64,000 bases of DNA from NCBI RefSeq assembly GCF_000218625.1, contig NC_015672.1, positions 2,331,451-2,395,450 on the forward strand. The letters run 5' to 3'. Position 1 is the stretch's first letter. The number at the start of each line of letters is the position of its first letter. The notes under the pieces are model-generated. The model was given only the letters and a program-made list of their open reading frames with translations, was not told the origin of the DNA and did not search any database. The position numbers and the translations under genes are program-made. This DNA is from Flexistipes sinusarabici DSM 4947. GTDB taxonomy: Bacteria > Chrysiogenota > Deferribacteres > Deferribacterales > Flexistipitaceae. Of this stretch, positions 1 to 64,000 are shown piece after piece.

Positions 1-438
1 TTGGTAATTGCAGGTTTCGGACTTTTGGTAGCAGAAATGTTTATACCCAGTTTCGGGCTTTTAACATTGGCTTCCATTGTCAGCATGGTCTTTGGTTTGT
101 ATTTAATGTTTGACAGGCAGGGAAATATGGGAATTCATGTTTCGGTGTGGTTGATTTTATCACTTGTAATTGGTGTGGTGGCGGTGGCGGCTGTTATCGG
201 AAGACTGATTTTAAAGGATTTTAAAAGGAAACCAGCAGCCGGGATGGACAATCTAATAGGGATGAAAGGTCGTGTAATGGCCTTTGGAAACGGCAGTGGC
301 AAAGTTTTCGTGAACGGTGAAATTTGGAATTTCTTATCCGATGAGGAGCTTGCAGAAAATGAGGAGGTGGTGATAACAGGCTACGATAATATGACACTTA
401 CTGCCGGAAAAAAAGATAAAGGAGGAAGTGTTGGCTAA
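1..438 (+). CDS. NfeD-family membrane protein, C-terminal part (5' end may lie outside window)
   Basis: The reading frame is open from the first base, and the TTG at position 1 may simply be an internal codon. Two or three hydrophobic segments (about residues 1-15, 19-38 and 46-68) are followed by a small beta-rich, OB-like domain (about 80-138) containing GMKGRVM and GEIWN. This is the arrangement of the NfeD family, whose C-terminal OB domain is thought to accompany stomatin/SPFH proteins at the membrane. The stop overlaps the start region of the DUF493 gene, so the two are probably co-transcribed. Family assignment is fairly secure. Whether this is the short or the long protease-containing NfeD type cannot be told here. 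Confidence 0.7.
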   Translation: MVIAGFGLLVAEMFIPSFGLLTLASIVSMVFGLYLMFDRQGNMGIHVSVWLILSLVIGVVAVAAVIGRLILKDFKRKPAAGMDNLIGMKGRVMAFGNGSGKVFVNGEIWNFLSDEELAENEEVVITGYDNMTLTAGKKDKGGSVG

Positions 439-688
439 CAGGTTTGACGAACTGATGGAGTTTCCATCCATTTACACCTTTAAAATTATCGGGAAAAATT
501 CAGGAACATTTAAAAAAGATGTTCAGAATTTAAAGACTGAGGACAGGGAATGGGAGCAGACCGAAGCACTCAGTAAGGGTGATAACTATATCAGTTTCAG
601 GCTTACTACGGTAATTGAGAATTCGGACGAGCTGGAATACTTTTACAGACATATAAGTAAAATAAGGGATTTGCATTTTTACGTTTAA
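428..688 (+). CDS. DUF493 (YbeD-like) family small protein
   Basis: An 86-residue protein with the DUF493/YbeD pattern: an early FPSIYTFKIIGK strand, a mid-protein SFRLTTVIENSDELEYFY segment and a C-terminal HFYV. The fold is a small ACT-like alpha/beta sandwich, and the cellular role is not established. The frame opens at GTG 428, but the ribosome binding site (aaaggagga, 418-426) touches that codon. The TTG at 431 has better spacing and may be the true start. It overlaps the end of the preceding NfeD gene by a few bases, which suggests translational coupling. Confidence 0.65.
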   Translation: MLANRFDELMEFPSIYTFKIIGKNSGTFKKDVQNLKTEDREWEQTEALSKGDNYISFRLTTVIENSDELEYFYRHISKIRDLHFYV

Positions 689-713
689 ATATTTTATACC
701 TATGTGCTATAAT
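684..713 (+). promoter_or_regulatory. Putative promoter of the universal stress protein gene
   Basis: TTTAAA (684-689) and TATAAT (708-713) are separated by 18 bp, just upstream of the stress-protein gene and overlapping the stop codon of DUF493. The -10 is a perfect consensus. The -35 is weak. Confidence 0.45.
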
Positions 714-733
714 TAAAAAAACAGAGGTGTAAT

Positions 734-1183
734 ATGAGTATATACAAAAACATACTTGTGATGACTGATTTTTCGGTTGACTCAGACAATGCTGTAAAAA
801 CTGCCGGGGTTATGGCAAAAAAACTCGGGGCAAAGCTTTTTATTTTGCATGTTATCCACGATGAGAGCAAGCTTAATACGTACATCTCAAGCCGGATATA
901 CAACACAATTAAGGAAATGATTGATAAGGAAACCGCTGAGCTTTATGAGAAGATGGATGACAGAATCCCTGAGATTGCCGGCGTGGACTATAAAAAAATA
1001 TTACGGCGCGGTGTCCCGTCCGAAGAGTGTCTGCTTGAGATAGACAAGGGGGATTACGATCTTGTTGTTATAGGTTCCCACGGCAAAAGCGGGCTGAAAA
1101 AATTTGTTATGGGGAGTACCGCTGAGAAAGTACTTAAAAAATCCCCTATCAGCGTCCATGTTACAAAAAATCCTGCTCAGTAA
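734..1183 (+). CDS. Universal stress protein, UspA family, ATP-binding type
   Basis: A 149-residue single Usp domain. The N-terminus (NILVMTDFSVDS) carries the first nucleotide-contacting Asp. Near the C-terminus the ATP-binding signature G-x2-G-x9-G-S/T is present as GSHGKSGLKKFVMGST, followed by the usual SPISVHV strand. That marks it as the ATP-binding subgroup rather than the non-binding UspA type. Usp proteins are cytoplasmic dimers induced by starvation or other stress. The start ATG has a good ribosome binding site (agaggtg) and its own putative promoter, so it is probably transcribed alone. Confidence 0.9.
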   Translation: MSIYKNILVMTDFSVDSDNAVKTAGVMAKKLGAKLFILHVIHDESKLNTYISSRIYNTIKEMIDKETAELYEKMDDRIPEIAGVDYKKILRRGVPSEECLLEIDKGDYDLVVIGSHGKSGLKKFVMGSTAEKVLKKSPISVHVTKNPAQ

Positions 1184-1205
1184 AGAGATAAGTACGTTAC
1201 TCTGC

Positions 1206-1536
1206 TAAGCACACTTATGTATTTGCTTATTATATCGATTTCATATTGTTAGACATTTGAATAATACATTCTTATAAATTTTAGCACCCCTTAACCCCCT
1301 CCTAACTCTTTGATAAGAGGGGAGATAAAGCTCCTCCCCTAAATTAGGGGAGGTTTGGTGGGGTACTTATTCAAAGCTTTCATTGTAGAGAATTCTCACT
1401 TTAAAAGCTTTGTTTAAATTGCACATTTAGGTAATTGTCACCTTTGCCCTGCTATGATTTGCATCCTTTTGGTTTTTTACATTCGTAGGACTTATCACCT
1501 AACACATAACACTTAGCACTTAGCACTTAATACTAA
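1206..1536. repeat. Dispersed intergenic repeat, left copy (interrupted)
   Basis: Positions 1206-1249 and 1387-1536 together match, in reverse complement, positions 5051-5219. Shared blocks include ttatatcgatttcatattgt, agagaattc-cacttt, aattgtcac-tttgccctg and cacttaatacta. The copy is split by an insertion at 1250-1381. It fills the convergent gap between the stress protein and the TRAP permease genes. I see no protein-coding potential. Confidence 0.75.
1250..1381. mobile_element. MITE-like insertion of about 132 bp nested in the repeat
   Basis: The segment is absent from the other repeat copy (5051-5219), which is continuous at this point. It is flanked by direct repeats attgt (1245-1249 and 1382-1386), consistent with a 5 bp target duplication. 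Near its ends lie inverted repeats tttgaataatac (1256-1267) and gtacttattcaaa (1363-1375). It contains a strong hairpin, cctccccta-aat-taggggagg, within 1333-1353. It has no ORF, so any transposase must act in trans. Confidence 0.65.
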
Positions 1537-1568
1537 TACACCATCTCCCTCTCTCACTATTTCACTAT
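1498..1568. repeat. Word-like degenerate repeat tract A
   Basis: The tract reads as repeated short words (taacac, cacttagcacttagcacttaa, then ctctctcactatttcactatc). The same vocabulary appears in other gaps of this window. It partly overlaps the left copy of the dispersed repeat. Confidence 0.55.
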
Positions 1569-1569
1569 C

Positions 1570-3615
1570 TTAGGTCGGAGCGCCTAATCTGATTCTTATT
1601 TTCTGACTAACAATAACAATCAGCAGGATACCAAAAGCCAAACCGTAAAAGTAATATTTCCAGTCATCATTTAAATTGAAAATATCTGTGACAATGCCCG
1701 GTCTGTAAAACAGCAAACTGGATGCAAGAAGTATAGGCAGTTCAAAGAGTTTATTTTTTGTCAGAAACCAACCCTGTACTGCACTTGAGAAAATCAAAGA
1801 AGCCATTAACGTCATTGCAAAAATAAACAGACCGAATGGCCACGAATTTATTCCGTCCAGTATCAGGTCATGGTTAAAGATAAACATAAAAGGTATAATT
1901 GCTGTCCGTATGTCGTAGGCGAATCCCTGTACCCCTGTAGATATGGGGGGTGAATCTGCAATGGCAGAGGCAGCGTAAGCCGCCAGACCCACCGGAGGCG
2001 TGTCGTCTGCAAGAATCCCGAAGAAAAATACGAAAAGATGAGCAGCAAGCAACGGAACTACAAATCCGTAGTCAGCTCCCACCTGTACGATAATAGGCGC
2101 CGTAAGAGATGCCATGACGATGTAGTTTGCTGTGGTGGGAAGGCCCATACCCAGAAGCAGACTGGCCACAGCGGTAATTAAAAGCAGTAGGTAGATATTT
2201 CCCTGTGCAAGCACATCGACAATTTGAGTGATCATTCCGCCGAGCCCGAGAGAAACAACCCCCACTACAATACCTGCTGACGCTGTTGCAAGAGCAACGC
2301 CCACCATATTTTTGGCACCAGTTATAAAACCGCTTCCCACAAGATATATACTGTTCTTGATACCGTTGACAATACCTGTTTTTTCAGTAAAAGCTTTTTT
2401 GATTTCCTGATAAAAGATTATAACGATAAGCAGCAAAACTGTATTATAGGCAGCCAGCTGCGGAGAATGTCTGATAACCACCAATTCATAGATTAGCCAG
2501 ATGATAGGTATAAGATAATGCAGCCCTGAAAGAAAGGTTTTTTTAAACTCCGGCAGTTCTTCCTTTGTCATTCCTCTGATACCCAGTTTGCATGCTTCAA
2601 GATGCGTTATGTAAAAAAGGGCGGCGTATGAAGCAAAAGCCGGCACAGCAGCCGCTTTGATGACCTCGATATAGGAAACATTGCAGTATTCGGCGATAAT
2701 AAAAGCCGCAGCCCCCATGATGGGCGGCATAAGCTGACCGTTTGTGCTGGCAGCAACTTCAACAGCTGCCGCTTTTCGAGGCGGGTAGCCGACTTTTTTC
2801 ATCAAAGGTATTGTGAATGTACCGGTGGTTACAACGTTGGCAATACTGGAACCGGAAACCATTCCGCTCATCCCGCTTGCCACAACGGAAGCTTTTGCAG
2901 GTCCTCCTCTGAATCTTCCCAAAAGCGATACCGCCAGGTCTATAAAATACTGTCCTGCTCCTGCTCTGTCCAGCATTGCTCCCATAAGAACAAAGAGAAA
3001 AACAATGGTGGCCGATACCCCTATGGGAATGCCTAAAATTCCCTCAGTTGAAAGGGATATCTGGCTTACATATTTTTCAATTGTTACATTTTTGAAAGCA
3101 AATACTCCGGGCATGCTTTCTGCAAAAAAACCATACAGTGAGAATAAAAGAGCAATTACCGAAAGGGGTGTGCCTATTGATCTTCGTGTTGCCTCCAACA
3201 GAAGAATGACAAGAGCAAGACCGAATATTACATCCTGCAGATTGGGAAGCCCGGCACGAAACAATAAGTCCTGCCATTCCCATATCAAATAAGTTGCCAC
3301 AACAGGGGCAATAATTGCAAAAACATAGTCAAGATAACCTATTTTATTAAGAGGAGATAAAAATTTGGTAAATTTGTTTTTCGGATATTTGAACATCGGA
3401 AGCATAAGATAAGCCAAAGTCAGGGCAAAGGCCAAGTGTATACATCTGACCCAGGTGCTGTTTATCATAAGAAAACTTGGTAAAAGAAGCTGGAAAATTG
3501 TCCATGAAAGTGCCACAATATTTATTAATATTTTTTCAAATTTTTTTAATTCTCTGAATTCCCCGGATTCTTCCTTGAGATAGTCTTCAGCTGATTTGTG
3601 TTTGTTTTTAGCCAT
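1570..3615 (-). CDS. TRAP-TAXI transporter fused permease (4TM/12TM, DctQ-DctM type)
   Basis: A 681-residue, highly hydrophobic inner-membrane protein. An N-terminal small-subunit-like region of about four helices (roughly residues 25-130) is followed by the large DctM-like domain with many membrane spans. The latter has the family's Gly/Ser-rich stretch around SGMSGMVSGSSIANVVTTG and the ASTNGQLMPPIMGAAAF segment. This fused layout is typical of TAXI-type TRAP systems, which use an ion gradient rather than ATP to import organic acids. The receptor gene lies 104 bp upstream on the same strand, with a hairpin between them. The substrate cannot be deduced, though C4-dicarboxylates or glutamate are common for the family. 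Confidence 0.93.
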   Translation of the reverse strand: MAKNKHKSAEDYLKEESGEFRELKKFEKILINIVALSWTIFQLLLPSFLMINSTWVRCIHLAFALTLAYLMLPMFKYPKNKFTKFLSPLNKIGYLDYVFAIIAPVVATYLIWEWQDLLFRAGLPNLQDVIFGLALVILLLEATRRSIGTPLSVIALLFSLYGFFAESMPGVFAFKNVTIEKYVSQISLSTEGILGIPIGVSATIVFLFVLMGAMLDRAGAGQYFIDLAVSLLGRFRGGPAKASVVASGMSGMVSGSSIANVVTTGTFTIPLMKKVGYPPRKAAAVEVAASTNGQLMPPIMGAAAFIIAEYCNVSYIEVIKAAAVPAFASYAALFYITHLEACKLGIRGMTKEELPEFKKTFLSGLHYLIPIIWLIYELVVIRHSPQLAAYNTVLLLIVIIFYQEIKKAFTEKTGIVNGIKNSIYLVGSGFITGAKNMVGVALATASAGIVVGVVSLGLGGMITQIVDVLAQGNIYLLLLITAVASLLLGMGLPTTANYIVMASLTAPIIVQVGADYGFVVPLLAAHLFVFFFGILADDTPPVGLAAYAASAIADSPPISTGVQGFAYDIRTAIIPFMFIFNHDLILDGINSWPFGLFIFAMTLMASLIFSSAVQGWFLTKNKLFELPILLASSLLFYRPGIVTDIFNLNDDWKYYFYGLAFGILLIVIVSQKIRIRLGAPT

Positions 3616-3659
3616 AGGTATTCCCCTTGAGCAGAGTTTTGCTATTGCATTAAGTTAAA

Positions 3660-3685
3660 AAGCTCCCCTTGTAAAAGAGGAGCTT
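3660..3685 (-). terminator. Hairpin between TAXI receptor and TRAP permease genes (attenuator-like)
   Basis: Read on the minus strand, an 11 bp stem with one mismatch (AAGCTCCTCTT / AAGGGGAGCTT, loop about 4 nt) is followed by a short T-run (ttttt). It lies after the receptor stop and before the permease start. It may act as a partial terminator that lowers permease expression relative to the periplasmic receptor. Confidence 0.6.
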
Positions 3686-3719
3686 AATTATAAACCAAAT
3701 TTCAGATTAGTAAATCCTT

Positions 3720-4715
3720 TTAATAAAGATCAGGGTCTACGTATTTCAGCAGCCCTGCTTCCTTGTAATACTTTACAGCTCCTTTATGCAGTGGAGCGGA
3801 AAGACCCTGCAGCATATCTTTTTTACTCAGGACTGAGTATGCCGGGTGCAAGCTTTTAAACTGCTCAAAGTTTTCAAAAACCTCTTTTGTAATAGCGTAA
3901 ACGATGTCTTCATCCAGGCTGGCACGGGTGACTAATGTTGCCTTTACACCGAGAGAAGGAACCATTCCAGCATCTGCATTTGCTGCCATAGGGTAGTTTG
4001 ACATATCGATTTTACCTATTGCATAATAAGGTTTCTTCTCAATAAGTTTTTCGATAGGCTCACCATCCACAGGAACAATTCTGACTTTTATTCTGCCTGA
4101 TGTGGCTTCTTTGATGTTTCCTGCCGGGTGTCCCACTGTGTAGAAGAAAGCGTCAAGTCTTTCATCCTGAAGAAGACCGGGTGCTTCAACTGCCTTCACA
4201 TAAGCTGCCTGAACATCTTCAGGAGTCATGCCGAAAGCTGACAAAACATCTTTGGAGTTCTGAAGCTGTCCGGAACCGGGGTTTCCAAGGTTTACTCGTT
4301 TACCTTTAAGATCTTCGGGAGATTTTATTCCGCTTGCTACAGAAGCAACGAGGGTTACCGATTCAGGGTGAATTGAAAACACGGATCTGAGGTCTTTCTG
4401 CGGTCCTCTGTTTTTCCATTCAGCCAAGCCGTTTACAGCTTGAAACTGTCTGTCTGACTGGCAAATACCAAATGCCAGGTTACCGGCAAGCACGGCATTG
4501 ATGTTATAAACAGATCCGCCCGTTGACTCAACTGTGGCTTTAATACCATATTCATCGGCTTTGCTGTTAACCATTTTGGAAATGGCACCGCCTGTGGGGT
4601 AGTAAACGCCGGTAACGCCGCCTGTTCCAATCGTTACGAACGTTTTTGAAAATACAGGCAGGCTGAATACCAGGGAGAAACATAACACAAGTGACAGTAA
4701 TACTAATTTTCTCAT
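3720..4715 (-). CDS. TAXI-family TRAP transporter periplasmic solute receptor
   Basis: A 331-residue protein. An N-terminal signal peptide (about residues 1-23, charged MRK then a hydrophobic run ending PVFSK) is followed by the characteristic TAXI opening TIGTGGVTGVYYPTGGAIS. Later segments such as FGICQSDRQ and the GHPAGNIKEA region also fit TAXI receptors. It captures the solute in the periplasm and delivers it to the fused permease encoded downstream. The ribosome binding site (ggaggaaat before ATG) is strong, and a good promoter lies about 30 bp upstream. Family assignment is secure. The ligand is unknown. Confidence 0.93.
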   Translation of the reverse strand: MRKLVLLSLVLCFSLVFSLPVFSKTFVTIGTGGVTGVYYPTGGAISKMVNSKADEYGIKATVESTGGSVYNINAVLAGNLAFGICQSDRQFQAVNGLAEWKNRGPQKDLRSVFSIHPESVTLVASVASGIKSPEDLKGKRVNLGNPGSGQLQNSKDVLSAFGMTPEDVQAAYVKAVEAPGLLQDERLDAFFYTVGHPAGNIKEATSGRIKVRIVPVDGEPIEKLIEKKPYYAIGKIDMSNYPMAANADAGMVPSLGVKATLVTRASLDEDIVYAITKEVFENFEQFKSLHPAYSVLSKKDMLQGLSAPLHKGAVKYYKEAGLLKYVDPDLY

Positions 4716-4743
4716 ATTTCCTCCTTTTGAATATTAGTATTTT

Positions 4744-4772
4744 ATATTATGTTAAATAAATAGAAATGTCAA
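4744..4772 (-). promoter_or_regulatory. Sigma70-like promoter for the TRAP-TAXI operon
   Basis: On the minus strand, TTGACA (4772-4767) and TAATAT (4749-4744) are spaced by 17 bp, immediately upstream of the TAXI receptor start. This is a near-consensus promoter. Confidence 0.7.
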
Positions 4773-5050
4773 TAAGAGTAAAAAGGTTTTTTATTTTGTT
4801 TGCAGTTTTATAAATTGTTTGTAAATAACTTCAATTTTAAACATTCCAAAAACACAGATTTGTAATGATATTTTAGCCGATAATGTTAATCGAAGAAACA
4901 ATATTTATGCAGCACAAAATATGGATAGAATTTATAGCAGTTTTCAGCAGATATCAAAAAAGTTTCGTGAAACTTAAAACAAATTTTATAATGTCTGGTA
5001 GCTTGAGCTCCAACTTTAAGCTATCCTGACAGCGGGACGTTATTCATGAA
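4773..5050. other. AT-rich non-coding stretch with a 16 bp perfect palindrome
   Basis: No convincing gene is seen between the TAXI promoter and the right repeat copy. The stretch holds the perfect palindrome AAGTTTCGTGAAACTT at 4960-4975 and a weaker hairpin TAGCTT/AAGCTA at 4999-5023. Either could be a protein-binding site or a relic of an element. No function can be assigned. Confidence 0.5.
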
Positions 5051-5219
5051 ATAGTATTAAGTGCTAAGTGTTAAAGATTAAGTCCCATGAATGTTAAAAA
5101 ACCAAAATCATGCAAATCATAACAGGGCAAAAGTGACAATTAGCTGTTTGTGTTATTTTAAAGTGCGAATTCTCTACAATATGAAATCGATATAATAAAA
5201 AAATATGTATGCGTGCTTA
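5051..5219. repeat. Dispersed intergenic repeat, right copy (inverted, uninterrupted)
   Basis: This is the reverse complement of the repeat at 1206-1249 plus 1387-1536, with similarity in blocks over its whole length and no insertion. It starts with the word-like agtattaagtgctaagtgtt and ends near gtgcttaa. It sits between the divergent TAXI receptor and uvrC genes, so the two copies bracket the TRAP-TAXI pair. Confidence 0.75.
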
Positions 5220-5240
5220 ATTAACCCCAAATTTTAGGAT

Positions 5241-5268
5241 TTGAAATAATTTGTCTGTAACATATAAT
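5241..5268 (+). promoter_or_regulatory. Sigma70-like promoter of uvrC
   Basis: TTGAAA (5241-5246), a 16 bp spacer and TATAAT (5263-5268), about 20 bp before the likely uvrC start. It lies just outside the right repeat copy. Confidence 0.65.
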
Positions 5269-5287
5269 AACTTAATCGGAGGTGGAA

Positions 5288-7102
5288 TTGAAAAAAACCG
5301 ATATGAATGCAATTCCGGATAAGCCGGGTGTTTATCTTTTTAAAGACCGAAGGGAGCAGATCATTTATGTGGGAAAAGCTCTTTCTCTGAGGAGGCGTCT
5401 GGCTTCGTATTTTGACAGCTCACCTAAACCTGTAAAAACAGAAAGAATGCTTAAAAGAGCGTTATCTTTGGATTATATTATTACCAACAATGAAGTTGAA
5501 GCTTTGCTGCTTGAAGCCAATATGATTAAAACGGAAAAGCCAAGATACAATATTCTCCTGAAGGATTCCAAGGGGTATCCGTACATCAAAGTTACCAGAG
5601 AAGATTTTCCACGTGTTATGTTTACAAGAATCAACTCCGAAGAGAAAGCAGATTACTTCGGCCCCTTTGTTCAGGCTCAGAATCTACGAGGGATACTCAA
5701 AAGCCTCTTGAAAGTTTTTCCTCTGCGCTCGTGTACAGACACTCGATTCAGGCAGGGGAAAACATGTATCAATTATCAGATCAAACGCTGCAAAGGCCCT
5801 TGTGAAGGATTGATATCCAAAACGGAATATAATAAAATTGTTTCTGAAATAAGGGATTTTTTCAAAGGTAACATGGAAAAACTTCAAAGTACGTTAAAAA
5901 ATGAGATGGAAAGTTATGCTGAAAAACTGATGTTTGAAGAGGCTGCAGAAGTCAGGAACAGGATGCAGTCTCTGGGAAAGTTGTTTACAAACCAAAAAAT
6001 TGTGATGGAAAACGACAAGCATATTGACTGCTTTGTTTTCGGAAGGCACAAGGAAATTGATTATGTAACGCAGTGTTTTATAAGAAGCGGCAAGCTGATA
6101 GGATTAAATACTAAAATTATTGAAGACCGAGAATACCTTGGGGATGACGTTTCGTATGTAATGCAGTTTTACAGTACACTCAGGCAGTTCCCTGAAGAGT
6201 TGTTTGTTTACCCGCAGCCTGCAGGAAATGACACCAGAGTTCTCAGCAGTGCTCTCAATAAACTTTCCGGTAAAGATATCGTTATAAGGCAGAGAGGGTT
6301 GGGAAATCTTGTGCCAGTTGCCCAAAATAACGGTATTAATTTTGTTGAAAAATACATCGAAAATAAAGACACCGTTCATCAAATGACTGAAAGGTTTAAG
6401 AAAGTACTTCATCTTGATAATGATATAAAAACAATACAGTGTGTGGATATATCTCATCTTTCCGGGGAAATGACCGTGGGTGCCTCAGTCTTTTGGGATA
6501 AAAGCAGGGGTTTTGTGAAAAATAACTACCGCAAATATAATCTGAAGAATCTGTCAAATAATGACGTGGAAGCTGTATATCAGCTTGTCAGAAGGAAAGC
6601 TGAAAACATAGCTCATGGCAGCGAGGAAGGCAGTGATATTTACATCATTGACGGCGGGATTGCACAGCTGAATGCTGCGGTGAAAGCTTTTGGAAAAACC
6701 GGTATTAATGCTAATATATGTTCCATTTCCAAGGGAAGAAGCAGGTCAGGAGAAAAATTTGATTTTGCAGAATCGATTGAGGAAATTCATGTCCCAGGGA
6801 GAAAAAATTCAATACGCCTGAAAAGAAACGACAAAGCATTGCTCCTGGCTGCAAAAATGCGGGACGAAGCACACCGGTTTGTAATTACAGCATTGAGGCA
6901 AAAAGCTCTGAAAAATTATAAAAAATCTCCCCTTCTTCAGATAGACGGTTTGGGGGAGAAAAGGCTGAAAATTCTTTTGACAGAATTCCCGGATATTTAT
7001 TCAAATTTTGAACTAACAGCTGAGGAAATAGCGGAAAAATGCAGTATTCCTCTTAATATTTGCGAAAGGGTTCTTAGGTTTGTAAAAAAATCTCAATATT
7101 AA
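5288..7102 (+). CDS. uvrC: Excinuclease ABC subunit C
   Basis: Full-length UvrC (about 604 residues), the dual-incision nuclease of nucleotide excision repair, acting with UvrA and UvrB in the cytoplasm. An N-terminal GIY-YIG nuclease domain (PGVYLFKD ... IIYVGKA, about residues 10-90) is followed by a Cys-containing region (CINYQIKRCKGPC). Then come a UVR motif around residues 200-235, the RNase H-like incision domain (CVDISHLSGE; DGGIAQLNAA) and a C-terminal helix-hairpin-helix (IDGLGEKRLKILL). The frame also offers GTG 5282, but the ribosome binding site ggagg (5278-5282) overlaps it, so TTG 5288 is preferred. It converges on rlpA with a 14 bp gap. Confidence 0.95.
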   Translation: MKKTDMNAIPDKPGVYLFKDRREQIIYVGKALSLRRRLASYFDSSPKPVKTERMLKRALSLDYIITNNEVEALLLEANMIKTEKPRYNILLKDSKGYPYIKVTREDFPRVMFTRINSEEKADYFGPFVQAQNLRGILKSLLKVFPLRSCTDTRFRQGKTCINYQIKRCKGPCEGLISKTEYNKIVSEIRDFFKGNMEKLQSTLKNEMESYAEKLMFEEAAEVRNRMQSLGKLFTNQKIVMENDKHIDCFVFGRHKEIDYVTQCFIRSGKLIGLNTKIIEDREYLGDDVSYVMQFYSTLRQFPEELFVYPQPAGNDTRVLSSALNKLSGKDIVIRQRGLGNLVPVAQNNGINFVEKYIENKDTVHQMTERFKKVLHLDNDIKTIQCVDISHLSGEMTVGASVFWDKSRGFVKNNYRKYNLKNLSNNDVEAVYQLVRRKAENIAHGSEEGSDIYIIDGGIAQLNAAVKAFGKTGINANICSISKGRSRSGEKFDFAESIEEIHVPGRKNSIRLKRNDKALLLAAKMRDEAHRFVITALRQKALKNYKKSPLLQIDGLGEKRLKILLTEFPDIYSNFELTAEEIAEKCSIPLNICERVLRFVKKSQY

Positions 7103-7116
7103 AGCAGCAGTTTGGG

Positions 7117-7836
7117 TTAGTCCTCCGCAACAATAAACGCGCCGGGATACTGTCTGCTGTATTCTTTGATAAAATTTTCCGCTTCACCCCGGTTGTCGAA
7201 ATTTCCGATACGGACACGATAAAAAATATTTCCGTTCTTACTGAATTTGGTGATGGCTGCATTGCTATGTTTTTCAACAAGTCTTTCTGCATTCTTATAG
7301 ACTGTAAATGAGCCGATTTGTACGGCAAACTTTCGTTTGTCAAGGTCTACATCATGACCGTTCACCACGAGCCTGTTCCTTGCTTCTGAAAGGAGCGTTA
7401 TTTTGACTTTAGCCACACCTTTGTTCACAATGCCTATTTTTTTTGCTCCGGTATAAGACAAATCTATAATTCGCCCTTTGATAAACGGACCTCTGTCGTT
7501 AATTCTTACAACTGTTGTTCTGCCGTTTTCAAGATTCTTAACATGAACCATGCTGCCCAAAGGAAGTGTTTTGTGTGCGGCAGTATTTGCGTACATGTCA
7601 TAAATCTCGCCGTTGGCTGTAGGGGTTCCGTGCTCTTCAGTTCCGTACCAGGAGGCGTAGCCCACCTGTTCAAAATCGGAAACATGTGACATCGGGTAGT
7701 ATTTTATTCCGTGTATAATATACGGTCTGCCGTATGTCACATCCTCGTAGTCAGCAGACGGGGGGACTTGCTGGACTTTTGTGCCGCATGAGATTAGAAT
7801 AAATGTTGTTAAACTAAGCAGAAATAACTTTTTCAT
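7117..7836 (-). CDS. rlpA: RlpA-like septal ring lipoprotein (double-psi beta-barrel plus SPOR)
   Basis: A 239-residue lipoprotein. The lipobox is LISC after a short hydrophobic leader, so Cys17 should be lipidated. The double-psi beta-barrel RlpA domain (about residues 58-150) shows GYASWYG, the [11 protein letters not shown] strand and RINDRGPF. The C-terminal SPOR domain (about 168-238; FAVQIGSF ... YRVRIGNF) binds denuded glycan strands at division septa. In other bacteria RlpA is a lytic transglycosylase that cleaves such glycans. It overlaps the end of selU by 23 bp, so it is probably the last gene of the lysR-selU-rlpA unit. A functional link with selenium is not implied. Confidence 0.9.
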
Positions 7837-8863
7837 AGACTGTCCTCACCTTTTCAACGGCTTCATCAAGCGAATTATAGCATATTTCATGATCAGGGCA
7901 AGCAGGGATGGATTTGTTATAGAGCGGATCATAGTATTCTTTCAGCAGTATTTCTGTAAAGGAATGAAAATCCTCTTTGTCCAGTAATTGTTCCAAATGT
8001 GCGGTTTTTGTCCCTCCCAGGAACCTTTTGATTCTCCTCAGAGAGTTTTTTATCTCGCCTATGTAATTATCAGGATTATACGTTTTTATCGTGTATTCAA
8101 TTCGAAATTCCAGCGGAGCTTTCATTAAAACAGAAACCCCGTTTCTGATGCGTGAATATAATTGCTCCGGTATACTGACCTTGCCTATCCTCTTGCTTTC
8201 ACCTTCTGTGATGAAAGGGCCCTTTAAGTTGTTTTTGTATAAGCTATGCCAGACATTGGTTTCAAAGTTTTTTTGGGTTACATATGGGTAAAATGCTTCT
8301 CCGATTTCACCGAATACAGATCCTTTATGGCAGGCATTTTCTTCAAGATTGATTACCGGTAATTGGGATGAAAGTCTTTCTAAAATTTCTGTCTTAGCAC
8401 AACCCGTGGGTCCGTATAGAGTTATAATATTCAGTTTCTCCGGAAAATCGCTAAAAAAATCGTTTATATGCTTTCTAAACTGTTTGTATCCTCCCCGCAG
8501 CTTAAAAATCCTGTCTATACCTGCAAGTTTAAGAAAGTTTACAGAAGCTTCGCTCCTCAATCCGCCTCTCCAGCAGTAAACAACAGTATTTCTTTTTGTA
8601 TTTTGTGATGAGAAAGCTTTTATAAAATCGGGCAGTTTGGGTGAAATTATTTCGACACCCTTTAATCTGGCCGTTTTCGGTCCCTTTTGCTTATAAAGAG
8701 TGCCGACTATTTTTCTTTCTTCATCGTTTAGCAGAGGAATATTGACAGAGCCGGGGATATGGTCGTGGATAAATTCAGATTCCGATCTTACATCCACGAT
8801 ATTATAATTACCCAGACCTTTTGTGATAATTGTTTCTATATCGATTTCTAAATGATGCTCCAT
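7814..8863 (-). CDS. selU: tRNA 2-selenouridine synthase (rhodanese/P-loop protein)
   Basis: A 349-residue SelU/MnmH. It replaces sulfur by selenium (from selenophosphate) at the 2-thiouridine wobble base of certain tRNAs. The N-terminal rhodanese domain (about residues 8-130) carries the active-site Cys97 in [11 protein letters not shown]. The P-loop domain follows, with Walker A GPTGCAKT at 151-158. Its ATG directly abuts the stop of the upstream LysR gene. Presence of this gene implies that the cell makes selenophosphate (SelD, not in the window). Length and motifs match the family well. Confidence 0.94.
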
Positions 8864-9757
8864 TTATCTTTCGTATGCCATGAGTGTGCCCAGAAATTGC
8901 TTGAGAAGTTTTTTTGTACTTTTTCTTTTATTGTATACGATATAAATATCTTTTTCCACTACCAGGTCTGTTATGGGAACACTTTTTACTTCGCTTGCAC
9001 AGCTTTTGTTATCCAGTGCTGTCTCGCTTGCAAATGCAATACCCAGTCCGCTTTTTACAGCCTGAATAACAGCGTGCGTTGTGGCGAAAGTTGCAGATGA
9101 GTTCAGACTGTCAAAGTCGTAGCCTTTCTGTTTGAGCGAATGCTCAACAGCTGCTCTTGTTCCGGAGCCTATTTCACGGATAATAAACTCTTCTTTCAGT
9201 ATTTCTTCCACAAAGACATTATCCCGTTTGTAAAGGGGGTGACCCGGGTAAACGGCAAGAACGATTCTGTCTTTCATAAAAAGTTTGTATTCCAAATCTT
9301 TCTTTGGTATTTTCCTCGTTACGATGGCCAAATCGAGAATTCCGTCCGCTATTCTCTGAATTATTGTCTGAGAGTTGTTAACAGTGAAGTTAAAATATGT
9401 TTTGGCGTATGATTCTTTAAAGTTTTTAATTACTTCAGGCAGGATATATTCGGCAATTATTGTGCTGGTTCCGATTCTGAGATTTCCGCTTATTTCGTTT
9501 AAAAATTCTTTGATTGATTCGTGTGATCGTTCTCTCAAATCCATCATATCCACCGCATACGGGTAAAACAACTGGCCTGCTTCGGTCAAGACAACTTCTT
9601 TGGAAAGCCTGTCAAAAAGCTTAACTCCTAAGTTCTCCTCCAGTGTATTTATATGTGTTGATACGGTAGGTTGACTGAGCAGCAGCTTTTCCGCAGCTCT
9701 GGAAAAAGATTTGTATTTTGCCACGAAAACAAATGCTTCCACCTGTTTAAAATCCAT
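8864..9757 (-). CDS. LysR-family transcriptional regulator, probably selenium-metabolism associated
   Basis: A 297-residue LTTR. The N-terminal winged helix-turn-helix (about residues 1-60: MDFKQVEAFVFVAKYKSFSR, then LLSQPTVSTHI) is followed by a periplasmic-binding-like effector domain (about 90-292). Its stop codon abuts the selU start. A LysR subfamily is known to travel with selenium genes, and its position here fits that, but the assignment rests on context. A good ribosome binding site (ccggagg) precedes ATG 9757. A candidate LysR box lies about 130 bp upstream. Confidence 0.88.
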   Translation of the reverse strand: MDFKQVEAFVFVAKYKSFSRAAEKLLLSQPTVSTHINTLEENLGVKLFDRLSKEVVLTEAGQLFYPYAVDMMDLRERSHESIKEFLNEISGNLRIGTSTIIAEYILPEVIKNFKESYAKTYFNFTVNNSQTIIQRIADGILDLAIVTRKIPKKDLEYKLFMKDRIVLAVYPGHPLYKRDNVFVEEILKEEFIIREIGSGTRAAVEHSLKQKGYDFDSLNSSATFATTHAVIQAVKSGLGIAFASETALDNKSCASEVKSVPITDLVVEKDIYIVYNKRKSTKKLLKQFLGTLMAYER

Positions 9758-9883
9758 TTAAGCCTCCGGATGAAAAAATTTTATAAATACGGATTGCCCA
9801 AGTTCTGTTTGTTATACAGAAAAAGGCGTATTGGCTACGATTGTCAGTGTACAAATACTCTAAAAAGCAAATTAGAACATAAT

Positions 9884-9898
9884 ATTGATAAAATCAAT
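9884..9898. promoter_or_regulatory. Candidate LysR box (T-N11-A palindrome)
   Basis: ATTGATAAAATCAAT is a perfect dyad (ATTGA-N5-TCAAT) containing the T-N11-A spacing typical of LTTR sites. It lies in the 201 bp gap between pepA and the LysR gene, upstream of the latter. It could be an autoregulatory site. Confidence 0.4.
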
Positions 9899-9958
9899 AG
9901 CAAACTGTGGGCAACTAAAGACAGCTTGTTGGAGAATCTGCGAATCTCACAAATATAA

Positions 9959-11473
9959 TTATCCGGAAGTATAGTATTTTTTTATGAAATGATACAGCAG
10001 CCTCACCCCGAATCCGCTGGCATTGCTCCCGAATATTGGATGCTCATCCTCGAGAAAAGCTGTCCCTGCAATATCCAGGTGAATCCAGGGATAATTGTTG
10101 ATAAATTCTCTGAGGAAGAGCCCGGCAATGGTTGTTCCGGCTTCTCTCTTTTTTGTGCTGATGTTCTGGAGATCCGCTATCTTTCCTTTTATGCGGTCTG
10201 TGTAGCCTTCATATAAAGGAAGCTCCCAAATATCCTCGGAAATATCGTAAGAGATGTCGGATATGTTTTTGGCCAGAAATTTTCTGTTGGAGATTAAGCC
10301 GGCGCAATGGCTTCCGAGTGCTATTACGCAGGCTCCGGTCAAGGTGGCTATATCGATAACAATTTCCGGATCTTTTTCTATGGCAAAACTTAAGGCATCT
10401 GCCATAATGAGGCGCCCTTCGGCATCAGTGTTTAAAATTTCCACAGTTTTTCCGCTGTATGATTTTATTATATCTCCGGGTTTATATGCAGCCCCGCCGA
10501 TGGTGTTTTCCGCAAGGGGAAGATAGGCATATATATTAACCTTTACTCCGCTTTCGGCCAGGGCTGAAACTACTGCATAAACAGTGGCTGCCCCTGCCAT
10601 ATCCGTTTTCATCGTTTCAATGCTCCCTGTGGGTTTAAGGTTTGTTCCGCCGCTGTCAAAAGTAACTCCTTTGCCGACTAATGCGATAGATTTATCACTT
10701 TCGGAACCCCCCCGGTATTCCAGTACTGCAAGTTTCGGTTTGTTCTCACTCCCTTTGCCAACTGTATATATGAGATTAAAGTTCTTTGATTTGAGCTCGT
10801 TATGGTCATATTCAGTCAGTTTTACGCCTTCCGGCAGATTTTTTTTCAAATATCGGCAGAAAGTATCAGGTACTATATCTCCTGCGGGATAATTTATCAG
10901 ATCTTTAGCTTTATAAACATATCCGAAAAGAGTCTTAATTTCCTCAGAATAAGTGTCCATGTATTTTTTTAGTTTTGTGGATGAAGTGATAACCTCAATT
11001 TCCTCTAATTCATAATTTTCTTTCTTTGATTTATAGTAGCTGAATTCATAAAGACCGAAATAAATGCCTTCGATAAAACTTTTTATATGATCGAAATCTT
11101 TTTTCTCGCCTGCTATATCTTCAAAAGAAAGTATGGAAAAAGAATAGATCATATCCTGTCTGCAGATTTTTGCGAATTTGCTTCCCAGCTCCATATAATA
11201 ACGATATTCTTCAAGCTCTTTGGGGACATTGACAAGATATATCTTTTTCAGCTTTTTATTTATTTCCATATAAAAACTTTTTATTTCTTTTTCTTTGTAA
11301 TTAAAATAATCCGAAGAGATAATGCGGTTAATTTCGTCATCTATTCGCTTGCCTGTTAACTGTTTTATAGATCTCATATTTTTGTAAACGGGGATAACTA
11401 TTGCCTCTTTCTTTGAATTAAGAGCTATCTTTTTTCTGCATGATACTTTCATTTGACACTCCTGTTTGGACAA
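9959..11473 (-). CDS. pepA: Leucyl aminopeptidase, M17 family (cytosol aminopeptidase)
   Basis: A 504-residue M17 peptidase. The family signature NTDAEGRLIMADAL is intact. The metal-binding Lys and Asp region reads VGKGVTFDSGG, and a second catalytic segment MKTDMAGAATVYAV follows. It removes N-terminal residues from peptides as a cytoplasmic metal-dependent hexamer. The N-terminal 160 residues are the usual divergent macro-like domain. Transcription is from a nearby promoter (11491-11519), and the gene is divergent from the ADP-ribosylglycohydrolase gene. Confidence 0.94.
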   Translation of the reverse strand: MSKQECQMKVSCRKKIALNSKKEAIVIPVYKNMRSIKQLTGKRIDDEINRIISSDYFNYKEKEIKSFYMEINKKLKKIYLVNVPKELEEYRYYMELGSKFAKICRQDMIYSFSILSFEDIAGEKKDFDHIKSFIEGIYFGLYEFSYYKSKKENYELEEIEVITSSTKLKKYMDTYSEEIKTLFGYVYKAKDLINYPAGDIVPDTFCRYLKKNLPEGVKLTEYDHNELKSKNFNLIYTVGKGSENKPKLAVLEYRGGSESDKSIALVGKGVTFDSGGTNLKPTGSIETMKTDMAGAATVYAVVSALAESGVKVNIYAYLPLAENTIGGAAYKPGDIIKSYSGKTVEILNTDAEGRLIMADALSFAIEKDPEIVIDIATLTGACVIALGSHCAGLISNRKFLAKNISDISYDISEDIWELPLYEGYTDRIKGKIADLQNISTKKREAGTTIAGLFLREFINNYPWIHLDIAGTAFLEDEHPIFGSNASGFGVRLLYHFIKKYYTSG

Positions 11474-11490
11474 GTATTTACTTTGGAGAG

Positions 11491-11519
11491 AGCATAATTT
11501 AAATAGTTTTAAATTTCAA
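11491..11519 (-). promoter_or_regulatory. Promoter of pepA
   Basis: On the minus strand, TTGAAA (11519-11514), a 17 bp spacer and TATGCT (11496-11491), about 20 bp from the pepA start. Confidence 0.55.
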
Positions 11520-11598
11520 GTACATTGGAATGTTCATGCTTTCTGAGGTCAGAGCGTTTTCATCTTATAGGCTGAGTAGTTCTTGGCTGCATTTGTCT

Positions 11599-11626
11599 TG
11601 AACTATTAATGCACAGGGTTATTATT
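11599..11626 (+). promoter_or_regulatory. Promoter of the ADP-ribosylglycohydrolase gene
   Basis: TTGAAC (11599-11604), a 16 bp spacer and TATTAT (11621-11626). It lies downstream of an in-frame ATG at 11609, which supports ATG 11645 as the real start. Confidence 0.55.
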
Positions 11627-11644
11627 AACAAAAAAGGAGTCAAT

Positions 11645-12709
11645 ATGTCCGAAAAAACAAAAAAGAGAGCCAAAGGAGCTGTAATGGGGGCATTTATAGG
11701 TGATGCTCTTGCTTTAGGTCCCCACTGGTACTACGACCTTGAGAAGTTTCGTGAAGATTACGGAGAATGGGTTGATGATTACACTGCTCCGAAAAAAGGA
11801 AGGTATCATGAAGGGCTTAAGGCCGGTGATTTGTCACAGTCAGGGTATATTCTGAAGATGCTGCTTGAAAGCATAATGGAAAATAAGGGTTATGAAGAGA
11901 AAGATTTTTGCAGAAGGATAGATAATGGCCTCTTTCCTCAGTTGGACGGAACACCGGTCAGCGGGCCCGGAAATTATACCAGTCAGTCCATAAGGGATGC
12001 TTATCGCAATCGTGTTGTTAATAATCTGCAATGGGGAGAATTCGAAGGTCATGCTGATACAACGGAAGCTATTGAGAGGACACTGGGCATAACGGCTTAT
12101 TATGCAGGTAATCTGAAGGAAGCCTGCAGAAACGTTTACTCAAATACTATTTTGACTCAAAGTGATGAGCTCGTTGTTTCAATGTCGGTCGCTTTCAATG
12201 CCGTGCTTTGGGAGCTTATAAACGGTCATCCTCTGGATGAACAAATTTCCGGCAAATTAATGCAGGAAGTTAAAAACAATTCCTTACCGTTTCATGCAGT
12301 TACCGGCGATGATTTGACGCCTACTAAAAAAGGTGTACCCGAGCCTTCGCGTTTGGGGCGTTTTGCGTCTCCCGATGCACTTTTAACCCCATCTTTTATT
12401 GCCAGGGCAGCAGGAGATCCCGGTGTTTCAATTGAGCCTGCCTGGAAAGTTTCTCTCGTTTACGGTATGCCCTGTGCAATATATCATATACTTCCTTCGG
12501 TTTATTACCTTGCAGCACGGTTTAAAGATGATTTTGAATCGGCTGTACTGCACGCTGTGAACAGCGGAGGCCAGAATATGGCAAGAGCTATGCTTACGGG
12601 TGCCTTGGTCGGTGCCCAAGTGGGAATAGATGGCATTCCTGCAAGGTTCATAGAAGGTCTGACTGAAAAAGAGATACTGTTAAAATTAACAGAGCAGCTT
12701 TTCGGTTGA
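11645..12709 (+). CDS. ADP-ribosylglycohydrolase family protein
   Basis: A protein of about 354 residues starting at ATG 11645, which has a good ribosome binding site (aaaggag). The N-terminus AKGAVMGAFIGDALALGPHW is the classic GxxxGDxxG/A opening of the ARH/DraG fold, whose acidic residues bind two divalent cations. A second metal-site region is suggested by the central and C-terminal segments. The family removes ADP-ribose from proteins or hydrolyses related ADP-ribosyl compounds in the cytoplasm. Its target here is unknown, and I see no DraT or other ADP-ribosyltransferase in the window. It sits 175 bp upstream of the amidoligase gene on the same strand. Confidence 0.88.
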   Translation: MSEKTKKRAKGAVMGAFIGDALALGPHWYYDLEKFREDYGEWVDDYTAPKKGRYHEGLKAGDLSQSGYILKMLLESIMENKGYEEKDFCRRIDNGLFPQLDGTPVSGPGNYTSQSIRDAYRNRVVNNLQWGEFEGHADTTEAIERTLGITAYYAGNLKEACRNVYSNTILTQSDELVVSMSVAFNAVLWELINGHPLDEQISGKLMQEVKNNSLPFHAVTGDDLTPTKKGVPEPSRLGRFASPDALLTPSFIARAAGDPGVSIEPAWKVSLVYGMPCAIYHILPSVYYLAARFKDDFESAVLHAVNSGGQNMARAMLTGALVGAQVGIDGIPARFIEGLTEKEILLKLTEQLFG

Positions 12710-12732
12710 TAGAATTGTCCCCCCCAATCAAT

Positions 12733-12806
12733 TTACTCAACTACCTCAAATACTTTAAATATCTCCACTTCATGCATTACGCATCACATATCACGCTTTA
12801 ACACTA
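12733..12806. repeat. Word-like degenerate repeat tract C
   Basis: The tract contains actcaactacctcaaatac, then tttaaatatctcc, then gcattacgcatcacatatca, then ctttaacactaatac. The same words recur at 20452-20525, 29772-29815 and 48920-48983. It is non-coding and lies between the ADP-ribosylglycohydrolase and amidoligase genes. Confidence 0.6.
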
Positions 12807-12850
12807 ATACTGTGTGAATTTTTTGGGAGGTTGCTAAAAAAATAGTTGAC

Positions 12851-12877
12851 TTGACAATAGGGTTTCGATGGTATATT
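12851..12877 (+). promoter_or_regulatory. Promoter of the amidoligase gene, possibly giving a leaderless mRNA
   Basis: TTGACA (12851-12856) and TATATT (12872-12877) are spaced by 15 bp. Transcription would begin close to ATG 12885. No Shine-Dalgarno sequence precedes that ATG. Confidence 0.5.
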
Positions 12878-12884
12878 AGATATT

Positions 12885-14165
12885 ATGTTGAATAGTACAG
12901 CGTTATATTATCTTCTTGCCGGCTCTAAATACTATAGTTTCCTGGATAGCAAAGATTTTGTCCGTCAAGTAAGAAACTATTCAGAGAAAGAAATAGAATA
13001 TTTTTTTAATAACAGGTTTATAAGGCATGAAAAATGGTTCAGAAGATACCTTAAAATTTTAATAGCTGTATTCACAGTAAACCTTCTTGCCAGAAAGTTT
13101 GAGCGTTATCTTTCCCGTTTGTGCTGTTTCTATGATCTTAGCTGCTCCAGATACGCTCCGGCAACGCTTATGGCACTTAGAGCCTTTAATAAAAACAGGC
13201 AATTTTTTAATATTGAGTTCGATCGGTTTATTTTTCTCAGGGAATTGATTTACATAGTTAATTCTCGTGTTAATGAATTTTGTAAATGTACAAACCTTTA
13301 CCCTGATAGAATTCAGTTTATTCAAGGCAATACCCCATTAGGTGTTGAAATGGAGTTTTCAAATAAGGGTACTGCAGCAGGCAGATTTCTTGAAAGGGGC
13401 AAAGGGGATCCTCTGGTTAATTTTTCAAAATATCATTATTACCATTTAACAAATTTTATGTGGCGTTTCGGCGCTTATATTGATTCTGACACCCCTTTTA
13501 AGCAATTTATTAAAAAAGGAGGATTTTTGGAATATACGTTTACCGTTCCAGATAAGTTTCTGCAAACGTCTATGCCTCTGACTAAAAGTCCTGATTTTGC
13601 CGGTAAACTTATTAATGAGGCCGTTAAGTTTACACCTGTGCAGCCTCACAGTCTTCACATAACCGTACAGAAAAATACCGGAAAACACAAACTGCCGCTG
13701 CCTTCTTTTGATGAGATACTTTTTCTTCTGTTTTGCAGCGGGCAGTTTTTGTGCAAAGACGGCAAAATTGTTGAAAGCCGGATTGTGGAAGAAAACATGA
13801 AAGATATTGTTTTGCTCAGAAAGCGCAAAAATTACAAAAAATGGGTGGATACTGTAGAGTTCAGCCATATGCGGCTGTGCAGGGATTTTATTCGGAGAAA
13901 TGTCTATGAGCCGTCAATCATGTTAATGGTCGCATATAAGAATTTGTTTGCGTTTGCGGATATTTTCCCTTATACAAATAAGCTCAGGCAATGGGGAAGA
14001 CGGCCCTATCTGCCGGCGTTAAATCCTAACGACATGTTTGAAATTATCAGAAAAGGCCTTGATGAGGAAAAAGCTTTACCTGAGCATTATAAAGAATATA
14101 TTGTTGAAAAAGTAAAAGAATTTTACTTTTTTAACAAATCTATTGTAATGAATAAAACAGCTTGA
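12885..14165 (+). CDS. Predicted amidoligase (carboxylate-amine ligase of the glutamine synthetase/GCS-like fold)
   Basis: A 426-residue protein with no firm named family by eye. Several features point to the COOH-NH2 ligase (amidoligase) superfamily. There is a GVEMEF strand with the paired glutamates at residues 155 and 157, a GGFLEYTF strand near 212-219, an HSLH pair at 255-258 and an ESR motif near 297-299. In this fold such Glu, His and Arg residues bind metal-ATP and substrates. The first 145 residues are alpha-helical and Lys/Arg/Phe-rich, of unknown role. The next gene, 9 bp on, encodes a gamma-glutamyl-cyclotransferase-like protein, a partner reported for predicted amidoligases. The ORF starts at ATG 12885 without a visible ribosome binding site. 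Function remains predicted. Confidence 0.55.
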   Translation: MLNSTALYYLLAGSKYYSFLDSKDFVRQVRNYSEKEIEYFFNNRFIRHEKWFRRYLKILIAVFTVNLLARKFERYLSRLCCFYDLSCSRYAPATLMALRAFNKNRQFFNIEFDRFIFLRELIYIVNSRVNEFCKCTNLYPDRIQFIQGNTPLGVEMEFSNKGTAAGRFLERGKGDPLVNFSKYHYYHLTNFMWRFGAYIDSDTPFKQFIKKGGFLEYTFTVPDKFLQTSMPLTKSPDFAGKLINEAVKFTPVQPHSLHITVQKNTGKHKLPLPSFDEILFLLFCSGQFLCKDGKIVESRIVEENMKDIVLLRKRKNYKKWVDTVEFSHMRLCRDFIRRNVYEPSIMLMVAYKNLFAFADIFPYTNKLRQWGRRPYLPALNPNDMFEIIRKGLDEEKALPEHYKEYIVEKVKEFYFFNKSIVMNKTA

Positions 14166-14174
14166 GGAGAAATT

Positions 14175-14672
14175 GTGCCTAAAAATTATAACGTTTTTGT
14201 ATATGGGACTCTAATGAAAGGTTTTGACGGATATAAAAAATATATGTGTAAGGGGAATTATATAAGCAACGGCTCCTTAAAGGGAATTATGTACCATACC
14301 GGTTCAGGTTATCCTGCAGTTATCTATGACAGTAAAAAAGGCGGTGAGGTAGCCGGGGAACTCTACAAAGTCGATGAAAATTTGATGAAAGAGCTCAGGC
14401 GATATGAGGGTATAGGCTCATTGCTAACATGTTATGAAGAGAAACTGGTAAAAATCCAAACAAAAGATGGTGATATACCGGCCAGAGTTTTTGTGGTTTC
14501 ACCCTTCTGGAAAAATCTTATTAAGCTTTCAGGTGTATTGGTGAGCAACGGCGACTGGAAAAAGTTTGTAACAGCTCCGCCGAAAAAGGCTTGGCAGACA
14601 ATAGCACCTGCTATCCTTTTTTTCGTTTCTTTTATATTTGTTTTTCAGATTATTTTTAAGATAACGGGATGA
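14175..14672 (+). CDS. Gamma-glutamylcyclotransferase-like (AIG2/GGCT fold) protein with C-terminal membrane anchor
   Basis: A 165-residue protein starting at GTG 14175 with a good ribosome binding site (gaggag). The N-terminal VFVYGTLMKG is the substrate-binding YGTL loop of the GGCT/AIG2 fold. GELYKVDENLMKELRRYEG follows the usual acidic strand and helix. After about residue 140 a hydrophobic stretch (IAPAILFFVSFIFVFQIIF) forms one membrane span, an uncommon addition that would place the domain at the inner membrane. GGCT enzymes release 5-oxoproline from gamma-glutamyl amines. The gene directly follows the predicted amidoligase and is likely co-transcribed with it, suggesting they make and break the same amide or isopeptide bond. 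Confidence 0.72.
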   Translation: MPKNYNVFVYGTLMKGFDGYKKYMCKGNYISNGSLKGIMYHTGSGYPAVIYDSKKGGEVAGELYKVDENLMKELRRYEGIGSLLTCYEEKLVKIQTKDGDIPARVFVVSPFWKNLIKLSGVLVSNGDWKKFVTAPPKKAWQTIAPAILFFVSFIFVFQIIFKITG

Positions 14673-14834
14673 TTTTTTACTTCTGCATCCTTGAAAGAAT
14701 TTTCAGGGCTGCTACCGGTTATAAATAAAATCTGAGTTAACAGTTGAATTCATACCAAAAAAATTGATTTACTATAAAAAACCTTAACTAATGTGTAAAG
14801 TTATGATAATAATTTAGTTAAAATTCAAACGGAT

Positions 14835-15071
14835 ATGAAAAATATAAGCATAAAAAAGCAGTTTATTTTTATTATAGGCCTGGCGTTTCTTGTCCAGCTG
14901 ATTATTCTCGTGGCCTTTCTTCTATTTTCACAGTATCAGTATTACAAAGATTCCACAAAACTGGCATACCGGCAGGAAGTTAAAAATACCAGAGAAAAAG
15001 TTCGGCGTGAAGTGGAGCAGTTATACAGCAGGAGTTTATCAGTTATAATCAAAAATGTAGTCCTAAACTGA
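14835..15071 (+). pseudogene. N-terminal fragment of a membrane sensor protein, cut by an IS element
   Basis: Residues 1-35 (MKNISIKKQFIFIIGLAFLV onward) form a positive-inside membrane span followed by a charged helix, as at the start of sensor kinases or chemoreceptors. The native sequence stops around 15055, and the last few residues belong to the inserted IS1634-type element. A receiver-like fragment on the far side of the two IS elements (18149-18515) may be the other end of the same hybrid sensor. If so, the sensing and kinase parts have been lost. Confidence 0.6.
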
Positions 15072-16604
15072 CTTAGTTTTTTGAAGAATGGCGTCAAATC
15101 GGGATTTAATTTTTTCCATGCGGGCTGATTTGTAGTACGTGTATATATGCATTTATTGTTGACATATATGTTTTTGTGGTTTATACATAAGTATGTTTTT
15201 GGGAAAAGTAGAGTCCAAAAGAAAATCAGGGTATACGCATACAACCGTGCAGCTGGTGGAATCATACAGAAATGAAGAGGGTAAGAGCAGAACAAGAATT
15301 CTTTATCATTTCGGTCCATTGGATAAATTTCTTCAGGCTGATGCTGACAAGCTTGTAGACAGTGTATTGAAGATGAAGGGCGAGGTATTTCTTGATCATT
15401 TGGAAAAATTTGGTTCAGCTAAAAACTTTGGAGATTTGTTTACCATATTCCGTATATTAAAGGAGCTAAAGTTTTTCCAGGAAATAGAAAAGATTAAGGA
15501 GAGTGAAACCCGTATAGAGTTTGATCTGGTAGGCCATATTAACGCATTGATCTCAAATAGAATTAATGACCCTTCGAGTAAACTAAAGTTATTAAGCTGG
15601 CTTGAGTTAGTATATTTGCCGGAATTAAAATCAAGCGGAATCAACTATAATAACCTATCAAGATCGATGGATTTTTTAATAAAGCATAAGAAACGTCTTG
15701 AAGATCGTCTTGCAGAGAGCGTGCTGAGTATTTTTGATTTAAGCCTGCGCATGTGTTTTTATGACATGACTTCGAGTTATTTTGAGACGAACAATTTAAG
15801 TGATTCAGATATACGTTGTTATGGTTATTCAAGGGACAACCGTTCAGACAGGGTACAGGTGACTATAGGTGTAGTAATGACAGAGGAAGGTATTCCGATA
15901 GCTCATTATGTGTTCCCGGGCAACACAGCAGATGTGAGTACCTTGCAGGAAGTGGTAAAAGATATAAAGGATAGATTTGGAGACTTTCGTGAAGTTTCGA
16001 TAGTAACGGACAAGGGGATGACAAGTGACAAGAATATAGATTATTTACTATCCGGTGATCATTCATTTATAGTTGGAGAATCCAAGACTAAAAAGATATC
16101 CAGAGAGATATTATCAGAAGCTAATACTGAGCAGGAGGACAAAGAGAGCGGTTTTACATATGAAAAAGTTGTACCGTATAAATATGAAGTTGACGGTATT
16201 AAAAGACTTTGCAATTTACGTTATGTTTACAGTTTTAATCCTGAGACGTATCGCTTGAATGCTGAAAAATTCAAGGTAAAGCTTGCTGATTATGAAGAAA
16301 AGCTTTCGGAGATAAATGTTAAGGATATAGATTCAGCAGATAAGTATAGTCAACTTAAATCCTGGCTAAAATCACACGGTATGGTTAAGTGGTTTGATTT
16401 GTCTATCCAGGGTGACGTTGTTATTTCTAAATCCAAGGATTCGGTTCTGTCTTCAGTTCAAGCCGGTTTTGGCTGGTTTTTAATAAAGTCCAACTTATCC
16501 TGGGAGTGGAACAAAGAAGAGCTTGTGTCAGGTTATAAGACATTATGGAAAGTGGAGCATGGTTTTCGTGAGTTAAAGCATTCATTTGATATCCGTCCTA
16601 TGTA
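15056..16604 (+). mobile_element. IS1634-type insertion sequence, 3'-truncated
   Basis: Left boundary approximate (near tgtagtccta). The element contains the transposase frame from 15193 and ends abruptly at 16604, where an IS5-type element begins. A second, complementary piece of the same element lies at 37920-38501 on the other strand. Confidence 0.7.
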
Positions 16605-16605
16605 G
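15193..16605 (+). pseudogene. IS1634-family transposase, lacking the last ~88 residues
   Basis: 470 of an estimated 558 residues remain. The DDE catalytic residues can be picked out: Asp in FYDMTSSYFE, Asp in IVTDKGMTSDKNI, and Glu in WKVEHGFRELKHSF near the C-terminus. The frame ends right after DIRPM, where the IS5-type element starts. The minus-strand copy at 37920-38501 continues past this point (YHWTERRIRAHVFL...), showing what is missing. Loss of the C-terminus probably inactivates it. Confidence 0.88.
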
Positions 16606-18148
16606 TTAGCCCTGAGAAACTAGATAACTATTTGATAATACTTGAGTTAACCAAGGAAATATGCTAAAGTAATCCCACAGAAAAGTAAAGGAATAAGCAA
16701 AAAACCCGGGGGATTATATGCGTCCTAAGAAGCAAGATTCGACGACACAAGAGCTTTTAGAACCACTGCTTGTTAACATTATAGATATGAAACATCCATT
16801 AATACAATTAGCAGATAAAATAGACTGGGAATATTTTGAGAAAGAATTTGGCAGTCTTTATCACCGTAACGATGGTCGCCCAGGAATTCCAATGCGTATG
16901 ATGGTTGGGTTTCATTATTTGAAATACACGTACAATTTGAGTGATGAAGACGTGGTGCATGGCTGGAAAGAAAACCCTTACTGGCAGTACTTCACTGGAG
17001 AAAAGGTATTCCAGACAAAGGTGCCGATAAATCCAACCAGCATGACAAGATTTCGGAATCGTTTAAAAGAAGAAGATTTGTTGAAGTTTTTAGAGGAGAC
17101 AATTAACACTGCTTTTCGTAGTGGTTATCTTAATAAGAATGACGTAAAGAAAGTAGCTGCAGATACGACGGTGCAGGAAAAGAACATAACGTTTCCAACG
17201 GACATAAAACTTTTTTATACAATGATCAAATATCTTGTGAAATTTTCAAAGAAGCATGAGATAAGGTTAAAGGAGACACATGAATATTCCGGCAAGAAGC
17301 TATTGATGAAATATAGTGGCTATGTTCATGCGAAACAGTACAAGAGAGCGGGTAAGGCAGTAAAAAAGATGAAGACAAAGATGGGCAAATTATATCGTTC
17401 TATAGAAAGGGTTTTACCTGAGGAATTGAGGAATTCGGATGAGTTTCAACAGCTAAAGTTATTTTACGAGAGTTTGTGGAATCGGAGTAAAAAGAGCAAG
17501 AACAAACTTTACAGTCTTCACAGTCCAGAGGTTGAGTGCATTAGCAAGGGCAAGAGCCATAAGAGGTATGAGTTTGGTAACAAAGTAGGTTTTGTTGGTA
17601 CATTGAAGAAGAATTTTATACTGAGTTGCAAATCATTTCACGGCAATCCTTATGACGGTCATACATTAGAAGAGAATTTATGTGAAGCAAAAACCCTTTT
17701 GGGTAGTAACGGTACAATAGATACGATATTGGTAGATTTGGGTTACAGGAAGCACAATTATAGAGGGGATGCAAAAGTCCATGTAGTTCCACGCAGTATG
17801 AAGAAATTCAAAGTTAATTTTAAGAGGTTATTGAAAAGACGAAGTTGTGTTGAGGCGACGATAGGTCATACTAAGCGAGATAACCGGATGGACAGAAATT
17901 ATCTGAAAGGCAAAGAGGGAGATAAAGCTAATGCGATTTTGGCAGCAAGTGGACATAATTTAAGGCTGATACTGGCCTTTCTTTTATTTTTTCTCAAAAA
18001 ATTTATGGATAATATTGCAAAAAAATTAGCAAATTTTGCAAACGAAGTGTTTCTGAATAAAAAGTATGCCAAAAAATATGTATAGTTTACATTTAATAAA
18101 CAAAAATATTGGCAAATTTTATGAAAATATACCTTTTTCAGGGTTAAC
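16605..18148 (+). mobile_element. IS5-family insertion sequence, apparently complete (~1.54 kb)
   Basis: Imperfect terminal inverted repeats GTTAGCCCTGAGAAA (16605-16619) and, on the other strand, GTTAACCCTGAAAAA (18148-18134) match at 13 of 15 positions. A TA dinucleotide flanks each end (16603-16604 and 18149-18150). It carries one intact transposase gene. Left and right flanks come from different genes, so a deletion or recombination accompanied or preceded insertion. Confidence 0.8.
16718..18085 (+). CDS. IS5-family transposase, intact
   Basis: A 455-residue transposase. The N-terminal domain reads LADKIDWEYFEKEFGSLY and GRPGIPMRMMVGFHYLKY, typical of IS5-type enzymes. The DDE core has AADTTVQEKNITFP (first Asp), DTILVDLGYRKHNY (second Asp) and RRSCVEATIGHTKRD (Glu). 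The C-terminal tail is Lys/Phe-rich. A large Lys-rich insertion (about residues 200-275) separates the first two acidic residues. The gene fills the element between its terminal repeats and looks functional. The frame of the downstream receiver fragment also begins inside this gene, but that is an accident of the insertion. Confidence 0.92.
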   Translation: MRPKKQDSTTQELLEPLLVNIIDMKHPLIQLADKIDWEYFEKEFGSLYHRNDGRPGIPMRMMVGFHYLKYTYNLSDEDVVHGWKENPYWQYFTGEKVFQTKVPINPTSMTRFRNRLKEEDLLKFLEETINTAFRSGYLNKNDVKKVAADTTVQEKNITFPTDIKLFYTMIKYLVKFSKKHEIRLKETHEYSGKKLLMKYSGYVHAKQYKRAGKAVKKMKTKMGKLYRSIERVLPEELRNSDEFQQLKLFYESLWNRSKKSKNKLYSLHSPEVECISKGKSHKRYEFGNKVGFVGTLKKNFILSCKSFHGNPYDGHTLEENLCEAKTLLGSNGTIDTILVDLGYRKHNYRGDAKVHVVPRSMKKFKVNFKRLLKRRSCVEATIGHTKRDNRMDRNYLKGKEGDKANAILAASGHNLRLILAFLLFFLKKFMDNIAKKLANFANEVFLNKKYAKKYV

Positions 18149-18515
18149 TAGTTTACGGTTTATGATTGTGGATGAAAATGTTCAAGACAGGGAAAGTCTC
18201 AAAAATGTTTTGGAATTTCTGGGTTACAGTGTCGTGAGCGTAGCCGGATACACAGAAGCTTCAAAACATATCAGAGCCGGAGAAAACTACGAGTTTATTA
18301 TAACAGCGATTCGTTCTGACAGTTGCATGGATTTTGAAAAATTTCTTCTCTCTGTGAAGGACTTCCTTGAGGATTCTTCAGTTGTTATTGCCTCGGAAAG
18401 AGCGGAAGAGAGTTGTTTTCAATCTTTTGAAAATGATGAGAAGATTGCTGGGGCCATACACAAACCGTATAAAATGGAAGAATTGGAGAGGATAATAAAA
18501 TCTGTCAGGCAGTAA
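18149..18515 (+). pseudogene. Degenerate response-regulator receiver domain fragment
   Basis: About 120 residues with the CheY-like pattern: RFMIVDENVQDRESL (acidic pocket), YEFIITAIRS (phosphoacceptor strand), SSVVIASERA (switch Ser) and AIHKPYKMEEL (conserved Lys-Pro). The phosphoacceptor Asp is replaced by Ala (TAIR where TDIR is usual), so it should not be phosphorylated. It has no start of its own apart from an ATG at 18162. It is probably the C-terminal receiver of a hybrid sensor whose N-terminus lies at 14835. It overlaps the convergent yraN by 11 bp. Confidence 0.6.
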
Positions 18516-18849
18516 AAGCGTTCTCTATGTGTCTGATATTTTTTGCATCAATGGAAATTACGTCGAAGCGGCAATTGGTCTCACCTTCACAGAATCTTTT
18601 CATGTAGAGTTGCGCTGATCTGATAATTTTATTTTGTTTCTGGGCTGTTACAGCTTCAGCACCTATGCCGAATTTAGAGCTGCTCCGCTTTTTTACTTCT
18701 ATAAATACAAGCTCCCCGTTTTTTTCGGCAATAATATCTATTTCGCCCACAGGAGTACGGTAGTTTCTGGCAATTATTTGATAACCTTTTTTCCTGAGAA
18801 ATTGTTCTGCTTTTTTTTCGCCCTCTTTACCTCGTTTCTGGGTAAACAT
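18505..18849 (-). CDS. YraN/UPF0102 family endonuclease-like protein
   Basis: A 114-residue protein with the YraN core of the restriction-endonuclease-like fold: RNYRTPVGEIDIIAEKNGE and VFIEVKKRSSS, giving the E-x-D ... E-x-K catalytic arrangement. Its biological role is unsettled. It overlaps the upstream rnhB gene by 23 bp, and rnhB-yraN adjacency is common in bacteria. It is the last gene of the hypA-hypB-rnhB-yraN unit. Confidence 0.9.
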   Translation of the reverse strand: MFTQKRGKEGEKKAEQFLRKKGYQIIARNYRTPVGEIDIIAEKNGELVFIEVKKRSSSKFGIGAEAVTAQKQNKIIRSAQLYMKRFCEGETNCRFDVISIDAKNIRHIENAFTA

Positions 18850-19390
18850 TTTTTACAAAGCTCCTGCGATGAATAGGGCTTAACCCGCATTCTATTATTG
18901 CCTGTCTGTGTTCTTTTGTACCGTAGCCTTTGTTGCTGAACCAATTATATTCCTGATAGGAATAATGATATCTTTCCATCAGGCTGTCCCGGTAAACTTT
19001 TGCCAAAATAGAAGCAGCAGCCACCTCTATGTGTTTATCTTCGGCTTTCAAGGGGTGTATATGTTTGACTTCGATGTTATTAAGTGCAACGGCATCCGTT
19101 ATTACTTCGTCAAAACTGCACTTTAAATTACTTAGTGCCAAGTGCATCGCCTGTTTTGTGCTTCTGACAATATTTATCCTGTCTATAATAAGGCTGCAGA
19201 CAACTCCCAGCCCGTAGGAAACAGCATTTTCTCTAATGATCTTTGCCAGAATATTCCGTTTTTTTGCCGGGAGTTTCTTCGAGTCAATAATCCGGTCATC
19301 GGTAAACCCTTCCGGCAACACCACAGCGCAGGCGACCACAGGTCCGGCCAGGCATCCCCTTCCAACTTCATCCAGACCGGCTTTTCTCAC
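18827..19390 (-). CDS. rnhB: Ribonuclease HII
   Basis: A 187-residue RNase HII, which nicks RNA within RNA/DNA hybrids and single ribonucleotides in DNA. The N-terminal AGLDEVGRGCLAGPVVA holds the catalytic Asp-Glu pair and the GRG substrate motif. DSKKLPAKKR and the later DAVALNN region supply the other acidic residues. Length is normal. It overlaps hypB by 4 bp (ATGA type) and yraN by 23 bp. Confidence 0.95.
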   Translation of the reverse strand: MRKAGLDEVGRGCLAGPVVACAVVLPEGFTDDRIIDSKKLPAKKRNILAKIIRENAVSYGLGVVCSLIIDRINIVRSTKQAMHLALSNLKCSFDEVITDAVALNNIEVKHIHPLKAEDKHIEVAAASILAKVYRDSLMERYHYSYQEYNWFSNKGYGTKEHRQAIIECGLSPIHRRSFVKNVYPETR

Positions 19391-20055
19391 AGCTGCTGAA
19401 CCTTTTTGTCACCGATTTGTTTTGTGAGCCAGTCCGTCCAGGTACCGATTCCCTCGCCTGTCTTGCATGAAACTTTGAAGAAGTCCATGTCTGGGTTGAT
19501 TCCCCTGGCATAATCAATACACTTTTCGATGTCAAAATCCAGATAATCAAGCAAATCTATTTTGTTGACAATCATTGCTGAGGAAACACGTATCATTGAA
19601 GGGTATTTTGCAGGCTTATCATCCCCCTCAGGTGTGCTTACCACCACCACTTTGCAATCTTCACCCAAGTCAAAGCTGGAAGGGCACACAAGATTACCTA
19701 CATTTTCGATTACAAGAAAATCAAGCTTGTCCAAATCAAAATTTTCCAGGGTTTTTCCTATGCCTTCAGCTTCCAGGTGGCACGCACCGCCGGTATTAAT
19801 CTGCACTGCATTAATACCTGTCTTTCTGATGCGCTCAGCATCGTTTTCCGTCTGTAAATCACCTTCAATTACACCGATATTGTATTCATGCTGCATCCCG
19901 GTTAGAGTTGACTCAAGTATGCTGGTTTTCCCGCTTCCGGGAGAGGAAACAAGGTTCAGAACGAAAACACCCTTTTCTCTGAACAATTCTCTTAAAGCGT
20001 CAGCCTTTTTTATATTTTTTGAAAGTATTTTTTCTTCTATGTTGATTTTTCCCAT
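19387..20055 (-). CDS. hypB: Hydrogenase nickel incorporation protein HypB (GTPase)
   Basis: A 222-residue G3E-family GTPase that delivers nickel to [NiFe]-hydrogenase with HypA. Walker A is SSPGSGKTS (about residues 38-46). IEGDLQTENDAERI is the switch region. The GGACHLEAEGI motif carries the Cys-His nickel/zinc site at the dimer interface. There is no His-rich N-terminal extension and no CxxCGC motif, so nickel storage is unlikely. Its start overlaps the hypA stop by one base (TGATG). No hydrogenase structural gene is in the window. Confidence 0.95.
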   Translation of the reverse strand: MGKINIEEKILSKNIKKADALRELFREKGVFVLNLVSSPGSGKTSILESTLTGMQHEYNIGVIEGDLQTENDAERIRKTGINAVQINTGGACHLEAEGIGKTLENFDLDKLDFLVIENVGNLVCPSSFDLGEDCKVVVVSTPEGDDKPAKYPSMIRVSSAMIVNKIDLLDYLDFDIEKCIDYARGINPDMDFFKVSCKTGEGIGTWTDWLTKQIGDKKVQQL

Positions 20056-20396
20056 CAGTCCACCTCAATTTCGGTAATATTCAGTTCCTCACCTGTAAGG
20101 AGTTCCACTTTATATGACCCGCACTTTTTGCAGCTGAAGAACATTTCATCATAAAAATCTTCATGTTTGCAGTCAGTGCATCTGCCTTTTATGGGGATGT
20201 CTTCTATTTTCAATAAGGCATTTGCAGCAATAGTTCCTTCTTTTAAGGCATCAAAAGCGAACAGTAGTGCATCATTCTCCACTGCAGCCAGTCTGCCTAT
20301 TTTCACATGTATTTTATTTATAATCTCAGCCTTGTTGTTCAATGCGCTTTCCACAGCGATATCCAGAATATTTTGGGCAATACCGACTTCGTGCAT
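20055..20396 (-). CDS. hypA: Hydrogenase maturation nickel metallochaperone HypA
   Basis: A 113-residue HypA. The N-terminal Met-His-Glu forms the nickel site. The zinc site is two CxxC pairs (CTDC and CKKC) in the C-terminal third. With HypB it loads nickel into hydrogenase in the cytoplasm. There is no clear ribosome binding site before the ATG, and the best promoter places the transcript start almost at the ATG, so the mRNA may be leaderless. It is first in the hypA-hypB-rnhB-yraN unit. Confidence 0.95.
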   Translation of the reverse strand: MHEVGIAQNILDIAVESALNNKAEIINKIHVKIGRLAAVENDALLFAFDALKEGTIAANALLKIEDIPIKGRCTDCKHEDFYDEMFFSCKKCGSYKVELLTGEELNITEIEVD

Positions 20397-20402
20397 AATA
20401 TA

Positions 20403-20431
20403 TATTTATTATTGAAACAATATGCAGTCAA
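20403..20431 (-). promoter_or_regulatory. Promoter of hypA-hypB-rnhB-yraN
   Basis: On the minus strand, TTGACT (20431-20426), a 17 bp spacer and TAAATA (20408-20403), 7 bp from the hypA ATG. This suggests a very short or absent leader. Confidence 0.5.
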
Positions 20432-20451
20432 CCGAAATTTATTCTGCAACC

Positions 20452-20525
20452 CCTACTACCCATACAACGTATAAGACCTCAACTACCTTAAATACCTCAA
20501 ATACCTCCAACTACCTCTTCCAATC
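20452..20525. repeat. Word-like degenerate repeat tract D
   Basis: A run of related 9-11 base words: aagacctcaactacc, ttaaatacctcaaatacctc, caactacctcttc. It lies in the divergent hypA/ptsP gap. The same words occur at 12733-12806 and 29772-29815. Confidence 0.6.
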
Positions 20526-20629
20526 AAGCATATAAATACGAAAAGTTTGGGATGTTTGCAAAATTTTATTTTTATATTTTAATATAAAATTCGCTTTAAG
20601 TTTTATGAAAAACTATTAGTATAGAGCTT

Positions 20630-22753
20630 ATGGAAAATTTAAAATTTTTATCGGATATTACAAATCTGCTTTTAAATTTTGACAGCAGCAAAAATGTGCT
20701 TAATGAGCTTACCAGGTCGTTGGCTAAGTACCTATCATCCGAAGTGTGTTCGATATATATTTACGATGAAAATAAGGAAATGCTTGTACTCAAAGCAACG
20801 TACGGCTTAAATCAGGCATCCGTGGGGAATGTATCTATGTTGCCCGAGGAGGGGCTGACAGGAATCACCTTTTCTTCCGGGGATTATCAGTTTATTGCCA
20901 ATGCCACAAAGCACCCTAAGTTCAAATATTTCCCCGGCATTGGTGAAGAGCCGTTTAATACCTTCATAGGCATTCCTCTGAAAAAACAGGATGAAACGTT
21001 CGGAGTGCTGGTTTTTCAGTTTATAAATAATCCTGAAAATTCGAACGTTTTGAAAATGCTCCTTGAGACTATAGGAAATATGATTTCAAGCTTTCTGAAA
21101 AATCATATCATGCTGACCGGCAACATTGCCAGACCCCAGAATTATGATGAGGAGATGGTGCTGCAGGGGATACCTATATCCGAAGGGATTTCCATCGGCA
21201 AACCCGTTCATATGGTTTATCATTTCCTTGATGATGACAGTAAAGTGAAGGATGTTGAGAAAGAGGAAGAGAGGCTGAAATATTCCTTTGACAAAACCAA
21301 AAATGAAATCATGACTGTTATCAATAATATTGATTCTGGAAATCTCAGGATTGACAAGGAAATTTTTCATACTCACCTTATGATTTTATCCGACGGTTCA
21401 TTCAGGGATGATATTTTCCATCATGTCCTTAATTTGGGGCGTTCCGCGGCTTACAGTATCAGGCATGTTTCGGATAAATTTATAGAGCGTTTCAAAAAAA
21501 TCGATGACCCCTATCTGAAAGAACGTGCCGCCGACATAGAGGATGTCTGCAACAGACTGCTGAAAAATTTGGGGGTAATTGAGCGTCATATTTCCCTGGA
21601 GAAAGAAAGCATAATTGTGTCAAATCAACTGGGCCCCGGTGATACGGCCTCCCTTGATCTTTCAAAGGTGAAGGGAATTGTTACGGAAAATGATGGGCAG
21701 ACGTCACATATGGCACTTGTTGCCAAGGGGATGGGAATCCCTGCAGTAAGCGGCATTGAGCATGTTATTGACATAACAGAATATGCTAAAGATTTGATAA
21801 TAGACGGGTACGAAGGAAAAATAATTATAAATCCTTCAGAGGCTAACAGAAACAAATATTTGTCTATGCAGTCGCAGGTGCAAATATCGGGTGTCACTAT
21901 AGAAAAACTGCCCCGGGAAATAGTCTGTCATATGGGCCGTAAGGTTTATTTGGGGGCAAATGTTGCAAGTATTCTTGATGCAGATAAAGCTCAGGATTTA
22001 GGCGCATTTGATATAGGTCTTGTCAGAACGGAAATTTTTTATCTTGCTGAAGGAGATGAAAACTTCAATGTTGATGCCCAAAAGAAAATATATCAGTCTA
22101 TCTTAAGTAAATATACTAAAGGGCCGGTAACGTTCCGCCTTCTGGATATAGGGGCGGATAAGATGGAAAAGTATTCTGTTAAAGAGCCGAACCCTGCCAT
22201 GGGGTTGAGGGGAGCAAGATTTCTTATTAAGAATGAAAACTTGCTGGAAACCCAGCTGGAAGCTTTACTGGATTTGGATGATCCCAGAGTAAAAGTGCTT
22301 GTTCCTTTTGTGGCGAAACCCGAAGAATTTTACAGGATAAAGGACATTATCAGAAAAAAGGCTGAAAAAATGGGGGTTAGTTTGCCTCCGGTAGGAGTGA
22401 TGATTGAAATTCCTTCCATTGCTTTTGCACTGGAGAAACTTGATGAGGAGGCTGATTTTTACAGTATAGGCACCAACGATCTTTTTCAGTATTTTTTTGC
22501 AGCGGATAGAAATAATATACAGATTTTCAGCAATTATAAAATATTATCCGAATGCTTTATGAATTTCATGGAATTCATCTGCAACAAACTTTCTCAAACC
22601 GGCAAAGATGTTGAAATTTGCGGGGAGATTGCCCATGAGGAAGAAATTCTATACAGACTTATTGAAATGGGTTATTCCAAGTTCAGTCTCAATCCCTACC
22701 TTATGAGCAAAGCCTCTGAACTTATTATTGATAGATGCAAACAAGAAAATTAA
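20630..22753 (+). CDS. ptsP: GAF-domain phosphoenolpyruvate-protein phosphotransferase (PtsP / enzyme I-Ntr type)
   Basis: A 707-residue cytoplasmic enzyme. An N-terminal GAF sensory domain (about residues 1-150) is followed by enzyme I. The HPr-interacting start reads GIPISEGISIGKPV. The phosphorylated His sits in DGQTSHMALVAKGMGIPAV. The PEP-binding barrel shows GLRGARFL, SIGTNDLFQYFFAADRNN and the Cys in EICGEIAH. It starts the nitrogen-type phosphotransfer cascade (PEP to NPr to EIIA), which usually regulates rather than transports. No HPr/NPr or EIIA gene is nearby. No good ribosome binding site precedes ATG 20630. Confidence 0.92.
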   Translation: MENLKFLSDITNLLLNFDSSKNVLNELTRSLAKYLSSEVCSIYIYDENKEMLVLKATYGLNQASVGNVSMLPEEGLTGITFSSGDYQFIANATKHPKFKYFPGIGEEPFNTFIGIPLKKQDETFGVLVFQFINNPENSNVLKMLLETIGNMISSFLKNHIMLTGNIARPQNYDEEMVLQGIPISEGISIGKPVHMVYHFLDDDSKVKDVEKEEERLKYSFDKTKNEIMTVINNIDSGNLRIDKEIFHTHLMILSDGSFRDDIFHHVLNLGRSAAYSIRHVSDKFIERFKKIDDPYLKERAADIEDVCNRLLKNLGVIERHISLEKESIIVSNQLGPGDTASLDLSKVKGIVTENDGQTSHMALVAKGMGIPAVSGIEHVIDITEYAKDLIIDGYEGKIIINPSEANRNKYLSMQSQVQISGVTIEKLPREIVCHMGRKVYLGANVASILDADKAQDLGAFDIGLVRTEIFYLAEGDENFNVDAQKKIYQSILSKYTKGPVTFRLLDIGADKMEKYSVKEPNPAMGLRGARFLIKNENLLETQLEALLDLDDPRVKVLVPFVAKPEEFYRIKDIIRKKAEKMGVSLPPVGVMIEIPSIAFALEKLDEEADFYSIGTNDLFQYFFAADRNNIQIFSNYKILSECFMNFMEFICNKLSQTGKDVEICGEIAHEEEILYRLIEMGYSKFSLNPYLMSKASELIIDRCKQEN

Positions 22754-22774
22754 ACAATATCACCGTTTAAGGCG

Positions 22775-23045
22775 TAAAAGAAAAACGTAAAATGTAAGAT
22801 GTGAGAGGGCGTTGAGGGGATTATTCGTGGCATCTATGTTGTTATACATGGTTATTCTTATAGTTTTCGTTTTAACGTGCCAGTTGAAGTTATTCAGTTT
22901 ACAGGTGCAAGGAGTATGGTTCAAGGGGCAGAGATGTGAAATGTAAGATGTAAAACCTATAATCGTTAAATAGGTCTCTCTACCTCTTAATACTTAGTAC
23001 TTAATGCTTAACACTAATCTCACCTATAACCCAAAACCCATTCCC
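22775..23045. repeat. Word-like repeats in the convergent ptsP/gltD gap (tract E)
   Basis: The 295 bp gap is non-coding. It contains a direct pair, gtaaaatgtaagatgtgag near 22788 and gtgaaatgtaagatgtaaa near 22936. It ends with ctctctacctcttaatac and ttagtacttaatgcttaac, words shared with tract A. No terminator hairpin with a U-run is obvious. Confidence 0.55.
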
Positions 23046-23048
23046 CAC

Positions 23049-25388
23049 TCAGCTTTCAATATATTTTTCAAGATTATCTGTCATTTCCCATATCCCGCAG
23101 GGGCAGACACCAGCACATATCCCGCAGCCGATACATTTTTCAGAATCACTGACATATTCAAATCCAAAGTCGTTGTCCGATTCGATTCTGCTTATAGCCT
23201 GTTCGGGGCATATTTCCATACAGAAGCTGCAATCCCTGCAGTAACCGCAGCTCAGGCACCTGTCCACCTCTGACTCTGCTTCTCTGTCCTCAACAGCCTG
23301 CGGGTTCATCGGATGGTAGAATTCATTTTTTACCTTATCCTGAGGAATCATCGGGGCATTTTCGAATCTGTCCAAAGGTTTGCCGTTGAGCAGATTATCG
23401 ATATTGATGGCCGTCTTCCTGCCGTCTCCCAATGCATTTGTAAAAAGACCTAATTTAATGACATCACCGGCGATAAATACGTTTTCCTTTCCTTCAAGCT
23501 GGTAGTAATCGTTAACTAAAAGTTTACCTTTCTCATCTTTGTATCTGTCCGGCAGAAAGGACAGGTTTGGTCTGTCGCCTATAGATACAATGACACTGTC
23601 AGCTTCTATGAATTCACCGTTTTTAAGGTATATTCCCTCTTCAGCCACTTCCTGGGTAAAGGCCGGCCAGCGTATTTCCGCACCGAGTGATTTCGCATGC
23701 TCAATTTCTTCGTCAAAAGCCGCAGGTTTTTGGATATCGATTGCAGTGACCTTTTCCGCACCCATTTTATAAGCTCCCATCACTACATCCATTCCTGCGT
23801 TGCCTGCTCCAATTACCACAACCTTTTTGCCGATATTAACACTTTCGCCTCTGTTGATTTTTTTTAGGAAGTCAAGTCCTTTAATCATTAACCCGCTTCC
23901 CTTCACAGGAAGTAAAATCGGCTCATGTGCCCCCACGGCAACAACTACAGCATTAAAATCGCCGGTAAGTTTTTCAAATGCTTTCTCATCCACAGAATAT
24001 CCTGTATGCGCCTTTATCCCCATATCAATGATTTTGTTTATTTCATTCTCCAGAATGTTTCTGTCTAGACGCTCTTCAGGGATCACCTGCTTCAGTTTTC
24101 CCCCTATCACAGTATCTTTTTCGAAAATTTCCACTTGATAGCCCAGTCTTCTTAAATGGTAGGCGGAAGCCAGACCTGCGGCACCGCTACCTATGACTGC
24201 AATTTTCTCTTTTCTTTCTTCACGCACGGTTTCCGGGAGTATGTCCCTGCTTAACATTCCAAGGTCATTAATTTTCAGCGGTACATCAACGTATTTTCTG
24301 TTACATTCCTCCATACAGAGGTTGGGGCAAACCTGCCCGCACACTGAAGCCGGAAATGGACTGTAATCCATCACTAACTTTAATGCTTCCTCAAATTTTG
24401 ACTGCCTAAGCAGGGCAACTCTTTTTTGAGTGGGGATGAATACGGGACAGTTGTATTCACATGGTGAGCTGTATGCTCCGCTGTTCCAATTAGGTTTTTT
24501 CAGGCGCAGATCACCCTTTTCTACAAAATCTGCCACCTCAAAGTCTTCCTCAATCATGTCGCCGAAAATACCGTCTTTTACCCATACGGAATTTCTGAAG
24601 TCTGCTATGGGTACATAGCGTTTTGTTATCCTTTCCTCATATGTTTTGGCTACAATTTTTCTCCATTGTGAAAAATCAAGCAGCTCCTTTTCTTTGTCTT
24701 TTCTGTCAATTTTTGACAGGAATACAGGTATTCCTTCTTCCAAAAACTTTTTATCCTTTTCATCCAGGTCCATAAGCCAGACATCTTCTGAAATATCTTC
24801 AACTTTCCCCCTTACATAAATTGTGCCGCCAACCATTCCTACGCAGCTTCTGTAGCCAAGGACAGATTCAGCATTTTCACACCCTGATCCGCAGATTACA
24901 GCAATTCCGCCGCTCATAAATTCAAAGCTGAAAGAGCCTGTATTCTTTAATACCCAGAACTGGGGAGCCGGAAACTTCGGATCATATTTCATAAGTGCTC
25001 CGGATCGGGTTCCGGTTCGCCCTCCGATATAAATATTGCCTGTGGCAGCACAATGGGCTGTTGTGTCCCCACCGTCACCTTTTACTATTATCTCTGCACC
25101 GGCATTAAGCCAGCCTACATCCGCAGGGGCAGAACCTTCAACGGTTATGGAAGTTCCCTGCATACCCATGGAGCCCACTCTCTGACCGGGATTTTTAACA
25201 TTGAAAATCAGTTTTTTGCCTTCCCTGTTCCAAAGGGGGCCGCCGATATTGTGCTGGCCCAGGGCGTTTATCTCATAGTTACAGCAGCCGCTTTCCAGTT
25301 TTTCATACAATTGTTTAAGCAGCTCCTGTGTGGAAATCCTTTTGTCTTTTTCTATACCGTTTAAAATGACTTTGTTTTCATTGTTCAT
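23049..25388 (-). CDS. Glutamate synthase: GXGXG (GltB C-terminal) domain fused to GltD-like FAD/NAD oxidoreductase and ferredoxin domain
   Basis: A 779-residue fusion. Residues about 25-235 form the GXGXG beta-helix domain found at the C-terminus of large-subunit glutamate synthase. Residues about 305-370 have a Cys-rich Fe-S region (CEYNC, CGQVCPNLCMEEC). A GltD-type oxidoreductase follows, with FAD motif VIGSGAAGLASAYHLR (about 398-413) and NAD(P) motif VVVIGAGNAGMDVV. Residues about 725-775 carry ferredoxin-like clusters (CGYCRDCSFCMEICP; CIGCGICAGVCPC). It should feed electrons to the FMN subunit encoded upstream. It ends the three-gene operon, with 12 bp between it and the upstream gene. 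Confidence 0.88.
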   Translation of the reverse strand: MNNENKVILNGIEKDKRISTQELLKQLYEKLESGCCNYEINALGQHNIGGPLWNREGKKLIFNVKNPGQRVGSMGMQGTSITVEGSAPADVGWLNAGAEIIVKGDGGDTTAHCAATGNIYIGGRTGTRSGALMKYDPKFPAPQFWVLKNTGSFSFEFMSGGIAVICGSGCENAESVLGYRSCVGMVGGTIYVRGKVEDISEDVWLMDLDEKDKKFLEEGIPVFLSKIDRKDKEKELLDFSQWRKIVAKTYEERITKRYVPIADFRNSVWVKDGIFGDMIEEDFEVADFVEKGDLRLKKPNWNSGAYSSPCEYNCPVFIPTQKRVALLRQSKFEEALKLVMDYSPFPASVCGQVCPNLCMEECNRKYVDVPLKINDLGMLSRDILPETVREERKEKIAVIGSGAAGLASAYHLRRLGYQVEIFEKDTVIGGKLKQVIPEERLDRNILENEINKIIDMGIKAHTGYSVDEKAFEKLTGDFNAVVVAVGAHEPILLPVKGSGLMIKGLDFLKKINRGESVNIGKKVVVIGAGNAGMDVVMGAYKMGAEKVTAIDIQKPAAFDEEIEHAKSLGAEIRWPAFTQEVAEEGIYLKNGEFIEADSVIVSIGDRPNLSFLPDRYKDEKGKLLVNDYYQLEGKENVFIAGDVIKLGLFTNALGDGRKTAINIDNLLNGKPLDRFENAPMIPQDKVKNEFYHPMNPQAVEDREAESEVDRCLSCGYCRDCSFCMEICPEQAISRIESDNDFGFEYVSDSEKCIGCGICAGVCPCGIWEMTDNLEKYIES

Positions 25389-25400
25389 AATAAACCACCT

Positions 25401-27044
25401 TTAACATGCATACTGAATGTTTAATCTGTCAGCCACATTTTTATCTGTGGAAATAAGTGCATCCGATCTGCCTACCGGCAGGGTACTGTTGCCTATGGGT
25501 GCGAGAAGCTTTTTCATCTCCTGATCCACGGAGAGGAAGTAATTGACAATGTTTTCTGCAACCTTATCCACATCCAGCCTCTTTACCAACAGCGGGTTCT
25601 GAGCACATATGCCGACAGGGCATAATCCTGTATTGCAGGCGTTGCATTTGCCCTGATCATTGCCCAAACAGCCGGCCAACTGAATGATAAGTTTTCCGGT
25701 GAAAACGCCGTTGGCACCGAGACATATCATTTTGAAAGCATCCGATGCCAAATTGCCCGTTTTACCCAGGCCTCCTGCGGCCCATAGCGGAATCTGATTT
25801 TGTTTACCCTGGTGTACTGCAGCATGATAACAGTCTCTCAGTTTGGAAATTGCAGGATGTCCTGTATGATCCAGTGAAATTTCATGAGCTGCAGCTGTGC
25901 CGCCGTCGATGCCGTCCAGAAAAAATCCTCCAACTATATTGTACGGGTCGCGCAGTAAATTGTTGTATACCGAGACGCTGGTTGAACTTGCAGCTACTTT
26001 TATTGCCACAGGAACATTGAATTTAAAGGCTGAGTTAAGTGAAAGGAACATTTTTTGGACACTTTCCTCTATCGAATACAACCCCTGATGGTTGGGAGGG
26101 CTCAAAAGATCTGCTTTCGGAACACCTCTAATTTCCTGAATGTGCCTGGCTACTTTTTTAGCCTGAAGCAGTCCGCCGTCACCGGGTTTGGCACCCTGAC
26201 CTATTTTTATCAATACACCCGCAGGATCTTCCACCATTTCGGGCATTGCGTTGATTATTCTGTTCCAACCGAAATGTCCCGAGGCAATCTGTAATATTGT
26301 ATATTTTAGAAACCTTGATTTTAAAAGTCTCTGGGGTACTCCGCCTTCGCCGGAACACATCCTGATGGGAATTGAGCACTCTTCATTCAGGTATGCCGTG
26401 GCTATGGCAATTGCTTCCCATACCCTCCACGATAAAGCTCCTATGGACATATCTCCTATTATTATAGGATAAATCCAGTTTACAGGAGGTGCATCACCTG
26501 AAAATTTCAGTTTGCCGTCTTCACTTATGCTGAATGGTATTTCTCCGGCTGGAAGTGTTCGCCCAAAAGGGGATAGTATGTCAAACGTATGCCTTTGGGC
26601 ATCCAGAGATGGGTCTGTCATCTGTGAGATACGACCGACTTTTATTTTGTCAAGTGTTCTGCCGTCCGTTTCCAGATTGGATCGTCCACCTCTTTTGAAG
26701 GGATCAGCAAGAGCTCCTCTGTACCGCATTCCGAATCTGGCATCGGAATTTCTGACAGGCCTTATGGCCTCATTGGGGCATACCCTTTCGCATACACCGC
26801 ACCCTCTGCAGAACATATACTCATCAATAGTCTGGGAAATTACAGGTACAGTCTGAAATATAATTTTGGGATTGGGCGTGATATCTTCGCTTACGACTTT
26901 TCTTCTTTTTTCGACTTTTGCATGTATTGCACCGAAGGGACATGAAGAAACACAGCTTCCGCACATCGTGCACCGGCTGCTGTCATAATCTATCCGCCAG
27001 TTAAGATCGTCTTTTGCCAGATCGTTTACTTTTACTGATGCCAT
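25401..27044 (-). CDS. Glutamate synthase FMN-binding (central/synthase) subunit with N-terminal ferredoxin domain
   Basis: A 547-residue protein. The N-terminal double 4Fe-4S module (CTMCGSCVSSCP at about 25 and CRGCGVCERVCP at about 80) is followed by the FMN-binding alpha/beta barrel of glutamate synthase. The barrel shows IGQGAKPGDGGLLQAKKV, the GGFFLDGIDGGTAAA strand, AAGGLGKTGNLASDA and the Cys cluster CNACNTGLCPVGIC that binds the synthase Fe-S centre. It converts 2-oxoglutarate plus ammonia to glutamate. This is the archaeal-type subunit layout. It overlaps the upstream amidotransferase gene by 13 bp. Confidence 0.9.
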   Translation of the reverse strand: MASVKVNDLAKDDLNWRIDYDSSRCTMCGSCVSSCPFGAIHAKVEKRRKVVSEDITPNPKIIFQTVPVISQTIDEYMFCRGCGVCERVCPNEAIRPVRNSDARFGMRYRGALADPFKRGGRSNLETDGRTLDKIKVGRISQMTDPSLDAQRHTFDILSPFGRTLPAGEIPFSISEDGKLKFSGDAPPVNWIYPIIIGDMSIGALSWRVWEAIAIATAYLNEECSIPIRMCSGEGGVPQRLLKSRFLKYTILQIASGHFGWNRIINAMPEMVEDPAGVLIKIGQGAKPGDGGLLQAKKVARHIQEIRGVPKADLLSPPNHQGLYSIEESVQKMFLSLNSAFKFNVPVAIKVAASSTSVSVYNNLLRDPYNIVGGFFLDGIDGGTAAAHEISLDHTGHPAISKLRDCYHAAVHQGKQNQIPLWAAGGLGKTGNLASDAFKMICLGANGVFTGKLIIQLAGCLGNDQGKCNACNTGLCPVGICAQNPLLVKRLDVDKVAENIVNYFLSVDQEMKKLLAPIGNSTLPVGRSDALISTDKNVADRLNIQYAC

Positions 27045-28138
27045 CTCTGCACCTCTAAGTCATTGTTTACATAAATCATTTCCCGCTCATGTGTATATAT
27101 ATCATCTTCCCAATTTCTCTCAGGCATTACGTCGTTGAGTCCGGATACTTCCGAGGTAATAATAACGGTATCATTGTTCTTTCCGACCACCACCGGTCTC
27201 AGCTTTTTGGAGTCGCAGCAGTTGAAAACACTGCCGTCAGGCAGTACGCCTATTATTGTGTTGGGACCGTTGATTTCCAGATTAGCCAGTGATGATCTTA
27301 TCTTTGAAAGTACTGCATTGTCTTCTCTTTTATCAATTTCATCAAATGATAAAGGGGTAATGGTGTGTTTGTAGTAAATCAAAGGCCAGTTTAAAACTTT
27401 GTGCACATAGTGGAGTGTATATAAAAAACACTGGGAGTCTGACTCAAACCCCAGATACCCTTTGTAGAGATTTTTTTGGAAGTTTTTATTTTTTTCATAA
27501 AAGGTGTTTTCACCGTTTGCCATTGCCGTATAGCCCTGAAGAAAGAATGGATGTGCAGCGTAACGTACTATGTCGTAATTGGTGTTTTGTCTGCACTGGG
27601 CACTTATTATTTTTGCCGAAAAATCTTTGTTTTCGCTCCATAAATCAAAATATTCTCCTATATCCGAAGGATCACCAATTTCTTTTAACGTGACAACGTC
27701 AGGCCAGAAGGAATAGATAAAGCCCTCATCCAGTTCATCCAGGGCTTTTCGTATTTTAAGTCTCATTTCCACGAGCAGTTCTTCTTTTTCGCTTTCAGGG
27801 GCATATTTATATAATTTGGGAAGCTGATAAACCTGAAAAACATAGTTCGGCATAGGTTCTATTTTAAGGCCATCTCTGGGAAAAACCTGGGGTGCCCATT
27901 GAAATACTCTCGCAAATCCCTCCTTGTGAAGGATATCTTCAGCAAGTTTAATTCCGTCATCAGTACAGGCCATGGAAAGTATGGGAAGCCCTTTGTATTT
28001 TTCAAATACTCCTCCCAAATCCTGCATTACCATAGCAAAACCAGAATTATCATGACCTTTTTGCTGTGACCGCATTAACTGAAGAGCTGTTTTCGGTTGG
28101 ATGTAATTTTTAGACTTAATCGCTCCTATTCTGCACAT
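27032..28138 (-). CDS. Glutamate synthase glutamine amidotransferase subunit (class II GATase)
   Basis: About 368 residues starting at ATG 28138, which has a strong ribosome binding site (aaggagg). This start places the catalytic Cys at position 2 (MCRIGAIKSK), as Ntn-type amidotransferases require. An upstream in-frame ATG at 28180 would bury the Cys and is rejected. QQKGHDNSGFAMV and the later FENGENTF-like segment (MANGENTFYEKN) fit the GATase II fold. It hydrolyses glutamine and passes ammonia to the FMN subunit. First gene of the glutamate synthase operon. Confidence 0.87.
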   Translation of the reverse strand: MCRIGAIKSKNYIQPKTALQLMRSQQKGHDNSGFAMVMQDLGGVFEKYKGLPILSMACTDDGIKLAEDILHKEGFARVFQWAPQVFPRDGLKIEPMPNYVFQVYQLPKLYKYAPESEKEELLVEMRLKIRKALDELDEGFIYSFWPDVVTLKEIGDPSDIGEYFDLWSENKDFSAKIISAQCRQNTNYDIVRYAAHPFFLQGYTAMANGENTFYEKNKNFQKNLYKGYLGFESDSQCFLYTLHYVHKVLNWPLIYYKHTITPLSFDEIDKREDNAVLSKIRSSLANLEINGPNTIIGVLPDGSVFNCCDSKKLRPVVVGKNNDTVIITSEVSGLNDVMPERNWEDDIYTHEREMIYVNNDLEVQRWHQ

Positions 28139-28167
28139 AATAAAAAACCTCCTTGAGCTGCTTTTAC

Positions 28168-28196
28168 CTAATAATCTCATACATAAAACTTGTCAA
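28168..28196 (-). promoter_or_regulatory. Promoter of the glutamate synthase operon
   Basis: On the minus strand, TTGACA (28196-28191), a 17 bp spacer and TATTAG (28173-28168), 30 bp before the amidotransferase start. Confidence 0.65.
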
Positions 28197-28304
28197 GTAT
28201 AATTTCATTATAAATAGCTTGACTAATTCCTTTTTTTATTAAGAACAAGCGGTCATTGTGGGCTACTATCTTTATATTGACTTTATGTTTTAAAAAAGCT
28301 AATG

Positions 28305-28317
28305 GTCGATTGTCGAC
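28305..28317. promoter_or_regulatory. Candidate operator (GTCGA-TTG-TCGAC dyad) before the aminotransferase
   Basis: A perfect 5-3-5 inverted repeat sits 17 bp before the aminotransferase ATG. A possible -35, TTGACT, lies at 28277-28282, so a bound protein would cover the -10/start region. Confidence 0.35.
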
Positions 28318-28333
28318 ATTTATGAGGTGAAAA

Positions 28334-29617
28334 ATGAACAGCCCGGATGTAAATTTAAACTTGAATGTCAGATGTCTGCCGCTTTCAGCAACACTGTTTA
28401 TTAATGAATTGAGTAATAAGCTTAAAAGGGAGGGGCGCCCTATTTATAAGCTTGGGCTGGGTCAGTCTCCTTTCCCAGTTCCGCAGCCAGTTGTTGATGA
28501 ACTTATCACCAATGCATATCAGAAGGATTATCTGCCCGTTTTGGGGTTGTATTCACTCAGTGAAGCAGTTGTTGACTATTACAGGAGGAGTCAGAATCTG
28601 GAGTATTCTTCCGAAAATATACTTGTCGGCCCGGGCTCCAAGGAACTGATGTTTATTATTCAGCTGGTATATTACGGGGATTTGATAATTCCCACCCCCA
28701 GCTGGGTGTCTTATGCTCCTCAGGCTCATATTGTAGGCAGGCATGTATACTGGCTTTTCACTAAAAAGGAAAACAGATGGCTTCTTACCCCTGAAGAGCT
28801 GGATAGGCACTGCAGGCAAGATCCTACTCGTCCCAGGCTTCTTATTCTGAATTATCCCAATAATCCCACGGGCATGACCTACAGCAGAGATGAGTTGAAA
28901 AGTCTTGCTCAGGTGGCTGAAAAATATAAAGTTTTGATCCTTTCAGATGAAATTTACGGAGAACTCAATTTTAATGGCAACCACACTTCGATTGCTAAGT
29001 ATTATCCGGAAGGAACCATTATCAGCAGCGGTTTGAGCAAATGGTGTGGTGCGGGCGGCTGGCGTCTCGGAACATTCATTTTCCCGGAGAATCTTAAATG
29101 GCTCCTGGAGGGAATGTCTGCTGTGGCAAGTGAGACATTTACTTCGACAAGCGCCCCTATTCAATATGCAGGTGTCAGAGCGTTTAAAGGCGGGATGAAA
29201 ATTGAGCGTTATTTATGTCAATCAAGGCGTGTACTTAAATCATTGGCAGATAGTGTGTATCAAAAACTGTACTCTGCAGGTGCTGATGTCAGCAAGCCTA
29301 ACGGCGCCTTTTATATGTTCCCTGATTTTTCCAAATACAAAGAGAACTTTAGAAGAAGGGGGATTGCTAACAGCAGAGAATTTTGCGAGAAACTTTTGAA
29401 CGAAACGGGTGTGGCAATACTTCCCGGAAGTGCTTTCGGCAGGCCGGAAAATGAATTTACTGCAAGAATAGCTTATGTTGATTTTGACGGCTCCAGGGCA
29501 CTGGCAGCAGCAGAACAGATTCCTTTTGAACAGGAAATTGATGAAAGGTTCCTTGAGTATTATTGCGAAAGGGTTTTGAAGGCTGTAGATCTGTTATGTG
29601 AGTTTGCAGCGAATTAA
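28334..29617 (+). CDS. Class I/II pyridoxal-phosphate aminotransferase
   Basis: A 427-residue fold-type I aminotransferase. YPNNPTGMTYSRDELK and LSDEIYGELNF hold the cofactor-binding Asn and Asp/Tyr. SSGLSKWCGAGGWRLG contains the Lys that binds PLP and the phosphate-contacting Arg region. The C-terminal ARIAYVDFDGSRAL carries the substrate carboxylate Arg. It probably transfers amino groups between an amino acid and 2-oxoglutarate. The substrate cannot be fixed by eye. The gene is divergent from the glutamate synthase operon, which makes glutamate, its likely donor. Ribosome binding site gaggtg. Confidence 0.9.
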   Translation: MNSPDVNLNLNVRCLPLSATLFINELSNKLKREGRPIYKLGLGQSPFPVPQPVVDELITNAYQKDYLPVLGLYSLSEAVVDYYRRSQNLEYSSENILVGPGSKELMFIIQLVYYGDLIIPTPSWVSYAPQAHIVGRHVYWLFTKKENRWLLTPEELDRHCRQDPTRPRLLILNYPNNPTGMTYSRDELKSLAQVAEKYKVLILSDEIYGELNFNGNHTSIAKYYPEGTIISSGLSKWCGAGGWRLGTFIFPENLKWLLEGMSAVASETFTSTSAPIQYAGVRAFKGGMKIERYLCQSRRVLKSLADSVYQKLYSAGADVSKPNGAFYMFPDFSKYKENFRRRGIANSREFCEKLLNETGVAILPGSAFGRPENEFTARIAYVDFDGSRALAAAEQIPFEQEIDERFLEYYCERVLKAVDLLCEFAAN

Positions 29618-29689
29618 ATGTTTTGCTGCCGGGGTAAAAATAACATTGGCTTTTTTGAAGTCCTCCCTTTCTTTTAATAGCTATGCCGA

Positions 29690-29822
29690 TTTGAGATAGT
29701 GAGATATTGAGGGAGTGAAATGGCGAGATAGTAATTTGTTGAACGGTATATTTGTTATTGTAAATGCGGTTTCACCTCAACAACCTTAAATACTTCAAGT
29801 ACCTTTAACTACATTTTCTTTA
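29690..29822. repeat. Word-like degenerate repeat tract F
   Basis: Two parts. 29690-29732 (tgagatagtgagatattgag, ggagtgaaatggcgagatag) is the reverse-complement form of words seen in tracts A and H. 29772-29815 (cacctcaacaaccttaaat, acttcaagtacctttaacta) matches tracts C and D. The 359 bp gap between the aminotransferase and rplU otherwise holds only the rplU promoter and leader. Confidence 0.55.
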
Positions 29823-29879
29823 CGCAATGCATGTTGGTACATATAAATGTATAATTTTTGGGAGGTTAACAAGTTTTTG

Positions 29880-29908
29880 TTGACTTTGTGAATTCATGTT
29901 GTTATAAA
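29880..29908 (+). promoter_or_regulatory. Promoter of the rplU-rpmA-obgE operon
   Basis: TTGACT (29880-29885), a 17 bp spacer and TATAAA (29903-29908). The predicted leader of about 60 nt before rplU could hold an autoregulatory element, but I see no clear structure. Confidence 0.7.
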
Positions 29909-29976
29909 GTTTGTCCTTAATATGTTGAGGGCTTTATGCCGTCTATTTGTGTTTAAGAACAGCGGAGGTGTTGGAA

Positions 29977-30288
29977 ATGTTTGCAATTCTAAAAACCGGT
30001 GGCAAACAGTATACAGTTAAGCCGGGTGATATTATCGATGTCGAGAAGATAGAGGCGGAAAAAGGCGGAACCATCGAATTGAAAAATATTCTTGCCGTAT
30101 CTGACGATAAAAAATTTAATATTGGCAATCCTTATCTTGACAACGCTTCTGTTGAGGCTGAAGTTGTGGATCAGATCAGAGGAAAAAAGGTAGTTGTTTT
30201 CAAGAGAAAACCGAAAAAGGACTATAAAAGGAAATACGGCCACAGGCAGTATTTTACAAAGTTAAAAGTTAAAGAAATAAAAGTTTAA
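29977..30288 (+). CDS. rplU: 50S ribosomal protein L21
   Basis: A 103-residue L21 starting at ATG 29977 ([14 protein letters not shown]) with ribosome binding site gcggaggtg. The family core [20 protein letters not shown] near the C-terminus is intact. An upstream in-frame start at 29947 is rejected because it lacks a ribosome binding site and adds a non-conserved leader. First gene of the classic rplU-rpmA-obgE cluster. Confidence 0.97.
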
Positions 30289-30301
30289 TCAGGAGGCTGC
30301 T

Positions 30302-30565
30302 ATGGCTCATAAAAAAGCTGGCGGTAGTACCCGTAACGGTAGGGACAGTGAAAGTAAACGCTTAGGCGTTAAACGTTTTGGCGGTCAGCATGTTATTCCG
30401 GGAAATATTATTGTTAGACAGAGGGGCACACGTTTTAAACCCGGAAAGAATGTTGGTTTGGGTAAGGATTACACCATATTTGCCCTGCAGGAAGGATATG
30501 TGAAGTTTGAAGATAAAGGAAGAAAAGGCAAATTCATATCCGTTCTTGAAGAAAAATCCGTATAA
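30302..30565 (+). CDS. rpmA: 50S ribosomal protein L27
   Basis: An 87-residue L27. The N-terminus [20 protein letters not shown] is typical, and there is no Firmicutes-type cleavable extension. [19 protein letters not shown] is the conserved core. Its tail reaches the peptidyl-transferase centre. It follows rplU by 13 bp with a strong ribosome binding site (aggagg). Confidence 0.98.
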
Positions 30566-30575
30566 GTCAAATTCT

Positions 30576-30610
30576 GCCCCCTTGTTTTTATTTAAAATTT
30601 ATAAGGGGGC
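30576..30610 (+). terminator. Hairpin between rpmA and obgE overlapping the obgE ribosome binding site
   Basis: GCCCCCTT (30576-30583) pairs perfectly with AAGGGGGC (30603-30610) across a 19 nt AT-rich loop and is followed by tttctg. The 3' arm aaggggg is also the only Shine-Dalgarno-like sequence before the obgE ATG at 30621. It may be a weak terminator, a translational switch, or both. Confidence 0.65.
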
Positions 30611-30620
30611 TTTCTGTATC

Positions 30621-31634
30621 ATGAAATTTCTTGACACTACAAAAATTAAAATCAAAGCCGGAGACGGCGGCAGAGGCTGTGTAAGCTTCAGAAGGGAAAA
30701 GTATGTCCCCAGAGGCGGCCCGGACGGCGGCAACGGCGGCAGCGGCGGAAACATTGTCATTGTGGGCAACAGATCTAAATATACTCTCCTCGATTTGAAT
30801 TATAAAACAAATTATTCCGCAGAGCGCGGAGAACACGGAAGGGGGAAAGACCAGCACGGTCGAAAAGGCAGAGATCTGGAAATAACCGTACCTCTCGGTA
30901 CCATTGTCAAAGATTACGAAACGGGTAAAGTGTTGGGAGATATAACTGAAGACGGACAAAGGATTGTTGCCGCCAAAGGCGGAAAAGGCGGCAGAGGCAA
31001 TATGGCTTTTGTTAACTCCACCAGAAGAGCACCACGTATTTTTGAAGACGGGGAAAAAGGTGAGGAGAGGATATTACTGCTAGAGCTGAAACTCATTGCC
31101 GATGTGGGGGTTATCGGTCTTCCTAACGCCGGAAAATCAACATTCATAGCTTCCGTATCTGCAGCAAAACCAAAGATAGCTGATTACCCATTTACCACAA
31201 TCACTCCTAATCTTGGTGTTGTTAAAAATATAACAGGTGGTTCCTTTGTTTTGGCCGATATGCCGGGGTTGATTGAAGGTGCCCATGAAAATGCCGGTTT
31301 AGGTGTCAGATTTCTCAAACATATAGAAAGAACCAGAATACTGCTTCATTTTGTGGATGCTTCTGAAGAGGACTCCATGATTGAAAGATATAAAATAATA
31401 AGAGATGAAATCTTACGGTATTCCAAAAAACTGTCGGAAAAAGAAGAGATCATTGCCGCAACAAAGGTTGACTCGAAAAATGAAGATAACCTTGAAGAGT
31501 TTGAAAAATTTGTGAATAATGATTTAGACAAACAGCTGTATAAAATTTCATCCGTTGCGCGTGAAGGTATAGATGAGTTGCTGAAAACATTATGGGTGCG
31601 TTTGGAAAAAGAGGACAGCCGCAATGATAAATAA
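30621..31634 (+). CDS. obgE: GTPase Obg
   Basis: A 337-residue ribosome-associated GTPase. The glycine-rich OBG domain (about residues 1-158; IKAGDGGRGCVSFRREK, then GGPDGGNGGSGG) is followed by the G domain with GLPNAGKSTF (G1), DYPFTT (G2) and DMPGLIEGAH (G3). The C-terminal OCT domain is absent, as in many bacteria. It acts in 50S assembly and stress signalling. Start chosen at ATG 30621 (MKFLDTTKI). The longer frame upstream runs through the rpmA end and the hairpin. Confidence 0.96.
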   Translation: MKFLDTTKIKIKAGDGGRGCVSFRREKYVPRGGPDGGNGGSGGNIVIVGNRSKYTLLDLNYKTNYSAERGEHGRGKDQHGRKGRDLEITVPLGTIVKDYETGKVLGDITEDGQRIVAAKGGKGGRGNMAFVNSTRRAPRIFEDGEKGEERILLLELKLIADVGVIGLPNAGKSTFIASVSAAKPKIADYPFTTITPNLGVVKNITGGSFVLADMPGLIEGAHENAGLGVRFLKHIERTRILLHFVDASEEDSMIERYKIIRDEILRYSKKLSEKEEIIAATKVDSKNEDNLEEFEKFVNNDLDKQLYKISSVAREGIDELLKTLWVRLEKEDSRNDK

Positions 31635-32067
31635 TATAGGCAGTATTATGATGGAAATACTGCCGGAGAATATTGCCGAACTGATTAAAATAAACAGTAT
31701 TTACTCGATATGCGTTGGAAAAAGGATAAGTAAGGTTTCCAAACCGATTAAGTTTGACGGCAGAACGCTCACTGTAGCCGTATTTGATAATATCTGGCTT
31801 CAGGAGCTATCTTTTTTGAAACAGGATATTCTTGAAAGGTTAAACTCTGAAAATTTAAATGTAAAAGAGATAAAATTTATACATAAATTTAAACCGGTGT
31901 CTTCGGGGAAAAAGCAGCTGTATCAGCGGAAAATTACAGAAAAAGAGCAGGTTTTTATCGATAGGTTCGCTTCCTTCATTGACGATGAAGAATTGAGAGA
32001 ATCCTATCGGAGGGCTCTGACATCCTATTTTAAACGGTACTCATTAAAAGATTTTTTTCTTGAATAA
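31624..32067 (+). CDS. DUF721 (DciA-like) protein
   Basis: A 147-residue basic protein. The segment TVAVFDNIWLQELSFLKQDI followed by LERLN is the DUF721 hallmark (beta strand, Trp, helix). DciA proteins of this family help load the replicative helicase DnaB in bacteria lacking DnaC/DnaI. It overlaps obgE by 11 bp with gaggac as ribosome binding site. The helicase-loading role is inferred from the family, not shown here. The C-terminal half (helical, basic) is not conserved to my eye. Confidence 0.7.
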   Translation: MINNIGSIMMEILPENIAELIKINSIYSICVGKRISKVSKPIKFDGRTLTVAVFDNIWLQELSFLKQDILERLNSENLNVKEIKFIHKFKPVSSGKKQLYQRKITEKEQVFIDRFASFIDDEELRESYRRALTSYFKRYSLKDFFLE

Positions 32068-32104
32068 TTCTAAATAATATGTATTTTTTAGTTCGGAGTT
32101 AAAA

Positions 32105-32614
32105 ATGATATTAGATATAGTAAAGTTCCCTGATAAAACACTTAGAAAAAAGACGAAACCTGTTGAAAAGGTGTCTGACGATATTTTGGAAAAGCTGAAC
32201 AATATGGCTGAGACTATGTATAACGCTCCGGGTGTCGGATTGGCAGCTCCACAGGTTGGTATCGACAAAAGACTTGTGGTGATGGATATCACTGCAGAGG
32301 ATGAGCCTCCGAAACTGGAAAAGCTCATCAACCCTGAAGTTCTGGAATACGAGGGAGAGCAGACGGGCGAGGAAGGATGTCTCAGCCTGCCTGGGGAATA
32401 TGCAGATGTTAAAAGAGCTGAATGGATAAGGTATAAATACATTGATGAAAACGGCGATGAGCATCTGCAAGAGGCAACGGGACTGAGAGCCCGGGTGATT
32501 CAGCATGAAGTCGACCATCTGGACGGAATCCTTTTTATCGATAAGCTTAGCACTATGAAAAGGGATATGATAAAAAAACGCATTAAAAAACGCATATCTC
32601 AGGGCGATTATTGA
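32105..32614 (+). CDS. def: Peptide deformylase
   Basis: A 169-residue deformylase that removes the formyl group from nascent proteins. All three motifs are intact: GVGLAAPQVG, EEGCLSLPG (metal Cys) and QHEVDHLDG (metal His pair and catalytic Glu). Ribosome binding site cggag before ATG 32105. Last gene of the rplU-to-def run, followed by a hairpin. Confidence 0.97.
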   Translation: MILDIVKFPDKTLRKKTKPVEKVSDDILEKLNNMAETMYNAPGVGLAAPQVGIDKRLVVMDITAEDEPPKLEKLINPEVLEYEGEQTGEEGCLSLPGEYADVKRAEWIRYKYIDENGDEHLQEATGLRARVIQHEVDHLDGILFIDKLSTMKRDMIKKRIKKRISQGDY

Positions 32615-32624
32615 TTTTGACTGC

Positions 32625-32646
32625 GGAAAAATTGTTCAATTTTTCC
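32625..32646 (+). terminator. Terminator-like hairpin after def
   Basis: A perfect 9 bp stem GGAAAAATT / AATTTTTCC with loop GTTC. The T-run (tttttt) comes about 10 bases later, so it is not a textbook terminator. Confidence 0.5.
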
Positions 32647-32686
32647 ATTAGATAATTTTTTGTACGTTTTTCCTGAAAAATTTTAT

Positions 32687-32701
32687 GCAATAATTTATTG
32701 C
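32687..32701. promoter_or_regulatory. Palindrome overlapping the tex promoter
   Basis: GCAATAA-T-TTATTGC is a perfect 7-1-7 dyad that overlaps the putative -35 of the tex promoter. It is a possible operator. Confidence 0.35.
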
Positions 32702-32725
32702 GTAAATTGCTTAATAAGATACAAT
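32698..32725 (+). promoter_or_regulatory. Putative promoter of tex
   Basis: TTGCGT (32698-32703), a 16 bp spacer and TACAAT (32720-32725), 84 bp before the chosen tex start. Confidence 0.45.
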
Positions 32726-32809
32726 TATGCTTTGTAAAACAACATACATATAATGTTCAGCAAAGTACGTTTGCGGAAATTCTGGCAATTAATAAAAGAG
32801 GCGGGGTTT

Positions 32810-34924
32810 ATGCAGGAATTGTTTAAAAAATTTTCATCCAAAAAAGAAAATCATATAAAAAATCTGATTAATCTACACGAACAAGGCAATACCGTTCCGT
32901 TCATTGCAAGGTATAGAAAAGAGCAGACGGGCGGGATGGATGAAAATGAAATCAGGGAAATAATTGAAGAGTATCAGTACCTGCTCAATTTGAAAGCCAG
33001 AAAAGATGAAGTGTTGAAAAGGATTGAGGAAAAAGGAAAACTCACGGATAAACTGAAAGATTCCATAATAAAAGCGACCACACTGAAAGAAGTGGATGAC
33101 TTGTATGCCCCTTATAAATCCAAAAGAAAAACCAAAGCTGACATTGCCAGGGACCAAGGTCTTCAGCCACTGGCAGAATTTGTAAAATATTCTGACGATG
33201 ACAATGCCGTATATGCTGAGGGTGAAAAGCATTCAGAGATGAGCGGCATAAGTTCTGCAAATGAAGCGCTGAAGATGGCGTGTGATATCATTTCCGAAGA
33301 AGTGGGGCATGACCTTGAAGTAAAAAATCGTCTTAGGGAAATTTACAGCATCCAAGGTGTTCTTACCTCTTCTCTAAAAGAGAAGAAAACAGGGCATTAT
33401 GAGGATTATTATGATTTTAAGTCGTTTATAAAAGATTTGCCGGAGCACAGAATTCTGGCAATATTCAGAGGGGAGTCACAAAAGGAACTGAAAATTAAGA
33501 TTTCCGCTGATGAAGAAGCGTTATACAGCAGTATTGCCAGTATTCTGCTGAAAAACGGTGTTGAACTGAACACTTTTGTTATTAAATCAATCCGCAGTGC
33601 CATGAAGCGTATGCTTGAACCCTCCATTGAACTTGAAATAAGAAATGAGCTGAAAGAAAAAGCTGAAAAACAGGCGATAAAGGTTTTTGCCGAGAATCTG
33701 AAAAATCTTCTTTTAACGCCGCCTGTAAAAAACAGACGGATTCTGGGGATAGACCCGGCTTTCAGGACAGGTTGTAAATTTGCCGCTGTGGATGAAAGGG
33801 GGATACTGCTTGATTACGGTGTTATTTATCCTACTGAACCGCAAAGTGACTATGTAAACAGTAAAAACACACTGCTTGAGGTAATAAAGAAGCACAATGT
33901 AAATATTGTAACAATAGGAAACGGCACGGGCAGCAGGCAGACGGAAGAATTTGTGGACAAGGTTATCCAGGAAGAAAACCTTGACATTACCTATACGATA
34001 ATCAGTGAAGCTGGTGCCAGTGTTTATTCTGCAAGCAGCGAAGCGGCAATGGAATTTCCTGATCTTGATGTTACCATAAGAGGCGCTGTTTCCATTGCCA
34101 GAAGGGTTCTGGACCCTTTGGCAGAATTTGTAAAAATTGATCCCAAATCTATAGGGGTTGGGATGTATCAGCACGATGTAAACCAGAAGCTGCTGCAGAA
34201 AACCCTTGATGAAGTGGTTGAGGACGTGGTTAACAATGTGGGGGTTGATTTAAATACAGCCAGCCCTTCCCTTTTGAAATATGTTGCTGGTTTGAACCGA
34301 AATATTGCGGATAAAATATACAAGATGAGACAGGAGAAGAACAAGTTTTCATCCCGTAGAGATCTGTTAAAGGTTGCAGGTATTGGGGAGGACATTTTCA
34401 GACAGTGTGCAGGTTTTCTGAAGATATATGATGGTGAAGAACCTCTGGATAAGATGTTTATCCACCCCGAAAGTTACGATTTTGTATATTCGCTTTTAAG
34501 CCGTCTGAATGTAAATGTTAAAAACGCCAATATGCTTTCCCTTGCTTTGAAAAATAAGAATATCAGCGAAATAAAAAATAAATTTAATGTGGGCGAGCTG
34601 ACGTTTCAGGATATCATTGAAAATCTGCAAAAACCTGATCTGGATATAAGGGACAATGTAGACCCCCTTGTATTTAAAAAGGGAATTCTTAAGATAGAAG
34701 ACCTGAAGCCGGGCATGCAGTTGACCGGTAAAATTTCCAATGTCGTTGATTTTGGTGCTTTTGTGGATATCGGGCTTAAAAATGACGGTCTTGTGCACAT
34801 TTCGGAAATGGCTGAAAGATTTATAAAGCATCCTTCGGAGGTTGTTTCTGTAGGGCAGACCGTTAGTGCAAAAGTGATAGATGTTGATAAGCAAAGGGGC
34901 AGAATCAGTCTTTCTCTGCTTTAA
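32810..34924 (+). CDS. tex: Tex-family transcription accessory protein (S1 RNA-binding)
   Basis: About 704 residues starting at ATG 32810 (ribosome binding site gaggcgggg). An upstream in-frame start at 32753 lacks support. Domain order is that of Tex. A helical N-terminus has NTVPFIARYRKEQTGGMDE. A YqgF/RNase H-like domain reads ILGIDPAFRTGCKFAAVDE. Helix-hairpin-helix repeats follow (SSRRDLLKVAGIGEDIF). The C-terminal S1 domain is GKISNVVDFGAFVDIGLKND, then GLVHISEM. Tex binds nucleic acid and affects transcription and ribosome-related processes. Confidence 0.95.
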   Translation: MQELFKKFSSKKENHIKNLINLHEQGNTVPFIARYRKEQTGGMDENEIREIIEEYQYLLNLKARKDEVLKRIEEKGKLTDKLKDSIIKATTLKEVDDLYAPYKSKRKTKADIARDQGLQPLAEFVKYSDDDNAVYAEGEKHSEMSGISSANEALKMACDIISEEVGHDLEVKNRLREIYSIQGVLTSSLKEKKTGHYEDYYDFKSFIKDLPEHRILAIFRGESQKELKIKISADEEALYSSIASILLKNGVELNTFVIKSIRSAMKRMLEPSIELEIRNELKEKAEKQAIKVFAENLKNLLLTPPVKNRRILGIDPAFRTGCKFAAVDERGILLDYGVIYPTEPQSDYVNSKNTLLEVIKKHNVNIVTIGNGTGSRQTEEFVDKVIQEENLDITYTIISEAGASVYSASSEAAMEFPDLDVTIRGAVSIARRVLDPLAEFVKIDPKSIGVGMYQHDVNQKLLQKTLDEVVEDVVNNVGVDLNTASPSLLKYVAGLNRNIADKIYKMRQEKNKFSSRRDLLKVAGIGEDIFRQCAGFLKIYDGEEPLDKMFIHPESYDFVYSLLSRLNVNVKNANMLSLALKNKNISEIKNKFNVGELTFQDIIENLQKPDLDIRDNVDPLVFKKGILKIEDLKPGMQLTGKISNVVDFGAFVDIGLKNDGLVHISEMAERFIKHPSEVVSVGQTVSAKVIDVDKQRGRISLSLL

Positions 34925-34938
34925 TTACGGAGTTGCGG

Positions 34939-35979
34939 TTGCATAAAATTCTCGTTTTTAATCCTTCTTTCATAGGCGACAGCATACTTACTACACCACT
35001 TGTAAATGCTCTGAGCAAAATTTACCCCGGAGCAAAGATATATTTCTGTGTGCGCCCGGAATCTGCAGGTCTTTTCAAATGCCTTGAAAATGTTCAAGAG
35101 GTAATAACCTTTGATAAAAGAGGTGACTATAAAGGATTGACAGGACTCTGGAAGTTTGCATGTAAACTGAGAGGATACAATTTTGATATGATTGTGACTG
35201 CTCACAAATCGTTCCGTTCTTTGCTCACTCTCAAACTTTCCGGATGTAAAAATATAATAGGCTTTAAGCAGTCAAGCTTAAGTTTCCTTCTTGATAAAAA
35301 ATCTGACAGAAATATGAAATTACACGAAGTTGAGCGGAATCTGTCGTTACTTAGTAATATATGGGATGAATTTACACTGGAAAAAGCAAAGAATTTAGGA
35401 AATAATCCCGCGGTTTGTGAAGATATGGAGTATAAGCAAAAGGTAAGCACCTTTCTTAATACTTTGAAAAAAGACAATAGAAGAATAATAGGGATTGCCC
35501 CGGCAAGTGTCTGGGAGACCAAGAGGTGGCCTGTTGAAAATTATGCCACTATTATTGAAAAAATGTATTTTAAGGGTGTGTACTCGCTGGTGATTTCGGG
35601 CCCCAAAGAATACTGGGTAATTGAGGAACTGAAAGAAGAATGCTGCGTGCCTTTTCTGGACTTTGCAGGTAAGACTTCTTTAACGGAACTTGCTTCTATA
35701 ATAGGCAATCTTGACCTTTTGATATGCAACGACAGTGCACCTATGCATATGGCAGCTGCACTTGAAACACCTTTGGTTGCATTATTCGGGCCGACTACAC
35801 AAAGTCTGGGTTTCTTTCCGTACGGCAGCGGTCAAAGTGAAGTTGTCGAGATTAAAGACTTATACTGCAGACCCTGCGCATTACACGGGGGCAGAAGATG
35901 TCCTGAAAAGCACTTCAGATGTATGAGAGATATAAAGCCGGAGAATGTTATGGTCGTTGCTGAGGAATTACTAACATGA
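34939..35979 (+). CDS. ADP-heptose:LPS heptosyltransferase (glycosyltransferase family 9)
   Basis: About 346 residues. KILVFNPSFIGDSILTTPLV is the GT9 N-terminus. ICNDSAPMHMAAALETPLVA and LFGPTTQSLGFFP form the sugar-nucleotide site, as in WaaF-type heptosyltransferase II. A Cys-rich tail motif CRPCALHGGRRCPEKHFRCM follows. It adds heptose to the LPS core at the inner membrane face. TTG 34939 is preferred over TTG 34933 because it is correctly spaced from cggag (34928-34932). It follows tex by 14 bp, possibly co-transcribed. Confidence 0.88.
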   Translation: MHKILVFNPSFIGDSILTTPLVNALSKIYPGAKIYFCVRPESAGLFKCLENVQEVITFDKRGDYKGLTGLWKFACKLRGYNFDMIVTAHKSFRSLLTLKLSGCKNIIGFKQSSLSFLLDKKSDRNMKLHEVERNLSLLSNIWDEFTLEKAKNLGNNPAVCEDMEYKQKVSTFLNTLKKDNRRIIGIAPASVWETKRWPVENYATIIEKMYFKGVYSLVISGPKEYWVIEELKEECCVPFLDFAGKTSLTELASIIGNLDLLICNDSAPMHMAAALETPLVALFGPTTQSLGFFPYGSGQSEVVEIKDLYCRPCALHGGRRCPEKHFRCMRDIKPENVMVVAEELLT

Positions 35980-36929
35980 AGATACTGGTTGTCAGGTTCA
36001 GTTCGCTGGGGGACGTTATACTGACAACAGGTGTTATAAAATACCTGAAAACCGCCTACCCTGATCTGACGGTGGATGTTTTAACTTACACACATTTTTC
36101 CGGAGTATTTTTTAAAAACCCTTATATAAATAAAGTGCTTCAAATTGATAAAAAGAGCGGATTCAGAAAGTACTTAAATTTTATACAGAAAAATATAAAT
36201 GACTACGACCATATTTTTGACCTGCATTCTAAGCTTTCGAGCATTATTCTAAAATTTTTTACTTCAGCAGGGTATCATAAATATAAAAAGGATTCTTTAA
36301 AAAGGCGTTTGTTTGTTAAATATGGTAAATTTGGCGGGAGTCTTCAGGAGCATGTTATCCAGCGTTATTTTAAATCTTTCCAAAAAGTTTTCGATATGGA
36401 TACACCCTCTGATGAAGATTTAAGACCGGTAATTTATCCGAATAATTTGTATGAAAATCTGTCTGGTACTGTAACTGTTCATCCGTTTGCAAGCAAAAAA
36501 ACAAAAGAGTGGCCGTTTTTCACTGAATTGATAGATGAGCTGGTTAAGCGAGGGGAAAAAGTCAACATTATTGGTGATAATTTTTTTGAGTACAATCATG
36601 CAAATGTCAATAACTTTTCAGGTAAGACGGATCTGCAGGAGATGTTTGATATAATAAAGCAAAGCCGCAGCCTAATTACCACTGATTCCGGCCCTATGCA
36701 TGTGGGGATTGCAGGTGAAACTCCCGTGGTTGCCATTTTCGGTCCCACGACAAAAGAATTCGGATTTTATCCGGTATTTAGCAACTGCAGTGTACTGGAA
36801 ATTGACGGCTTGTACTGCCGCCCCTGTCATGTGCACGGCAGTGATAGATGTCCTGAGAAACACTTCCGATGCATGAAAGAGATATCTGTGGGTATGGTAT
36901 TGGAAAAATTTGATTTATACAAAGGATAG
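35976..36929 (+). CDS. Glycosyltransferase family 9 (heptosyltransferase) protein
   Basis: A 317-residue GT9 enzyme. KILVVRFSSLGDVILTTGVI is the WaaC/WaaF-type N-terminus. TTDSGPMHVGIAGETPVVA and IFGPTTKEFGFYP form the nucleotide-sugar site. It shares with its upstream neighbour the tail CRPCHVHGSDRCPEKHFRCM. Its start overlaps the previous stop by 4 bp (ATGA). It probably acts next in building the LPS core. Confidence 0.87.
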   Translation: MKILVVRFSSLGDVILTTGVIKYLKTAYPDLTVDVLTYTHFSGVFFKNPYINKVLQIDKKSGFRKYLNFIQKNINDYDHIFDLHSKLSSIILKFFTSAGYHKYKKDSLKRRLFVKYGKFGGSLQEHVIQRYFKSFQKVFDMDTPSDEDLRPVIYPNNLYENLSGTVTVHPFASKKTKEWPFFTELIDELVKRGEKVNIIGDNFFEYNHANVNNFSGKTDLQEMFDIIKQSRSLITTDSGPMHVGIAGETPVVAIFGPTTKEFGFYPVFSNCSVLEIDGLYCRPCHVHGSDRCPEKHFRCMKEISVGMVLEKFDLYKG

Positions 36930-36932
36930 GTG

Positions 36933-37703
36933 ATGTTTTTAATATCCAAACTTTTTACCTATTTTATTCTCCCGCCCGGTATTTTTACAGCCATAATCCT
37001 TATTTCGGTACTGTTTATTTTCACCGGACTGCGTAAAACAGCTGCTGTCATCCTTTTGTTTACATCGCTTTTCATTTATCTGCTTTCTGTTGAACCGGTA
37101 AAAGATATTTTACTTTTACCGCTGGAAAATAAATTTTCCCCTTTTGAAATTTCCGAGGCACAAAATGAGGATGTGATTGTGGTGCTCGGCGGAGGGATGT
37201 ACGATAGATCACCGGCAAAAGGTATGAAACCGTCTTTATCCCCTGATTCCCTAAAAAGAACTGTGTATGCGTTTTATTTACAAAGAGAGCTGAATCTGCC
37301 CGTTATAGCTGCCGGCGGGAAGGTTTTCCGATCTTCAAATGCTGCTTCTTCAGCTGAAGTGATAAAATCTGTTTTGGTGATGTTAGGAGCTGACAAAGAA
37401 AAGATTTATACTGAGAATGAAAGTAGGAATACAATGCAGAATGCTGAATTTACTGCAAAAATTATGGAGAAATATACGTGGGATCATGCCCTTCTTGTCA
37501 CTTCTGCCTACCATATGCCGAGAAGTGTTTTGAGCTTCAGAAGTGCAGGCGTTCATGTTACTGCAGCACCCACCGATTACAAAACCGACAGAAGCGGATA
37601 CCTCTGGTACAGCTTTATGCCCCATATGTCCTATCTAAAAGATTCATGGAATGCTCTTCATGAATATGCAGGGCTTCTGTATTACAGTATTATAAAGCCG
37701 TGA
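36933..37703 (+). CDS. ElyC/SanA/YdcF-family (DUF218) envelope protein
   Basis: About 256 residues. Two N-terminal membrane spans (about residues 5-28 and 32-55) precede a DUF218 domain: DVIVVLGGGMYDRSP, AAGGKVFRSS, TENESRNTMQNAEF and LLVTSAYHMPRSVLSF. ElyC in E. coli affects peptidoglycan precursor and lipid-carrier metabolism. A similar envelope role fits its place behind two heptosyltransferases. GTG 36930 and ATG 36933 are adjacent, and ATG is chosen. Confidence 0.85.
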   Translation: MFLISKLFTYFILPPGIFTAIILISVLFIFTGLRKTAAVILLFTSLFIYLLSVEPVKDILLLPLENKFSPFEISEAQNEDVIVVLGGGMYDRSPAKGMKPSLSPDSLKRTVYAFYLQRELNLPVIAAGGKVFRSSNAASSAEVIKSVLVMLGADKEKIYTENESRNTMQNAEFTAKIMEKYTWDHALLVTSAYHMPRSVLSFRSAGVHVTAAPTDYKTDRSGYLWYSFMPHMSYLKDSWNALHEYAGLLYYSIIKP

Positions 37704-37714
37704 TGCGTGGCGTG

Positions 37715-37838
37715 TTCAATGTTAAATACCCACTCAACCAATACACAAATTAACCAATAACCAGTATACTAATAGACCACTAAACAAATGACTATTTTCC
37801 CACTTCCCGATCTCACCATCTCCCCACCACCATAGCTT
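37715..37838. repeat. Word-like degenerate repeat tract G
   Basis: Pyrimidine/A-rich words: taaatacccactcaaccaat, taaccaataaccagtatac, taatagaccactaaacaaat, cccgatctcaccatctcccc. Non-coding; fills most of the gap between the ElyC-like gene and the IS remnant. Confidence 0.5.
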
Positions 37839-37919
37839 TTTAACTTGACTTTATCAGCAGTGATATAAAAAGATACTGCATATAAGCACTTTAGCTTAAT
37901 TTGCTTAGAAAATTATTTA

Positions 37920-38501
37920 CTACAAATGTCCCAATTTAGGTTTTGGACACCCCACAGCTCTGAATAATTTTTCCTGCTGCTTACTAATCTCATTAATAGC
38001 ATGACCATAAATACCAGACTTTGTCCTGTAATCTATAACTTTAATTTTTCGCATTTCATACAAGCACTTCTCCCAACTCATATCAATCCCGGAATCTTTT
38101 AGCCTCTTCTCTATTACACTCGTTGCTACCATACCTATGAAACAAAGAAATACATGCGCCCTGATGCGCCTTTCTGTCCAATGATACATAGGACGGATAT
38201 CAAATGAATGCTTTAACTCACGAAAACCATGCTCCACTTTCCATAATGTCTTATAACCTGACACAAGCTCTTCTTTGTTCCACTCCCAGGATAAGTTGGA
38301 CTTTATTAAAAACCAGCCAAAACCGGCTTGAACTGAAGACAGAACCGAATCATTGGATTTAGAAATAACAACGTCACCCTGGATAGACAAATCAAACCAC
38401 TTAACCATACCGTGTGATTTTAGCCAGGATTTAAGTTGACTATACTTATCTGCTGAATCTATATCCTTAACATTTATCTCCGAAAGCTTTTCTTCATAAT
38501 C
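37920..38501 (-). pseudogene. IS1634-family transposase, C-terminal fragment
   Basis: About 193 residues corresponding to residues 366-558 of the transposase whose N-terminal part lies at 15193. The 317 bp shared with that copy (38185-38501 against 16288-16604) is almost identical; I noticed one base change, giving Asn for Lys. This piece supplies the missing end (YHWTERRIRAHVFLCFIGMV through PKPKLGHL). Its 5' side is cut at 38501, where sequence belonging to an IS1380-type element begins. Confidence 0.88.
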
Positions 38502-39960
38502 TTTAAGATTGCATTAGGAGTTGCAAGCCACCTTTAAGATGTTGTAGATTAAGGTTTTAAGAAACAAAAACCACAACCAAAAAGGTGACTTACAATGAGC
38601 AAACTAAACTACAAATTAGAAAAAGCAATGATAAAATTACCCCATTTGGTGGAATATCTTTGTTAATCCCACTGTTAGATAAGATGGGCATCCGAGATTT
38701 CCTTGATAAAGAACTTGATCATCCAGGCTCTAACAGAGGCAAACCGCCATCTTCTAAAATAATTCCTGTTATTCTATCGATGATATGCGGTGGCAGGAGT
38801 TTCAGTGATATCGACAAACTTTCTTTTGATAAGGTTTTTAAGCTATATCAGCGGTATTGAAGATATCCCGGATAGTTCCAGCATCAGTAGGTATTTTTCA
38901 AAAACAGAAAGCATGTTGGATGAAGTAGCAGTTAATAAAACAATCAGCAAACTGGGCAGTCTCAACTATAAAATAGTGAAAGATGCTTTAAAAAGAGAAA
39001 ATTTATTTTCAGTTACTCTGGATCAGGACGCCACTTATGCAAAGGTGTATAAAAGGGATGCCAAGTATTGTTATAAGAAATTTAAAGCATACAGTTCTAT
39101 GACGTGTTTTATAGGAGAGAGCGGTTATTGTATAGACGAGGAATTTCGGGAAGGCAATGTAAGTGCCCAGGTTGGCATACTTGAACAGCTTCAGAGAGTC
39201 CATAAATATCTTGAATCTTGTGGTATAGAAGTATCCAATGTTCGTAATGATTCTGCCGGTTACCAATCTAAAGTATTGAATTACTGTTTTGATAACGATT
39301 TAACGTTTTTTATAGGAGGTGACCTTGATAGTTCAGTTCGTAAAGGAATAAATCATATACCATCTGATTCATGGAAAAGATATAGAAATAGGTATGGAGA
39401 TGAAAGCGATAATGAGGAAATAGCAGAGTTTATTCACTGTATGGAAAACACTAAGGAGAGTTTCCGTATAATAGTTGTTCGTAAGAAAATTGAGTCAGAC
39501 AACCCCACAGTTCCGGAGCTTCTTGGTGATAAATATGAATATCGTGTTATTGCAACTAATTCAAAACTGGATGCAGAAAAGGTGGTACATTTTTATAATT
39601 TGCGCGGTGTTTGTGAATACAATATAAAAGAAGCAAAGTATGGTTTTAATTTAAAAAGCTTTCCTTCGGGTAATCTTGCGGGTAACGGCTTATGGTTTAA
39701 GACAGGAATACTGGCATATAATCTGATTATGTACCTCAAACGAATCATAATGGGAGGTGTCTATAAAAATAAAGAGATGGGTAGTATACGTTATCAGGTC
39801 ATATCTATAGCGGGGAAACTTGTGTCCCACGGCGGTAATAAACTGAAGTTGTGCTGCAGTGTGGATATGTTCAAAAAAATGGAACAGTGGAGGACAGAAT
39901 GTTTAACGTTGTGACCTTTTTTCTTTACTTATGTTAACTTTGTGGACAATTCAGGCAATA
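38502..39960 (+). mobile_element. IS1380-family insertion sequence (ends approximate)
   Basis: It begins where the IS1634 fragment stops and contains a frameshifted IS1380-type transposase. The right end is somewhere after 39914. I could not identify convincing terminal inverted repeats or a target duplication. Confidence 0.6.
38585..39914 (+). pseudogene. IS1380-family transposase interrupted by a frameshift
   Basis: The N-terminal part (38585-38860: ITPFGGISLLIPLLDKMGIR ... CGGRSFSDIDKLSFDKVFK) and the rest (from about 38840: YISGIEDIPDSSSISRYFS onward) are in different frames. One extra base, or two missing, near ggtttttaag (about 38830-38845) would explain the shift. The catalytic core is intact: TLDQDATYAKVY, VRNDSAGYQSKVL, YNIKEAKYGFNLKSFP and FKTGILAYNLIMYLKR. 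A programmed shift is possible but not expected for IS1380. Confidence 0.82.
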
Positions 39961-40176
39961 GGCAGTATTGCTGTGTCTAAAAACGGTGTAAATGGAGAAA
40001 ATTTATGCTTTAGTAAAGTATGAATGAAGTAATATTTGGAAAATCTTTTCTTGTATTTTAAAAACAACAGGAAAAATATCAAAATCGGAGTTTGTTATTT
40101 TCTAATGCAAAATTAAAGAGCTATGAATTTATTGACAAATTGAGATTTTTTGTTTTTAATGTTAGCGGAGGTTTCC
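39961..40176 (+). other. Non-coding gap before the M23 peptidase gene, with a promoter
   Basis: No gene seen. Near its end, TTGACA (40132-40137), a 17 bp spacer and TTTAAT (40155-40160) form a plausible promoter. It would give a leader of only about 10 nt before ATG 40177. Confidence 0.45.
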
Positions 40177-41106
40177 ATGAAGCGAAAACTTACGTTAATG
40201 ATTTTCGATGATGATAATCTGGGGAAAGTAAAAACAAGAAAGATAGATCTTTCTGTTATAAAAGCCATATCAATAGCGGCCATTTTATTTGTTGTGATAT
40301 CTTCTGTTTCTTTTTATCTGCTTTTTGATTTGTACTCTGAAAGACAGCTTATGCTCAGCTATAAAAAGGAAAACGAGTTGTTGAAGCTTAAAATAGCAGA
40401 ATATGCTGATGAAGTGGATGAAATTCAGAGCAAGATAGTTTCCATTGATAAGCTGGAAAATCAGGTCAGAACTATGGCCTCCAAATCCCTGAAAACAAAA
40501 AAGGTTGATTTGGCTGTTGGCGGCAGAGAAGTGGATTTACTCAGGGATTTTTCTGCAGTGGCCGAGAGAAAAGAGAAGCAGTTTTTTGAAGACTTAAATG
40601 AAACACTCATGGCTCTGGACACCCAACTGGAAAAAAGGGAAAAGAGTTTGGCCGAACTGGTTAATTTTCTGGAAGAGCAGAAGCTGACAATGATGGCCAC
40701 TCCTTCCATAAAACCCGTTGACGGCTGGTACTCCAGCGAGTTCGGATACCGTATTTCACCATTTACGGGCAGAAGAACTTTCCATGAGGGATTGGATATA
40801 GCTGCAAATTACGGCAGCCCAGTTAAAGCAACTGCAAACGGTATTGTCATACACGCAGGGTACAAACCAGGCTACGGAAGACTTGTGACAATTGATCACG
40901 GGTTCGGATATGTAACCCGTTACGGGCACAACAGCAAAATTTTGGTTAATGTAGGTGACAGAGTAAAAAAAGGAGAGGTTATCTCGAAAGTCGGAAATAC
41001 CGGCAGAAGTACAGGGCCCCACTGCCATTATGAAGTTCTGATAAACGGAATCCCTGTTAATCCTTTAAAATTTATCAATGATATTAAGTTAGCAAGCAAT
41101 CAATAG
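40177..41106 (+). CDS. M23-family metallopeptidase (LytM-like) with coiled coil
   Basis: About 309 residues from ATG 40177 (ribosome binding site gcggagg). Short cytoplasmic N-terminus, one membrane span (about residues 25-47), a periplasmic coiled coil (about 55-175), then the LytM/M23 domain. Zinc ligands are visible in FHEGLDIAANYGSPV (H-x3-D) and GPHCHYEV (HxH), with YGHNSKILV between. It should cleave peptidoglycan cross-links, or regulate amidases, at the inner-membrane/wall interface. It converges on argJ with a 6 bp gap. Confidence 0.92.
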   Translation: MKRKLTLMIFDDDNLGKVKTRKIDLSVIKAISIAAILFVVISSVSFYLLFDLYSERQLMLSYKKENELLKLKIAEYADEVDEIQSKIVSIDKLENQVRTMASKSLKTKKVDLAVGGREVDLLRDFSAVAERKEKQFFEDLNETLMALDTQLEKREKSLAELVNFLEEQKLTMMATPSIKPVDGWYSSEFGYRISPFTGRRTFHEGLDIAANYGSPVKATANGIVIHAGYKPGYGRLVTIDHGFGYVTRYGHNSKILVNVGDRVKKGEVISKVGNTGRSTGPHCHYEVLINGIPVNPLKFINDIKLASNQ

Positions 41107-41112
41107 TATAAT

Positions 41113-42321
41113 TTACGTTCTGTAATCTGCATTGATTTTAACATAGTCGTAGCTTAAATCCGATGTATAAACCTCAGCTTCCGCATTACCGGTATTCAGA
41201 TCAACAGTGATTGTGAAAGATTCTTCAGACATTATTTCGGCTGCTTCTTTTTCAAGCTGTTTATCAATAAGGATACCGTTTTCAACATATTTCAGATTGT
41301 TGAAGTAGATATCCACCTTATCCTCATGCATGGTTACAAGACTTGCTCCTGTGCATGCCATAAGCCGCCCCCAGTTTGGGTCTTCACCAAAAAACATCGT
41401 CTTTACAAGGGGTGAATTGGCAATTTTCATGCCGCACCGTTTTGCTTCATCTTTCGAAAAGGCATTTTTGACTCTGATTGTTACGAACTTGGTGGCTCCT
41501 TCACCATCTTTTACAATCTCCTTAGCCAGTTCTCTGCAAAGGTAATTCAGCGATTCTTGAAATTCCCGCAGGTGTTTTTCCGTGTTAATATTGATGCCGC
41601 TTAATCCGTTGGCAAAAATAAAAACGGAATCATTTGTGCTCATGTCTCCGTCAACAGTTATGGAATTGAACGATTCATCCACTGCACTGTTCAGGCAGTT
41701 TTTGAGATTTTCTTCTGAAATCATTGCATCTGTTGTAATAAAAGAGAGCATTGTTGCCATATCAGGAGCAATCATTCCAGAGCCTTTTGCAACGCCCCCG
41801 ATTACATAAGCACCGTTTTCCGTTTCCACAAGTACAGCCAGCCGTTTTGTTCTTGTATCAGTTGTTAAAATACATTTGGCAAACTCTTCATCATAGCCTG
41901 TTAGCAACTCCGGTAACTCTCTGAGGTGTTTCTTCATTTTGTTCACCGGAAGCTGTTCCCCTATAACACCCGTTGAGGAAATGAGAAGTGAATTACTGTC
42001 AAGTTTTAGAACTTTCTCTCCTTCTTCAGCTAAGATTCGGCAGTTTTTCAGACCTTCCTTGCCTGTGCAGGCATTTGCATTTCCGCTGTTAACAAGAATG
42101 CCGAAAATTTTGTTTTCGGATGTCAGCCGTTCTTTTGCAAAAATAAGAGGAGCTGCCTTAACATTGTTTTTTGTAAAAACAGCAGCAACTTCGCACGGAA
42201 CCATCGAAACAAGTACGCCGTAATCCAGCTTATCGCTGCCGTTGCCTTTAATATCTGCAGCAGTTGCAGCGGATGAAAATCCCAAAGGAGCACAAACCCC
42301 GGCATTTTTTATAATATTCAT
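41113..42321 (-). CDS. argJ: Bifunctional glutamate N-acetyltransferase/amino-acid acetyltransferase
   Basis: A 402-residue ArgJ, which recycles the acetyl group in the cyclic arginine pathway. It self-cleaves before a conserved Thr, here in KGSGMIAPDMATMLSFITTD. LISSTGVIGEQLP and GDGEGATKFVTIRVK (here DGEGATKF) are further family motifs. Whether it is bifunctional or transfers only from acetylornithine cannot be told by eye. It follows argC by 8 bp on the minus strand. Confidence 0.95.
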   Translation of the reverse strand: MNIIKNAGVCAPLGFSSAATAADIKGNGSDKLDYGVLVSMVPCEVAAVFTKNNVKAAPLIFAKERLTSENKIFGILVNSGNANACTGKEGLKNCRILAEEGEKVLKLDSNSLLISSTGVIGEQLPVNKMKKHLRELPELLTGYDEEFAKCILTTDTRTKRLAVLVETENGAYVIGGVAKGSGMIAPDMATMLSFITTDAMISEENLKNCLNSAVDESFNSITVDGDMSTNDSVFIFANGLSGININTEKHLREFQESLNYLCRELAKEIVKDGEGATKFVTIRVKNAFSKDEAKRCGMKIANSPLVKTMFFGEDPNWGRLMACTGASLVTMHEDKVDIYFNNLKYVENGILIDKQLEKEAAEIMSEESFTITVDLNTGNAEAEVYTSDLSYDYVKINADYRT

Positions 42322-42329
42322 TTAATCTC

Positions 42330-43334
42330 CTATATAAGCCCTGTTTCCTCGTCGAAATCCATGACAATATTAACATTTTGTACAGCCTGACCACTGGCAC
42401 CTTTTAAAAGGTTGTCAATACAGCTTACGATAATCAGGTTATCTTCCTCTTTAAAAACGCCGATGTCGGCAAAATTTGTTCCGCTGACATTGGCTATTCT
42501 GGGTGTCACACCTTTTTCCATGATCCTTACAAAAAAGGAGTCTCTGTAAAATTCCTTTAAATACTGTCTGATTTCATTCTCATTTTTATCACTTTTGCAG
42601 TATATCGTTGATTCTATCCCTCTAATTATCGGAAGCAGGTGTGGTGTAAAAATTACCCGGGTATCGGCAGATATTTCGTTAAGCCAGGCGTTTATTTCCG
42701 GACCGTGTCTGTGCGAAAAAATACCGTAAGGTTTAAAATCATCGCTGACTTCGCAAAACTGCGTTTTTTCCGTTAATTTTTTACCTGCACCGCTGACACC
42801 TGATTTACAGTCGGCTATGATGTATTTCTCATCCACAAATTTGTTTTTGACCAGCGGATAAACGGCAAGTAAAACTGATGTCGGATAGCATCCGGGATTT
42901 GCAATAAGCCTGCTCTGCTTAATTTCGTTTCCGTAGATTTCGGGAAGTCCATACGCTGCTTCTGTCAGCAAATCCGGATAGTTGTGTGTTACATTGTAGG
43001 TCTTCTCATAGATTTCTTTTGATTTTATTCTAAAGTCGGCACTTAAATCAACTACCAGTTTGCCTTTACTGTGGAAAAAAGCGGCTGCCTTTTGTGAAGC
43101 GGCATGCGGCAAACATAAAAAGACAATGTCAGATTTGTCACTGACATAGTCCCAGTCGTTTGAAATTATTTTTGTTTCCACGATATTCTTCAGCGGCGGA
43201 TAGATATCGCTGTATTTCTGACCGTCGTAATTGTCGCTGGTCAGACATGAAATTTCCAGATACGGATGTTTTGCTATTATTTTTACAAGCTCATTACCTG
43301 TATATCCCGTTGAGCCTATTACTGAAACGTTCAA
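42330..43334 (-). CDS. argC: N-acetyl-gamma-glutamyl-phosphate reductase
   Basis: A 334-residue ArgC, third step of arginine synthesis. The NAD(P)-binding start is VSVIGSTGYTGNELV. The catalytic Cys lies in ANPGCYPTSVLLA. GVSGAGKKLTEKTQF and the HRHGPEI region complete the active site. The arg genes here (argC-argJ) form one unit, with a ribosome binding site (aggtg) before argC. Confidence 0.96.
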   Translation of the reverse strand: MNVSVIGSTGYTGNELVKIIAKHPYLEISCLTSDNYDGQKYSDIYPPLKNIVETKIISNDWDYVSDKSDIVFLCLPHAASQKAAAFFHSKGKLVVDLSADFRIKSKEIYEKTYNVTHNYPDLLTEAAYGLPEIYGNEIKQSRLIANPGCYPTSVLLAVYPLVKNKFVDEKYIIADCKSGVSGAGKKLTEKTQFCEVSDDFKPYGIFSHRHGPEINAWLNEISADTRVIFTPHLLPIIRGIESTIYCKSDKNENEIRQYLKEFYRDSFFVRIMEKGVTPRIANVSGTNFADIGVFKEEDNLIIVSCIDNLLKGASGQAVQNVNIVMDFDEETGLI

Positions 43335-43411
43335 AAAAACACCTCTCTTTTTGGATTAAATAAAATTAAATCATAATTCCGGCTAAAAATCAAACCGAAA
43401 AGATACTGCTT

Positions 43412-43490
43412 TCCTCACATCTCAACCTTTGCCTTCGACTCAAGCCCTCCATCTCCCATCTCACTATTTCATTATCTCACGATTTCTCTA
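43412..43490. repeat. Word-like degenerate repeat tract H
   Basis: Words include ctcacatctcaacc, catctcccatctcactattt, cattatctcacgatttc. It resembles the ctctctcactatttcactatc part of tract A. It lies in the 221 bp gap between argC and hisE. Confidence 0.5.
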
Positions 43491-43555
43491 TTATTATTTG
43501 CAGATTTTGCCGCATTCATCCAGAAGCAAGTTAGAGAACAGCTTATCGATTCTCA

Positions 43556-43843
43556 TCAGGCATGTCTCTGCCTCAAAATGTTTAAAACATCTTCGAAAGG
43601 CACCCCTCTGTATTCAAGAGCAACAATAATATGGTAAAGATAATCCGCTGCTTCAGATGCCATTCTCTCATCATTTTCCACCAAAAAAGCTTTTATGAGT
43701 TCAGCATTTTCCTCTCCGAGCTTTTTGACAAGTCCGTTCTCTCCCTTATTGAAAAGCTTGTTTGTATATGAGCCCTCTTTTGGGAACTGTTTTCTGTTTC
43801 TTATTGTTTCTAAAAGTTCTTCAATTATTTTCAGATCCATCAT
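43556..43843 (-). CDS. hisE: Phosphoribosyl-ATP pyrophosphatase
   Basis: A 95-residue MazG-like HisE, step 2 of histidine synthesis. SYTNKLFNKGENGLVKKLGE and EENAELIKAFL hold the metal-binding acidic residues, followed by EAADYLYHIIVALEYRGV. It is a stand-alone HisE (not fused to HisI), 5 bp downstream of hisF. Ribosome binding site aggagg. Confidence 0.95.
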   Translation of the reverse strand: MMDLKIIEELLETIRNRKQFPKEGSYTNKLFNKGENGLVKKLGEENAELIKAFLVENDERMASEAADYLYHIIVALEYRGVPFEDVLNILRQRHA

Positions 43844-43848
43844 TCCTC

Positions 43849-44607
43849 CTACATTCTCACAGGGACATTGTTTTCCGCTAAAAAGTGCTTTACTTCATCA
43901 ATACTGTATTCTTTAAAATGAAAAATACTTGCCGCCAGAGCAGCATCCGCTTTTCCTTTTGTAAGCCCTTCCATTATATGTTCCGGTGTCCCTACACCGC
44001 CTGAGGCTATTACCGGTATATTAACCGATTCTGCTATATTTGAGGTTAGAGGGATATCATACCCCGACTTTGTACCGTCCTTATCCATACTAGTGAGAAG
44101 GATTTCCCCGGCACCGAATGCCTCCATTTTCTTTGCCCATTGAACAGCATCTATGCTGGTACTTTTCCGGCCGCCGTGGGTGAATACCTCCCATTTATCA
44201 TTTGCTGTCTGTTTGGCATCTATTGCAACAACAATGCACTGAGAGCCGAATCTGTATGCAGCTTCTTTTACAAAATCCGGATTGAATACTGCCGCCGTGT
44301 TGATGGAAACCTTATCTGCACCGGCGTTAAGAAGATTACGTATATCTTTTACCGTTCTTATGCCGCCCCCTACGGTTACCGGCATAAAAACACGTTCGGC
44401 TGTTTTTTCCACAACATCAATGATTGTGTCCCTTTCATCGGAGGATGCAGTTATATCGAGAAAAGTCAGTTCATCCGCTCTCTGTTTGTCGTATTCTTCA
44501 GCAACCAGCACGGGGTCACCGGCATCCACAAGGTCGAGAAACTTTGTGCCTTTTACAACCCGTCCTTTGTCCACATCAAGGCATGGTATAATACGTTTTG
44601 CCAGCAT
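43849..44607 (-). CDS. hisF: Imidazole glycerol phosphate synthase, cyclase subunit
   Basis: A 252-residue (beta/alpha)8 barrel. The catalytic Asp residues are in [15 protein letters not shown] (near residue 11) and VVAIDAKQ (near 130). [20 protein letters not shown] and [20 protein letters not shown] are the phosphate sites. It joins with HisH (not in the window) to make imidazole glycerol phosphate and AICAR. First of the hisF-hisE pair. Confidence 0.97.
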
Positions 44608-44650
44608 CTTTGCTCCTGTTTAGAGTTAATTTGTTCAATTTAACGTGAAA

Positions 44651-46222
44651 TTAGACCGTCTTGTCATTTTTTTCAATCTTTTTATCGTGCAGGAATATAA
44701 GTATCAGAAATGAAAGACCGAAGATACCGAAAAAACCGGCATGCAGAAAAACATCCTGGAAAGCTTCATTCAATCCCATTAGTTGCTGCAGTTTTGCAAG
44801 GAGCGTTTCCGATCTGAGCTCAGCCATTCGTTCAGGCATATAAGCTGAAAATTTTTCTGAAACACTGTTTAGATACATTCTTGCATAATCAAAATTCTGT
44901 ATGGATATAATCCCCTCATAGTGTATAGCTGTCTTTGACTGTAATGTATTGGTGGCTATTGCCGTACCGAATGCCCCTCCCATAAACCTCAGATAATGCA
45001 TAAGGCTGACCCCCAGACTTGTGTACTCTCTCAGGTGCCGCATTGCCATTGTTGTTATCGGAGCAAAGAACGTTCCCAGTGAAAAACCCAAAGGTATGGT
45101 AAGCAGAATTGTTCTCAGTGAAGGAGTAAAGTAGTTGAGATTGGGCATCAGAAAAATACTTGTTGTTATATAGAGGGCTGCATTTACAACCAATACATAT
45201 TTTTCCCCGAATTTATCGGACAAAATTCCCGCTATCGGCGATGTCATTCCTATAAAAACAGCGAATCCCAGCATATGTAAGCCGGTATTAAGGGTGGAAT
45301 AGCCTTTTAGATTCTCATAAAATAGCGGTATCATATAAAAGAGCTGATAGATGGACAATCCCAGTGTGAAAAAATAAATAACGCAGGCATACCTGTACTG
45401 GGGAACTTTGAATATTTTGAAATCGATAAGCTTGTGTTTGGAAAGCAGTTCAGCTATTGCGTAGAGGAAAAGCGCTCCTACTGCTATTATCAAAGCTTTA
45501 ATGATAAAATCTGACTGAAGCCAACCTTTTTGCTGCCCCTTGGAGAGAAGTATCAGAAGCGATATTGTAAAGGTTCCCAGAAAAGCATAGCTGATGAAAT
45601 TAAAGCGGAGTTTTTGTTTCTGTTTGATAATTTTGGGAAGGATAAGCAGTCCAACCAAAACAACCATAGCTCCCACCGGTAAATTTACGAAAAATATATA
45701 GCGCCATGTCAAATGTTCAGTTAGCCAGCCTCCGAGGGTGGGGCCGAGAGCCGGTGCAAAACTGACACCCATCCCGTAAATACCCATTGCAATTCCTTTT
45801 CTGTTGGGCGGATAAATGGAAAATAGAATAGTCTGGGCTGTTGCAACAACAAAGGCTTCCCCCACCCCCTGGGCACTCCTTGCAATGATCATCTGGGTAA
45901 GGTTCTCAGCGAAACCGCATGCTACGCTTGAAAGGGTGAAAAGGGTAATGCCCATGATAAACATGACTCTCAACCCGAGAACTTTATCCAGGGATTCTAT
46001 GAGCAAAAGACCGGTGGCTGCAGCTGCCATGTAGGAAGTAATTACCCATTGGACACCGTATAAATCGGTTTTTAGCGGGGCAATCATTTTCGGGATAACG
46101 ACATCCACTATTGTGGTGTCAAGAATAGCCATAAAAGTACCGGTCATGACCACGAATGTTATCAGTATGCGGCTAAGCAGATCAATTTGTTCGTAAAGGG
46201 GAGTTTCGTCATTGTATCTCAT
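44651..46222 (-). CDS. MFS multidrug transporter, DHA2/EmrB type (14 TM)
   Basis: A 523-residue membrane protein. Opening TFMAILDTTIVDVVIPKM is motif D1 of the DHA2 group, and SAQGVGEAFVVATAQ with GPTLGGWLTEHLTWRYIFFV are classic drug-efflux motifs. About 14 membrane spans expected. It is the inner-membrane pump of a tripartite system with the HlyD-like and TolC-like proteins encoded upstream (3 bp gap). Likely proton-driven export of drugs or other toxic compounds. Substrate unknown. Confidence 0.93.
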   Translation of the reverse strand: MRYNDETPLYEQIDLLSRILITFVVMTGTFMAILDTTIVDVVIPKMIAPLKTDLYGVQWVITSYMAAAATGLLLIESLDKVLGLRVMFIMGITLFTLSSVACGFAENLTQMIIARSAQGVGEAFVVATAQTILFSIYPPNRKGIAMGIYGMGVSFAPALGPTLGGWLTEHLTWRYIFFVNLPVGAMVVLVGLLILPKIIKQKQKLRFNFISYAFLGTFTISLLILLSKGQQKGWLQSDFIIKALIIAVGALFLYAIAELLSKHKLIDFKIFKVPQYRYACVIYFFTLGLSIYQLFYMIPLFYENLKGYSTLNTGLHMLGFAVFIGMTSPIAGILSDKFGEKYVLVVNAALYITTSIFLMPNLNYFTPSLRTILLTIPLGFSLGTFFAPITTMAMRHLREYTSLGVSLMHYLRFMGGAFGTAIATNTLQSKTAIHYEGIISIQNFDYARMYLNSVSEKFSAYMPERMAELRSETLLAKLQQLMGLNEAFQDVFLHAGFFGIFGLSFLILIFLHDKKIEKNDKTV

Positions 46223-46225
46223 AGC

Positions 46226-47353
46226 TTAACGCTTTATTTCAACATCCACACCCATGCCTATTCTCAAAAGACCGATATCTCCATCGGTAATTGAAACTTT
46301 AATGGGTATTCTCTGGGCGACTTCGGTGAACTCTCCCGCTGTAATATCTCTTGGTATCAGTGCGTACGTCGCAGCAGACGCCGGATAAATTTCCCTGACC
46401 ACGCCTTCATATTTTTGCTCTGAATCGGCATCGGGAGTTATATAAACCTTGTCTCCTTTATCCACCCCGTTTATTTTGGTCTCCTCCAACAGCACCTCTG
46501 CATAAATATGTCTGGTATCGACTATTGAAACAATTGGAGTCTCACTGTTTACAACGGTTCCGGCATTTGCAAATTTTTTACCTATGACGCCCTGTATCGG
46601 AGCTTTTAGTTTTGTATATGAAAGTAAATTTTCTGTATCTTCTATTTCAGTATTCAGGCTTTTTATCTTTTCCCCTATGGATTCTTTTTTTGATTTAAGT
46701 CCGGATATTGTTTTTTTGTTCTCTTTTATCAGTTGTATTTTTTCTTCAAACGTTGATATCTTGTATTTCACGGAATTCAGTTTGTACTCGAGGGATTCCT
46801 TTTTGCTTGTCAGCATTTTTAGTTTTGTGGAAATGTTTTCAAAGTCATTCTCCGAAACAGCTCCTTTTTCGTAAAGGTTTTTGTATCTAACATAATCCTT
46901 TTTTGTCTTACTGATCCGGGCATTGATTTCATCTATTTCTGACGATAGTGAGTTTTTTTCTTCCATCAGCGACTTCTTTTCCTTTTCGACCTTTTTCAGG
47001 TTAATGTCCATTTCACTCCTGATTTTGGAAATTTTGTGTTCAATACTTGATATATCATTCTCCAGCGATTTTACTTTGTGAACCAGGTTCTGATGTTTTA
47101 ATTTATAATCCTCTGAATCTATTTCAGCAATCAGATCCCCTTTTTCAACATTTTGGCCTTCTTTAACATAAATTTTTGTTATTCTGCCGGCCACACGTTT
47201 AAAATTAATATTGGATATCTGTTCGCTGCGAATAAATGCGGCATTTGTTGTGGCATAAATTTCCCTGAATTTTAACCATTTATAAGCTATAATACCGAAT
47301 ATTATAAGACCAGTAATAAGTATTCCCAATGCAATTTTGACTTTTTTATTCAC
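46226..47353 (-). CDS. HlyD/EmrA-family membrane fusion protein
   Basis: A 375-residue adaptor. One N-terminal membrane span (about residues 7-25), then split lipoyl halves (KRVAGRITKIYVKEGQNVEK near 52-72 and LKAPIQGVIGKKFANAG near 250) around a very long coiled coil (about 80-240). A beta-barrel domain follows. It bridges the MFS pump to the outer-membrane channel. Middle gene of the operon, with 3-4 bp gaps on each side. Confidence 0.93.
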   Translation of the reverse strand: MNKKVKIALGILITGLIIFGIIAYKWLKFREIYATTNAAFIRSEQISNINFKRVAGRITKIYVKEGQNVEKGDLIAEIDSEDYKLKHQNLVHKVKSLENDISSIEHKISKIRSEMDINLKKVEKEKKSLMEEKNSLSSEIDEINARISKTKKDYVRYKNLYEKGAVSENDFENISTKLKMLTSKKESLEYKLNSVKYKISTFEEKIQLIKENKKTISGLKSKKESIGEKIKSLNTEIEDTENLLSYTKLKAPIQGVIGKKFANAGTVVNSETPIVSIVDTRHIYAEVLLEETKINGVDKGDKVYITPDADSEQKYEGVVREIYPASAATYALIPRDITAGEFTEVAQRIPIKVSITDGDIGLLRIGMGVDVEIKR

Positions 47354-47357
47354 GTTT

Positions 47358-48650
47358 TCACCTCAACGGTTTTCCCACAGCTTTTTCAAGCGCATAAATA
47401 CTTTCAGCGTAATTATAAAAAGCTATTGTGTAGTCTTCTCTTGCTTTTGTAAGCATTGCCTCGGCATCCAGCAAATCGGTGTTTGTTGCCAGTGTGTTTT
47501 TGTATTTGAGTTTTATTATTCTGTAGTACTCTTCTGCTTCTTTTAGAGCTGTTTTTGCAACTTTTTTGTTTTCAAGTGCGGACTGCATATCTTCAAATGC
47601 ATTTCTTACTTCTGTTTTAATTTGCAGAATCGTGTTAAGCCTTGTATCGGCTACGGAATATGCTTTCTGCTTTAGGCTGTTTACCATATTGAAGTCTTTA
47701 GTCCAGTCCAGTCTGAAAGAGACTCCCGCCTGTATAAAAGCGTTGTCCTGTGGTTCAACGTTTTCATTCATGTCGGAGTACTTAAATCCGCCCATTACAT
47801 AAACTTTTGGTTTATAGCCGCTCTCTGCAGCTTGTGCTTTTTGGAGCACAGAACGGTACTTAAGCCGCAAAGCTTTTAAAATCGGTCTGTTTTTTTCTGC
47901 ACAATCAAAAAGTTCTTCAAGTTTCAGCTGCCGGATTTTTACACTGTCAATTTTTTCTATCGTGTATTCTTTTGAAGAAGGGTTCAGCCCCATAAGGGAA
48001 TACAAGTGACTTTTTGCACTTTTTAAGTCCCCCTTTAACGTTGTTACTTTTTGCTGGGCCATTCTGAGTTTTACCTTTGTATGCAGTTTGTCCAATTCAG
48101 GAACCAGCCCTTCTTTTGCCAGATCGATTACATCCTGCATATGTGACTGAAGTGCCGAAACTTCCTGTTTTGCGCTGTTTAAAAGAGATTTCAGTTTTAA
48201 TATATTGATGAAAGCTACCCGGATATTGTAAACAAGTTCTTGTTTTTTCTCGTTAAAGATGAGCTTTTCATATTTGTAATTGAGCTTTTTTGATTTAATA
48301 TCGTGTGTTACTGCTCCACCTGTATATAAATCGTATTTAAGCGCAGCCATAGCTTCGGTGTACTCCTGCTCCACCTGTGTCATGGAGATATCCGGAATCG
48401 CAGGAGACGGCAGGGAAATTTGAGTTTTTTTAGCTCTGTCATTTTTTGTATAACTGCCTTCAAGAATTAAAGAAGGCATCCTGCCGGCTTTTGAAGCCTT
48501 CAAACTGTATTTTGAGCTTTTAATTACACTGCTTTGGGATTTAAGGCCGAAGTTATTTGCCAGCCCTTTCTTAACTGCTTCATCTATTGTAAGTGCTTGT
48601 ATTGAGCCGGCAAAACTAAATAAAATAAAAAGAATCACCACCTTTTTCAT
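47358..48650 (-). CDS. TolC-family outer membrane efflux protein
   Basis: A 430-residue protein. Signal peptide about residues 1-19 (MKKVVILFILFSFAGSIQA). Two OEP repeats with long helices and heptads follow, including YRIIKLKYKNTLATNTDLLD, typical of the second repeat. It forms the outer-membrane exit duct for the EmrAB-like pump. First gene of the operon. No local regulator gene is present. Confidence 0.92.
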   Translation of the reverse strand: MKKVVILFILFSFAGSIQALTIDEAVKKGLANNFGLKSQSSVIKSSKYSLKASKAGRMPSLILEGSYTKNDRAKKTQISLPSPAIPDISMTQVEQEYTEAMAALKYDLYTGGAVTHDIKSKKLNYKYEKLIFNEKKQELVYNIRVAFINILKLKSLLNSAKQEVSALQSHMQDVIDLAKEGLVPELDKLHTKVKLRMAQQKVTTLKGDLKSAKSHLYSLMGLNPSSKEYTIEKIDSVKIRQLKLEELFDCAEKNRPILKALRLKYRSVLQKAQAAESGYKPKVYVMGGFKYSDMNENVEPQDNAFIQAGVSFRLDWTKDFNMVNSLKQKAYSVADTRLNTILQIKTEVRNAFEDMQSALENKKVAKTALKEAEEYYRIIKLKYKNTLATNTDLLDAEAMLTKAREDYTIAFYNYAESIYALEKAVGKPLR

Positions 48651-48821
48651 AATGAACTCCTGAATGTACTATATATTTATAATAAACGAATGATTAAATT
48701 TATAATAATGTTTTTTACCAGAGCTGAATATCCCATCAGTCATTGATAATCCCAATTTATTTTTATGTCAATTGCATTTCATTTCTGACGTCACCCTATT
48801 TTTAAAGAGCCGTGTTGATGA

Positions 48822-48985
48822 AGAGATAGTGAAGTGGGAGGTAGAAAGTCAGAGGTAAAGGTTGAGGGAGTTGATCCGGATGAAGTAGCTGAGGATGTTG
48901 ATAAAAGTTGGTACTCTAATACTCATAATACTCTTAATTACCTTTCCATAACGCATCACACATCACACATCACGCATTACGGCTT
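48822..48985. repeat. Word-like degenerate repeat tract I
   Basis: Two strands of the same vocabulary back to back. 48822-48905 is G/A-rich (gagatagtgaagtgggaggt, aaaggttgagggagttgatc), reverse-complement to the pyrimidine tracts. 48915-48983 reads actctaatactcataatact, ttaattacctttccataac, gcatcacacatcacacatca. The 403 bp gap between the efflux operon and recC otherwise holds only the recC promoter. Confidence 0.55.
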
Positions 48986-48997
48986 TCTCTGCAACAG

Positions 48998-49026
48998 TTG
49001 AAATACACTATTAAATGGTGTATAAT
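48998..49026 (+). promoter_or_regulatory. Strong sigma70-like promoter of recCBD
   Basis: TTGAAA (48998-49003), a 17 bp spacer and TATAAT (49021-49026), 27 bp before the recC ATG. Confidence 0.75.
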
Positions 49027-49053
49027 TTTTCAAAATATCATTTAGGGTGATTG

Positions 49054-52000
49054 ATGTCACTTAACGTTTATTACGGTGTTCAGCTTGAAAACGTCTTTGA
49101 CCTTTTTGCTTATTCTCTGGAGAAAAACAGAAGCGTAGATCCTTTGGAATCCGAATTTGTCGTTGTTCAGACAGAAGGTATGAAAAAGTGGCTTTCTCTT
49201 ATGCTTGCCCAGCGTTTTTCCGTATGCTCAAATATTAAATTTTTCACACCCAACGGTATAATCAATCACCTCGCCGGCAGAATAACGGGAGAACAAATTA
49301 AAGCGGATAAAAAGAAACTTGCCTGGGTAATTTATTCTACTCTACCCTTACATTTTGAAAACAGATATTTTGATGAAATTAAAAGATACACAGCATTTGA
49401 CCGATCGGGAGTGAAACAGTATCAGCTCAGTGAAAAGATTGCAGATATTTTCGACCAATATCAGGTATACAGGCCGTGGATGCTTCAAAGCTGGGAAAAA
49501 GGAGAATATGTCAATCAAAATGGTGAAAAACTCCCTGAGGATTACTGGTGGCAGCCGATTTTATGGCAGAATCTCTGTAAACGAGACGAGATTAACAGAA
49601 GTGATGTTTATCTGCGGATGCTTAATACTACCGGAGCGGCTGGGGCAAAAGATGAAAATAAACATATTTTTGTTTTTGGAATATCTGTACTTCCGCCACT
49701 TTATGTTAAAATTTTAGAAAACTTAGGCTATCGTTTTGAAATCGAAATGTTTCTGCAGTCCCCCAGCAGAGAGTATTTCGGAACAGAAAGATTTTACAAA
49801 AATGCAGATCGGGAAGAGTTGAAAGAGGGTGTAAATTCACTTGTGGCAAACCTCGCCAGGACGGGAAGCGAGTTTTTTGATTTCCTTGCTGAGTATATCG
49901 ATTATTTTTCCTCTGATATGAAACCGAAAAAAGAGGAATCACTACTACAATGTGTTCAAAATGATATTATATCGTTAAAACCTCCTGGAAAAATTATAGA
50001 CACACATAAAACTGAAGATGAAAGTATCATTGTAAACTCCTGCCACAGCCCGATGAGGGAAGTCCAGGTTTTATACGATTATCTTTTGAGATTTTTTGAT
50101 GAAGACTCAAATCTTACGCCGTCTGATATTGTTGTAATGACTCCTGATATTGAGGAATATGCACCTTATATAAATGCGGTATTTGGCTCCGCAGCTTTCG
50201 ACGATGTGAGTATCCCATATTCCATAAGTGATAAAACACTTTCGGGGATATATTCATCCGTTCAGTTGTTCACTTCATTTTTACAGATATCTTCAGGGAG
50301 ATTAAAGTTTTCCGATATTTTCCAGTTCCTTGAAAAGGAGATTGTTTACACCAAATTCGGCCTTACTCCACCGGATGTGGAGATGTTAAAGAGCTTGTGT
50401 AAATCCTCGGTAATGAAATGGGGTTGGGACAGCGATATAGCAGAATCTTTCAATCTTCCCTATTATGAATATTTTACTGTTTCCAAAGGGATAGACCGTC
50501 TTTTGCTCGGTTCCGCAGTACTTGCCTACGAGTGGAGCAGCTTTGATGATATTGTTCCCAGTGTATCTGTGGAGGGGGAGAATTTTGAAATTCTCGGCAG
50601 ATTTGTAAAATATGTTTATACTGTAAAAAGATACCGGGATATACTGGGGAAAAATTATTCCGCCGAAGAGTGGCTTGACATATTAAATAATCTTCAGCAG
50701 GACCTATTTTCCGGAACCGCTGATAATGACGGTCTGCAGGAGATAAATAATGGGATAAGGGCATTCGGTACTTATACAGCAGGAATTATCAGTGAAGAAT
50801 TACCGGCGTATGTTGTTGCGGAATTTTTTAAATCTTATTTCAAAAGTGTTGAGAAAACCGGCGGTTATATGGAGGGAGGTATTACGTTCTGCTCCATGAT
50901 TCCAATGAGAAGCATCCCATTTAAAATTATCTGTATGATAGGTATGAATGATACTTCTTTCCCGCGCATTCATAAACCTGTGGAATTTGACCTGACCGCC
51001 GTATATCCTGCAAAAGGTGACAGATCAACCAAGGATAATGACAGGTATCTTTTTCTTGAAACGATAATGTCAGCCAGAAAAAAACTATATATAAGCTATA
51101 CCGGTCAAAGTATAAAAGATAATTCCGATATCCCCCCTTCTCCCGTAGTTGCCGGACTGCTGGAGTATGTAAGGCAAATATCCGGTGGCGGATACTCTCT
51201 GATTAATAAACATAAACTTCACCCCTTCAGCATTACCTATTTTGATGAAAAAGAAAAAATGTTCAGCTATTCGAAAACCAATTTTCAAATAGCCGAATCC
51301 TATTTAGAAACACCTGTTACGGATGAAGATCGGGGGGAAGATATATTAACAGAAGATGCCAAACCGCCGTCGGAAATAGATATCGAGGAGATAGCATATT
51401 TTTTCAAAAACCCTCTAAGGTATTATTTCAAAAATAATCTCGGCATCTATCCTGAAAACCTGGCACAGGATAATGAGGATGTGGAGCCTTTGAATCTGAA
51501 CAATTTACAAAAAACCATATTGAAAGACAGGCTAGCAAAGGAATCCCTCTTTTCAGAGGAACAGGAAATTTCTTTGGATGAGATGCTGAATTATTATCGG
51601 AAGAGCGGATTATTCCCCCCCGGAAAATTCGGTGAATATATGAAGGAAGTAAATAAATATAATGTTTCCTTTTTCACAAATAATATAAAGAAAACGTTAA
51701 AACCGCCTGAAATAAAAGCAATGGATTTTTACCTTGATGTAAAAAACAGGAATATTAACATCAGGGGTGAGTATATGCTTTCCGGCTCTGTAAATATACT
51801 TGCCCGAATGGCGAAAATAAAAGATTCCGACAGAATAAAGGCATGGCTGTATCATATTTTCGCACTTTATGATTTATTACAGAGTAACCGGTACAGTGGA
51901 GAATTTAGTACACTCTTTTACTCTGAGGATAAAATACTTAAATTTGAAGACTATACGGATTTATACAAAAATGATGAAAAGATGTATGAAAACCTGCATA

Positions 52001-52278
52001 GTTATGTTAGGTTTATTGTCGAAACGTATATTTACGGCTCAGTGAATCCCCTGCCTCTTTTTCCCGTATTTGGCTGCAGTTATGCAAAGAAAATTATAAA
52101 AGGTGAATCGGCCGATTTCGGACGCTCCTGGTGGGCGCAAAACGTCTATAAGAACGATGATAAGTTTTATTTGGAAAAGCTGTACGGCGATGTTATCCCG
52201 GGAACGGAAAACTTAAAGGAACTTTCCCGAATAATCTATCTGCCTATGCTGCAAAAGGAGTCGTTCGTTGGGACATAA
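49054..52278 (+). CDS. recC: Exodeoxyribonuclease V subunit gamma (RecC)
   Basis: About 1,074 residues, near the usual RecC length. VVQTEGMKKWLSLMLAQRFS near residue 35 and the KIICMIGMNDTSFPR segment (about 627-641) followed by DNDRYLFLETIMSARKKLYI are RecC-type inactive-helicase motifs. The C-terminal inactive nuclease-like domain scans for Chi-type sites. It is part of the RecBCD helicase-nuclease for double-strand-break repair and foreign-DNA degradation. The ATG at 49054 is preferred over the adjacent TTG 49051. It overlaps recB by 11 bp. Confidence 0.93.
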   Translation: MSLNVYYGVQLENVFDLFAYSLEKNRSVDPLESEFVVVQTEGMKKWLSLMLAQRFSVCSNIKFFTPNGIINHLAGRITGEQIKADKKKLAWVIYSTLPLHFENRYFDEIKRYTAFDRSGVKQYQLSEKIADIFDQYQVYRPWMLQSWEKGEYVNQNGEKLPEDYWWQPILWQNLCKRDEINRSDVYLRMLNTTGAAGAKDENKHIFVFGISVLPPLYVKILENLGYRFEIEMFLQSPSREYFGTERFYKNADREELKEGVNSLVANLARTGSEFFDFLAEYIDYFSSDMKPKKEESLLQCVQNDIISLKPPGKIIDTHKTEDESIIVNSCHSPMREVQVLYDYLLRFFDEDSNLTPSDIVVMTPDIEEYAPYINAVFGSAAFDDVSIPYSISDKTLSGIYSSVQLFTSFLQISSGRLKFSDIFQFLEKEIVYTKFGLTPPDVEMLKSLCKSSVMKWGWDSDIAESFNLPYYEYFTVSKGIDRLLLGSAVLAYEWSSFDDIVPSVSVEGENFEILGRFVKYVYTVKRYRDILGKNYSAEEWLDILNNLQQDLFSGTADNDGLQEINNGIRAFGTYTAGIISEELPAYVVAEFFKSYFKSVEKTGGYMEGGITFCSMIPMRSIPFKIICMIGMNDTSFPRIHKPVEFDLTAVYPAKGDRSTKDNDRYLFLETIMSARKKLYISYTGQSIKDNSDIPPSPVVAGLLEYVRQISGGGYSLINKHKLHPFSITYFDEKEKMFSYSKTNFQIAESYLETPVTDEDRGEDILTEDAKPPSEIDIEEIAYFFKNPLRYYFKNNLGIYPENLAQDNEDVEPLNLNNLQKTILKDRLAKESLFSEEQEISLDEMLNYYRKSGLFPPGKFGEYMKEVNKYNVSFFTNNIKKTLKPPEIKAMDFYLDVKNRNINIRGEYMLSGSVNILARMAKIKDSDRIKAWLYHIFALYDLLQSNRYSGEFSTLFYSEDKILKFEDYTDLYKNDEKMYENLHSYVRFIVETYIYGSVNPLPLFPVFGCSYAKKIIKGESADFGRSWWAQNVYKNDDKFYLEKLYGDVIPGTENLKELSRIIYLPMLQKESFVGT

Positions 52279-55200
52279 TTACTTTAATATTCAGGAATGC
52301 CCTATTGAAGGTTCCAATCTTATTGAAGCCAGTGCCGGAACTGGTAAAACCTACAGCATTGCCTCACTTTTCCTGAAAGCGCTTCTTGAAAAGAGAGTTA
52401 AAAGTGTAAAGAATATTCTGGTTTTGACATTCACCAAAGCTGCCACCGCAGAAATAAAGCTGAGAATATACGAAAATCTGCTGACTGCAAAACGGATGCT
52501 TGAGGAAACGAGTGAGAATGTCAGAGAGCATCTTTTTGAGAAAGAACCTGTCATCAGAGATATATTGAAGCCTTACCTTGATGAGCGCTCTGAGGCATTG
52601 AAAATTATTTCCAATGCCGTTAAAAATTTTGATGAAAACGGAATTTATACCATTCACGGTTTTTGTAATCTCATTTTGAGCGAATACGCTTTTTCCAGCG
52701 GTGTGCCCTTTGACAAAAATATGGTGACGGATCAGTCTCTGCTTGTTTTTGAAACAATTGTGGATTACTGGAGAATGTTTGCTTTTTTTGCACCCAAATG
52801 CGTGATGAACAAACTTGAAAAGCTTGAATTTTCAGATCTGATAAGCCTGTATAAAATCAAAGAGTCAAATCCGCATATAAGGATAAATCAGCAGGAAGAA
52901 AATATGACCGGTATCAGTAACACGGTTGAGAATTGTTATAACAGCGCTGAGGAAATTCATGGCGAACTGGCTGAGAGACTTAAATATACCGATACTACGT
53001 CTTTTCTGGGATTGATCCCTTTTGAAAAGCTGAAAGGTAATATTTACCAAAAATCCAGTATAGAAGCAAAAGCTGAAAAATTTCTGAATTTTATTTCCGC
53101 TGATCAGCCCCTTTATGCCAAAGATATACTTGATGATAGTATAATAATTTATTTTACCGCCGGGAAAATAACATCGTCCCTGAAGAAAAACAATAAAATT
53201 GATGAAATGCCCGAAATTTTTAAGATTATTGAACATTTTTATGACATTTATTTGCAGTATATGCAGGCTGCTGACGGTTGGTTGGCCGGCTTTAAGAAGA
53301 ATATGATAGATTTCGTTCACAAAAGGCTGAATGCTTACAAGTCGGCCCGGGGAATATTATACTTTAACGATCAGCTGTCAATCCTTCACGATGCCCTGAG
53401 TGAAACCGGTGACCATTTTAAAGACAGAATTGCCGATGAGTATCAGCTGGTCTTTGTAGATGAATTTCAGGATACCGATCCTCTGCAATACGAGATAATA
53501 AAAAAACTATTTATTGATAAATCGGCAGTTTTTTTCATTGGCGATCCGAAGCAGTCTATTTACAGCTTCAGAGGGGCGGATATTTACTCCTACATAAAAG
53601 CGAAGGAGAATGTGGAGAGCGGATACACTATGAAAACGAACTTCCGCTCAGAATCGGCTCTTGTTTACGGGGTTAACAGAATATTCAATTCACGTTTCCG
53701 CCGGGAAAACCCATTTGTTATAGAAAATATAGGGTATTCGGATGTGGATTCCGAGAATAAAGGTGAAACTAAGCTGATTGTCGAGGGGGAGGAGTATAAG
53801 CCGCTGAAAATCTGGGCTTTTGAGACTTCTGATGGCAATCTTATTAATGAAGATGAATACAATGAAGCGGCTGCCTTGACAACAGCGAGAGAAGTTGCCA
53901 GGCTTCTGAAATTATCAGCGGAAAGCAAAGCATATATAAAGCATAAAGATAAATATGAGCAGCTTAAACCGGCTGATTTTGCCGTCCTTTGCAGAAAAAC
54001 GAAAGAAGCATTCATTGTAAAAAAATATTTGGATCAGCTGGGGATTGCAAATATTATCAGCTCTTCAAAAAGCATATTTGATTCAGAAGAGGCTTATGAA
54101 ATCCACCTGCTGCTTAACTGCATTTCAGAGCCGGGAAATCTGAATATGATAAAAAATTTCCTCATCACTGATTTAATGGGTTTCAAACCCCACCATGTTA
54201 AAAATATGGAAGAATCTGAAGGGCTCGGGGGATATTCCATAAAGCTGAGGGGATACAAAGAGCTTTTGATCAGCAGAGGCATTATGCACTGTGTAAACGA
54301 ATTTCTAAAAGATGAGCAAATTATTTCAAGGCTTATACATTCTCCTTACGGCAAAAGAAAGATTGCCAATATAAACCAATTGTCGGAGATTCTGCATAAA
54401 AAAGAGTCAGAAAATGCTTTACAGCTGCACGAACTGATTAACTGGTTGAGCAATCAGCGCTCCGGAAACCTCTTAAAGGAGGAAGAGTATGAACTGCGTA
54501 TGGAGACGGATGAAGATGCACTGAATATTATGACAATTCATAAGAGCAAGGGGCTGCAGTTTCCCGTTGTATTTGCACCCTTTCTGCTTGCCGGTTCCCT
54601 GATGCACAGTTTTAAACCGTTTATTTATCACGATGACGATTTGGAGATACATCTGCAGCTGGAGAGTGATGAGGAAACCCAAAGTAAATATGCCCTTGAG
54701 TGTCTTTCGGAGAATCTGAGACTGGCTTATGTGGCGCTTACCAGAGCAAAATACCGCTGCTACACGGCATTGGCAAAAACGCGTAATGCAGGCACATCGG
54801 CTTTTGCATATCTTTTTTCCGGCGTAAATATTTTTAGCAAAGAATGGAAGAAAGAGTTTAAGGATATAACAAGTATGGAAAACTTTGTGACGGAAGCTTT
54901 GGATAATGAGGCTTTTGATTTTATCGACATTCTCCCTGCAAAACCTGAATCAGCGGATATCAACTCCGATTTTGAGCCGTCAGAGTCTGCAGAAGAATTA
55001 AGCGGTGAGGAGAAAAATCTGCGGGTTCGTGAATTCCAAAATAAGGCACCGGAGAGATGGAGGATATCAAGTTTCTCATCCATTTTAAGAAAAATGAATC
55101 CCCATGAAACATTTACCACCTTTATGGATGATGAGGTTTTCGGTGTATCAGAAATCAGCGAAGAAAAGAGGGATGCGGATTATTCGATGTTTTCCCTGCC

Positions 55201-55960
55201 GGGGGGTGTTAATACGGGCAATGCTCTGCACGACCTTTTGGAACATACGGATTTAAATACCGTTACAGAGAGCGGTTTGAATGAGATTGTCAGAAAAACT
55301 CTAAATTTATACCACATTGATGCAAAGTTTAAAAACGCTGTCTGTGAAAATATCAACAACCTGCGGGGAAAAAAGCTGGGGGGTGAAAAAGATTTTCAGT
55401 TAAAAAATGTGCCTTACAAAGACACATTACGGGAGATGGAGTTTTATTTCCCTTCCCGTAGTATCGATTCCCGTCTTATTAGAGATGTTTTTATTCGGAA
55501 TGCCGGAGAGGGCGAAACAGAAAGCATTATTGCCGGTTCCATGGGAGAGGATGTTTCCGAAAAAATTTACGGATTTATGAAAGGCTATATAGACATGATT
55601 TTCCGTTATAACGGCAGGTATTACATCATAGACTGGAAAACCAATTATCTCGGATCCACATATGAAGATTATCGTGAAGATTCCCTTAATCAGGCAATGC
55701 TGAAATACCAGTATTTCCTGCAATATCATATTTATACGGTTGCTTTAACACTCCATCTGAACAGTAAAATGGAAAATTTTGATTACGAGCGGCATTTCGG
55801 CGGGGTATATTATCTTTTCCTGAGAGGTATCGACGCCGGCGAAAACAGCAGAAACGGTATATTCTTTCACAAACCCGCCCAGAGCGTTATTGCCGGACTG
55901 ATTGAATCGTTTCAAATAGAGCCGGTTTTTTCAAACGGAGGCACCAGTGGGAACCCTTGA
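52268..55960 (+). CDS. recB: Exodeoxyribonuclease V subunit beta (RecB)
   Basis: A 1,230-residue UvrD-type helicase-nuclease. Walker A is EASAGTGKTYSIAS (about residues 20-33). LVFVDEFQDTDPLQY is Walker B. GDPKQSIYSFRGADIY (motif III), TIHKSKGLQFPVVF (motif V) and LAYVALTRAKYRCY (motif VI) are intact. The C-terminal RecB nuclease has the catalytic DWKTNYLG. It starts at TTG 52268 with ribosome binding site aaaggag and overlaps recD by 14 bp. All motifs needed for activity are visible. Confidence 0.96.
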   Translation: MGHNYFNIQECPIEGSNLIEASAGTGKTYSIASLFLKALLEKRVKSVKNILVLTFTKAATAEIKLRIYENLLTAKRMLEETSENVREHLFEKEPVIRDILKPYLDERSEALKIISNAVKNFDENGIYTIHGFCNLILSEYAFSSGVPFDKNMVTDQSLLVFETIVDYWRMFAFFAPKCVMNKLEKLEFSDLISLYKIKESNPHIRINQQEENMTGISNTVENCYNSAEEIHGELAERLKYTDTTSFLGLIPFEKLKGNIYQKSSIEAKAEKFLNFISADQPLYAKDILDDSIIIYFTAGKITSSLKKNNKIDEMPEIFKIIEHFYDIYLQYMQAADGWLAGFKKNMIDFVHKRLNAYKSARGILYFNDQLSILHDALSETGDHFKDRIADEYQLVFVDEFQDTDPLQYEIIKKLFIDKSAVFFIGDPKQSIYSFRGADIYSYIKAKENVESGYTMKTNFRSESALVYGVNRIFNSRFRRENPFVIENIGYSDVDSENKGETKLIVEGEEYKPLKIWAFETSDGNLINEDEYNEAAALTTAREVARLLKLSAESKAYIKHKDKYEQLKPADFAVLCRKTKEAFIVKKYLDQLGIANIISSSKSIFDSEEAYEIHLLLNCISEPGNLNMIKNFLITDLMGFKPHHVKNMEESEGLGGYSIKLRGYKELLISRGIMHCVNEFLKDEQIISRLIHSPYGKRKIANINQLSEILHKKESENALQLHELINWLSNQRSGNLLKEEEYELRMETDEDALNIMTIHKSKGLQFPVVFAPFLLAGSLMHSFKPFIYHDDDLEIHLQLESDEETQSKYALECLSENLRLAYVALTRAKYRCYTALAKTRNAGTSAFAYLFSGVNIFSKEWKKEFKDITSMENFVTEALDNEAFDFIDILPAKPESADINSDFEPSESAEELSGEEKNLRVREFQNKAPERWRISSFSSILRKMNPHETFTTFMDDEVFGVSEISEEKRDADYSMFSLPGGVNTGNALHDLLEHTDLNTVTESGLNEIVRKTLNLYHIDAKFKNAVCENINNLRGKKLGGEKDFQLKNVPYKDTLREMEFYFPSRSIDSRLIRDVFIRNAGEGETESIIAGSMGEDVSEKIYGFMKGYIDMIFRYNGRYYIIDWKTNYLGSTYEDYREDSLNQAMLKYQYFLQYHIYTVALTLHLNSKMENFDYERHFGGVYYLFLRGIDAGENSRNGIFFHKPAQSVIAGLIESFQIEPVFSNGGTSGNP

Positions 55961-57758
55961 TGAGCTTTTAGAGAAAAACCTTATTAATGAAGCTGACTAT
56001 TATTTTGCCAGACATCTTTTTACCGACAAGATTAAAAATTCTAAAAGTGAACTCCCCCTTCTCGCTGCGCTTATTTCTTCTCTAAACAGAGAGGGGCATA
56101 TCTGTGTAGATTTTGAGAGTCTGCACCTTTTGGAAAAAGCACCGGATATTTTCAGAACCAAAGACATTAAAAATATCGTTGAAAAAAATAGCGAATATAT
56201 CGGCGCCCCCGGAGAATTCAAGCCTTTCATTTTTGACGGCAAAAGGATTTATCTCCACAAATATTTTGAGTATGAAAATTTTATTATTTCCAATCTGTCT
56301 GAAAGGAGCAGGATACATTACGGGATAGGTGAGCGCTGCGCTGAGGCATTTGCAAAAGATAAAAACGATTCCGATGTACAACTGAATCTGCAGAATCTGG
56401 CAGTGTTTATGGGACTTAGAAACAATCTGTCCTTTATTTCAGGTGGTCCGGGAACGGGTAAAACCACTACTGTTGCCAGACTTCTCTATTATCACTTATT
56501 ACAGAATAAAAATATCAATATTGCACTTGCGGCGCCCACCGGCAAAGCCGCGGCCAGAATGGGGGACTCCCTATCCGACTCAATGAAACGTTTCAATCTG
56601 GAAAATACCACCTTTACCGATATACAGACAATGACAATTCACAGACTTCTGGGATACAGCCCCTATCTTGGCGGATTCAGATACAGCAAATCCGGCAGGA
56701 AGAAACATCATCCGGCTTTACTCGGGTATGATCTCATTGTGGTGGATGAAGCGTCGATGATAGATCTGAGTTTGATGTTTCATCTTTTAAAGGCTTTGCC
56801 TTTGGAGACGAAACTTGTTTTTCTAGGTGACAGAAGACAGCTTGCCTCTGTTGCTCCGGGAGCTGTTTTTGGTGATATATGCGATATCGAGAATATAAAC
56901 GCCTTTTCTGAGCAGTTTGCCGGGGAATACAGATTATTTTCAGGCGAAGGTATCAAAGAGACGACGGTTAAGAGTCCTATGGGTGATAATATTGTGGAGC
57001 TTAGAAAAAGTTACAGGTATAAAAGTGACAGCGATATTGCTAAAGCCGCCGGAATGATTGAAAAAGGTGAAAGCAGCCGGTTGAAAGATTTTTTGGTAAA
57101 CCACAGCGGCACAGGAGAAGGGAGCGTAAGGCTGATTAGTCACAGTAATCTTAGTGAATTTTTTAGGGAAAATCTCCTTCAGCACTACATTGATATAAGC
57201 AAAAGTGATGACATCGATAAGGCATATAAAAAGGTGTTTAACTATCAAATTCTGACCCCTCTTAAAAGGGGGCGTTTTTCCACCGAATCAATAAACAACT
57301 ATTTTATAAATGCTTTGAAAACGTATTTTCATTTACCTAAGCTTAGATCATATTTCAACGGAATGCCTGTTCTGATAAATAAAAACGATTATACGAACAG
57401 ACTGTTTAACGGAGATCTGGGGTTGATCTTCGGCGAAAAATCAGCAGAACTGAAAATCTGCTTTCCTTCACAGGAGGATAGCAGCTTCAGGCAATTCCGT
57501 CTTAAGGATATTTATGGATATGAGTTCGCCTACTGTCTAACAGTCCACAAATCCCAGGGTTCGGAATTTGATAATGTTGTGCTGGTTCTGCCGGAAAAAA
57601 GTGATTTTCTGAGCCGGGAGCTTATCTATACGGCTGTCACCAGAGCCCGGCATTCTGTGGTCATTATCGGTAATCCTGACATATTGGCCGAAGCTGTATC
57701 GGTAAAAACAACCAGGATGTCCGGTTTAAGGGAAAAAATTCACGGTGTGACTCCATGA
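55947..57758 (+). CDS. recD: Exodeoxyribonuclease V subunit alpha (RecD)
   Basis: A 603-residue SF1B (5'-3') helicase. FISGGPGTGKTTTVARLL is Walker A, VVDEASMIDLSLM is Walker B, and AYCLTVHKSQGSEFDNVVLV with IYTAVTRARHSVVIIG are late helicase motifs. It starts at GTG 55947 with ribosome binding site cggagg. It completes the recC-recB-recD operon and is followed by a terminator hairpin. Confidence 0.96.
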   Translation: MGTLDELLEKNLINEADYYFARHLFTDKIKNSKSELPLLAALISSLNREGHICVDFESLHLLEKAPDIFRTKDIKNIVEKNSEYIGAPGEFKPFIFDGKRIYLHKYFEYENFIISNLSERSRIHYGIGERCAEAFAKDKNDSDVQLNLQNLAVFMGLRNNLSFISGGPGTGKTTTVARLLYYHLLQNKNINIALAAPTGKAAARMGDSLSDSMKRFNLENTTFTDIQTMTIHRLLGYSPYLGGFRYSKSGRKKHHPALLGYDLIVVDEASMIDLSLMFHLLKALPLETKLVFLGDRRQLASVAPGAVFGDICDIENINAFSEQFAGEYRLFSGEGIKETTVKSPMGDNIVELRKSYRYKSDSDIAKAAGMIEKGESSRLKDFLVNHSGTGEGSVRLISHSNLSEFFRENLLQHYIDISKSDDIDKAYKKVFNYQILTPLKRGRFSTESINNYFINALKTYFHLPKLRSYFNGMPVLINKNDYTNRLFNGDLGLIFGEKSAELKICFPSQEDSSFRQFRLKDIYGYEFAYCLTVHKSQGSEFDNVVLVLPEKSDFLSRELIYTAVTRARHSVVIIGNPDILAEAVSVKTTRMSGLREKIHGVTP

Positions 57759-57787
57759 TAATCCAAACACATAGTTATACACATACA

Positions 57788-57813
57788 CACACTTGCGAAG
57801 TGTGAGATTTTTG
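57788..57813 (+). terminator. Terminator of the recCBD operon
   Basis: CACACTT-gcg-AAGTGTG (57788-57804) is a perfect 7 bp stem with a 3-base loop, followed by agattttt. Confidence 0.75.
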
Positions 57814-57864
57814 TCCCGCCTGTATGTTGATAAAATCAAGGTAATATGGTGTGTGAGAAATTTA

Positions 57865-59607
57865 TCAGAAGTGCATAAAAGCCAGGAGATATATGGCCAA
57901 AAATACAGTAATAATAAACACAGACCATCCGATCAGCCAGAAATAACTTTCTGCTTCACTCCCTCTTTTTTCTTCTTTTACTCCGCCGGTAATAATTTGA
58001 TTGACCAGTTTATAGGGATTGGAAGTGAGTGTTCCAAGTAGTGAGGGCATGAAATTGAAGAAAAGATATTTCACATTGTCCAGGGCGGGTAAAATAATCT
58101 TATCTTCAAACTTAATAAAACCTCCCAAAACTTTTCTGTAGACAAGGTCGGCATCCAGGTTGACCGATCTTATTTCCGGAGGGTATATGCCGGAGCGGAG
58201 AAGAAGTGTGAATGCAAGTGCTGAAAAGAGAAGAAGTTGAAGCTGACTTACAACGTGTGCAGTAGTGTACGGGACATAATTGGCATCAAATGGGAGAATT
58301 TGATATAAGAATCCGGGAAAAATGCCGATAAATATGTTTAAAAATGCAAGAATTCCCATGCCTATAAGCATACTTAAGGGAGCTTCTTTTGGTCTGAGTC
58401 CGCTGTCATGGCTGAAAAAAGCGAAAAAGGGAATTTTAATTCCGGCGTGATGAAAGACACCGGCGGATGCAAATAGCAGAATGAGCCAGGTCATCGTATA
58501 GTGGTTGCCGGCAGTTGCAGACATCACCATAGATTTTGTGGCAAATGCACTGAAAAGAGGAAAAGCTGATATGGAAGCAGCTCCTACAATGGTAAAGGCT
58601 GCAGTATAAGGCATATATTTATACAAACCACCTATTTCCGTTGCCTTTATTTTGCCCGTTCTGTAAAGGACAGCTCCCATTCCCATAAAAAGCAGAGATT
58701 TAAAAAGTATATCGGCAAACACGTGAGCAACAGTGCCGTTCAGTGCCAGCGGTGTCCCGATACCGATACCCACCACCATAAAACCGAGCTGGTTGATGAG
58801 ACTGTAGGCAAGAACCCTGCGTAAATCGTTTTCAATAACGGCATAAAATATAGGGAAAGCTGCCATTGCAGCGCCTATAAATATCAGTATTTCAGTTCCA
58901 GCAAAACCTCTGACAAGTGTGTAGATTGCTGTTTTAGTGGTAAAGGTACTTAGTAAAACTGTTCCGAGAATTGTAGCTTCTGGGTAAGCATCCACAAGCC
59001 ATGTATGAAGAAGAGGCCATGCACAGTTTATTCCAAAACCGATGAAGATAAGGTAAGTGCTTAAAGAGGAGAGTTCCATATGATTAAAAGCTGCACTTCC
59101 TGTTTGTTTGATCTGCAAAATGATTCCGATAAGTAGAATAACACCGCCCACAAGATGAAAAAGAAAATAGCGCATTCCCGAGCCTATAGACCTGTCTGTG
59201 TTTCTCGCCCAGATAAGGAATACGGAAGCAACAGTCATTAATTCCCAGAAAAAATAAAGGGTAACGAGATCGGCGGCAAAAATTACACCCAGTGCACCTC
59301 CGGCATAAAAGAGACCGGCGGTGAATTCCCAGTTGTTTTTCACATGGTAGCCATAAATAAATGAAGCAAAAGAAATTATCAGAAAAATGTATCCGAATAT
59401 CAGAGAAAGTTCGTCCACCCTTAATAAATGCATATTATAGCTGAAATACGAATACCCCATGGAAATACCTTCGGGCAGAGTTATAAGGTTGATAAAAGTC
59501 ACAATCGGCACTGCTGTTAAAAAGACATTCCTTGCCCTGCCTTTTAAAAACGGCACTATAAGCCCGGAAATTATGAAAATAAAAGCGGGAGGGAGAACAT
59601 TAATCAT
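57865..59607 (-). CDS. Mrp/NuoL-M-N-like proton antiporter subunit (third copy)
   Basis: A 580-residue polytopic membrane protein of the NADH-quinone oxidoreductase/Mrp antiporter family. LYFFWELMTVASVFLIWAR contains the key membrane Glu. WPLLHTWLVDAYPEAT is the conserved helix-7/8 loop (usually LH-WLPDA). FADILFKSLLFMGMGAVLYR carries the Lys of the second half-channel. The C-terminus is longer than in the two neighbours (about 130 extra residues with two late membrane spans). Last gene of the cluster. Confidence 0.88.
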   Translation of the reverse strand: MINVLPPAFIFIISGLIVPFLKGRARNVFLTAVPIVTFINLITLPEGISMGYSYFSYNMHLLRVDELSLIFGYIFLIISFASFIYGYHVKNNWEFTAGLFYAGGALGVIFAADLVTLYFFWELMTVASVFLIWARNTDRSIGSGMRYFLFHLVGGVILLIGIILQIKQTGSAAFNHMELSSLSTYLIFIGFGINCAWPLLHTWLVDAYPEATILGTVLLSTFTTKTAIYTLVRGFAGTEILIFIGAAMAAFPIFYAVIENDLRRVLAYSLINQLGFMVVGIGIGTPLALNGTVAHVFADILFKSLLFMGMGAVLYRTGKIKATEIGGLYKYMPYTAAFTIVGAASISAFPLFSAFATKSMVMSATAGNHYTMTWLILLFASAGVFHHAGIKIPFFAFFSHDSGLRPKEAPLSMLIGMGILAFLNIFIGIFPGFLYQILPFDANYVPYTTAHVVSQLQLLLFSALAFTLLLRSGIYPPEIRSVNLDADLVYRKVLGGFIKFEDKIILPALDNVKYLFFNFMPSLLGTLTSNPYKLVNQIITGGVKEEKRGSEAESYFWLIGWSVFIITVFLAIYLLAFMHF

Positions 59608-59845
59608 AGTAATCCTCTTTTCTCATAACTATCGGTCTTAAAACATACTTTGCCACCAAGACAAGAATGACGCATGCCACAAAACCGAATACCGCATAAA
59701 ATCCAGTCCACTTTTCCCACTCATAGTGCGGGTGCTTGCTGATTATTAAATCTGTAAGAAAAATAATCACACATGATGTGAAAAATATTTTCAGCAGAAG
59801 CTTTACATTTTTTGGATTATCAAAAATACCCCGTTTGTCCTGCAT
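59600..59845 (-). CDS. Small two-helix membrane protein of the antiporter cluster
   Basis: An 81-residue protein with two predicted spans (about residues 20-35 and 48-68) and charged ends. The loop HPHYEWEKWTGFYAVFGF between them is rich in aromatic residues. Not recognised as a named Mrp subunit. It overlaps the following antiporter-like gene by 8 bp, which supports real translation. Likely an accessory membrane subunit. Confidence 0.7.
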   Translation of the reverse strand: MQDKRGIFDNPKNVKLLLKIFFTSCVIIFLTDLIISKHPHYEWEKWTGFYAVFGFVACVILVLVAKYVLRPIVMRKEDYYD

Positions 59846-59858
59846 AACTTCCCCTTAT

Positions 59859-60005
59859 TCAGCTTACTATAAAAATAATAAGCAGATATATCAGCGATAT
59901 ACTAAAAACAATGCCGAAAGCGGTTTTGTAACCTTTAACCGGCTCATGTGACAGAACGTCCAGTTCTTCACCCTCACCGCTTTTTATATGCTTTTCTCTG
60001 TCCAT
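59859..60005 (-). CDS. 48-residue single-span membrane protein of the antiporter cluster
   Basis: Found by reading the gap between its neighbours. ATG 60005 overlaps the stop of the upstream antiporter gene by one base (TGATG), and the frame closes at TGA 59859. The product has a charged N-terminus (MDREKHIKSGEGEELDVL) and one hydrophobic C-terminal helix (FGIVFSISLIYLLIIFIV). The tight coupling and fitting topology argue that it is real. It has no recognised family. Confidence 0.6.
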   Translation of the reverse strand: MDREKHIKSGEGEELDVLSHEPVKGYKTAFGIVFSISLIYLLIIFIVS

Positions 60006-61489
60006 CAGTTCAGCCCCTGCAAAATCATATTAACCATGTATGTCAAGCTGCCCGGGATAAAAAAGAGCAAGATCGTAATAGCTGCCGTAATGCCCATAGG
60101 TATCAGCATTGCAAGCGGAGCCTCTTTTATCGTTGTCTCTTCACCTTCGGGAAGCTTTTTGAAAAATGCGGTGTAAATAATGGGAAGGAAATAGCAGGCG
60201 TTAAGAAAAGAACTGGTGGCAAACACAACTGCAATAATCAGCATATCTGCTTCCAAAGCTCCGGATACGAGCATCCATTTGCTTAAAAATCCTGCAAAAG
60301 GCGGCAGACCAATAAGTGAAAGTGCCCCGATTGAGAAAATTGTCATGCTTACAGGCATCCTTGCACCGATACCGTTAAGCTGGCTGACATATTTCTTTTT
60401 TAAGCTTACCGCCACAGCGCCTGCCCAGAAAAAAAGCGTTATTTTTGAAAAAGCGTGTATCACCATATGCATAATACTTCCGGAGATGCCGGATATTGTA
60501 AGAAGACAGACACCCACAACGATGTATGAGAGCTGACTTATTGTGGAGTATGCAAGTCTGGCTTTTATATTATCCTGCCTTAAGGCAATAACCGATGCAA
60601 AGATAATCGTAATACTTGCAATGTAAATAAGAATCGTTGCAATTCCCAGCCTGGACAGCAGGTCTATTCCATATACATTCAGAACAATTCTCAAAATTAC
60701 AAAAACCCCCATTTTCACCACAGCAACGGCATGCAGAAGTGCACTTACCGGAGTGGGGGCAACCATTGCATTGGGAAGCCATGAATGAAGAGGCATTATC
60801 GCTGCTTTTGCAACACCTATGATATACATAAAAAACATAATAGTAAGAAATAATGTACCGGCTTCAGAGTTCATCGTTTGTGAGAGCAGACCGCTGCTCA
60901 CAAAATCAAGGGAGCCTGCCTGAAGATAAGTGCCGATTATTGCTGGCAGCAGAAATGCTATTGAAGTACCGAGCAGATAAATGAGATATATCCTTGCCCC
61001 TCTGAATGCATCGCTTGTTCCCTCATGAGCTATCAGTGGATAAGTAAAAAGTGTCAGTGCTTCATAAAATATATACATTGTGAACAAATTTGAAGCGAAA
61101 GCCGCACCTATTGTAGCCGAAAGTGAACCTGCAAAACAGATAAAATAACGTGTCTGGTTATGCTCTTTTAGGCTTCTCATATAACCAATGGAATAAAACG
61201 AAGTGAGAATCCATAAGAATGAAGCCATAAGTGCAAATATCAGGCCTAGTAAATCCACCCGGAAACCGAAGCTGATTCCCGGTAGTATTTGAAAAAGATT
61301 AATTCCGACGGTGTGGCCCTTTATCAAAGGCGGAATTAGAGACAATACGATTATAAATTTTATTACTGCTGCAAAAATCGTCCAGAACTCCCGTAAATTG
61401 GGATTATGACGGGAGAAATATATAGGTATGATTGCAATCAGCGAGACCAGAACAGCGTATACGGGCGTAAGTGACTGAATCATTTCCAT
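60005..61489 (-). CDS. MrpD/NuoM-like proton antiporter subunit (second copy)
   Basis: A 494-residue membrane protein with about 14 spans. YIFYEALTLFTYPLIAHEGT has the key membrane Glu. KAAIMPLHSWLPNAMVAPTP is the family signature loop, and HAFSKITLFFWAGAVA carries the half-channel Lys. It resembles Mrp subunit D more than NuoN. It overlaps the upstream antiporter gene by 10 bp. Confidence 0.9.
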   Translation of the reverse strand: MEMIQSLTPVYAVLVSLIAIIPIYFSRHNPNLREFWTIFAAVIKFIIVLSLIPPLIKGHTVGINLFQILPGISFGFRVDLLGLIFALMASFLWILTSFYSIGYMRSLKEHNQTRYFICFAGSLSATIGAAFASNLFTMYIFYEALTLFTYPLIAHEGTSDAFRGARIYLIYLLGTSIAFLLPAIIGTYLQAGSLDFVSSGLLSQTMNSEAGTLFLTIMFFMYIIGVAKAAIMPLHSWLPNAMVAPTPVSALLHAVAVVKMGVFVILRIVLNVYGIDLLSRLGIATILIYIASITIIFASVIALRQDNIKARLAYSTISQLSYIVVGVCLLTISGISGSIMHMVIHAFSKITLFFWAGAVAVSLKKKYVSQLNGIGARMPVSMTIFSIGALSLIGLPPFAGFLSKWMLVSGALEADMLIIAVVFATSSFLNACYFLPIIYTAFFKKLPEGEETTIKEAPLAMLIPMGITAAITILLFFIPGSLTYMVNMILQGLN

Positions 61490-62988
61490 GGCATAGCCCC
61501 TATAATATTTTCAGCGGCTTTCAGCGATATTTCGGCTGGCAGGTATGCAAAAACACCGAAAAAGATACATAAGAAAACAAGCACCGCTGTGGAGCCAATC
61601 ATGGAATAAGGCATTTTTATGGGCAAATTTTCTGCACCGGAAGATTCTGGTTCTTTAAAAAACAGAGTATTAATAACTCTTCCGAAATATACTGCCGTTA
61701 AAAGAGAGCTTAAAAGTATTACCGGCACGACTATCCAGTTACCCGACTGAGCCGCTCCCAATACAATGTACCATTTGGATATAAATCCCACGGTAAGAGG
61801 TATGCCAACCATTGAAAGGGAGAGAATGAGAAACATTGTCGATGTGAACGGCATCTGCCACCCCATACCTTTCAAATTATTTATCTTTGTAGACGTAAGT
61901 TTGTAGAAAAATCCGCCTGCAACCATGAAAAGAGCTGTTTTCATCATTGCATGGTTTAATATATGAAGGAGCCCGCCGGCAAAAGCATATTTGTTTGCCA
62001 TTGCAGTACCTATGAGAACATAACCTATCTGGCCTATGGAGGAGAAAGCCAGCATCCTTTTCAGATCGGTCTGTGATATTGCGATAATTGAGCCTGCAAG
62101 AATAGTTATACTGGAGATTCCTATTATAATTCCTGAAAAGTTTATCCCTGAAAAACCCGCCTGAATGCCGAAAATTGTGTACATAAGTCTTATCAGCAGA
62201 TAGGCAGCCACTTTTGTTGATGTTCCCGCCATTGCTGCGCTTATCACAGAAGGGGAATAGGTGTAAGCATCCGGCAGCCAGAAGTGAAGAGGGAATACGG
62301 CCATCTTAAGCATAAGTCCGACAATAATAAATGCTATTGCCACAAGCACTACATTTGTATCAAAATGACCCTGGAGCCGTTGTGCTAAATCGGTCAGATT
62401 AAGTGTTCCTGTCTGCATGTATAAATAACCTATACCTATCAGAAAAAACGTTGCCCCAATTGAACCCAAAATGAGATAGTTGAAACTTGCCATATAAGAG
62501 TATCTTGTCCTTCCCATAGCGATCAGGGCGTACCCTGCCAATGACGTTATTTCCAGAAAAACGTACATATTAAAGATGTCATTTGTTATGAGAATTCCCA
62601 TCATCCCGCCGATAAAAAGCAGGTAGACGGAATAAAAGGCAGGACGCCTTTTATCATGGATTTCAGCTTTTATACTTCCGTATCCGTAAATTATGGAAAG
62701 CAGAGATACAAAGGATACCACCGAAAGAATAAAACTGTTAAGAATATCCGCACGGTATTCGATGCCGTACGGTGGTTTCCAGCCTCCGAGAAAATATTCC
62801 AAGGGGCCGTTATTATAAACCGAAACGAGAAGGTAAACGGAGAGTATGAACGATACAGCAGTGGTTATAAGAGCACAGTAATAAGATAAGGAATTATTTA
62901 TTTTCCCAAGTACAGGAGCCGTTAACGCTCCGAAAATAAAAACCACAATAGCAAGAACAGGTGCGTGTGCGGTAAAAAAATCAATCAT
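61480..62988 (-). CDS. MrpD/NuoM-N-like proton antiporter subunit (first copy)
   Basis: A 502-residue membrane protein. NMYVFLEITSLAGYALIAMG has the key Glu. KMAVFPLHFWLPDAYTYSPS is the signature loop, and HILNHAMMKTALFMVAGG holds the half-channel Lys. It sits directly after mrpC, the normal place of mrpD. It overlaps mrpC by 4 bp. Confidence 0.92.
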   Translation of the reverse strand: MIDFFTAHAPVLAIVVFIFGALTAPVLGKINNSLSYYCALITTAVSFILSVYLLVSVYNNGPLEYFLGGWKPPYGIEYRADILNSFILSVVSFVSLLSIIYGYGSIKAEIHDKRRPAFYSVYLLFIGGMMGILITNDIFNMYVFLEITSLAGYALIAMGRTRYSYMASFNYLILGSIGATFFLIGIGYLYMQTGTLNLTDLAQRLQGHFDTNVVLVAIAFIIVGLMLKMAVFPLHFWLPDAYTYSPSVISAAMAGTSTKVAAYLLIRLMYTIFGIQAGFSGINFSGIIIGISSITILAGSIIAISQTDLKRMLAFSSIGQIGYVLIGTAMANKYAFAGGLLHILNHAMMKTALFMVAGGFFYKLTSTKINNLKGMGWQMPFTSTMFLILSLSMVGIPLTVGFISKWYIVLGAAQSGNWIVVPVILLSSLLTAVYFGRVINTLFFKEPESSGAENLPIKMPYSMIGSTAVLVFLCIFFGVFAYLPAEISLKAAENIIGAMPWK

Positions 62989-63374
62989 TTGGAATCCAAC
63001 TCCGGCTCTTTGAGCTCTCTGATTTTAATTTCATCATCCTCTATACTGCCGTAATTTTTGTATAATTTTACAATGATACCCAAAGCCACCGCTGTAACAC
63101 TTACGGAAACTACAATGGCTGTGAGTATAAGTACGTGGGGAAGCGGGTTATCGTAAACAACTTTGGCGTGCCCTTCAGGATGCCATATTATCGGTGCAGT
63201 ACCGCCGTTAACCTTGCTTATGGAAATATAGAAAAGAAATACGGAAGTCTGGAAGATGTTCAAACCGATCACTTTTTTTACCAGGTTGTGTTTGGCAATA
63301 ATAGCATAAAAACCTATCATCATCAGGACTATTGCTATCCAGAAATTGTATTTATCTGCTATGAATTCAATCAT
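62985..63374 (-). CDS. mrpC: MrpC/NuoK-like antiporter subunit
   Basis: About 129 residues from ATG 63374 (ribosome binding site ggaag). Three membrane spans. KKVIGLNIFQTSVFLFYISI resembles the NuoK/MrpC core, and PLPHVLILTAIVVSVSVTAVA is the typical last helix. An upstream in-frame ATG at 63389 is less likely. Lies between mrpB and mrpD as in Mrp operons. Confidence 0.9.
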   Translation of the reverse strand: MIEFIADKYNFWIAIVLMMIGFYAIIAKHNLVKKVIGLNIFQTSVFLFYISISKVNGGTAPIIWHPEGHAKVVYDNPLPHVLILTAIVVSVSVTAVALGIIVKLYKNYGSIEDDEIKIRELKEPELDSK

Positions 63375-63789
63375 CTTCCTTCCCCGCAATTTCGAAAAAT
63401 ATTGTCATCATTACTGCCGCAACTGTTATTGCAACGCCGAGCTCAATGATAATCATGCCTATGTGGTTACCCTCTTTTGCCGAGTGAAAGGGAAGTTCTC
63501 CATATTCAAGAAAAAGACCGCCGGTAAATATGCATACCAAACCGGTAAGTGCATAAATAAAAGCACCGGACGAAAAAAGTATATCATTAAGAGATCGAGG
63601 CATTTTCGACCTTGCCTCACTTTTACCAAAGACCAGTGCAATTAAAATAAAACTTGCTCCAAATATCACACCAGCCTGGAATCCGCCGCCCGGACTGATT
63701 TCACCATGGGCAAGTGTGTAAAATGCAAAAATCTGAATAAAGGGGAGCATAAATTTTGTAATGGTTCTTAAAATAACATCATCTTTCAT
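63367..63789 (-). CDS. mrpB: MrpB/MnhB-like antiporter subunit
   Basis: A 140-residue protein with four spans. ILRTITKFMLPFIQIFAFYT and HGEISPGGGFQAGVIFGASFI are the MnhB signatures. Overlaps its neighbours on both sides (about 8 and 11 bp). Confidence 0.92.
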   Translation of the reverse strand: MKDDVILRTITKFMLPFIQIFAFYTLAHGEISPGGGFQAGVIFGASFILIALVFGKSEARSKMPRSLNDILFSSGAFIYALTGLVCIFTGGLFLEYGELPFHSAKEGNHIGMIIIELGVAITVAAVMMTIFFEIAGKEDD

Positions 63790-64000
63790 TATTTTTATAG
63801 CTCCTTATTAATAAGACCAAACAAACGGCAGCAGTAAAAACAACGGTTGTTTCCCCAAGTGTATCGTAACCCCTGTAGCTTGCCAGTACTGCGGTGACAA
63901 TATTATGTGATCCTGTCTGAGGATAACTTCTTTCAATGTATTCAGGTGAGAGATAAGAATTAGCCGGAGAATTAGGATCTCCGAAAGCGGGCATGTCCCA
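63779..64000 (-). CDS. MbhE/MrpA C-terminal-like subunit, truncated by the window edge
   Basis: At least 73 residues. DMPAFGDPNSPAN and the SHNIVTAVLASYRGYDTLGE segment with TTVVFTAAVCL match the MbhE-type domain, which forms the C-terminal end of MrpA or a separate small subunit. The frame stays open past 63994 (upstream codons read Trp-Asp before the Met), so the gene probably starts outside the window. Confidence 0.8.
   Translation of the reverse strand, partial: WDMPAFGDPNSPANSYLSPEYIERSYPQTGSHNIVTAVLASYRGYDTLGETTVVFTAAVCLVLLIRSYKNNER

Follow-up and report, generated by a model that had tools for sequence, protein, structure and literature searches.

In butirosin biosynthesis, the ligase BtrJ adds a gamma-glutamate that the GGCT-family enzyme BtrG removes, a division of labour that resembles the one proposed for the gene pair analyzed here, although BtrJ is an ATP-grasp enzyme and belongs to an antibiotic cluster, unlike the protein of 426 residues with which we are concerned. 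In Pfam, an Aig2 neighbour is noted for Amidoligase_2 (PF12224). The association between amidoligase and AIG2 genes is of a known kind, since it has been reported in phages: both lie side by side in Arthrobacter cluster AL phages (PMC5513430), and both are present in LUZ24-like phages (PMC3890496). When phage Salgado was checked in this work, a PF12224 match (2.7e-35) and an adjacent GGCT gene (PF06094, 2.1e-18) were found. Enzymes of the GGCT type release gamma-glutamyl units as 5-oxoproline (PMC4919911), and in mouse GGACT the catalytic elements are a YGTL motif and Glu82 (PMC2954230).

The stretch of DNA analyzed here (the window, 64,000 nucleotides) comes from Flexistipes sinusarabici DSM 4947, of the order Deferribacterales, whose genome is a single contig of 2,526,590 bases. 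On its + strand, an amidoligase-like coding sequence, tentatively assigned below to the glutamine synthetase (GS) fold (12885..14165; 426 aa, ATG start), precedes one for a gamma-glutamyl(amine) cyclotransferase-like protein (GGCT/AIG2; 14175..14672; 165 aa, GTG start) that matches PF06094 (8.1e-21, residues 7-129). The TGA stop of the first ORF is separated by 9 nt from the second, and direct reading of the sequence reveals a GAGGAG resembling a ribosome-binding site over that stop codon (14164..14169, +). The first-pass annotation of this DNA had described such an ORF of 426 residues followed, nine bases on, by a GGCT/AIG2 ORF, in agreement with the ORF coordinates and the PF06094 match. Homologues of the 426-residue protein were found in 14 of 60 related genomes and its frame was open in nearly all the homologous loci of that search, so that the ORF can be considered a real gene.

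The protein belongs to a family without a name in Pfam, NCBIfam or PHROGs: neither of the first two databases had a family for it, and the search of PHROGs gave nothing significant. Eleven of the 46 genomes searched in the order Deferribacterales carried homologues, with identities of 42-97% within the order (the window's own genome excluded), and the remaining three homologues (28-30% identity) were in genomes of another family of the same phylum. A profile search added members in Desulfuromonadales, Tharpella, other delta-proteobacterial MAGs and Kiritimatiellota. In the phylum of one Desulfuromonas MAG, 12/297 genomes carried a family member; the phylum Kiritimatiellota provided eight full-length members, and three more, from other, unrelated families, appeared among 385 sampled genomes. 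Against phages, tblastn with the 426-residue protein returned matches by chance only. When the family profile was run against PDB sequences, it retrieved only adrenergic-receptor helices and a lipoprotein, which were discarded as chance matches. The ligase gene of L030, in a contig binned as Chloroflexi, is almost identical to that of L033, from a Desulfuromonadaceae MAG, and its assignment to Chloroflexi is probably a binning error. The literature searched, to which the 2009 amidoligase survey (Iyer et al., doi 10.1039/b917682a) did not belong, held no description of the family, its distribution or the single-chain fusions presented below. The earlier proposal of an undescribed system is thus right as regards the protein family, which is unnamed, but not as regards the presence of an amidoligase beside AIG2/GGCT, known from the phage reports cited above.

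Conservation was counted over 57 non-redundant members; L115, more distant, was found later. Eighteen of the 426 positions are invariant in the 57 members (G153, E155, E157, G162, A165, W193, R194, G196, D200, G213, E216, P231, S256, H258, G286, R299, E325 and R330), and they are grouped in motifs, all encoded on the + strand. E155 and E157 lie in the strand GVEMEF (residues 153-158; 13341..13358); W193, R194, G196 and D200 in WRFGAYIDS (193-201; 13461..13487); G213 and E216 in the strand GGFLEYTF (212-219; 13518..13541); H258 in HSLH (255-258; 13647..13658); R299 in ESR (297-299; 13773..13781), where E297 is kept in 56/57; and E325 and R330 in VEFSHMR (324-330; 13854..13874). GVEMEF, GGFLEYTF, HSLH and ESR are located where the first-pass annotation had placed them, and among the residues singled out by it E155, E157, H258 and R299 are invariant, while H255 is conserved only in 54/57, with F in three. 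The fused homologue L115 has Q at the position of H258 and K at that of R194. In terms of order, WRFGAYIDS fits the W-x4-D-x-S motif of the aligned Amidoligase_2 members and VEFSHMR their [VI]-E-[FI]-R, and the acidic, His and Arg residues of the COOH-NH2 ligase type (E155, E157, E216, H258, E325, R299, R330) appear in the expected arrangement. Read along the chain, the family motifs G-x-E-x-E, W...D.S, G..E, H-x-H and E-[FY]...R follow one another as they do in Amidoligase_2 members. The N-terminal region (residues 1-145; 12885..13319, +) had been thought to be basic, helical and without relatives. It is basic (24 K/R versus 13 D/E) and predicted to be helical (AF2 secondary structure), but it is an integral part of the same family, with a conservation of 0.42 versus 0.57 in the core.

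AlphaFold models were obtained for the window protein (pLDDT 74, pTM 0.82, weak at residues 166-226) and for its homologue L036 (pLDDT 83, pTM 0.88). With the first of them, glutamine synthetases occupied ranks 1-5 of the PDB matches (E 0.01-0.03), and the top match in a viral library was a phage amidoligase, that of Salgado (E 2.8e-4, prob 0.99). With the L036 model (best E 5e-3, prob 0.99), Dop took PDB ranks 1 and 2, the GCS2-type 1tt4 came third, and three glutamine synthetases preceded PafA, at rank 7. Foldseek TM-scores were low for both models (0.2-0.37), every PDB E value being 0.001 or higher. Since the top matches of the two models fall in one superfamily and the conserved residues follow the expected order, the GS fold was tentatively assigned to the protein, which is probably an amide-forming enzyme related to glutamine synthetase, as judged from these models.

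At the level of sequence profiles, neither the window protein nor any of 30 members had a match to Amidoligase_2 in Pfam searches up to E = 10, a PF12224 profile search of the window's genome gave nothing, and no Pfam ligase match (PF12224, Pup_ligase, GCS2, Gln-synt) was obtained in any of those 30. The hhalign comparison of the family with Amidoligase_2 was not significant (E 0.026 at a probability of 1.9%, against E 0.56-0.59 for reversed controls), nor was any of the runs against either of two Amidoligase_2 alignments, whether over the full length or over the core alone. Membership in PF12224 is therefore not claimed for the protein, which is named here amidoligase-like. A ligase-like fold, as postulated from the sequence, is favoured by the structure searches, with modest scores, but its inclusion in Amidoligase_2, GCS2 or other curated families is not. 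The likeness to the phage systems with Amidoligase_2 and AIG2 extends to the motif order (G-[VI]-E-x-E, W...D.S, E, H-x-H, [VI]-E-F-R), the best viral fold match and, in Salgado, the adjacent GGCT gene. In contrast with the phage proteins, to which it has no significant sequence or profile similarity, the 426-residue family has a large extra N-terminal helical region, is chromosomal in several bacterial phyla and includes 11 single-chain fusions; moreover, a glutamine amidotransferase gene follows in the Arthrobacter phages, and none was seen beside members of this family.

The GGCT partner belongs to the GGACT family (PF06094; 75.2 bits, cut-off 22.8) and keeps YGTL and E78, matching YGTL and the catalytic Glu82 of the mouse enzyme (PMC2954230). 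It differs from GGACT in a predicted C-terminal membrane helix (residues 143-161; 14601..14657, +; 19-residue hydropathy 2.59). Nine of the 11 Deferribacterales partners have such a hydrophobic stretch at the C-terminus, two close relatives being without it; the predicted helix hints at a substrate near the membrane in this order. A further departure from GGACT is seen in Desulfuromonadales partners, which have a Cys-rich tail. In convergent GGCT proteins (L021, L022, L024, L033, L036, L037), and also in L014, a C-x3-C is followed by a third Cys, and this tail could possibly bind metal. The sole GGCT protein of the f10 genomes (L014, 2392-3621 on the - strand, and G049 and G050) is longer, with 397-411 residues and an extra N-terminal part that, in L014, looks methyltransferase-like by eye.

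The idea that homologues keep the GGCT neighbour was borne out beyond the initial claim, in tandem, convergent or fused form and in several phyla. In Deferribacterales the two genes are in tandem in all 11 loci, with a spacing ranging in most of them from an 11-base overlap to 25 bases. The GGCT gene of the delta-proteobacterial members is mostly downstream and convergent, and the 57 members include 21 convergent and 8 fused cases. All eight full-length members of Kiritimatiellota carry a GGCT-like domain at the N-terminus of the same chain; PF06094 was found in the fused L039 (1.4e-14), and also in L089 and L092. Three additional fusions from unrelated genomes (PF06094 E 3e-16 to 1e-20) bring the total to 11. 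In a tree of the 57 proteins, tandem and fused members form one clade each (support 100 in both cases) and convergent ones are in other clades. Thirteen of the 57 are devoid of a GGCT neighbour; ten of these make up one nested paralogue clade, and at least seven genomes with a copy of that clade also have a second one near GGCT. Two of the other three are f10 members, with PF06094 elsewhere in their genomes; in L032, no GGCT gene was present in 1.3 kb of downstream sequence. PF06094 was detected in 14/14 ligase-bearing relatives versus 13/46 of the other genomes searched; genomes that carry it have one to three copies, with two in that of the window. By eye, no neighbour other than GGCT was common to all lineages, and the remaining neighbours vary from family to family. 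In many Desulfuromonadales loci (L022-L028, L033, L036, L037) the genes preceding the ligase look exonuclease-like and acyl-CoA-synthetase-like, and one for a CBS/cyclic-nucleotide-type protein is found beyond GGCT.

The family, its conserved residues, the resemblance in fold and the linkage of the two genes were observed directly. As regards catalysis, donor and the logic of making and removing a bond, we infer, with a confidence only a little above even, that one member of the pair makes a gamma-glutamyl amide and the other erases it, the ligase joining the bond and the GGCT protein releasing it. The 426-residue protein would be a carboxylate-amine ligase with the GS/GCS fold that depends on ATP and metal; going by motif order, metal ions would be held by E155, E157, E216, H258 and E325, and R299/R330 would bind ATP or an acyl phosphate. 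The gamma-carboxylate of glutamate would be converted into an acyl phosphate and then into an amide with an amine; candidates for this amine are a peptide N-terminus, the side chain of a lysine or some small amine. In the other direction, the GGCT protein would turn the gamma-glutamyl amide into 5-oxoproline and the free amine. Because cyclotransferases of the GGCT type require that the alpha-amino group of the gamma-glutamyl unit be free, the bond made is most simply a gamma-glutamyl one and, if both enzymes act on the same bond, the donor is most likely free glutamate rather than a glutamate at the C-terminus of a protein tag. The fusions suggest that ligase and GGCT work on one product pool. 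Several facts weigh against the maker and eraser proposal: GS-fold proteins can be hydrolases, and the L036 model has one of these, Dop, as its first PDB match; TM-scores are low and the hhalign result with Amidoligase_2, of about 2%, is slightly better than the reversed controls; L115 has Q at the position of H258; and in one clade of paralogues the neighbouring GGCT gene is missing. A broader version, in which glutamate is linked reversibly, by its gamma-carboxyl, to an amine of a protein or of the envelope by a widespread bacterial writer-eraser system, whose two activities are fused in a single bifunctional chain in several phyla, is at present speculative and we give it a low probability.

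Among the alternatives, it is unlikely, though worth considering, that a ligase of the same fold uses the carboxylate of a peptide or protein as acyl donor, in a protein or envelope modification similar to that of the Pup ligase, while GGCT acts on some other bond or on one that has been processed. The presence of Dop and PafA, which share the GS-type fold, in PDB ranks 1-7 of the L036 model and the predicted C-terminal membrane helix of many Deferribacterales partners, suited to a membrane or envelope substrate, are consistent with it. However, the 5-oxoproline reaction of GGCT (PMC4919911) needs a free alpha-amine. In the loci inspected, no recurrent small ORF resembling a tag, Pup-like or otherwise, was noticed by the pair. 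The family differs from PafA and Dop in having no Pfam Pup_ligase match and in having GGCT in place of Pup/proteasome genes. A catabolic gamma-glutamylation of the PuuA/GlnA3 type, trapping an amine as gamma-glutamyl amide for detoxification or use, with GGCT finishing or reversing the process, seems doubtful to us. Known GS-fold gamma-glutamylamine synthetases do work in this way and the GGACT-type partner would fit; yet, in the loci inspected, no gene of amine catabolism was noticed to recur next to the pair, and Pfam does not recognise the protein as a glutamine synthetase (no Gln-synt match). Set beside glutamine synthetase and PuuA-type enzymes, the protein has the fold match and a similar complement of Glu, His and Arg, whose roles are assigned by analogy, but its N-terminal helical part is unrelated and the TM-scores are low. 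That the GS-fold protein is instead a hydrolase or deamidase like Dop, so that gamma-glutamyl bonds are cleaved by the two gene products one after the other and formed by neither, would agree with the depupylase heading the L036 matches, but we regard it as improbable: two hydrolases on one bond offer no clear reason for repeated fusion, the full putative sets of metal and arginine residues are kept, and ligases are far more common than hydrolases in the GS fold. Finally, two housekeeping genes that are neighbours without a functional link, as the GGCT gene located elsewhere in two f10 genomes and the paralogue clade without that neighbour might indicate, are very hard to reconcile with three arrangements in separate clades and 11 fusions, unexpected by chance with one to three PF06094 genes per genome, and the existence of fusions already contradicts this view.

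With this protein, a family of probable amide-forming enzymes comes to light that was missed by Pfam, NCBIfam and PHROGs. The cyclotransferase dedicated to it restricts the range of likely products to gamma-glutamyl compounds, and this makes substrate screens feasible, while a natural single chain combining a ligase and its possible reversing enzyme is unusual and provides a compact protein for testing. A role in glutathione metabolism was also considered and set aside, given that neither of the two families searched for in the genome of the window, GCS2 (PF04107) as the gamma-glutamylcysteine ligase family and LamB_YcsF (PF03746; 5-oxoprolinase PxpA), was found there.

With respect to the surroundings of the pair, a large gene resembling those of hybrid sensor kinases is broken in the window, with two end remnants at 14835-15028 and 18145-18515, and two transposase ORFs (15193-16605 and 16718-18085) replace around 2.6 kb of it. 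In the sister genome G001 (L102) this sensor kinase-like gene is intact, as a single open frame of 1067 codons.
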